Assembly: GCA_002104895.1 (NCBI GenBank)
Contig: MCFG01000120.1
Span: 97,773-161,772 of the forward strand
DNA: 64,000 bases
Reading direction: 5' to 3'
From: Anaeromyces robustus
Taxonomy: Eukaryota > Neocallimastigomycota > Neocallimastigomycetes > Neocallimastigales > Neocallimastigaceae
Positions 1 to 64,000 of the stretch are shown one piece after another. Position 1 is the first letter of the stretch. The number at the start of each line of letters is the position of its first letter. Made by a program: the position numbers and the translations under genes. The notes under the pieces are model-generated. The model was not told where the DNA came from. It was given only the letters and a program-made list of their open reading frames with translations, and searched no databases.

Positions 1-27
1 TATTGATATATATGTAAAACTTATAAT

Positions 28-219
28 ATGAAATGTGATTCTAAATATTTAGATGATAATTATAAGTATCCAATTAATAAAGAAGTAGAGTTCAAAGGTT
101 ATAATACATTGACTGAATCGTTTACTATTACTACTACTAAAAATAGTATAAATACTGAAACTATAACATCAATACCCACCATTGAAAAAAGTTATTCTGA
201 TAAAAAAGATGAATTGTAA
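28..219 (+). CDS. Short coding segment, probably the 3' end of a gene; C-terminus KDEL
   Basis: A 63-codon open frame ends in TAA. It has coding-like codon use (GAA, ACT, TCA) and is Thr/Ser/Lys-rich, unlike the AT-only DNA around it. The last residues are SYSDKKDEL, so the protein would carry a C-terminal KDEL, the classical ER-retrieval signal, but there is no visible signal peptide. The frame is closed by a TGA at position 4-6, so it is either a tiny gene starting at the ATG at 28 or a last exon entered through an acceptor such as the AAG near 66. No family is recognised and the start is uncertain. Confidence 0.4.
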   Translation: MKCDSKYLDDNYKYPINKEVEFKGYNTLTESFTITTTKNSINTETITSIPTIEKSYSDKKDEL

Positions 220-311
220 ATATAACTTCTACTACTTATTATAATATATATCTTATTACTTTAATATATTTTACTAATAATAATAAGTTAAAAAAAATTA
301 ATAAAACAAAA

Positions 312-731
312 TAAACAATTAAAAATAGACAATTAAAAATAATAAAGCGAAATAAACAATTAAAAATAAAAATAAAATTAATAAAACGAAATAAACAATT
401 AAAAATAAAAATAGAATTAATAAAACGAAATAAACAATTAAAAATAAAAATAAAATTAATAAAACGAAATAAACAATTAAAAATAAAAATAAAATTAATA
501 AAACGAAATAAACAATTAAAAATAAAAATAGAATTAATAAAACGAAATAAACAATTAAAAATAAAAATAAAATTAATAAAACGAAATAAACAATTAAAAA
601 TAAAAATAAAATTAATAAAACGAAATAAACAATTAAAAATAAAAATAAAATTAATAAAACGAAATAAACAATTAAAAATAAAAATAAAATTAATAAAACG
701 AAATAAACAATTAAAAATAAACAGTTAAAAT
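312..731. repeat. 39-bp minisatellite, about ten copies
   Basis: The string AATAAACAAT recurs at 351, 390, 429, 468, 507, 546, 585, 624, 663 and 702, an exact 39-bp period. Each unit also carries TTAATAAAACGAAAT. Copies differ mainly by a single A/G change (AAAATTAAT versus AGAATTAAT). The first partial copies (312-350) are degenerate. The period is a multiple of three, but the units contain stops and are not coding. Confidence 0.92.
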
Positions 732-1095
732 CTTAGTATTTGATGTAATCTTATATATATTTTTTTGAAAAAAAATTTTATTATTAAATGGAAGAATTTT
801 TTTTTGTCTAATTGTTTACTTGCTTTTGTTAAATTTAATACATAGCAATTAATTAAATATAATGATTAAATGATAAAATACAAACAGATTTAAAAAAAAA
901 TAAAAATAGAATGAAAAAAAGTTTTTAATCAACGAATTTACCGTTAAAAATAAAACTAATAATATTAAAAATTAATAATAATAATAATAATAATAAATAT
1001 TAATAAATAATTATAAATATTAGTATGAAGAAGTAATTTATAAAAACATAATAAATTATTAAATAGTTTTAATAAATATAAATTTAATGTAAATA
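732..1095. other. AT-rich spacer between convergent genes
   Basis: The stretch holds homopolymer A and T runs and a short AAT microsatellite around 970-1010. No coding signal is visible on either strand. It lies between the end of the KDEL segment and the 3' end of the TmcB-like gene, so it should hold the 3' UTRs of both. Confidence 0.6.
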
Positions 1096-4000
1096 TTATA
1101 TTACATACTTTTTAACGGTTGGAGATAAATTATATACTGATGATGGTAATGAAAATATATTATTTGTTAATACATCCATTACACGTAGTTGTTTCTTTAT
1201 ATTTCTTGATATAAAAATAAAGAAGGTAATTACAATTAACAATGAACAGATACTATGAGAAATTAAAGAAATATATGAATAAAAATTTGCTTCTTTAATT
1301 AAATAGTTAGTTCCTATTTCATTCATTATATCTATATGTCCTTGGATATCCTCTGATAAACTCAAAAAAGTATTAATATAGGGATCAGTTGTAGCAATAG
1401 TAAGCATTTGTAATATATCATTAGGATCTTTTATATTAAAAGAATGTTTTTCCATATCAAGATTTACAAATTCATTAAATTTATTTATATATTCTATCAT
1501 TAAATAATTAATAGGAGATTCTGCTAATTGTTTTGTATAATCTATATATATATATATTCAATTAATATTTTATATTATTTTTATATATAATTTAAATTTA
1601 TATTTTTATTTTCCTACATTCTGTAAATTCTCTTTCATCACACTGGAATTTTAATTGTTCGATTCTTATACATCCAGGATTATCATTTAATGAATCAAAT
1701 ATTGAATACTCTAAAGGGGATTTTCCTCCATATTTACCACTTTTAATATTATTTTCAAGTGTCTTTTGTAAAAAATTTTTAATTATTTAAAAATTTATTA
1801 AAATAGAAATAAGATTATATATTATGAAAAACTTTATATCTTTATATATTTTATAATAGTTACTTGTAATTGTTCCCCTCTATCTATCATCATTCTTAAT
1901 GCTTCTCCACTTTTATAATAAGTTTCATCATTTAATATAGTTTCTGTACTATATATATTAATGGAAGATATATAATATCCACGTTTTGTCTATATGTATT
2001 AAATATATTATTAGTTCTCAATATATTTTTATTTTATTAATAAATGTATATTTAATATTATTTATATTCTTAATATTGAATTTACCGAATGAACTAATAA
2101 ATTCATTAGGTTATTACATTCTGAATTGTATAACTAATTATTAATATATATATATATTTACAATTAATATAATATAATATAATATAATATAATATAATAT
2201 AATATTATATAATATATTATAATAATATATAAAATAATAAAAATAAAAGAAATATATTTAATGTTATAGAAATGATAAGCATACAAATACTGTAGTGAAT
2301 GGAAAAAGTAACAATAATGTTACAAAAAAGCAATACAAAATAAAGGAAGTTTTAATTCCTTTAGTACTAGCTTTCTTTGTTTTTTTCTTTTTTTTTCCTA
2401 AACCTTTATCTTCCACATCGTAATTATAACATATTTCTTCAATTTGATTTGAATATTCACTAAATTGTTCATCGAAATAATCTTAATAATGATTTTTTTT
2501 TTAAATAAAGTATTAATTATGAAAGTAATTATATATTAATAATTTTCGATTTAATTTAATATAGTATATTATTACAATTATTAATAAAATTTATTTATTT
2601 TTTACTTGATGGCAAAGTTCTATACATCAATATAACACTTTTAACGAAATTATAACTTTTATTGGTATATGGTATAATAACTATATCAATATGTATATAT
2701 ATATATAATTATTATTACTCATGTTTTTATGACATGTAATTTTAAATATTTTTTTAATATTTATTAATAATAATTACTTCGAAAAATAACATATAACATA
2801 AAAACTAAAACTATTGCCGCTATAATAAAAAACGAATCCATATGTCTAGACACAACATTGGAAATCTTATTATATGTCATATCAATAGAGTCTAATAACA
2901 AACTGCCAAATTGACCTTTGGAATTTTCTATATAAAAAATAATGTAATAATTATTAAATAATAATTTAATATCTTTTTTATATTTGTATTTTTAATAAAA
3001 TAATTAAAATTTTAATTATTTATTTTAAATGATTTAATTTCTTACCCATAAAATATCTTTAAAAAAAAAGTAAAAATAGTATTTTATATTTTATATATTA
3101 AAAAAATATATATTAATACAAAAAAGAATAAAAAAATACAATAAATGATTTTAATAAAATTATATTATTAAACCTTATATCTTTATTTTCAAGATAATCA
3201 GGTATTCTAATATCAGTATTATTTACTTGTTATATATAATTATATTATAATTTTTAATCATAAATTATATAATTAAATACATATATAATATTAAGTATTG
3301 TTTAAATATTTTTATAATTATTATAATGTATAAAGAGATATTATTAGCTGTATTGTTATTCAAATATTTACATCTTCCTAAAATAATTCTTCCCTTTCTA
3401 TCAATTTTCATTAATGTTTTAAAATAATTCATATTTAATACTCTATCAATAACACCAGTATCAACTGGATTAACAGTAAAAAAACCTTGAGGTTCAATAG
3501 TATGAACTTTGTATATTTTAGGAATGTATTCATATTCCAAATAATTTAAATTTCTATCTATAATCGATGTAAATACTGTATCTGTTGGATCAATTCCCGC
3601 AGCAGTCACCATACTAAATAATCGTACTGCGTATTTAATATGACTAATGATTACTGGAGACTGTGCAGCAACTGTGTATATATTTATATATGATACAATA
3701 TTTGAAAATGAACTTAAATATATAACATTTCTATTTTTATACATATAACAATTTTTATTAGTGATGAAAAAAAATAATATAATTAGTATTTAATGAAAGA
3801 TTTTGAAAAAAAAAGTATATTATGTACACAATATAAGTATAATAATGATTTTTTACCCAGCAATTCTAATTATTATAGCTAATATTGTAATAATTTGCAT
3901 AATTTTTAATAATTTATATAATGGTTGTTGGCATCTATGTAACGCATTATTTCTATATTAAATATAGTATGAATATTTGAAAAAAAATCAGCTCAAAAAA

Positions 4001-7000
4001 TATATATATAATATCAATGATGTTATTTAATTACAACACTATAATAACAATAATAATAAAATAATTCTATACAATTAATAATTTTTTTATTATTATATTT
4101 ACCTTAATATTTTAAATCTTCTATTTTCATTATCACTTGTCATTGATGATGATAATTTGTCTGACTTTTCATTTGTTTGATCCTTTTTTTTCTTATTCTC
4201 TGGTTTATTATCATTAGTTTCACAATTCTGAAGATATTTTTATAAATTTTATATTTATTAATATAATAAATAAACTATCTTCTAAAATATTTTATACATA
4301 TAAATTTTAAAAAAATATATACTTCATTTTCATCTAGCATTTGAATATAGTAATCCTATATTCGAAAATATTATTAATATAATATAAAAAAATATTTATA
4401 ATATATACTAATTTAAAATTTTGACAATATTAAATTAATAAATTTCTTACAACTAAATCATTCCTGTTCTATAATAGAAATTTTAAAAAAAAAATTAATA
4501 TTATAAAATTTATTTTTTTTTATTATTTATATATTATACATATAACTATTTATATAAGTATTAAAAAAATATACCATTGAATATTTTAAAAATAAAACAT
4601 ATAATTCTAACGATTCTTTTGAATAATTATATTTTGTTACAAATATTTGAAAATGTCTTTCTGCTTCATGTAATATTTCAGTTAATTCATCATTAATAAT
4701 CATAGCGCTTTCAATATCAGCTGGAGTTTCTATTGTTTTTAGAGTACTCATTAAAACTTTTATATAATTTAAACCAGCGAGATGATACTGTATTGAACGA
4801 TCCTTCAATTCAACTAATTCAAAATCAGATATATTACTTTTACTTATTATTATAAATATTTTTAATATTTTGATATATATTTTATTATATATATTATAAA
4901 ATATTAAATATACTTACACTTTTTTGTCTCCTGATTCACTCTCAAATAATATAGATTTATCAGATTCATATGACAATATTGCATTATATACCATATATTT
5001 AGTAAAAAATGATTTTGATATACTTGAACACTTATATAATATTTTGTTCGTAGTATAATTAATGTTATTTATTAATTCTTCTATATTATCATCTTTATAG
5101 CATAGCTTATTCAAAGAAACAAATACTCTAATACCATGAAGAAAAAACCAATATTGAATATAAATCTATGGTATATATAATAATAGGTTTATTATTTATT
5201 ATATATATTCCTTTTTTTTTCTAATTAAAATCTTTTTTTTTTATTATTACCTCTGGTAAATTATCAAACTGATTTATACTAAAAATATAAAAAATTTAAA
5301 AAAATTAATATATTATATTAAAATAACATATTAATACTTTTTTTATAATTTACCCTTCTTTAAAAATGCTATCTAACAGATAAATAGCTTCTACTGAACG
5401 ATTATATCTATAATAAAGTGTTATTATATACAAAAAAACTATTTATTAACAAATATGTATATAATATATATATTATATCATATTTTTTTGTTAATGTTAT
5501 TAATTAATTCTTATTACAATATAAATTTCGATATATATGAACAATCAGATGGTTTATAATAAACATTTTCTCTTTTAATCATCTTTTTTTCGGATACTGT
5601 AATTTTTTTATCAATCAAAGCAATTAATTTTATTATGTTAAAAATTATATTAATTCTTCTTAAATATTCATTAATCATTTTTTCTTTTAAATTATTTATA
5701 AATAATACCAATTGTTTCTAATGATTTCTCTTCGTTTTCATCAATATTTTCATTTTCAGATTGTTCTTTAATTTTTTGAATTATATGTTGACGATTGAAT
5801 TTCTTTCTAATATTATTAAATATCTTTTTTGTATACCATTTGTTGAAGTATATATTTATAATCCATCCAAAGATAAACCCAATAATAAGTATACCAAAAA
5901 ATATTGGATAAAATGGTTTTACTGTGATCAATGTAAAAATGACATATACAAAAGATTGTATGGCCATAGAAATCCATATTCCCGAAAAGAATTGGTTTAA
6001 ATATTTATTATGATAATTTTGATTAATTATATGGGTATATACTAAAAAAGAATAACCTAAAAACATAATAATTGATGATATATATTGTTTTTTAAAATAA
6101 TTTTGAAAAAGTCCTGTATTCAAAATCTTTTATTTTTTGTTATTGTAATTTTTTATATAATTTTTATAATAAATTTTTAATTAAAAAGATTTACAAAAAA
6201 GTTTTGGTTTTCATTTTATGAAAAACCATAATATAATAATAATTAATAATAATTATAAAAGCATAAATAAATATAATATGCACATATATTATAAAATTTA
6301 ATAATAATATCCTATTATTAGATTTAGTACATGAGACTATTATTACACATATAAAAGGATTATAAAAATTATCTTACTTCAATAAAGATAACTCTCTTAT
6401 ATGTTATAACTATTTTATTTGAGAAAATACTATTAATCTTTTTAGTTAATGGTATATATTTTTGTAAGAAAAATGATACCTAATATATAAATTAAACATA
6501 GGAAAAAAAATTAATAATATAATTATAAATAAATAATAATTAATATTCATTATATATTAGATGATATATATATATATATATATAATATGAAATATGAGTA
6601 TATTCAGAATATTACCATATATGAATAAGATATATATAAAAACAAAATAACTATTGATAATATTATTCTTTTCATTAAAATAATAAAAATATAAAAAATC
6701 AAATAATTTTTATATATGTGAGTTTTAAATCAAGTATATTAATATTATTGTTTTAATTATATTAAACTTGATATTATTTAATATTAAACATTTATAATAA
6801 ATTATTTCACTTTATATATATATATATATATATTTACATTTTATAATGATTTATATCAAAACATTGATATGCAATTAACTTGTCTTCACCAGTAGTACAA
6901 CTGAAAAAACTAAGTAAATTATAAATGCCTATCATTATATAGTTTTTTATATTATTAAAATATTTTATAACAATGATTATATATGATTACATATAATTTA

Positions 7001-7519
7001 TAAAACACTTACATGGAATATATAAGATTCTTTAAAATATATATTTAAAATAATAATTAAAAGATTTTTAATAATTAATTTAAATAATTATGTATATAAT
7101 CAACTTATCAACTTTATTAATTATTATATATTATTATTGAAACCATCTAATTATAAAAGTATACCTATATAGTAGATGTGTGGTATAACCATTAATCTTT
7201 TCAATTTAAAAATTGCATTATTTTTATAAGTATAATTATTTAATATATATAGAAGGGAAAGATATATTTTTGATTATTTTTTAATAAATATATTTTTTGC
7301 ATATACTCTTATAACTGGATCAGGTATCTTTCTATAAAAGATATATATAATAAAAATTAATTTTAAATTCTTTCTACATCCAATAAATATATTATATTTT
7401 ACAATAATAATATAAATATTTTTTTTTATAATTTACCTTAATGAACTAAATCCAAAAAAACCATTATACACTTTTTAATTTGTTAATTAATACGATTTGT
7501 AAATATAATTGTTATTAAA

Positions 7520-7612
<93 letters not shown>

Positions 7613-8363
7613 TACTATTAATTAAAGGTATTAGAAATTACATACATGAACAAAACAATACAAAAAACAATAGTACACCAATAATTATTAATATATATAC
7701 TGTTATTTTATATTATATAATATTTATGTAATATTTATATTAATAATAATAAATAAAATTATTTTTATGATTATTATCATTTATAAATGTATTTTTTTTT
7801 TCTTTTTGCAATATTTACTTGTTGATGTGATATCTTTTAATATGAAAATATTAAAAATCAGTGATATTGACTTTGGCATATCTGGAAAATAAAATGAATC
7901 ATAAAATAAAGAAAAAAACTGGACAGCTATTTCGCATTCATATCATCATTAAAAGTGAAAATTATATTTGTTTTTATGTCTTAATAATAAATATTTAAAT
8001 ATTAATTAATTATTAAATATATAATATATATACTTTCAATAAAAATGAATAAAATTTCTATTTTATTTGAAAATCCACTTTTTTTATTTAATGATTCTAA
8101 ATAATAATAAATACTGTTCTATAAATGTATAATTATATAATATATTATACACGATCAAATTAGTATTATATTCATTAATTTTTTCTTTCTTTTTTTTATA
8201 AATAATAACTATTTTTCTTTCAAAAAATGCCATTTACTTCATATTTCTTTAAGTTTAATGTAGATCGTATATTAAGTTCTTTATTTCTTTGATTAGAGAT
8301 GTCATCTGGGATATCTTCAATTTCTATATATTTCCCATTTTCATCATTAGCATTAGAATTCAT
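1096..8363 (-). CDS. TmcB-like multi-pass membrane protein, 30 exons, ~1255 aa
   Basis: Exons from the 5' end: 8363-8238, 8118-8034, 7926-7819, 7699-7646, 7470-7437, 7331-7307, 7196-7165, 7029-6991, 6900-6838, 6667-6616, 6479-6378, 6126-5709, 5683-5518, 5407-5354, 5278-5251, 5165-4918, 4836-4575, 4468-4451, 4355-4323, 4227-4103, 3952-3857, 3730-3281, 3206-3174, 3056-3046, 2927-2778, 2481-2291, 2133-2086, 1989-1864, 1762-1618, 1541-1096. They sum to 3768 nt and phases match at every junction. The product has an acidic N-terminus (MNSNANDENGKYIEIED), several membrane segments with a Cys-rich loop (CTTGEDKLIAYQCFD), then a helical repeat region whose phrase AERHFQIFVTKYNYSKESLE resembles the TPR-like domain of Dictyostelium TmcB/TmcC and their gut-fungus relatives, then more membrane segments and a C-terminus SLPSSVYNLSPTVKKYVI. 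The family function is poorly known (TmcB affects macrocyst size in Dictyostelium). The gene identity is recognised from memory of the family; exon ends are inferred from GT/AG and frame. Confidence 0.78.
5684..5708 (-). other. Apparent 25-nt intron in the TmcB-like gene
   Basis: On the minus strand the segment begins GTATTATTTA and ends TTTAAAAG. Removing it joins ...SLETI to EKMINEYLRR and restores the frame of the downstream exon. The next shortest intron in this gene is about 74 nt, so 25 nt is an outlier. A sequencing indel or a genuine frameshift would look similar. Confidence 0.5.
7521..7619. repeat. (TTA)n microsatellite inside an intron of the TmcB-like gene
   Basis: A nearly pure TTA/ATT triplet run with three ACT interruptions lies within the intron at 7471-7645. 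It does not disturb either splice site. Confidence 0.9.
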
Positions 8364-8445
8364 ACTTTCTTTTACTATCAATACTTATATATTATCAAAT
8401 ATTATTAAAAGGCTGAAATATAAAAATCGAGATATGGTAAGAAAT

Positions 8446-8484
<39 letters not shown>

Positions 8485-8968
8485 AGAAGAAGAAGAAAAT
8501 ATTTTGAAATTTTAAATTAAAATTAAACTATAATAATGATATTTTAAATTATTTAAAAAAAAATAAAATAGAAATAAAAACATATTTATTTAAGATTATA
8601 GTGTACTGACAGAAGAATATTTATTAATCAAAATTATTTAAAAATTTTAAAAAAAAATAATTAAAACAAAAATTATAAAAAATATTAATTATAATAATTT
8701 TATTTCAATTAAATAAAAAACCATAAAAAGGAACCGTCAAACTTTATATCAATAAACATTTTATAAAATTAATATATAATAAATAATAAATAGCGGGAAA
8801 ACAAAAAAATTTTTGGCTTCCATTATTCTATATCTAAAAAAACAGATATTAATTTTATAAAAATATGAAATATTTTTATTTAGAAATAAATAGAAATTTA
8901 TTATAAAAATTGAAAAGAAAAAGGAATAAAAAAAATATACAAAAAAAAACGATTTATAATAAATAAGC
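8364..8968. promoter_or_regulatory. Divergent intergenic region between the TmcB-like and CH-domain genes
   Basis: The 605 bp between two divergently oriented start codons must hold both promoters. A homopurine block at 8449-8500 (about 30 A residues followed by AAG repeats) is the main visible feature, and an A-rich leader precedes the ATG at 8969. No specific factor site can be named. Confidence 0.5.
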
Positions 8969-11663
8969 ATGTCAACTTCTGTAAGATTTCCAAGAGAACT
9001 TTTAAAATGGCTACAATCTTTAAATATTACTTCTTCTATTAAAAATATAAAATTTGATTTTGGAAATGGTTATGTAATAGCCGAAATATTAAACCGTTAC
9101 TATCCATTAGATGTTCGATTAAATTCTTATGATACAGGTCAAAGCAAAAACTGTAGAAAAGAAAATTGGCAGTTGTTGAAAAGAATGTTCAATGTATTTA
9201 ATTATGATAATAACATATATACGATAATGATTTATATTAAAATATACGTATTATTGGTTTATTAAACAACATCAATTTATATGATAATAATATATTTTAG
9301 AAATTTGGTATTCCAGTATTAGAAAATGATATTAATGAATTAATTAATACAAGAATGACATCTGGTGAAGAAGCAGTTCGAATTACTTCAACATTATATT
9401 CTTTTTTTTTAAAAAAAAAGTATTATATATATTTATGAAAATAAAAAATTTAATAGAAAAAATAAAGTATATTATTTAAAATTAATACATTTATTTATGT
9501 TCTTTTTTTTTTAGTATAAAACCACCAAAATCATCACATTCAAAAGTCTCATCAAATTCTAATATGGAAAATAACATTCAAATAGCTAATAATAAAGAAG
9601 CAATAAAATTAATGCTTATTGACAATCAAAAGTCGGAAAATGAAGAAGAAAATGATGATAATGATGATGGCAGCATTAAAGAAGATACTAATTCAAAGGT
9701 AATATATACATTTTATACATATAAAAGAATAATAAGTTTAATTATAAATAAATATTTTTACTAATTATCAATTGAAAATAATATAATAATTACCATTCAT
9801 TATATATATATATATTTTTTATGCATTATTCTAAAGATATACCTTTTGGAATATATTTTTAATATTTTTGGATATAAAGGACAAAAAAAAATTTTTGATA
9901 AGAGTTTTCTTGATATTAATAATCTATCCAATGTTTTTTTAGATGTTATTGAATCCTCATCAAATGAAAAAATACAAAAATCAATAGAAGAGTTAAAAAA
10001 TAATGTATATTATTTTATAATATTATATATAAATTTTGATACTTTACTTTTCCTTATGAAATAAAAATAAACATTTATTATGACAGTATATTTACTAAAA
10101 TTTTATATACAATATATAAATACATTATATACAGCAGAATAAATTAATTGATTTATTACAACATAGTCATTCAGATGATATAATATTTTTAATACAATTA
10201 TTTGCACATGTTTTATCTATTAAAACTATTTATAAAAAATCGTTTAAAGGTAAACAAAATGAATATTTTCAGTTAATTACTATATTATAATGAATAACAT
10301 CTATATTAATATATATAAATCATAAATGTAATTAAAAAAAATTACATTTATGTATAGTATCAGTAATAATAATACCCATAATATTTTCAGCAATAAAAAC
10401 ATCTATTGGAAGTGAAGGAATTAAATTACTTTATAATTCAAATTCATATGATGAAATTATTAATGGAATGACAATAGAAAAGATTCCTTTTTTTTCAGGA
10501 TGTATAAATTCATTAGCTAGTGGAGTACCTATAACAGAAAAACAAACCCAAGAAATATACGATAAAATAAAAGTATAATATTATTATAATTATAATTACT
10601 GAATATTACTATTAAATATTTTTTATAAACATTCACTAAATGAATATTATATAAAAAAAATTTTATAATAAATGGTTAATAACGTATATAATGCAATATA
10701 ATATAAATATTACATATAACTTTTATGATATTTAAAATAATAAAAAAAAAAGCAATCTTTAAATAAAAAAAATATTAATTATGAATTGGCTTTTATTACT
10801 ACTATATCAGTTATTAATCCAACATATGCTTACTTTCATATTAATTCTATTATATCACTTTTAAATTCCAATAATAATGATATTATTGATTATTCAGCAA
10901 TTCTTCATTATCTTTCTATATTAATATTATCTACACCTACTGATTTTACAATACCACTTTTAAGAAAATTCAATATTTTAAAGAAAAATGTTCAAAAAAA
11001 ATTGGAACAATTTCATTCTATAAAAGATTTAGATGTTGATGTTAATGATAATGCATATAATGGATTAATGAGGTCGTGGATACGATATTTAACAGTAATA
11101 ATTGATACTTTTGCTGAAACACCAATATTATCAAATTCTAAAACAAATACTATTCAATCTAAGAAAAAAGATAAAAATCATTCATTTAATGAAAGAAAAA
11201 AATCATCAAATCAAAATAAAAATATAAAGAAAAAAAATGCTAATAATAATGAACATTCATTATCAATAGAATTACCTAATGGTGAAATAATTGAAATATC
11301 AACTTCTATGGAAGATATCAATATTGATGAAATTTATTCTCCTGTTATTTTCTGTCAAGAAATTGTTAATGAAGCACTTAATGAAATAATTGAATTATTA
11401 CCAAAACTAGAAGATAATAATTTGAAATTAGGTAAATAATAATAATAATGATGATGATGATAAATGATAATAATAATAAAATTATAATAATAATATTATT
11501 ATTAATAATTAATATAATGATAATGATGATAATAATAATATTATTATTATTATTATTAATTAATATAATGATGATGATAATAATATTATTATTATTAATA
11601 ATTAATATAATGATAATGATGATAATAATAATATTATTATTATTAATAACAATTAATATAATG

Positions 11664-11708
<45 letters not shown>

Positions 11709-12540
11709 TAATAAATAATAAACAATAATAATAAATAATAATATTATTATTATTATATTAATATTTTTATATATATACATATTTCTATTTAGCACTTTTC
11801 TTCTTAGCACCGAATATTACTTTTTATACAAATATAAGTCAAGAATTTGTTAAAAATAGTTTACGTTTACCTCTAAATGAACTTAAAGAAATATTACCAA
11901 TAGAAAATAATTCCTCTCAAAACAAATTATTTTCTTACACTATTAATTGGCAAGTTCCTTATTTCAATTCTATAGAAAAAATTTCTTGTTTTAAAATTGA
12001 TGATAATTGGAGATTCTGTTACTGTATGGGATTTATTAATTCGGTATATATATATATATATATATATTTTTTTAATTTTCTATTTATCATAATTTTTTAT
12101 TATAATAATTGTTAAAAAAAATAATAATAATAATAATAACAATATTTATATCATTATCATTATTCTGAAATTATTAAAATACATTATATTTTTAGATGAA
12201 AGGTAATGAAAATAATAATTATTATAATTATTTAGAATACTTTATTCGTCAATCGAATCATCCTATGCCAATAATTATGGAAAATGTATTAGTTGCAATA
12301 GCAAACGAGCCTAATCAATTAAAATACGGACTTTCAATATTAGAGCATTTAACTATTACAGATGAACATTTATTAAAATTATTAACAACAGTTCTTTATA
12401 TATTCGAATATGGATCAAATGAAACTCAAATAATACTAAAAAAATGGTTAGCATATAAAACAACCGATGAAGATAAACTTCACATGAATAAAATTAAAAA
12501 ATGGATAAATAATGAAGTCCATAAAATATTAAATATGTAA
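8969..12540 (+). CDS. SPATA4-like calponin-homology (CH) domain protein, 754 aa
   Basis: Nine exons: 8969-9193, 9301-9419, 9515-9698, 9837-10004, 10138-10249, 10391-10572, 10753-11431, 11793-12043, 12196-12540. The sum is 2265 nt with consistent phases and a TAA stop. Residues 1 to about 115 match the CH domain of spermatogenesis-associated protein 4 and its relatives: FPRELLKWLQSLNI, then FDFGNGYVIAEILNRYYP and NSYDTGQSKNCRKENW, continuing after intron 1 with KFGIPVLENDINELI. In animals this family is linked to sperm flagella and microtubules. The rest (about 640 residues) is helical in appearance with leucine-rich stretches, an acidic/Asn linker (res ~145-175) and a Lys/Asn-rich loop in exon 7; the C-terminal 110 residues look like a helical repeat. 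Animal SPATA4 is only about 300 residues, so this is a much longer architecture. A flagellar role is inference. Confidence 0.75.
11433..11760. repeat. Compound ATA/ATT/GAT microsatellite filling an intron of the CH-domain gene
   Basis: The intron 11432-11792 starts GTAAATAAT right after exon 7 and is almost wholly made of ATA, ATT and ATGATG triplets, with a recurring block TTAATATAATGAT at about 11513, 11561, 11602 and 11653. Open frames through it on both strands (poly-Ile/Met/Leu) are repeat artefacts. Confidence 0.85.
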
Positions 12541-13108
12541 ATTTAAAATGACATAAAATTAATAAATTAAACAAAATAAATATAATTAATATAAAAAAAA
12601 ACAATTATAATAAAAATAATATAAAAAAATAATAATGTTAGACTATACAATTTTGTTTTATTTATATATATATTGTATATATATATTTTATTTTGTTTTA
12701 TCTTTTCTTTTTTCTTATTACTTTATAATTTTATTTTGTTATGATACAAATATAATAATCCTTTTAATAACTGATTATTAAAAGAATAGTTAAAAATAGT
12801 ATTCATTATATATTATCAAATAAATACATGTGAATTTATTATAATTTTCATATTAATCTAAGAACAATATTAATCTATTATAATTTATTATTGATATATG
12901 TTTTACATGAATTATTGATAAATATTTTTTATATTATTGATAATATTAATGTATTATTATTAATAAATAATTATATTATTATTGATAAATTATTTATATA
13001 TGATATTTATTATTATTTTATTATTTATTATTGTTATTATTATTGTTATTGTTGCTGTTATTGTTACTCTTATTTATTACCTTTTTCATTATATAAAATT
13101 TTGTTTTC

Positions 13109-13180
<72 letters not shown>

Positions 13181-13450
13181 TTTTATTTTTGCTATATTTT
13201 ATTTTCTTTTTATTTTTGTTTTTTATAGTATTTTATTCTTATTTTTATTTTTGTTTTCTATATATTTTATTTTTCTTTTTATTTTTATTTTTCACAAGAG
13301 TTTTATTTTTTGCATTATTATATTTTCCTTATAGTATTATTAAGGTTTATTTGATCTGATTTATTTTTTAATTCAAAAAAAAATTGATATATTTTTATTT
13401 AATACTAATACTTCTTATATATTTGTTTATTGATTGATTGATTCAATAAA
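12541..13450. other. Intergenic region between convergent genes with a (TTA)n tract
   Basis: The 910 bp between two 3' ends hold a long TTA repeat at about 13108-13180 and T-rich DNA on either side. Long open frames here (poly-Leu or poly-Tyr) come from the repeat. No gene is seen. Confidence 0.7.
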
Positions 13451-17081
<3,631 letters not shown>

Positions 17082-19664
17082 TTGTTCTTTTATATATATT
17101 ATATACAAGAAAAAAATAAAATGTAGATAAATAATAAAAATAAAAAATATAATTTTAAATTTAATATTACCATAACAATATATATAATAAAATATATATA
17201 TAATTTTTTTAAAAAAAAATGAAAATTTATAACAAATACATAATAACATTAAAAAAAATATATTATAAATTTTCAATAATTTGAAATAAATTTCTTTTTA
17301 ATTGTTATTTATTACATTACACCTAGATGTTTGAGTTGAACAATAAAAAAGTATATTTATAATTTAATTTCTTAATTTTACCTTATTATTATTATTTTAT
17401 TTAAACAGTTCCTTTTTATTTTATAATAATAAAATACATATAATAATAAAAATAGTAATATTAATTTTCGCTATTGTATTCTTTGTTTTTTTTACAAAAA
17501 AAAAAAAAGAAAAAAAAAAAAAAAAAAGAATAAAAAAAAGAAACTAAAACAAAATTGTACTATTTATCGAAAAAATTATTTTTAAATATACTATTATTAA
17601 TAATTAATTAATAATTATAATATAATGTTAAATTTTAAAAAATAAAAAATAAAAAAAGTTTAAACATTAAAAAAATAATTAAACGTATAAATAATTAATA
17701 TTTAAATAAATATAACTGTTATGCTATATAATTAAATAAATAGATTTATTAATATATAAATAAATTTATAATAATAATTTATTAATATAATCTTATTTCT
17801 ATTCTATTAAATAATAGAAAAAATTTTTAACTGCCTTTATTTAAATTAAAGCCACATAAAAATAATAATTTTTGATTATGAAATAGTAATTTTATCCATA
17901 TATAAGATAATTCTTTGCCATAAATTTATCCATTCTTTAATATATATGAAAATTGCTTAAAAATATTTTTAGTAGGTAAAAATAACTGTAAAGAAAAGAG
18001 GTGATAAATAATCTATATAATTACTTTAAAAAACAATTTTTTTTTTATTAATTTTATTTTTCGTAATATATGATGAAAAATTAATTATATTAATTAATAC
18101 TCATTTATAAAATTTTATATTGAATTATATATATATAATTCAATATAGATTTTTACAAATAATTATTACTGCGCAAATTAAATATATTGAGACACCAAAA
18201 ATATATAAATTTTTGAAACTAATTAAAATCAAAATATATTTAATACATCTTGATTTTTATTTTAAATAAATTCAATAGATTATTCAACATAAATTATAAT
18301 AAAAATGAATAATTTATAAAAAGATAAAAAGATATATTATAAAGTTTTTAAATACGAAGTTATATTTCCATTAACTATTTTAATATTTAAATGCATTATT
18401 ACATATATAATAGAAAAAAATATCTAAAACCATCTTAAATATGCATTAAATTGATATTTAAACTATTAATCAATATAATAATATAGTAATAAAATTTACT
18501 TCAATAATTTTTAAAAAAAATAGGGATTATAAATATTACATAAAGTTCATAAAATATTTTATTATTAAAATATTATTTATTATATTTATAATGAAATGAA
18601 AATTATTAATACGATTGAATTTTTATATTAATATTTTTTTAATGTTATATATTAAATAAACAAGTATAAAAATATAGATGATTTAATATAATGTATTAAT
18701 GTATTAATTGAATTTATAATAATTATTTTTAACCTTTTAATTATCATCTATAAAAAATGATAAAGTTTCTATTTATTTTGAATAATATCTTAACCTTTTA
18801 TGTTTTGTAGCTATAAAAACAATATCAAAATAATATATATATTATAAAAACATAATATATTATTACTAATTTCATTTAGAATTAATATAATATTAAATAA
18901 TAACATGAATAAATAAATAAATAAAATAAATAATACTTTAACAATTATAAATGATAATGAAAAGTTAAAAAAATATTATAACAAAAAAAAATTTTTTTAT
19001 TCACGATATTAAAACATTGTTTATTCACTTAAATATATTTTTCTATTCTTATTTAAAATATTAGCTTTTTATAAAAAAAAATAGTTATATGTCAAACATT
19101 TTCATTAAAATGGAATATTTGATTTTAAAATATATTATTTATGTAATATAATTTATATATATATAATAATTCTAAAAGGATAAATTATTAGTTATAAATA
19201 TATAATATTAAATAAATATAAATATTTAAAATATATATAAATATTTAAAAAGCTTGTCTATACAAAAATAATTTTATATGTGATTCAACCATATATATAT
19301 TATATAAAAAGTAAATAAATTGTGATATATATATTAATTCGGAAATTATAGCATAACAATAATTAAAAAAAAAAAAAAAAAATATTAAAATATAAGAAAA
19401 AATGTAATTAAATGATTTAACAAAATGAGAATAATTTGAAAAAATTTATTCTAATCATTAATTAAAATATATTCTTTTTTTGATATAATCTATCTATAAA
19501 TAGGTAGATTAATTAATAAATTTATATAAAAGCAATTCTTAAAGTTTAATTATTAAAAAATTATTATGAGTAAAAAATATAAATGATATGTAAAATATAA
19601 TAAAATATATTGATTAGGTTAACAATTATTCATTTTGATTTAAGATAAAAACTATATTCAAAAA

Positions 19665-19695
<31 letters not shown>

Positions 19696-20107
19696 TAAAG
19701 AGAGTATAAAATTAATGAAATATTAAAATATTAAAAATTAATATAATTATCTTTTTAAAGTCTTCTCTAAAAAGTAAATAATAAAGTAATTTAATTTTTA
19801 ACTTTTTTATTGACTATGAGTCAAGAATAATATTAAAAAAAATTAATATATATATTTATAATAAATTTTTATTTGATTTTTTTTTTTAATTTACTTATTT
19901 TTTTTTAAATTGAAGTTTATTTTATTATATTAATTTTTAGAATAATAATTATTATTAATTAATATTAGAAATAATAGATTTAATTGTATCACTTCGATAT
20001 ATATTATATATAAGTAAAATTTATAATATTAAAATATTATATAACTTCTAATATTATTTAAATGGTATCTATTATCTATTATCTATTTATTTTAAATACT
20101 ATGTCTT

Positions 20108-20128
20108 AACCAACAATGTATATATTTC

Positions 20129-20160
<32 letters not shown>

Positions 20161-20194
20161 CAATGTAATATAGATAATGTTGGCTGAGTTTACT
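20108..20194. repeat. Imperfect inverted repeat with a T16/A18 core
   Basis: The arms AACCAACAATGTATATATTT and its partner ending ATAATGTTGGCT flank a run of T followed by a run of A. CCAACA and TGTTGG pair exactly; the middle of the arms pairs poorly. It could be a decayed small inverted-repeat element, but no target duplication was identified. Confidence 0.4.
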
Positions 20195-21106
20195 ATAAAT
20201 ATTTTATTATTTATAATTTGATTTGATTTTTATTTACGCCGCTAATTAGGATAAAAAAAAAACGAAATTTTCATATGTACATAAAAAAATAGTATTTTTT
20301 AAAAGAAAGAAAAAAATTTTTAGCATAACAACATCGAGTTATAAATCTTTTTATATTATTTAAATAATAATATAATTATATGAAAAAAAAAATAAATTGT
20401 AATTATTTTTATTCAATTTTGAATTAGTAGGAAAAAAAATCATTAAATTATTATTTAATATTGAATGAATTTAAAAATCATGGTTAAAAATTTATATAAA
20501 ACTGATTATAGTAATAAGTGATATTAAATATTTAAAAATTATTATTCTTTAGTTAAAGTTCTCTATAATTAAAAATATAACATTGATATATAAAAAAACC
20601 ATGCATGTAGTTATATAATTATTATATGTATTTTTGATAATTTTTATTATATGTAAAAAAAAAGTGTTTTTAATGTATATATATATATAATTTTTTTTTC
20701 AATACATATTTATGTAATATATATAAATAGATTGTATACTTATTATTTATTAAATATAAATAAAAAAATTAAATGAATAAAATAATAAAAAATAGATAAA
20801 TAAATATATTATATTATCAAAAATTTTGTTTTTTTTTATATTTGATTTTTTTAATTAAAAATTTTTTAATAATTGCCATAAAAGTAAAAATTAATCATAT
20901 AAACAAAAATTAAAGTTTAAATATTTAAGATTATTTTCTTTTAATTAAAAAAATGTTTATTAAAAAATATGTTAAATAAAAATTGAGAAGTAAATTTATC
21001 ATTTTCAATATATTAATAATTTAAAATTTATTAACATTGATAAAAATTTTACATTAATTATGGCAATTAATTAATCCCAAGTTTTTCTATCTCTTTGGTT
21101 TTCATA

Positions 21107-21138
<32 letters not shown>

Positions 21139-21581
21139 GATATATGAAGAGTTTTGTAAATTTAAGAATATATTTTATATTGAATAATAGTAAATATACT
21201 AATTTAATTTTGCTTATAATTCTAAATTAAAAAAATAATTTTCAATTATAAATATATATAAAACTAAAAAAAATAATATAATTTATTAAAGTTATTAAAA
21301 TTATTATACTTAATAAAAATTATCTATTGTGGAAAAAAATATTTAGTTAAATAAATAATAAAATAATAAAATTAAAAAAAAAATGTTAACAATTTTATAA
21401 TTTTAGGTATGTTATACATGAAGAAAAAAATGATATAATAAAAGATAAATGTTTTCCTTTTAATACACAAATTTATTTATTATTTAGACATACATATATA
21501 TATTTCATTTTTATTTTTCAACCATTGTTAGAAATAGTTTCATATTAAAATTTCCCTTTATTTATATATTATTATTAAATG

Positions 21582-21613
<32 letters not shown>

Positions 21614-22749
21614 ATAATACAAAGATATTTAAAAATTTACAATAATATAAAAAATATTATAGAAATAATAAAGAACCAAATAAAATCAAGCATATATAAG
21701 AATTAATAAAAGTAATTAATAAATTGTGTTACCTTTTATATTATATATAAAAAGTCTAAATAGATAATATTTTAAGATAATAAAAAAAATATTTTTTAAC
21801 ATATTATTTTTTTTTGTATTGTAAATTAACGAAATGTTTTAATAATAAAAATAAAAAAAAAATAACATTTATATTAAAGAGCTTTATTATTCTTTCATTA
21901 TCATCCTTATATATATGATAAAACAATTATAATAATAATATTAATATACTTTAATATTATTATATAATTTGTATATCTTTATAAAAAAAATTATAATAAT
22001 CAATCCTAGAATATTGTAGATTAGTAAAAAAAATGAAGTAGGACAATAAAAAAGAATTTTATTAACTTTAAAATAAGAATTATAGTAAATATTTCTAAAT
22101 ATTAAGATAATGTGCTTAATGAATTTATTTTGAAATTTTGTATTATTTTTTTTTAAAGTTTAATTTATTTTTTTTAAGAAAATGTTTTTAAACTTTAAAA
22201 CAAACTTTTAAAATAAAATAAAATAAAAAAAATTATAAAAAGTTATAAAATTTGATTATAATTAAAATTCAGATAATGTTATAATTTCAAAATTTCATTA
22301 TATTATTTAATATCAACATTGTTGGATGAAAAAATATCTTTAACAATATTAATATATATTTAAATACTTTTTTTTTTTCATATAATAATTGTTAGTTTTA
22401 TCTTCGAAAATTTTGTTAATATGCTAATATTTAAGATCCTTTAGATTATTAAACTTTATCTATTTTAATATTTTATTTTATTTTATTTTATTTTATTGAA
22501 CATTTAATATAATTACAATTATTTCATATATAAATACGAAGGTTAAAAATTTTCATTATTATATTATCAAATATATATTTTATACTTATTCGTATTTGAT
22601 TCAATATTCTTGTATTTTATTTCAAGATAAATAATTAATATAAAAATTTTTATAAACCATTTTAACACCTACTTTATAATTATTATTATTATTACATATT
22701 ATATAAATAAGAATACCCTTCCTATTTTGAAGAGAAGATAACTTCAAGT

Positions 22750-22872
22750 ATGAAAGCTATTCTTGCAATTATTATTTTATTATTAAAATATGTAAAGTCT
22801 ATAAATAGAAATTTTAATATAATCAAATCAACTTATTTTTTGTATTTACTTTTTTTTATATTATTATTATAA
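22750..22872 (+). other. Small open frame with signal-peptide-like start (40 codons)
   Basis: ATG starts MKAILAIIILLLKYVKS, a basic residue plus hydrophobic core typical of a secretion signal, and TAA follows 40 codons later. The 40 bases before the ATG (CCTTCCTATTTTGAAGAGAA etc.) have an unusually high GC content for this gap. It may be a first exon, a decayed secreted-protein gene, or chance; a GTAAAG within the frame could serve as a donor but no downstream exon was found. Confidence 0.25.
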
Positions 22873-25659
22873 AATGTCAATTTTATTGTTGAAATATGCA
22901 TTCAATTTAATATATTATTAATATACATTACAATACAATATAAAATATTTCTTACAATTTGTATTCGTGACAATAAAAAAAATGAACTAAACAAATAACA
23001 ATAAAATATAAAAAAAAAAAAAAAAAAACAGAAAAAGGTTCTTAAAATTTCTACATAATTATAATACGCAATCAATTAATAATATATATCAATAATAAAT
23101 AAATAAATTGTTTTATTATATTTATTTAATATTAAACTTATTTAATAATATATTTGATTAAATAAATTTATTCCATAATTGTTTGAACATTGTATTATTT
23201 TTTATTGGGTAGATTTTAAGGTAAAAAAATTAATTTAATGGATGATAAATATTTAAAATTAAAAAATAATATATAAGTTTATATATATTAAAATATATTG
23301 TAATATATATTAATTATATGTCTATTTCATTATTATGATGTAAAATAATAAATTTATATTTATTGAAACTCTAATTAAACATATTTTAAAATTCACATAT
23401 ATTACTATATATTACTATATATACTATATAAAATATAATAAATCTTTTTTATTATGATTTGAATATAAGAATCATGAAAAATATTCAAATCAATTAAGTA
23501 AATATATTATTAAATCAAATATTAATATATAAAAATTAAATGAATTTTTTGGTTCAGTAATATATTGCAATATTAATAAAAATTCATTAATTATATAAAC
23601 CATATAATATTAATTTTTATTATTTTATAATTAAACTATTTTTGTCCATAATAAATATTGAAAAAGAATATAAAAGAATTCAGTATATTAAAATTAAATA
23701 AATAAATACTAAATAAATAAATACTAATTATTAATTATGATATATTAATTATTAATTATTATTTATTTATTTATTTTTTTTATTAATCAATAATAAAAAA
23801 TATTAAAAAAAATCCGTTTTTATTTTTTTATTATTTTTTTTTTAGTAATAATAATAATAATAAAAATATATATAATAAAATATATAAAAAAAATAATTTA
23901 TAATAATAAATAATAATAACGTTAAAAAAAAAAAATAAAACTTAATTATAAATAATTTAATATTTATTTACATTTAATATATTATAAAGTATATGATAAT
24001 ATATTAATAATAATATTACTTTATATTATAAATATAAAAAATGTTTATTATAAATATATATTAAATATATAAATAAAATAAAATAAAATTCTGATTAACA
24101 ATTAATATAATTTTTTTATTATTTTTTTTTTATTTTTATTTTTTTATTTTTTTAAAAAAATTTTTTTTTTTATTTTTCACTTTTTATTTTTCTACCTTTG
24201 CTATTTCTTTTTTGAACATAATAAAAAATAATAATATTTTTCCTTCTTTTTATTAAAAGAACTAAAAACATCTTGAATAAAAATAAATTTTTATTATATA
24301 TTAATAAAACAATTATTTGTAAGGAAAAACTTTTATAATATATATAATATAATATTTTTATTAATAATAGATTACTGATGCGTTAATAGTAAAGAGTAAT
24401 GTTTTTTGTAAAATAATTGACTCAAGTATAAATATTTTATTCAGCAATAAATAGTTTATAAAATTAATATAAGACATACATTGAACAAAACTAAAAGTGA
24501 TAAGATTTATATATTATTTTTGTTTTATTTATAAGTAATAAATAAACTTCTTTGCTTAAAAAAGTAAATGTATTGTACATTTTGTTTTAACTAAAAGCTA
24601 AGATTTATTCTCTATATATTAGAGATATTTTTATGTTTTATTTGTTATTATAAATAAGAAAGTATTCTTTATATTTTAATGAAAGTAAATAGTAATAATA
24701 TTATTATTAATGTTGTTGTTATTTTCATCTATGGCGTTTATTTCATTTTTTAAGAAAAAATATTGTCTTTTCTTATAAAAAAGAACGTGAAATTATATAT
24801 AAAAAAAGTTTTAATTTATAATTATCTATATAATATAAAATATATTTTTCTTTTTCTTTTTTATCACATAATATTATATAATAACAATATATAAAATTGA
24901 GAAAAAAAATATTACTTATATTAATAAAACTTATCACTTTTTTTTTTATCTTTGTCTATAATGATTTTTTGATTTGTAGACACAAGAAAAAAAAAAATTT
25001 TTTTTTCTACACTTTTAACTAATAAATACTACTAATAATATAATAAAATAAAAAGCTAACTGTACATTTCTGTTTGTATAATTATTTTATAAAATAGAAT
25101 TATAATTATAATAATAAAAGGAAATACAAAGGAAAATATTACACTTTTTAATAATTACATCTAAAAAGGAAAGAAAAATATTAAAAGCTAAATCCATAGA
25201 GAATAAAATTTAATGTAAAATAAGAAATAGATAAAAATCAATAATATTCAACTATCATTTAATTATTATTTTAATAAAAAAAAAACTTTTTTGTTAAAAT
25301 AATATAATCATACACAGAAAGCTAAATACTATTTATTACAAATAATATTTTTAATAATAGAAAAAAAAATATTATAGATATTCAGTATTTTTAAATAGAC
25401 ATAATAACTTGTGTTAAGTGAATTTTATATAACCAATTGAATAATATTCTTAATCTATAAAATAATTTATTGTCTTTTTTATATAATAAAAATACATATT
25501 TATTTGTAGTTATACGTTTGGATTTATTAGGGAGAAGAAAAGAAACAAGAGGGTAAAACGAATAAAAAAGAGAAGAAAAAAGAAGAGAAAAAAAATTTTT
25601 TTAAAAAAAGGTTTAAAAGGTCAATATATATTGATAATTTTATAATTTTTAAAAATAGA

Positions 25660-28082
25660 ATGGTGGCAATTCTTCATTCAAAATCTCCAAAATCAATTCC
25701 TTGTACATCAAAAAAATCAAATCTATTTCAAAAAACTACAAAAGCTGATATTAAAAAAATTAATTTAGAGTTAAATTCACCTTCTACTTCAGATAAATGT
25801 ATATCACCTTCATCTAAATCAAACAGTCTTTATTATATACAAACTAAAAAGAATTCATCTAAATCATTAGTTCCATCTATTCCATCTTCATTACCTATTG
25901 ATAATAAAAGTAATTATCATCAACATTACCGTAACCCACTTGTTCTTTCAGTATCAAAAAATAGTACAAATTCAAATACTACATTAGAGGAAACCGCGTT
26001 TTCTGCGGATAATAGTATAGATTATTCCCCATTTGATAACACATTAGAAAAAAATAATTCGTTTCATCATTCATTTGATTTTCCTAATAAATACGGAAAA
26101 CGTACTGATATTCAGTCTTTTAAAGATACATTTACTGAATCAACAATATCTATTACTCCTCCTTCTACAACACCATCAACACCAACAACTCCTTTAACCC
26201 CTTCCTCAGTAAGTTCAAAAGATTTTGACTCATTAGATGAATCTCTTTCCTCTATTAAAGAATCAATAAAATCAAGAGATCTTATGTTAAAATTAAAGAA
26301 TACACCAACTTCTCAATTAAATACTCCAACTTTACCATCGACTTCAAGTCATTATACCACAACTAATACAACTAAAAATAAAAAAATTGACTGTGCTAAT
26401 ATTATTCACCATCCAAAAATTAATCGTAATAATAATAAAATACGTGATTCTATAAATTCTAATTTAATAATTTCTTCATCAAAATATAGTTCAAATAAAG
26501 AAATTAAGGACTGTATTTCTTCTCCTGACAATTTTGATTCCAAAATTTTTGATATAAATAAAGATACCATGACTTCGTCTATCACACATGTTATACCAAT
26601 TAAATCATCTAAATTGAAAAAAATATTACATAATCAATCATCCACTGAAATGAATAATATAAATAGAAAAGGTAAAATATCACCTGAATTCAAAGCATTA
26701 TGCAAGAAACTTTTAAAGGAAATACAACATCACGCAGATGCTGGACCTTTTTTAAATTCATTAGAAGAAATAATTACAAAAGACAAAATGAAAGAAAAAG
26801 AAGAAAAAGCAGTAAATAATAAATCAAAGGAAGAGAATATCAATCAAAAACATAATTTATTATCATCTGAAAATAATAAAAATAAAGGTAAAAATATAGA
26901 AAATACTGATAAATTTCTTTTATACTCAACTCATAATGAAGAAGACAAAATTGATCTTAATATTATTCAATGTCATCTTTTGGAAGATAAATATACCAAC
27001 CTTTATGAAGTTTTTTATGATTTACAACAAATGTTAAATCAATGTTATAGAAAGTATGTAAATGAAGATCATGTTATTCATCGTATGGGTAAAAATATTG
27101 AAGATTTTATGATAGAAAAATTTTTAGAAATGCCTGAAAATTTTAAAGAACAATGCGTTAATGATTATCATAGTAGCAAAATATATTCATCTTCTTCATT
27201 AATTCCTGCATTCATTAAAGTATTAGATTCTAAACTTGATAAAAAAGATTGGATAAAAACTGAAGAAAGCATTGATGATGATATTATAATAATACGACGT
27301 GAAGAACAAATTAAGGAATATAAAAAGAAAGAAAAAGAAAAACTATGTCATATTCTTGGTAATGATAATCAACTAAAATCAAAAAATAATTTTACAAGTA
27401 ATACGTTATTATCTTCATCTGATAAAAAACGTAAGCATGAATGTATTGATAATCAAGAAGAAAATAATACATCTTTATCTTCTAATAATAATATTTATTG
27501 GAATATCACATTAAAAAAGATACAACATATCAATCGTCATTTTAATAATCATTCTAATAAAAAAATAAAATTATTAGATCATAATATTAAGTCATTTACC
27601 CTATCATCATCAAGATTATCTGTTTTATCATCAAAATTAGAAAAAGGAAAGTCATTAATGCATCATCCAAAATATAGAAAGTGGGTTATTCATTTAAAAA
27701 GAAACCCTCATAACCAGAATTTCATTTTACCAAGAAATTACTTTCATTATTCAAATTCTAATTCATCCTGTAAAAATTTTATTTTCTATATACCATCTGA
27801 CATTTTAAAGAGTTCTCCATGGTCAAACTTATTTAACCACTTTACCATTAATACTCTATCATCATTAGAAAATAATAGTAAAAGCAAGAAACTTATTACT
27901 AGTATTCCAAAAAAACTTATTTCATCACCAGGTATATCTAAAAATGAAAGTAAAACTGAATTAATTGATATTTTAAAATCAGAAAATAAATTAATGAAAA
28001 ATGATGAAAAAGAAAATAAAACTGAATCTAAATTGGAAAAAGAGGATTCAATAATAGAAATATCTAATATAATGAGTAAGTC

Positions 28083-28132
<50 letters not shown>

Positions 28133-31100
28133 ATTACAAATATATATATATGTTAATTTTTAATTTAATTTTATTAATTATATAAAAATAACAAATAGAT
28201 AACCAAGAAGAGAAGAAAACAAATAATGAAATAATAATAGATCGATGTGATTCGTTAGATTCTGAATTTAATAGGGAAAATATAATGGAAAAAGAAGAAG
28301 AAAAATGTTTAATGAATTTATACTTTTTACCTCCAACACCACCTTCATCATCTCCACCATCTTCACCAATGAATATTTTAGATAATGAAGATATTATAGA
28401 AGATGAAGTAAAAGAAAAAGAAAAAGAAGGAAAGAAGGAAAATGAAATTGATTCCATGGTTGTAGATAAAATTGAAAATATTGAGTCCAATCAGAATGTA
28501 GAACAAAAAGAAAGTTCATTAAATAAAGATAAAATAAAGCTATTAGATAAAGGTAAAAAAGAAGAAGAAATTACTAAGAAATCTAAAACTTTATTAGAAA
28601 GAGATGATTTAAATAATACAATGACATCAACTAATGAACATTTAGACAAGAAATTAAATCAAACATTAAATCCTCTTGAATGGATGGATTCTAAAAAAGA
28701 TATTAAATCTTTGTTAGCAGGTATTGATTTACATTCTTTTAAAAAGGAACAAGATAATATTTTATTAACTCAAATTTTAATTAGACAACAAATTCAAAAC
28801 ATTATTGAAACGGAACGTTTAATTAATCATTTAAATATGAGTAGTGGAAATACTACTGGTATTCCTTCTTTATCATCATTATATCCTTTGAATGCTTTAG
28901 ATTTATCCTTAAATAATATATCACCTGTAACTAATGTAAATAATAACAATACACTTTTTTCTTCTTTAATAAATAACACTGTTAATGAATTTCCAAATCC
29001 ATTAGAAGATACATCTTATGATGTTACAAATGATTTTATTGATTGGGATAAAGCATGTGAAGATAATTTCTCAAATACCCAAGGAATGTTAAATGCAAAT
29101 TATCCTCAAGTATTAGACCCAACACTTTCATTTATTTCTAATACATCATCAGATATTATGAATGGTCTTAATTCCACTTTGAATGTTAATCTTTTAAATT
29201 ATTATAATAATGAAGAATTATATCCTTCATTCTTAAATTTGTCTTCATCATCTAATGATTTATTATCAAATATTTTTGATAATTCAAACAATTTTGAGGG
29301 TTTAAATTTAAATGAATTAACACCTGAAGAATTAAATTCATTAGTCAATACTAATTCAACTACTACTTCACCTCTTGATTTGTCTACATTAACCATGAAT
29401 AATGCTATAAACTTAAATTCACTATTAGATACACCTTCTACAGTTTCATTGAATAATGCTAATTTAGCTCTTAATTCCATACCATGCTCCTCTAAATTAT
29501 TAGCTAATACAGCAACTATTCCTTTAAACAATAAAAATATATCCATGAATTTAAATACATTGCATGGTTTAGATGATCCAACCACTCAAGAACTTCATGG
29601 ATTATCTACAAACATACATAATTCACCTATTAATATTGACACATTACCATTACATTATTCTCGTGCATATTCTTCATTATTATCAAATACATCTTTATCT
29701 TCAACACCACCATCTACTTTATTAAATGGTAGTTTTAAACATCATCGCCACATTACAAGTAATAATTTATTTACAACAGCTTCTAATATAGCTACTTCTC
29801 TTACTGCTGCTTCAACAAAATTAGCAGCAAAAATGAATCAAAATAAGTTTCAAATCTTAAATGAACAGCAACAAAAACAATCAAACCAATTAAAAGAAAT
29901 AAAACAAAATCAAGAACAACATCATCAACAACAAAAACAAAAATTACAACAAGAACAAAGTTATGAACAAAAACCAGAACAAAACTCAGAACAAAAATTA
30001 GAACAAAACTCAGAACAAAAATCAGAACAAAAATCAGAACAAAAATTAGAACAAAAATCAGAACAAAGATTAGAACAAAAATCAGAACAAAGATTAGAAC
30101 AAAAATTGGAACAAAAATCAGAACAAAAATCAGAACAAAAATCAGAACAAAAATCGGAACAAAAATCAGAACAAGAACCAGAACAAGAACCAAAACAAGA
30201 AAATAAAAAACAAGAAAATCAAATAAAGAATCAAGAAAATATAACTGAAATAACAAATATTACTTCAACTACGTTTAATCCAATTAAAACTTTTACTGAA
30301 ATAATAAATAGTCCTATTAAAACAAATACAAATAATTTAACAACTTTAGATCCATCTTCTTTATTAATTCTACCATCAATTGAAAAGAAAGTTGATATTT
30401 TAGATGAAAAATTATTATCATCAGTAAAAAAGTCAGAAGCTATAGTAACTGAAGCAATTACAACACCATCACTTAATTCTACAAATGATACAAAAAATCC
30501 TATCGATAGAGCTAATTCAATTATCCATTCTACAATGATAACTGAACCAGCATTAATTCTTCCATCGCCCACATCAGATGTTATGTTAAGTGGTGGTACA
30601 AATGAAAATGATGAATGTCAAGAAAGTTTGTCATTACTATCCAATAATACTTCATTAGAAGTTGATGGCCCTTCAGCCATTCTTTCTATTCATAATTCGG
30701 ATGATTATTTATCATCACCTAATTACTCTTGCTATGATTTATTATTAAATCTTAATAATAATTGTAATGAAACACTTATATCTGAAATGGCGAATCATGA
30801 AACTGTTCAAAATTTAACAGTTGAAAAGGAAAAGGAATTAAACAATGAAAAAAAAAATGAAAATAAACTTGATTTAAAAGAAAATAATAATTTAGACATA
30901 GAAAAGAGAATTTCTATTTTACAAGAAAAAGAAATATCAAATAAAAATATAGATCTTAAAAATGAAGAAAAAACTATAGTTTCTATGGAAAATATCCAGG
31001 AAGAAAATTCATCAAAACTCGAAACTGTTAATAAAATCATTAAAAAGGATGATCCTATGGAAGTAGATCCAAAAGAAGAAAATGAAGAAGTTGTAAAAAT

Positions 31101-32928
31101 AGAAGAAAAGATTGAACCAAAATCTAAATCCGAAAGAATTACTATATCCCTTGATTTGTCACATGGAAGGGATAACAGAAAAAAATTAGATGAAGATGAT
31201 GAGGATGATGAAGAAGAGGAAGATTATATGGAAGAAGATGATGAAGAAGTTGAAGATAATGAAGATGAAGAAGATGAAGAAGAAGATGAAGAAGAGGAAG
31301 AAGATGAAGAAGAAGATGATGATGAAGATGAAGATGAAGATGAAGATGAAATAATTGAAAAAGCTGAAATAGAAGAAGATGATAAAGAAGAAATAATGGA
31401 AGAAGATGAAGAAGAAGAAGAAGAAGAAGATGTTGATGAAGAAGAAAATAAAGAAGATATTAATGATAATGAAGAAGAAGATGATGACGATGATGAAGAA
31501 TCAACATTATCTTTAATGGATATAAAGCGTATAAAACAAAGTCAAAATGAAACTTTACATTCAAAAATTAATATTAATGTTAAAAATAATAATAAAATTA
31601 CTAGAACAAGTATTCGAATTACACCACTTATTCCAAAAATTATTGTACATAATCGTAAAGAAAGAAAAAGTAATAAAAGAATGGATCTTGATTCAACTCA
31701 TCCTAACTATGTTGATGTTCAACAAATTATGTTAGATGATGTAACAGAAAATGTTTTTGATATTGAAAGTATTAATCAAGAAATATTAACAAAAATCAAA
31801 AAGAATCTTTCTAATAGAAAATCTATGAATTCTAATATTACTGGTTCTCTTTTAAATAAAGCAAATAATAATACTAATAAAAAAGATAGAATAATAAATC
31901 TTAGTAAATTATTATTAAAAGAAAACAGAAATAAAAAATTAATTAAAAAATCAATAGAAACACCTCGTATAGTAAAAAGAAAAAGAGGAAGATATTCATT
32001 AAAATCTCAAACATTATCAGAAACAAATCAAGAAAAGATTAGTAAAATTTTAAAAGTAACTCCAATACAAACACCAACACCAGCATCAACACCAGCATCA
32101 TCACCAATACCATTATCAACCACAACAACACTAACATCAACATCAATATCAGCATCAGCATCAATATCAACATCAATATCGACATCAGTATCAACACCAA
32201 TATCAACACCAACATCAACATCAACACCAATATCAACACCAACATCAACACCAACAAGAGGTAAAGGTAGACCAAAAGGACATTGTGGTAGACCAAGAAA
32301 AAGATGGCCAAATGAACAAGTTATTCTAGATACTAAAAAAGAACTTTATAATGCTAATAAAGAAAATAAAGAAACCAAATTTAAAGTAGAAGAAAATGGC
32401 AATACTCTTTATATTAAACCAGAATTAAAAGAAAAATCAAATGAAAGTATTATTACTCAAGTTTCTGTTACAACTAGTTCATCCGTTGATCCAATTACAG
32501 TTATTACATCAACTGTTCCATCATCAATTATTACTTCTACAAGAAATAGTCATTTCTATTCTACATCTCCAAAACAATGTACTTATTGTGGATCTACTAG
32601 TACTCCATTATGGCGTCATGGACCCCCAGAATCACCTAGATTATGTAATAGTTGTGGTGTAAAATGGAAACGTGGTAAAATTCTTCAATCTCAACCTTCT
32701 GGTTTTCCATGGAATTCTATTTCAGTAGATAAAAAAACGGAAGAATTTCGTTCTTTAATGCGTTGTATTACTTCTGAAAAAGTTTTAAAAGTATTAGGCA
32801 TTTTAAAAACATGTATGACAATTGCTATGAAACGTCAATTAGATCGTGGTGAAGAAGTAAAAATTGATATTCGTAATATTGACTCAAGGGCTTGGTGTCA
32901 ATTATATCGTTATATTAAATGTCAATAA
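25660..32928 (+). CDS. Bromodomain-like / AT-hook / GATA zinc finger / NET-like chromatin protein, 2381 aa
   Basis: Two exons, 25660-28075 and 28199-32928 (7146 nt). The start ATG follows a purine-rich leader. Residues ~343-490 read as a divergent bromodomain: FKALCKKLLKEIQHH and AGPFLNSLEE for the first helix, a low-complexity insertion (~378-425), then KIDLNIIQCHLLEDKYTNLY, FYDLQQMLNQCYRKY and DHVIHRMGKNIEDFM. Then come Ser/Asn-rich sequence, an EQK repeat block (~1390-1470), an acidic Glu/Asp tract (~1800-1906), two AT-hook-like motifs (GKGRPKG, CGRPRKR near 2160-2175), a GATA finger C2266-x2-C2269-x18-C2288-x2-C2291 (STSTPLWRHGPPESPRLCNS), and a C-terminus (~2318-2381) resembling the NET/ET module of BET proteins (EEVKIDIRNIDSRAWCQLYR). 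A nuclear role in chromatin-linked transcription is likely. GATA finger certain; bromodomain and NET calls are pattern matches by eye. Confidence 0.85.
28082..28130 (+). repeat. (TTA)n in the intron of the GATA gene
   Basis: The intron 28076-28198 has a perfect GTAAGT donor and CAAATAG acceptor. Its TTA run, if unspliced, reads as poly-Tyr and then hits TAA at 28129-28131, giving an 823-residue truncated product. Confidence 0.85.
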
Positions 32929-35202
<2,274 letters not shown>

Positions 35203-37362
35203 ATGTCATCGTCAAGTGAGAAAGTGAATAAAATTGTTAATATTCTTAATAAAATATATATTATTTCTTTATTTTTTTAATGATTATAATATATAAAAAA
35301 TCAATAACTAAACTATTAATTTATTTTTTTATGTCTATAATTCTTTATTCATATAATTAATCATTTATATTTTTTCCTATATTTTATAATTAATTTTTTT
35401 ACTTTTTTTTTTTTTTCTATCTGAAAAATCAATTATTCTTCTTTTTTTTAACTTTTTATTACTATTATACATCAATTTATCTTAAATTCTGGATATTTTA
35501 GTTGACAGTAAATAATAATGGTATATATATATCTGGAAAAAAAAAATTAAAACTACATTAAAAATAAACATTTTTTAATATATATATATATTATTAATTA
35601 TAAATATATTTCTTTATATGTTTTATTAAATATAATTAAACTAAAAATATTATTTATAACTTTTTTATATTATTCATATTGTATATGCTTTTTGATACGT
35701 TTTTATTGTTTAAATAATAATTAATTATAAAATTCTATTATCTAAAAATATATTTTAATATATATAATATAATACAACATATAATAAAATATAAATGTTC
35801 ATTAATAATATATATATTTTTTTAAATGAACAATAGAAACAAAACTGAGAAAGCATCGAAGTGATATAACGAATGGTGGTACATGTATTACTCCAAATAG
35901 TCCTCAAGAAAAAAATACAAGAGAAAAAAGAGATGGTATAAAGAGTCCAGAAGGAAATAAAATACATTTTAAAGAAGAAGATTGTAATTAAATAATATAT
36001 ATATATATATTTATATCTAAATACACTAGTATTCCATATATATAATAACATTTAATAATATAAAACGAATATCTTAATAATGTCTTTAATAATATTATTT
36101 TTTATATTTGTTAATTTATCATTATTTAAATTTATTTATTAAATATTTAATTAATAACCATATATATATATATATTCTTTTTAACAATATATTTACACTT
36201 TATAAAATAAAATAATATTTGAATTAATAAATATAAGTAAAAAGGAAAAGTATAATTTTAAATAATAATTTAATTACAAAAGATATCGAAGCTATTGATT
36301 TTAAACAAAATACAGTTTGTGATGATGATAATGATGATGATGAAAAAGAAGAATGTGACATTAATCTCGAAGCTATAAAAACCATGAATGCTGAAACAAT
36401 TGTTGAAAGTGGTTATTTATATAGACGTTCTTCAAAATTAAAAGTAATAAAATAATTTTAAATTACTAAAATATTCATATTGATTTCAACAATTTTAAAA
36501 AATTCATTTTTTAAAATTTTAATTGAAAAAAAAAAAAAAAATTTTTTATTAAACAATATAAATTTATTAATATATCATAAAAATCTTAATTCAAAATTTA
36601 TATTTAAAGAGTTGGAAAAAGAGTTGGTTTGTTTTAAGAAAAACAAAATTAGCATGCTATAAAAATGATAAAGTACTATTAATGTTTATTTATATTATTA
36701 TTAGTTATATATAATATTACTTAATATATATATACATATATATATGTCTTATATAATATTAATTTTTTGCTGCATAAAATTAAAAATATAAAATTTTTAG
36801 GAATATAAATTAATGAATGTAATAGATATTAGTTCAATACATAGAGTTGGTAAAGTAAAAGTTTCAAGACCTAATGTATTTGGTATTGTTACATTACCCC
36901 GCACATATTATATGCAAGGCACTAATGAAAATGAAGTAGATAAATGGTTAAAATCAATAAAAGAATTAATAAAGATTAATTCAAATGAAACTAGTAATTT
37001 GGGCACTAATCGTATAAAGAAATTATCATTATCTGATAATCAGATACATGTAAAAAGTCATCATTGTAAAGAAGGAAGTGGTGATATAATTATTAAAAAA
37101 CACATTAATAAAGGTCATGAATTATTAAGACTTAATAATAACAACATTACAAATAATAATAATACAATAGTTCAATCTCCTATATCAATGAATAGTACCA
37201 ATGATATTACCTCATCAAATAATACCAATAATAACAATACTAATAATAGAAACAACAACAACCATAATAATAATAATGATAATAGTGATAATAATAATGA
37301 TAATAATGATAATAATGATAATAATGATAATAATGATAATAATGATAATAATGATAATAATG

Positions 37363-37417
<55 letters not shown>

Positions 37418-37642
37418 CAATAATAATAATGATAATAGTAATAATATTAATAATAATAACAATAATAATATTAATAACAGTAAGAATGACAACAACAATA
37501 TAACCAATAATGAAAACCATAATAATAATATTGATATTAATAATAACAATGATAATAGTAATAATAATGGCAACAATAATATAACCAATAATGAAAATCA
37601 TAGTAATAATAATAGTAATAATAATAATAAAGATAATAACGA

Positions 37643-37686
<44 letters not shown>

Positions 37687-38558
37687 TAAAGGGAAATCAT
37701 AATGAAGAATCACTAATGAAAAAAAATATAAATAAACCTATGCCAATACACACTTCTTTAAATGATATACATACATCAAGTCCTAAAGTAAAATTTATAC
37801 AATCAGCTGGTGTTGTAGAATCTAAATCAATTAATAGTACTAATCTATATACTTCACGATCTTGTAGTAATAGTAATCATATTAATGAAATTAAATCGGC
37901 TAGACCTTATAATGATAATGGTAATGATGATTGTTCAAGTAGTGAAGAAAATCTTTTTATAACAAATCCACTTACAGGAAATAATTTATTAAATGATAAT
38001 ATTATTATTCGTCAAGGATATCTTCTTCGTCAAAGTTCTAAATATAAAACATGGAAAAAAAGATGGTTTGTTTTACGTAATGGTAAATTGACATGTTATA
38101 AAAATGAAAAGGTAAAAAATTTAATATTAAAAGTCTCTTTCTCTCTCTCTATATATATATATATACTATTTAAATTAAAAAATTAACAAATATATGTTTT
38201 AAAACTTTGAGTAAAATAATAAAATGATCTTCAAAATTATTAGTTTTATTAACAAAAAAAAAAAAATTTACTAATTAATAAATAATTTTATTAACATTGT
38301 TATTATAATTATTATATACTATATTATTAGGAATATGTTGTAATATCAATAATACCATTATCAGAAACTCTAGATATTATTGAGACAGAAAAACCTATGG
38401 GTAAATCACATAAATACTGCTTTAAAATTATTACTGAAGGTAAAACTATGATTTTATGTTCAGAAACTGAAGAAGACTTTAATAACTGGATATCTGATCT
38501 TCAAAAGTATCATAAAGTAATTCAAGATATAAAAGAAAAACATGGAATTGATGAATAA
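35203..38558 (+). CDS. Tandem pleckstrin-homology (PH) domain protein, ~649 aa
   Basis: Exons: 35203-35223, 35502-35520, 35837-35983, 36283-36443, 36610-36672, 36801-38111, 38331-38558 (1950 nt). Exon 2 is only 19 nt. The donor of exon 1 (GTGAAT, or GTTAAT 15 nt later) is uncertain; both keep frame. PH1 starts VESGYLYRRSSKLK, continues SWKKSWFVLRKTKLACYKN and ends with the tryptophan helix DKWLKSIKELI. PH2 starts IRQGYLLRQSSKYKTWKKRW and ends DFNNWISDLQKYHKVI. Between them is a ~300-residue linker with very long Asn/Asp runs. Both domains have the basic beta1-beta2 loop (K..K.W.K.W/RW) used by many PH domains to bind phosphoinositides, so membrane-linked signalling is likely; lipid specificity cannot be read. 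The layout resembles tandem-PH adaptors such as TAPP proteins, without evidence of orthology. Confidence 0.85.
37228..37685 (+). repeat. AAT/GAT triplet repeat coding poly-Asn/Asp in the PH-domain gene
   Basis: This in-frame tract encodes Asn runs with a 9-nt NND period (AATGATAAT) at about 37298-37366. A larger internal duplication is visible: the phrase NNITNNENH occurs twice, near 37495 and 37576. Open frames in the other frames and on the minus strand here are shadows. Confidence 0.9.
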
Positions 38559-38915
38559 TATAAATATAAATTGTTTTATATACATATACATACCATATAT
38601 TCTATTCTATTTAGCAGTTAAGAATTATTTCTAATAACAAGTGTTGTTTTTTATTTTTTTATTTCTATTTTTCAAGAAATAATAATAATAATAATAAACA
38701 GAAATTATATATAATTATTATTATATATTTACAAAATAAAATTAAATTAAATATACATTAATCACTATTAAAAAGAAAATGTATTAATAAATCTTCTATA
38801 TTAATTCATTTAACTTTTATAACATAATATAATAATAGTAATAAAATAACAGTAATAGAAACAATAATAGTAACGTAATAAATAATATATAATAAATAAT
38901 AAATAATAAATAATA

Positions 38916-38951
<36 letters not shown>

Positions 38952-38957
38952 TATAAA

Positions 38958-39002
<45 letters not shown>

Positions 39003-39277
39003 TAATGATGATGATAATGTTTAAAACAATTATATTATTATTTGAACACTTTAATATATTAAATAATTATAAATAAAAGTGTTAAAATATTTATTAATAA
39101 ATTATATCTTTAACATATTTTTATCCTTTTTTATTTTTTCTTTTTTTTTAAATTTTTATTTTTTTAAATTAAGTGCTTCATTTTGTTATTATATTTATTA
39201 TTTAATTTAAATGAAATATTTATTCTTTTTTTTATGATTTGCTAATATTTGTAGTAGTATAATAGAAATATAATGAT
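38559..39277. other. Intergenic region between convergent genes
   Basis: The 719 bp hold an (AAT)n microsatellite at about 38880-39005 with related TAATAATAAAT runs, and T-rich DNA before the DIB1 stop. It should carry both 3' UTRs. No gene is seen. Confidence 0.65.
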
Positions 39278-40372
39278 TTAATATTTATATTTTGTAGAAT
39301 AATCTTTTGGTGATAGAACAAGACCACGACCTTTTCTTGCCCCACGATAAACTGTTTCAATAATATCAATCATTTCTTGTTTATCCTTTATAATAATATT
39401 AATAATATAATTATAATAACAATTAAAATTATATATATAATTGGTTATATAAAAAAAATAATGAAGAAAATGAATAATAAAATTAAAAAAAAGTTATTTT
39501 TTATATATTATATATTATTAAATCTTAAAAATTACCTCAAGTGCCCAATTAATTTTATTATTATTACCAGTACCTAAATCAATCATAATGTGCTTATTAC
39601 GATAGACTTTTTTTAATATAATAATAATTAATTTTAAAATTCAAATAATTAAATTTATTAATCATTAAAAATTTTAATGAAATTATCATTAATTTAACTT
39701 ACAAAACATAACAGTACATGGATCGTATAATTCATACATTTTATTAAAATCTGGTACTTCAGTAATATCTGTTAAATAAATGACAGCAAAATTCTTTACT
39801 TTTTCACAAATGGAATATAAAATTTCATCCATTTTCATACATGTTGGATCCTTTATGTTAAAATCAATATTATTATATTAATATATGAATAAAAATATAT
39901 ATAATTAGTTTATTGTTTTTCTTTTTTAAATATTAAAAAAAAAGAAAAAAAGAAAAGAAAGGAAATAAATAAAATAATTTCTCACTAAGTAAATTAAATA
40001 CTGAATATATCCAAAGAATACAATATTTCATTCGATCTATAAAAATAATATTATATTCACATTTATAGTTAATTTTATTTTTATTAAAAAAAAGAGAAAA
40101 AAAAAAAAAGAAAGAAAAATATACAAATATACTTCTATTTACCCAATCATGACCAAATCTAATTACAACAACTCTTTCTTCTTCATTAAGAATTGCTTGG
40201 TCTACATGCCAACCAGAATGAAGATGTGGTAGAAAATATGACTAAAATAATTAAAAATAATAATAATAAAATTAAGTATATGTATAATTATTAATATATA
40301 TTATTAAACCATTATTCTAAAAATAATATTTTACATTTAATTATTACGTTTATAATAATTTTAACTTACCAT
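39278..40372 (-). CDS. DIB1: U5 snRNP thioredoxin-like splicing protein DIM1/DIB1, 142 aa
   Basis: Exons: 40372-40370 (ATG only), 40241-40143, 39850-39703, 39606-39536, 39385-39278. They total 429 nt, 142 residues, exactly the length of human DIM1 (TXNL4A). The sequence is near-identical to the family throughout: SYFLPHLHSGWHVDQAIL, VVVIRFGHDWDPTCMKMDE, ITEVPDFNKMYELYDPCTVM, YRNKHIMIDLGTGNNNKINW and RGLVLSPKDYSTKYKY. The protein is an essential part of the U4/U6.U5 tri-snRNP and acts in spliceosome activation in the nucleus. It has a thioredoxin fold without an active CxxC. A 286-nt intron separates exons 2 and 3. The identification is secure. Confidence 0.97.
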
Positions 40373-40865
40373 TTTATGATGATAAAAAGAATTTTAAAGC
40401 AATAAAAATCTGAATATAAAATTATTGATATTATTTAAACAAACAAAAATCATTTATGTTAATAAACCATTAATAAAAAAAGGCATATGAAAATAATGTG
40501 ACATAGATTTTTGAAAAAAAATATAACTGCCGCTATCTTAAATATTTTTATATCATAATAGCAACTTCATTATTTTTTTATATATAAATTAGTTATGTAA
40601 ATTAGTTTATATTAAAAAAAATAGTATATTGTAATTATTATTAAAGTTCTATAATCTAAAAATATATCTATGAATTGTTGAATATTGACATTACTACAAA
40701 CTTTAATGACTAAAAAAAAATAAAAATATCACAAAATAAAAGCTTATTTTGAAGAAGTAAATTAAATTTTTATCTTCATTTTTATTGCTTGAATTTTTAT
40801 TCTAATTCTAATTCTATTTAGAAAAACTTATAAAAAATTTATAATTATATGTATCTTTTTTTTAT

Positions 40866-40902
<37 letters not shown>

Positions 40903-41967
40903 AAATTATATATTTATATACTTTTTAAATCAATATATATATATATTGTTTATACTTTATATTTTTTATGTTATATAATAAAAATTATAATAATAGAGTA
41001 GTAATAGCAATAATAAAATTATAATAATAATAATAAAATAACAAAAATAACATGAATAATATTAAAACTTAGATAATTAGATAATAATGTTAAAACTTAG
41101 TATCAATTCTAATTAGTTTTGTTAATTAGTATGTGTTTAATTATAATAATAATGCATTATATAGAAAATTGTAACTCTAAATTATTCATAATTTAATATA
41201 TATTGTAAAAGGAATACAATCAATTAATATATAAATTATAAATTATAGTTAAGGGATAAAATACAGTAATAATAACTATTCAAAGTTAATTTTGATAAAC
41301 TTTTTTATAAAAAAATATATAATATATATAAAATATTATTTATTATAATTTATTATTAAATAAAATTAAAATTAATATTTACAAATTAACAAAAATAATA
41401 ATAATTAACAAAAATAATAATATAATAATTGTAATAATTTCAATATTAATAATAAATAATAAATAACAGATAAAAAACTCTACAATAATAATTTCTAATT
41501 AAAAAAATTTTTTTTTTCTGATGAATAAAATTTTATTAAGTACTTAATATTATATAAAAATAACTTGTAGCTTTTAATAAAAGTGTAATATTTCTAAAAT
41601 ATTATTTCTTTTTTTTTTTTTTTTTTTTTAATATATATATATATATATAATATTACTATCTAATATAAAATATTTTATGTGTTTTCGTTTATAATAAAAG
41701 AAACAAATATTTTATGTATTATTAATTAAAAAAATCTTATGAATTAATACTTTTTATAAAGAAAAGAAATAATAAACATAATAATAAGTTTCTAATGAAA
41801 ATATATATAAATATAATGATCTAAAAAAACTATAATGTAAAATTATATATTTAAAAATATATTAATTCTAGAAATACTAAAAAATAAAAATTTTATTTGT
41901 AAAATAAAAAAACATTATTATGTTTTATTTATTAATAATTATATAAGAATATTACAAATAGTAACAA

Positions 41968-42007
<40 letters not shown>

Positions 42008-42312
42008 AAGAATAATAATTTTTTAAATAATAATATAAAGTATATATTCTATAAAGATAAAAAAAGGTATTTTATATAATATGAAATAATGAAATAATAA
42101 TTAAATTGTTAATACTATTAATAATATTAATTTATATAAAAAATGAATATTTATTTTATAATTCAATTAAAACTTAATATCATATACACATATAAAAAGA
42201 TATATATTGAAAATTTAACAAACTTCTAATACATTTTAGTATAAAAAAATAAACAAAATAAAATTTATTTAATAATATTCAAATAATAATATATCAATTA
42301 ATAATATAAAAT
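40373..42312. promoter_or_regulatory. Divergent intergenic region upstream of DIB1 and the Asn-rich gene
   Basis: The 1.9 kb between two start codons contain a T run of about 30 at 40871-40901, a T run at 41608-41629 and an A run of about 37 at 41970-42006, plus AT dinucleotide tracts. The sequence just upstream of 40372 gives the non-coding part of DIB1 exon 1. No specific site is recognised. Confidence 0.5.
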
Positions 42313-45300
42313 ATGGAAACATCTAATGAAGCAAATGCTGTTAGTATTTTATCATGGATATTTGATGAATTAGACACACAAAAATTTGGATTAAATAATA
42401 ATAAGCATTTCAATTATTTTGATGATTCGGAAGAAAATATCCAAAAAATTAATCATTTTTATTTATCAATAAGGCCTTTTACAAGTGATCTAGATCTTTC
42501 TAATAAGGGTAATGGAGATGAAGATGGTATGATTATAAGTAGTGGGAGACAAAATAATGGTAATAATAAAAATCGTCCTAATCAAGGCGAAGCGGGTGAT
42601 TTAAAATATCTAAGGCAACATAAAGAAGATCCTGAAAAAGAAATAAATAATACTGTTAATCAATCAAAGGATAGTTCAATTATAATAAATAATGATAAAG
42701 AAAAAGATTTTGAACTGGGATCCAAAAATCTTAATTTTGACTGTTTTAATGCTAATATTTCTTTAAATCCAGAAGAAAATCATAAATATATACTTAGTAA
42801 AGAATTGAGAAAATATAAATCAGAATATCGTTTGAAAGATCTTAACAATTCATCATCGAAAAAATTACCACGTTCTTTAAGTACCTCCGTTTTAATTCCT
42901 CCATTTTCAGTTCCATTTAATGTTAAATTTTCCAAAATTACTAAAGAAACAAATAATAGTATTTTCAATTCTTCAAATAGAAGTTTATTCAATTCGAATA
43001 TACTTAGTGATGAACCAGGTAAAAAAAATAAATATTATTTATATTTATTAATATAATAATAATAATGATAATAATAATAATAATAATAATGAATGGTTTT
43101 TTTTAAAAAAAATTAGAAAATTTTCCTGACAAATTATTTGACAAGATAAATAAAGATTTTTTAACAGAGGAATTTCCAGATAATAAATTAGAAAAGAATG
43201 ATATAGATCCAGATACAGTTGAAGAAAATTATGATGATAGTAAAGATGAATTAATTAATAATAATAAAATTACTAATTCTATTAAAAATACAGATTTAAT
43301 TTTAGAAAAGATTATGGATAATCCAACTGATCATTCTATAAAAAAAGATGGCAATAATAAATCAACAACAAATACAAAAATAGATGCATCATCTTCATCC
43401 CTATCCGAAACAACATCATCATCATCAACATTAAATGCTAATGCTAAAAGTACAGTAAATAGTAAAGAAAATATTATTAAATTATCATTGGAATCAGTTA
43501 TGACACAAAGAAATTTGAAAATGTCCCAAGATGACTTATCTTTATTAGATAAAGAAAATATAAAAAGATATGCTTATACTTTAAATGAATATGGTCAATC
43601 TTTATTTAGATTACGTTATTATCTACTTCAATTGAAATATCTTATTGATTGTAATAAAGATATAGAGCAAATTATTTTTTATAAATTAGCATTAAGCCAA
43701 TACCCAGATAGTAATTCAGTAAGAACTTGGTTAAAGCGTCGTATCACTCGTGAACCATTAGTTCACGGTTATTGTTTACCACCATTTTCTACGAATGATG
43801 ATAATAGTCTTGTTAATAATGATATCTTTAGTCGTCCTTTGAAAAATAAAATTTTCCATTCCCTTTCTTTAGATAAAAAATATCAAGTTATTGAACCATT
43901 AAGTTTTGAATTTGATAGAAAAGTAATGGGAACATCAGAACATAAATCTTTAGTCAGCTGTAATTCTAATCTTAAATATTGTCAAATGAAACAACGTAGT
44001 GATATTGTTCTTCGTACAATCTTTATAAAGCGTTTATTCCAACAAGCACCAGAAGTTAAACGTCTTATAGGTAACGAACGTTTCCAAACTTTAAAAGATA
44101 AGGCATTATTAAACCTACAACCTCGTATGAGTAAACATTATAAATCAGAAAAAACTGTAAGCAATTCAATGATATCCATTAAATTAAAAACCAATAAAAA
44201 GAAAGGTATTTATCTTCAACATCACTCCAAGAAATCAAGTTATGACTTCTCTGGAAGAAATGTAAGAACTCTTAATAATACTCTGTTACCTCCCCAACCA
44301 GTTGATACAATTAATAGCAATATGAATGGTAATAATGGAAAAGGATTACATAGTTCAACATTTAATAAAAGATTTGAAAAGAGTAAATCCTTCCAAAATG
44401 TTTTCTCTTCAAATAGTCCTTCTAAATTAAGAAATTGTCATATGTTAACAGAGCCTATGCATAAATACTCATATTCTCAACCTCTCACTCATATTATTTT
44501 CAATAAACAAAATAATCAATATAATATTGAACCATTACCATCAATTAATTCTTCACAACGACTTTTCAACAAAGATAAATCATCATTCTTCTCAAAATAT
44601 ATATTCCCTAATAATAGTACCAATATTACTAACATGGTAAATAATAATTTAAATAGCAATAATAATACCAATAACAATAATAGTAATAATAATAATGTAA
44701 TTGTAGTGACGAATGTTAATGGAAATAGAAATATTATAATGAATTCAAATAATGTAAATATTAACTCTAATACTAATAATAATAATAATAATACTAATAA
44801 TATTAATAATAATAACAATAATAATAATAATAACCTCAATGTTTCAAGACCAAATAGAAATATGGTAAAAAGTGATATATCTCTCAATAATATTAATAAT
44901 AATTCTAATGTTGTTTTACCAATGAGTAGAAGTAACAATAATATTAATAACATAAATTCATATGGTTATAGAAAGCATTCACATATTAGTAGTATTAGTA
45001 GTATAAATGGTATTAAGGATGTAAACACTAATAATAATAATTGTTATAACCTTTCCAATTTGAAAAATACAATTGAAAATGTTTCAAGAGCAAAAATTAA
45101 TAATAATAATATAGTTAGAAATATTAATACTGTTCCTATTAATCTTAATAATGACGGTTCCCAAGTAATACATATTAATAATTACGATGCCAATAATTCT
45201 AATAGAGTATTAAAGGATATTCATTCACAGAAATCACTTAGTTCTTTCAAAGATTTAAATAATGAAGAAGATGATAATATACAACAAAACTTTAATCAAT

Positions 45301-45505
45301 CTGATGTCATTAACAACTATAGTGATCAAGATTCAGTTTATTCTTTATCTTCTATGTATGATTTTAATAAAGATAATAATTCAAATGAAAAAGGTAAAAA
45401 AGCAAAAAATAATATATATATATTAATATAATTAATCATTAATTAATTATTATACATTTATAATTATATGCTTATTTTCAATATTTAATATTATTTATTA
45501 ACATC

Positions 45506-45541
<36 letters not shown>

Positions 45542-46078
45542 AAATAAATAAATTTATAATTTATAATAATAGATCAAAAAAGTAATGAAGAAGATGATAA
45601 TATTCTTAATTCTAACAGAACTCTTGTAATTTATCAAGATACGAAAAGAAAGAAAGAATCTGTATTTAAGAAAATATATGTATTAATGAAACCTAAAAAA
45701 CAAAATGATAAATCTGAAAAGATGAGTAAGCATTCTTCTAAAGATTCTAAATCTAAAAACAAAAATAAAAATAATGACATTCGTTGTTCGAGTAACATTG
45801 TAGATTCAGAAGAAACTATTAACAATTCAATGGAAATTTCAAATCCTAATTCAAATACACTAAGTTATAGTAACTTCTCAATAAATAATAGTAACTCTTC
45901 AATGAATAGTAACTATTACAGTAATGAAACTATAAATTCTAATTCTAGGTCTATTAATAATATTAATAAAAACGTTGTTATTGTTAAGACGGCTGATAAT
46001 ACTAAAACTAAAAAGAGTACAAAGAAATGGCGTATTAACCTCTTTAATAAGCATCAAAGGAATAAAATTCAAAGTTAA
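42313..46078 (+). CDS. Asn-rich protein of unknown function, 1162 aa
   Basis: Three exons: 42313-43018, 43117-45393, 45573-46078 (3489 nt), phases consistent and stop TAA. I do not recognise the family. The best-conserved-looking part is residues ~367-600, which lacks low complexity: DKENIKRYAYTLNEYGQSLF, LRYYLLQLKYLIDCNKDIEQ, SVRTWLKRRITREPLVHGYC and, later, VLRTIFIKRLFQQAPEVKRL; it looks helical and basic. The N-terminus (METSNEANAVSILSWIFDEL) may form an amphipathic helix. Residues ~740-860 are Asn runs. The C-terminal ~170 residues are Lys/Ser-rich and end KKWRINLFNKHQRNKIQS. There is no signal peptide or membrane segment. A cytoplasmic or nuclear regulatory protein is possible, but that is guesswork. 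Confidence 0.7.
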
Positions 46079-46368
46079 AATAGTAATGAAATAACTTAAT
46101 TATAATAAATTATAATATAATAATGATAACTAATAAATGGGGTAATCTATTTCATTTTTTAAAATATAATTAATATAATATATTTTATTTAATTTTGAGT
46201 AATAAATATATATTATAAATATATATTTAAAAATATAGTAATTAAGAAAAATTATATAATAAATTAATCTTAACCAGATAATTAAAATTAATAATAATAA
46301 AGCTTATTATTTTATTTTATTTTATTTTATTATTTTTATAATTCTTTCGTTTACTTTTCCTGATATTC

Positions 46369-46399
<31 letters not shown>

Positions 46400-46953
46400 T
46401 CAAAATTTTGCCATTAATTAAAAAAATTTATATTTTTTAAATAAATAAATAAAATATAAATAATATAAATAATATAAATAATAATAATAGTAAATTATAA
46501 TAAATAATTATATAAAAATAATAAAATTTAAAAAATATCATTATTATGATATTATCAAAAATAATTATTTATGAAAAAAATTAATAATAATAATGACAAT
46601 AACAAGGAAAAAAAATAAAAATAAAAATAAAAATAAAATAATAATATACATATACATATCCAAATTATTATTTATTAATTTATTAATAATATCTTATAAT
46701 ATAATTATAGTTAATATACTATTTTAGAAGTATTAATTTATAAATATTTTTTCCTTTTTTTTTTTTTTTTTTTTATACTTTAATTTATTTTGTTTTATTT
46801 TGTTTTATTTTGTTTTATTTTGTTTTAATTTATTTTATTTTGTTTTTATTTTTGTTCTTAGTTTGATGTTTGATATTTATTGTTTTATTAAGATGTAATA
46901 ATTTTAATATTAATTTACTGGAGAATCAAAAAATAAAATAATAATAAACATTT
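46079..46953. other. Intergenic region between convergent genes
   Basis: The 875 bp contain (ATTTT)n at 46313-46333, a T run of about 24 at 46371-46394, a T run at 46756-46774, and a (TTTTG)n tract near 46791-46855. It should hold the 3' ends of both flanking transcripts. No gene is seen. Confidence 0.6.
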
Positions 46954-48789
46954 TTAGTAGTTATATATTCTATATAATTGAGATAGTTCTATATGTTGCC
47001 TACATAATGGGCATTCATTCTTTTATTAGAAGAAGAAAAAAAAATTAATAAATATAAATATAATATATAATATATACAATGTAATTAATAATAAAATTAT
47101 AATCTTTACTTTTTTCTGACACCATTCACAAATACATTGCCTAAATACAAAATTAATACAACATAATATATTAATTATATATATTTTACATTAATTGTAA
47201 TTATTATAATTAATATTGTACCAGCAAAACACATGTCCACAATTCGTTACAGATATATCTTTACAAAATTCTAAACATAATGTGCACTTTCTTAATGATT
47301 TTTCATCTTCTGGTAATTGATTGTACTGCTTTGGTATTTTTTCATCTCTATAAATATATATTTATTAATAATAATTGTTTAAAATTTAAAATTAAAATAT
47401 TTGATAAATTATAAAAATATTTTTTTTAAAAAAAATTATAAATATATTAATAAATTATTACTTGTCATCATCATCATCGATATCTTTATTTATTAATAAA
47501 GATTTTGAATTCTTCATTAACTTAATAAATATTTCAAATAAAATAATATATCCAAGTGCTTCATATTTATTTTTATCTTCATTTTTTTGAAGTTGTCTTG
47601 TAAATATCTAAAAAAAAATTATTTAAATATAATTTATTATATAATTATTATATTGTAAAAAAAAATAGTTTCCACCTTATGATTTAACTTTTTTTTTTTA
47701 TTTTTATTTTTATTTTGTGTTTATATTATTTTATTTTTACTTACATATCTATTATTTAATATTCTTTTTGAAATTTCATAATATTTTCCATTAATATAAA
47801 ATAATGAAATATGAACAGCGTATATATATTTTTCAAATAAAATTTTTAATCTTGGTATTTGATTATGTGTTATTCTTTTAAGGGTATCTTTTTTTGTTGG
47901 ATTAACATCTTAAATATTATAAATTAAGTTTAAATATATATATAAAAAAATTTACAAATTAAGTTCCAATTATACTAATTTTTCAAAAATGATTAAAAAT
48001 AAAAATAAAAATAAAAATAAAAATAAAAATAAAAATAAAAACCTTTTATTGGAGTTGTTGAATTTTTTATTACTTTTTGTAATTTATTAAGAAATAACTT
48101 TATAAAATGTGGAAAACCAATATGAAGTAAAATGATATATATTTTTTTCTATCAAATATATTAATTATAAAAAATATAATAAATTAATTAAAAAATAAAA
48201 TAAAAAAAAAAAAAAAAAAAAAGATATAATAATATAGAAAAATAATATATACAAGTTTTGAAGGTGGAGTTTTAGTTGAGTTATTTATAGGTATAATTTC
48301 ACAATACTCTTCTCCAAGAGTTTGATTTCCTAATTGTTTTATTATTTTAATATTTAATCAGTAAATGTATACTATTTTTTTTAATCAATAACAATAAATA
48401 ATATATATATATATATACCCATAATGGATGTCAATATATAATAAAGAAAACGACTAATTAATGTTATATTACTTTCATATTTAATAAATTTTCGTGTTCC
48501 TAGAAGTTACAATTAAGATATAATATAAAATTTAAAATTAAATGATAAATTTATAAAATCAAATATTTATTAAAAAAAAAAAAAACATTTAATCTCTTAT
48601 AAATATATATAAATCTTTACCAAAAATTTGTTTAAATAAATTTTTAGTTTCATTAATTAAATAATCCTGATAATATTCATCAAATTGAACTGAGCGTACT
48701 ATAGAAGACTGACTTGCATATGGAAAAGTTATATCCATAGCATTAGCAGTTATGCTTTTTTTATTTGAATTTTTTGAATTATTTTTCAT
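46954..48789 (-). CDS. PEX10: Peroxisome biogenesis RING ubiquitin ligase PEX10, 321 aa
   Basis: Nine exons: 48789-48621, 48499-48419, 48329-48253, 48148-48043, 47908-47745, 47607-47462, 47347-47222, 47140-47110, 47019-46954 (966 nt), close to human PEX10 (about 326 aa). Family signatures: LGEEYCEI, the helix LLHIGFPHFIKLF, AVHISLFYINGKYYEISKRI, EALGYIILFEIFIKL, and a C-terminal C3HC4 RING: CTLCLEFCKD, TNCGHVFCWQCICEWC and KKNECPLCRQ, with all eight zinc ligands present. With PEX2 and PEX12 this protein forms the peroxisomal membrane ligase that ubiquitinates PEX5 for receptor recycling. The middle has an acidic spacer (KDIDDDDDKDEK) before the RING. Nothing looks broken, so the gene is probably functional. 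The eighth exon is 31 nt long. Confidence 0.93.
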
Positions 48790-49877
48790 ATATATAGAAA
48801 GAAATATATTTTTATTATGATTATTTTTTTTAATAAATATAATTTGAATTATTCAATTGTTCTTCTTGAAATACGTTCTTTTGAAATTTTAAAAAAAATA
48901 TATTTATTACTAATTATTTTTTATTAATAATAAATGATAAATAATATTATTTCAACTGATTTATATTTTTTTTATTTTAGGAATATATTATTATTTATAA
49001 ATATCTCGAAATTTAATTAAATAAAAATAAATTATATATTTTTATCAAATGTATAATAATATATTTAATTATTTAATTATTTAATTATTTAATTATTTAA
49101 TTATATTTTTGTTATTTTTTATTTTGAAATATATAAAACTGATTTATTGTTGTTAAACTTTTATTAATTTATTATTATAATAATGACATATAATGATTAT
49201 AATATTACGATTACGATTAAAATTATAATTATAATTTTAAATTATAGTTAATTAAATTAATATTAGTTTATCAAGAAAAGAAGTATTTAAAAATCCATAT
49301 TAAAAATTTTTATATACTTCGCAAGAAAAAAATTTTTTTCATTTTTTACAATTTTTAATTTTGACATAATTATATATTTCGTTTTAATAATTAAATATAT
49401 AAATTATAATAATATATAGTATAACAAGTAACACTAACAATCACGTTTATTATGAATGATCTACATATAATTATTATAATAAATCATTAATTTATAATTA
49501 TATTAATATTGATTATTCATTTTTTTTTAGGAATGATTATCCAATTGTATTTAAATAATTAGGTTAAAAAAGAATTAAAAAATTAATGAATATAAAGAAC
49601 ACTTTTTTTTTCTTTTCTAAAAGTTCCAAGGAACAATTTACAACCTTAAAAATAAGAAAATAAAGAAATATAAAAAAATAAAATAGAACAGAATATATTT
49701 CATATATCATATATTATTTTATTATAAAATATTATAAAGTAAAGAATTATTTAAATTTTGAAATTTCAACATTATATTAAAAATTATATCTATATAGAAA
49801 TTAAAATTTCACTAATTTAAAATCCATCATTTGATTTATTATACATATGCTAAATATTTAAAATTATTGATAAAAAG
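48790..49877. promoter_or_regulatory. Divergent intergenic region between PEX10 and MAP1
   Basis: The 1.09 kb between two start codons include an 8-bp period repeat (TTATTTAA) at about 49067-49105. A block near 49616-49650 (TCTAAAAGTTCCAAGGAACA) has above-average GC content and contains the short palindrome TTCCAAGGAA. No coding sequence is seen. Confidence 0.5.
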
Positions 49878-51484
49878 ATGGTTGAACATACTTGTGAAAA
49901 TCCAGATTGTAATAATCCAGCTAAACTTAGATGTCCAACTTGGTAAAATATATTATTTTTAAATGGCGACTAAAACATTTATTATTCATTAAATGTATTA
50001 ATTAACAATTACCAATTAACAATATTCTTTTCTTAATTTTTTCTTTATCACTTTTATTTTTTTTAAAAAAAATAAAATAAAATAAAATAATATAAATAAA
50101 AACAATATTAATATAATATAACATATATAAAAAAGTATAAAAAAAGACATTGAAGGTGGTTTTTATTGTTCTCAAAATTGTTTCAAAACCTGTTGGACTG
50201 AACATAAAAAAAAGCACGCTGGTAATTATTATAAATATTATTCTATTTATTATTTTATATGTTTTAAAAAACATATTTAAATATTATTAATAAAATTATA
50301 TTACATTATTCCTTATTAAATAACATAGCTACAACCCTCTATGATCCATTTCCAAATTATCACTATACTGGTAAACTTAGACCAGTCTATCCACTTTCTC
50401 CAAAGCGTGAAGTTCCATCACATATTGAAGTACCAGACTATGCCGAAAGTGGTAAATACATATTTAAATTTATATATAATGTTATTCATTTTGAATTATC
50501 ATTAAAATATTATAACAATAATTATATAAATTTTAATATTCCTAATTTTTATATAAATTTATTTCTAAATAATATTATATTAAAAATTTCATAAATTAAT
50601 TTTCTTTTTTTTTTTTTTTTTTAATTATTAAATAAGGATATCCTACTTCTGAAATGAATCTTGGTGGTGATAAACAAATTGAAATTATAACTGGTAAAGA
50701 ATTAGAACTCTGTAGAAAAGCTTGTGAGGTATTATAATATATACATAATAAAAAGATTTATTTTATAATTAAATATTATTTTTTTTTTTTTGTTATGTAT
50801 TATATAATAAAAAAGAATAATAAAAAAGAATAATAAAAAAGAATAATAAGATATTTAAGTCTTTTCATTATTTCCTCTTTATTAATTTCTAATTTATGTT
50901 ATAATAAATTTCATTAATTATTAAAAAAAATTTTTTTATATATACATATTTTTTTTTAATATTATTTGTTATTATAACTGTTTAAAGATTACAAGAGAAG
51001 TACTTGAAGCTGCTGGAAAAATTATTAAACCAGGAATTACCACTGATGAAATTGATAGAGTTGTTCACGAAGAAACTATTAAGCGTGATGCTTATCCAAG
51101 TCCATTGAATTATATGCACTACCCAAAATCAGTATGTACTTCTGTTAATGAATGTATTTGTCATGGTATTCCAGATAATAGAAAACTTGAAGATGGTGAT
51201 ATTATTAATATTGATGTATCATGCTATTACAAGGGTTTCCATGGTAATTTTTAAATTATTATAATATTAGCAATAATATTTAAATAATATCTATATACCA
51301 GCTACATTAATATAGATATTATATAATTATTGGATATATATAATTATTGTATAGAGAATTATTTATTATATATATACACACACATTTTTAATACATATGA
51401 ACATAATATAAATTATTATTATAAATATGAATATTATATAAAATATATTTTTTTGTATAATATTTTTATTTAATTTATTGATTG

Positions 51485-51561
<77 letters not shown>

Positions 51562-52599
51562 TAATTAATTAATAATATAAATATTAATGACATATAGGTG
51601 ATAGTAATAAAACTTTCTTAGTTGGTAATGTTGATGCTAACGGTAGAAAATTAGTTGATGTTACGAAAGAAAGTTTAAAAAGAGCAATTGCAATTGGTAA
51701 TATATATATATTAAAAATAGTAATTAAAACAATCCAGAACTAATATAATATTTATCATTTTTAAATTTATAATTAATAGTTAAGCCAGGAGTTCTTTATC
51801 GTGAAATTGGTAATGTTATTGAAAAATACGTTAAAGCACAAGGTTTTAGTGTTGTTAAAACTTATTGTGGACATGGTGTACATAGACATTTCCATTGCCC
51901 ACCAACTGTTTGTCACTATGCCAAAAACAAAACTTTTGGTGTTATGAAACCAGGGTATATATTTTTATTTTTATTAAATAATAATAATTAATATAATAAT
52001 AATAAATAATAATAATAATAATAATTTTTAAAATAAAATAAAAGAAAAGAAAAGAAAAAAAAAAAAAAAAAGAAAGAAAGAAAAAGAAAAAAAAATAGAA
52101 ATAAAATAAAAAATATTTTAATTTTTCAACATTTTATTAATATGATAATTATTATTGTTTGTTTAAAAAGACATATTTTCACTATTGAACCAATGATTAA
52201 TGAAGGAAGTTATAAGGATACTCAATGGCCAGATGTAATCATTATTTGATATTTATTAAATATTTAAATAATTTATTAAATTGTTAATATTTTTAATATT
52301 GGTTTTCTATATTCATAATAATTTTTTAATAAATGGTTAATTATTATTGTAATAATCATCATTATTATAATAATATAGGATTGGACTGCAGTAACAGTTG
52401 ATGGAAAGAGATCAGGTATATTTTATAATATTATTAAATTAATATAAATTATAATACTAATTATTATTATATCACTATAATAATTAAACTATATATTAAA
52501 TTATCTATTAATAAATATTTTTTAGCTCAATTCGAACATACTCTTTTAGTTACTGAAAATGGATGTGAAATTTTAACAGCAAAGGATGGCAAATGGTAA
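49878..52599 (+). CDS. MAP1: Methionine aminopeptidase 1, 356 aa
   Basis: Ten exons: 49878-49942, 50136-50221, 50329-50451, 50637-50728, 50988-51243, 51598-51696, 51780-51954, 52171-52234, 52379-52415, 52526-52599 (1071 nt). The enzyme removes the initiator Met from nascent proteins at the ribosome. The N-terminus has the eukaryotic type-1 zinc finger ([17 protein letters not shown], then [14 protein letters not shown] and a His pair). The catalytic pita-bread domain is complete: metal ligands Asp198 ([10 protein letters not shown]), Asp209 (HGDSNKTF), His272 (YCGHGVH), Glu305 (FTIEPMI) and Glu336 (QFEHTLLV), plus His181 in [13 protein letters not shown]. The spacing equals that of human METAP1 with a constant offset of 31. 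Exon 9 is 37 nt. The protein is cytosolic and the gene looks intact. Confidence 0.97.
51484..51560 (+). repeat. (TTTA)n in an intron of MAP1
   Basis: A pure ATTT/TTTA tetranucleotide tract of about 75 bp lies within the intron 51244-51597. An (AC)n-like ATACACACACA also lies at 51375-51384. Confidence 0.9.
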
Positions 52600-58318
<5,719 letters not shown>

Positions 58319-59105
58319 TCTATAAGGCAAAAAAAAAAAAAATAAATATAAAAATTATATTACTGCAAAGTAATTTTTTTTTTAATTTATATTTATTTTA
58401 TATAAAATTAAAAATTTATATAAAAATCGATATTGCTATCAATTTTTATATTCCTATACTCATTAATTAAAATGATAATTAAAAATAATAATAAAAAATT
58501 TTTATTATATTTATTTTTATGGATACAAGTTTTTTTTTTTATAATTTTATAAAAAAAATAGTAAAAACTATAAAATGGATATTCACACTAGAAACAGATA
58601 GAAAATAATAAAAAAAAATTTTTTTTTTATTTAATTTCAATTTTCAAAATATCATTATATAAAAAAATGGAAATGAAGAAATGAATTGATGTATTTTTTA
58701 AATTATTACTATATATTTATATATATATATATTTAACTGGAATTAAACTATTAACATATAATTTAACTGGACATATTAATATTTAAATTAATATATATAG
58801 TTTAATATTTTATTATTATGTAAATAACATTTAACAATTTTTAATATAATAACAGATAACAGTAAAAAATTTTAAAAAAATATAATAATAGTTTAGATAA
58901 ATATATTCTTCATATGGCATAAAGATAAAAATCCATATATATATTTATTATATATTATATAATAATATATATTAAAAAAATTAATATATACAACTGGAAA
59001 TGATTAAATATATTATTTATTTTAAAAAATAATTAAATAAAAGATTTAAAAAAAAAAAAAAAAATATTAATGCTGTTTTATTTATATATTTAATATTTTC
59101 TTTTC

Positions 59106-59136
<31 letters not shown>

Positions 59137-59752
59137 TTATGATAGAAATTTTTTTTATTATTATTATTATTATTAATATATTATTTATATTTAAATTATA
59201 TTTATCATAAAATAATTGATTTTTTTTTTTTTTTGTTATTATTTTTCTTGATTTTATTTTATACAATTATTATATAAAAATCAAATATGTTTTATAAAAA
59301 AGAAAAAGCAAAAAAAAAAAATTTTTTTTATTTGTAGTATATAAAATAATATTGAATAAAAAAAAAATCATTCTTTCTAAAAAATTTTGTAATTTAAATA
59401 AAAATAATGAATAAATAACAATTTTTTTTTCTTTAAAATTATGATATGATTATTATTATTATTATTATTATTATTATTTCCGTTGTTACTGTTGTTATTA
59501 TTGTCGATGTTATATATATATATATATATATGTTGATAATAATACTACAATATATGATATTTGATAATAATACAAAATATATATTTAATTTATGATATTG
59601 GTAATAATTAATTAATATTTTTATGTATTCTTTAATGTTTTAATTTATTGTATATAATATGAATTCTATAATAATTGATTAGATTTGTTTTTCAAAAAAA
59701 AAAAAATAAAATAAAATAAAATAATGAATTACTTTTTGTATTTTTTTTTTTT
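58319..59752. other. Intergenic region between convergent genes
   Basis: The 1.4 kb contain an AT dinucleotide tract at 59114-59138, TTA runs at 59156-59174 and 59450-59477, and A/T homopolymers. A GC-richer bit with GTTACTGTTGTTATTATTGT lies near 59483. No gene is seen. Confidence 0.65.
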
Positions 59753-62700
59753 TTAGATTATAAATTTTTTACTTTCTTCTTCAAAATTATATTTTGTCCA
59801 TGGTTTCCAATAAATAACACTCAAAGCTATCCTTGATGCTTTAACAATTAATGGTGATGATGATAACATTGATAATTTTTTTAACTATTTTATAATTAAA
59901 GAAAGAAATATTATTAAAAACTTTAGTCGAATAAAAAAAAAATAAAATAGGTAATAAATAATAAAATAAAAAATAATAATAATAATAAAATACCTTTGTT
60001 GAACAATTTAATTCTATAATTTCTCTACCAATAGGATCTTCTGCACAATTAGTCAAAATCTTTATTTTATAATTATATATAAAATAATAACAATAAATAA
60101 TTGATTAAAAAAAATAAATAACTATTATATTTTTTTACTCATTTTATTAATTTTTTAAATTACTTTAATTAATGATAATTGGAAGGAAGTATCAGAATCA
60201 TCATTCAACATCCATATAATTGAATGAATGCCATCTTTATTCATTTTCTTTTTGGCATCACAGTTTAATGTAATCCTTTTTTTTTATTTGTTTGTTTGTT
60301 TCATTTATTTATATTATTAAAATATTTTTTTTTTATTAAAACAAATAATAATAACAATAATAATAATAATAATAAATAATAATAATGTATATTAATAACA
60401 ATATTGTATATACAAAATAAAAAGAATAATAAACTTACCACATTAGCGCACTTGCAGATTCTCTTTTTAATTTTGGTGAGGACACTACCATTAGTTGAAC
60501 AAAAATATCAATTAACCCATATTTACAGGCTAATTCCTTACCTTCTTTATAATAACTAAATTTATAACATATATATAAATAAATATTTTTTTTTTCTTGT
60601 TGTCAAATATATATAAATATTTAATATTTTTTTTCATTTTATAATTCATAAATCAATTATTTACCATAAAGCCTGTACACATTTTGCTGTAGAAATTTTA
60701 ACTTCTTCACTATTATCAATTGACAATAATAGACTTTTAAAGAAAACAATAATATTTAATTTAAGAGCAGAAGATGGCATTAATTTTGGCTTTCCATAAC
60801 GTATACATTTTGCGATTATTTCTAATATAATAGATTTTAAACTCATTTTTTCATCTTCAATTAATTTTACCAATCGATTAAATAAAAATAAATTCAATAC
60901 AGCATCAATACCTATATATATTCCATATTACATCATATAAATAAAATATATGAAAAAAAAAATATATGAATAAAGATTTGAATAAAAATATATATGTATT
61001 TTAAATAATATTATTTATGAAATACATTAATATAACCAATAAATATTATAGTTTTAATAAATTTACATTTATATTATATAAAAAATATTAAAATAAATTA
61101 CCATCTTGAGTTTCACATAGTTTTAAAAAAGTATTATAAGTATTCTTTCTGACAATAAAATCTTCATCATAAAAACGACTTGATAATGTATTTAGTATAC
61201 TTAATTTTTCTAAAATTTTTTGTCTACCATACACATGAGCTATTTTTTATTATTTAATAATTTAATTATTTTTTAGATATTTATAAATATATATTATATT
61301 ATGATATTGATTACAAATTACAATAATAATTATTATATTTATTTTATAATTTAATTTAATTTAACAACATTATTTTCTTATTATTATAATTATTATTATT
61401 ATAAGCTTTTATTTATTTGAAAAAAAAATAATAATTACTCGAGAATAAATAAAGTAGTTCTGTCACTTTTTGTCTGACTAATGCTTTATCATCATATATT
61501 AGCTTAATCACCCTTGAAAGAACATCTATTACAATTATTATTATTTATTTATTTAATTAATTAATTATTTATTTATTTATTTGTTTGTTTATTTATTTGT
61601 TTATTTATTTTTATTAATCGCTTATTATTTCCATAATTTATTTATTATTTATTATTATAAATCTTAATTCACCTTCAATAAATCCAAGATAAATATTTTC
61701 TGGTTTATGAAACATTTGACATAAAATAATTAATGCCTTTTGACATATTACATCATCTCTACTTAATATTTGAGAAACCTATATATGTAATTTTTTTTTT
61801 TTTTTTTTTTTTTGATTAAGAATTAATTATGATAATTTATAATTATATTATTTTATTGATTATTATTGAAGTAATAATTATAGTATGAAGTATTCCATTT
61901 TTGTTTAAATTATATTAATTTGATTTTATTATGTTTTGATTTATTTTGTTATCATTATTTTATTATTGATATATAATTATCATTAAAAATAATTATAAAA
62001 ATATATACAAATAATATAATTTTTTTTTATTAATATAATCAATAATAATGATGATAGATGATAATTAAAATATATTAAATATTCATTTATTAATGTTTAT
62101 TTATTTAAAACTTACTAATTGTGGAATACCATCTCTTTCATATGCTATATCTGTTTTAGTTGGTAATAAATGTTGAGGAACTACAGGATACAATAAACCT
62201 TCTCTTAAATATGATTCATAAATATCACTTTTAGGATTAATTAAATTTTGGAATCTAATATTTTTAAAACGTTCTAACTCTTTTTCTTTAGCTTTTTCTT
62301 TCATTTCAGTAGTATCAGCTTTAACTAATTCAGGATTTTGAGTTAATTCTTGGAAAGCTTTATTTAACTTTTTTTCACTTTCTTTGTGTGTACTTAAAAC
62401 ACTATTCATTCTTTCTTGAGGTGTTTTTGGTTTTTCTAAATTTTGAGTTGATTTTGATTTTTCTTTTTCTTCTGATATTTCTAACTCACTTTCTGTTTTC
62501 TTCACTTCAGTTTCTGATTCAAAATTCATTGAATCATTTTCAAAAAATGAATCATTATCTTCTATATTTTCTGTATTTAGTTCAACACCATTATATATAT
62601 TATATATTATTTTTTTTTTATAAAAAAATTAAAATTATATTTTATTATTTATTATTAATACTGTATTTGTAAACATTTATTTCTTCTCATAAAAAAAGCT

Positions 62701-62957
62701 ATCAATTCAATTTTTATTTCATAATAATTGAATTGTTCTATAAAAAAATAGAAACCTAAAAATTAAAAATATAATATAAAATAAATTTATATACCATTCA
62801 TATTATCTATTTCATTTTGTTTTTTATCATCCTCATCACTTTTTATCATTTCTTCATCTTCTTCAAAAGAAAATTGATCATTTTCAGTACTTCCTAATTC
62901 ACCCAAAGAAAATTGATCTTCTTCTTCTTGAAGTATTTCTATATTTTCATTACTCAT
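59753..62957 (-). CDS. RSPH14: RSPH14-like armadillo-repeat radial spoke protein, 540 aa
   Basis: Ten exons: 62957-62795, 62570-62116, 61778-61673, 61525-61439, 61239-61102, 60911-60665, 60555-60439, 60275-60164, 60059-59994, 59884-59753 (1623 nt). From residue ~195 on it matches RSPH14 (RTDR1): AYERDGIPQLVSQILSRDDV, ICQKALIILCQMFHKPENIY, DDKALVRQKVTELLYLF, SIDNSEEVKISTAKCVQALC, KLKRESASALMWITLNCDAK and the C-terminal ASRIALSVIYWKPW. These are armadillo-type helices. The family is tied to motile cilia and flagella, so the gene points to a swimming zoospore stage. The first ~190 residues are an acidic then Lys/Glu-rich extension (SNENIEILQEEEDQFSLGEL...) not seen in the 348-residue human protein, with a possible coiled coil. 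One intron uses a GTGAAT donor. The identification is good; start chosen as the first in-frame ATG with an acidic N-terminus. Confidence 0.88.
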
Positions 62958-63914
62958 TACTTTATTTGTTTTTATAAATAAATCAAAATATAATTGTTTT
63001 CAAATTAATAATAATTATTTTTTTTTTCTCTCTTTTCTTTTTTATATAATTTATATTTGAATTAATTTAATATCTATTAAAAAATATATACTAATAAAAA
63101 AAATAAAAACAAAAAAAAGAAATAAAATTATCTATATATATTATATTATAGGTGATATATATATATAATAAATATTTTATCTATTTTATTATTTTACTTT
63201 TCGAAATATTTCACATCATTTTTTTTTTTTTTTTTTTTTTTTTAGAAAAAAATTTTTAATAACTCTATTTAATATTAAATTCTATTTCATAAAAAAGATT
63301 ACAATTAATTAATGAAATAAAAATTATTTAATTTCCTAAATATATATAAAATTTTTCCTTATAATATATAAAGTTTAAAATTTCTCTAAAATATTAATAA
63401 TAATGATTTTTAATATATCCATTTTACTTTATATAAATTAAGTAAATTAAGTGTAGAAATGATGATATTCATTTTAGAAATAATTTTATTATTATTACTT
63501 ATTATCAAAAATTAATATATAAAAATAAGTATTTTTTTGAAATTAATAGAATAGAAATTTTTAGTTTAATATTATTAAAAAAAAGATATTATTCATATTT
63601 TAATTGTTTCTCAATTTTTATTATTATTGTTTATATTAAAAGATTCTACCTCAAATCAATTTCAAATAAATAATGAATTTATAAAATTATATTCACAATT
63701 ATAAGATAACCAAAACTAATACTATATTAAAATATTATATTGATTTGCTTATCATTAAATGTATTTAAGTATTATTTTTCTCAAAATATTGAATAATAAA
63801 TAAAAAAATATAGTTCGAAAAGAATATTAACATAACTATTATATATATATATATTTATTTATTTATTGATAATTATATATTATATACTTTAATACAAGTT
63901 CAGATTATTATTTA
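62958..63914. promoter_or_regulatory. Upstream region of RSPH14 and 3' flank of the next gene
   Basis: The ~960 bp contain a T run of about 25 at 63219-63243 and AT tracts such as 63158-63170. It should include the RSPH14 promoter and the 3' UTR of the gene entering from the right. No further coding sequence is visible. Confidence 0.5.
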
Positions 63915-64000
63915 TTATTCTTTATATATTATATTATCTTTTAAAAATATTTCATAATTATCCAAATCAATACCAGGAAGATCTTTATTATTATTATTAT
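63915..64000 (-). CDS. 3' end of a gene running out of the window (partial)
   Basis: On the minus strand the last 86 bases read in one frame as an Asn run followed by KDLPGIDLDNYEIFLKDNII and then YKE-stop (TAA). The composition is coding-like against very AT-rich flanks. It is too short to name. Confidence 0.45.
   Translation of the reverse strand, partial: NNNNKDLPGIDLDNYEIFLKDNIIYKE

Follow-up and report, generated by a model that had tools for sequence, protein, structure and literature searches.

The 64-kb window (the whole stretch of DNA analysed) encodes on its forward strand (25660-32928) what is probably a divergent third member of a BET-derived protein subfamily, characterized by a GATA-type zinc finger placed just before the NET/ET domain. 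The two other members, named C210 and C99 after their contigs in the same genome, carry all three domains at full strength, while the window copy seems, from its residues, to have lost the acetyl-lysine-reading pocket and to retain the finger and the recruitment part.

The window gene consists of two exons and one 123-bp intron. Open frames at 25660-28131 and 28285-32928 are joined in frame, with no internal stops, by a predicted intron read from the sequence (28076..28198, +; GTAAGT...AATAG); exon 1 (25660..28075, +) encodes residues 1-805 and ends one base into codon 806, and exon 2 (28199..32928, +) runs from the rest of this codon to residue 2381 and the stop. The resulting 2381 aa equal the length implied by the residue numbers of an earlier note, which had read the locus as a single protein. 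GC content is 5.7% in the predicted intron and 24% and 26% in exons 1 and 2, respectively, against a background of 11-25% per 2 kb across the window. Directly after the donor lies a TAT/TTA trinucleotide repeat (28083-28131), because of which exon 1 can read on as poly-tyrosine to 28131. That exon 1 (bromodomain-like) and exon 2 (AT-hooks, GATA finger and NET) represent separate genes is nonetheless very improbable: although exon 1 would find its own stop at the end of this repeat, the GC-poor intron is flanked by a consensus donor (GTAAGT) and an acceptor (TAG) that keeps the frame, and in both paralogs a single frame holds these domains in the order seen here.

Elsewhere in the window, we noted a protein with an arrestin C-terminal domain (13974-15290, −; Pfam 2.2e-10), a 216-aa frame without a Pfam match that may be an upstream exon of the arrestin gene (15608-16258, −), and a PH-domain protein whose two PH stretches are separated by a very long run of Asn/Asp (36813-38186, +; Pfam 1.6e-13). 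When the genome was searched for fungal dockerins of the CBM_10 family, 150 of 683 candidates were scored, and the 150 listed matches exceeded the cut-off. Dockerins and GC content suggest an anaerobic gut fungus (Neocallimastigomycota).

The GATA finger of the window protein, spanning residues 2266-2300 (32578..32682, +), comprises a CX2CX18CX2C core followed by a basic tail, falls within the general CX2CX17-20CX2C spacing and matches Pfam GATA (PF00320) at 1e-11 when exon 2 is scanned and at 5e-13 when the C-terminal piece is scanned. All four cysteines are kept, and the finger is identical to that of C210 at 22/35 and to that of C99 at 23/35 residues. A motif scan located two AT-hook-like GRP cores just upstream, GKGRPKG and CGRPRKR (residues 2160-2174, with the cores at 2162 and 2169; 32260..32304, +), and none in the C210 and C99 frames. 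Both the finger, with its 18 residues between the CxxC pairs, and the AT-hooks had been proposed earlier and were thus recovered. By composition, an acidic region occupies residues 1789-1917 (31147..31533, +).

Whole-genome profile scans (70.17 Mb, 769 contigs) yielded 12 GATA, 25 bromodomain and 4 NET matches. C210 and C99 each occupy one stop-to-stop frame, of 786 aa (Pfam Bromodomain 1.1e-21, GATA 3.4e-12, BET(NET) 4.9e-23) and 1012 aa (3.8e-20, 2.4e-12 and 1.3e-21), respectively, and share the order bromodomain-GATA-NET with the window protein. As these frames are uninterrupted, the fusion is not an artefact of gene prediction. The two paralogs are alignable over the bromodomain (50% over 156) and over GATA-NET (48% over 191); a motif-B-like coil separates these blocks, and a Ser/Glu/Asp-rich tail follows at the C-terminus. 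The C210 coil had no PDB match up to E 1, and BLAST to the coil of a third protein, C312, retrieved that of C99 only at E 5.0 and that of C210 not at all. Among solved structures, the C210 NET matched the ET domains of BRD3, BRD4 and BRD2 (2e-10 to 1.3e-9) as well as S. pombe Bdf1 (9e-8); the C210 bromodomain matched polybromo-1 best and BRD4 second, and for the C210 finger, GATA-3, plant GATA18 and fungal AreA were among the structures listed. BLAST of the window protein against C210/C99 recovered the second half of the bromodomain (5e-5/4.5e-5) and the GATA finger (2e-15/4e-15) with the order kept; the window NET matched C99 at 0.006 and gave no match to C210. A reverse-transcriptase-like frame of 798 aa, recognized by eye, lies near the C99 gene (locus L022:747-3143, −).

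The bromodomain-like region of the window protein (residues 341-505; 26680..27174, +) remains just under the Pfam cut-off (E 4.4e-4; 20.6 vs. 21.7 bits), with only the second half matched. Profile comparison using hhalign aligned both halves with 12 bromodomains from elsewhere in the genome (102 columns, probability 92, E 6.6e-7). None of 2000 shuffles inside 50-residue blocks came up to its profile score of 16.6 bits (best 13.0); 1187 of them gave any reported match, and 500 full shuffles scored 5.3 at best. The region is predicted to fold into a left-handed four-helix bundle; in Foldseek, neither this model nor that of the window NET found a match with E <= 0.001.

Pocket residues of the bromodomain-like region have been lost. 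The PVDP..PDY..PMD signature of the ZA loop is replaced by ~60 low-complexity residues (372-430; 26773..26949, +), encoded by DNA whose GC content (19.5% over 26766-26950) is nearer to that of the exons than to that of the intron. In the BC loop (QCYRKYVN, residues 461-468; 27040..27063, +), V467 stands in the column of the acetyl-lysine-anchoring asparagine, with N468 next to it. This asparagine is kept in 12/12 other rows of the pocket alignment, drawn from the 25 genome matches; overall, N, P, Y, P and M, present in all 12, have become Val, Asn, Lys, Lys and Ile, and the window row agrees with the others at four of nine inspected columns (the D of PMD, F, the helix D and C). Having lost both the acetyl-lysine loop and the anchoring asparagine, the window copy should therefore not be called a working bromodomain.

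A divergent NET/ET domain forms the very end of the window protein (residues 2317-2381; 32731..32925, +). It was missed by the Pfam scan of exon 2 and by the whole-genome NET scan with its four matches, and was detected just below the cut-off when the C-terminal 138 aa were scanned alone (E 1.1e-4; 22.7 vs. 24.5 bits). Using hhalign, it aligned with the NETs of C210, C99 and C312 over 55 columns (probability 89.9, E 1.7e-6). Its profile score of 10.0 bits was reached by one of 2000 block shuffles (best 11.8), 1222 of which gave any reported match, and the best of 500 full shuffles scored 6.0. Foldseek listed no ET domain for the model; the best second-look chains were those of the AF9 AHD. Pfam by itself leaves the calls of bromodomain and NET marginal; they become firm because two paralogs carry full-strength versions, and in this sense the bromodomain-like region and NET-like tail of the earlier note both held.

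According to PMC7813845, two tandem bromodomains, a motif B and a SEED region are features of BET proteins. The window protein has one degenerate bromodomain-like region as judged by Pfam and alignment, scores below zero against a profile built from three motif-B-like coils and ends at the NET, leaving no SEED-type tail; we therefore refer to it as BET-derived rather than BET. C210 and C99 share with the family the NET/ET domain near the C-terminus, as does the window protein, and one bromodomain match each was found on their contigs, with the genome searched exon by exon.

Could the window gene be a duplicated BET-GATA gene that is now decaying and has no present function? Its missing ZA loop, asparagine, coil and tail, its sub-threshold NET and the low-complexity sequence swelling the protein are what such decay might leave behind, but exons open across 2.4 and 4.7 kb at 24-26% GC, splice sites in frame and a finger that keeps its four cysteines along with 22 or 23 of the 35 paralog residues make this improbable.

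The genome also encodes other bromodomain proteins. C312, on which no GATA match was found, is an ordinary BET protein with two bromodomains and a NET that an intron interrupts; C301 has two bromodomains, with no NET match listed there. C82 (locus L026:876-5399, −) contains a frame of 1508 aa in which Pfam marks six bromodomain stretches (5.7e-132), a number reminiscent of polybromo; by eye, several of these bromodomains look BET-like. The occurrence of the GATA form alongside an ordinary BET gene fits the gain of a finger by a BET copy, the direction of change that we infer. A bromodomain tree, in which 0/15 inner branches were well supported, did not bring the window protein together with C210 and C99, so that their common descent rests on the shared order and on the GATA and NET blocks. 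The earlier idea of a BET-derived factor with a gained GATA finger is supported by the full-strength paralogs and by C312; it did not include the loss of the pocket in the window copy.

With respect to the finger's function, alanine is typical of the usual GATA motif LCNACG; this position holds Lys in C210 and C99, Ser in the window copy and Ala in the fingers of C712 and C246. This substitution, together with PDB entries of GATA fingers complexed with proteins (1y0j, GATA-1/FOG; 2vus, NmrA-AreA), would suit a protein- or RNA-binding zinc ribbon that does not bind DNA, making the proteins BET scaffolds to which a further interaction module has been added. We consider this unlikely, since the fingers fit the general GATA model well (3e-12 to 5e-13), two AT-hook cores lie beside the finger in the window copy, and the C712 finger (locus L024:2527-2691, +), which keeps both the alanine and an 18-residue loop, is identical to those of C210 and C99 at 26/35 residues each. 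No NET match was listed on the C712 contig in the genome scan, and its finger could be the donor, or a sister, of the fused one.

Taking the finger as DNA-binding, the bromodomain of C210 and C99 would read acetyl-lysine, and the finger would direct the protein to GATA-type sites, where transcription or chromatin partners would be recruited by the NET. With all three in one chain, a single polypeptide could replace the pair of BET protein and GATA factor that performs this work in animals. In the window copy, chromatin reading would be lost, the protein may stay on AT-rich DNA by way of its AT-hooks and GATA finger, and its long acidic region and divergent NET might recruit, or compete for, the same partners. 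Tentatively, a BET branch may have given rise to self-targeting transcription factors by acquiring a GATA finger and duplicated, with the window descendant dropping acetyl-lysine reading to become a DNA-directed recruiter or competitor in a genome that is extremely AT-rich; we give this scenario somewhat less than even odds.

The prevailing view is that BET proteins locate their target genes via acetylated chromatin and partner factors. A BET-GATA finger fusion occurring in nature would provide a test of how far DNA sequence can take over targeting, and a paralog devoid of the acetyl-lysine pocket would be a natural case of recruitment uncoupled from reading. No description of such a fusion was found among the literature matches listed.

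Among known systems, the BET family (BRD2/3/4/T, Fs(1)h and yeast Bdf1/Bdf2) shares with these proteins a bromodomain ahead of a NET/ET domain (PF17035). C210 and C99 additionally have a coil resembling motif B and a tail rich in Ser, Glu and Asp that may correspond to the SEED region. The differences lie in one bromodomain instead of two and in the GATA finger, located between coil and NET in C210 and C99; the window copy further lacks the acetyl-lysine loop, asparagine, coil and tail, and has AT-hooks added. Plant GTE proteins combine a single bromodomain with a NET and are not known to carry a GATA finger. The AF9 AHD and related ET-like folds also rank among the nearest systems. A class of GATA transcription factors whose finger loop spans 18 residues has the same CX2CX18CX2C finger and basic tail; here, this finger is fused to a bromodomain and a NET. 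The closest parallel in function comes from animal blood cells, where BRD3 binds acetylated GATA1 (PMC5133849); the same pairing of BET bromodomain and GATA factor, formed there by two proteins in trans, would be mirrored here within one polypeptide.
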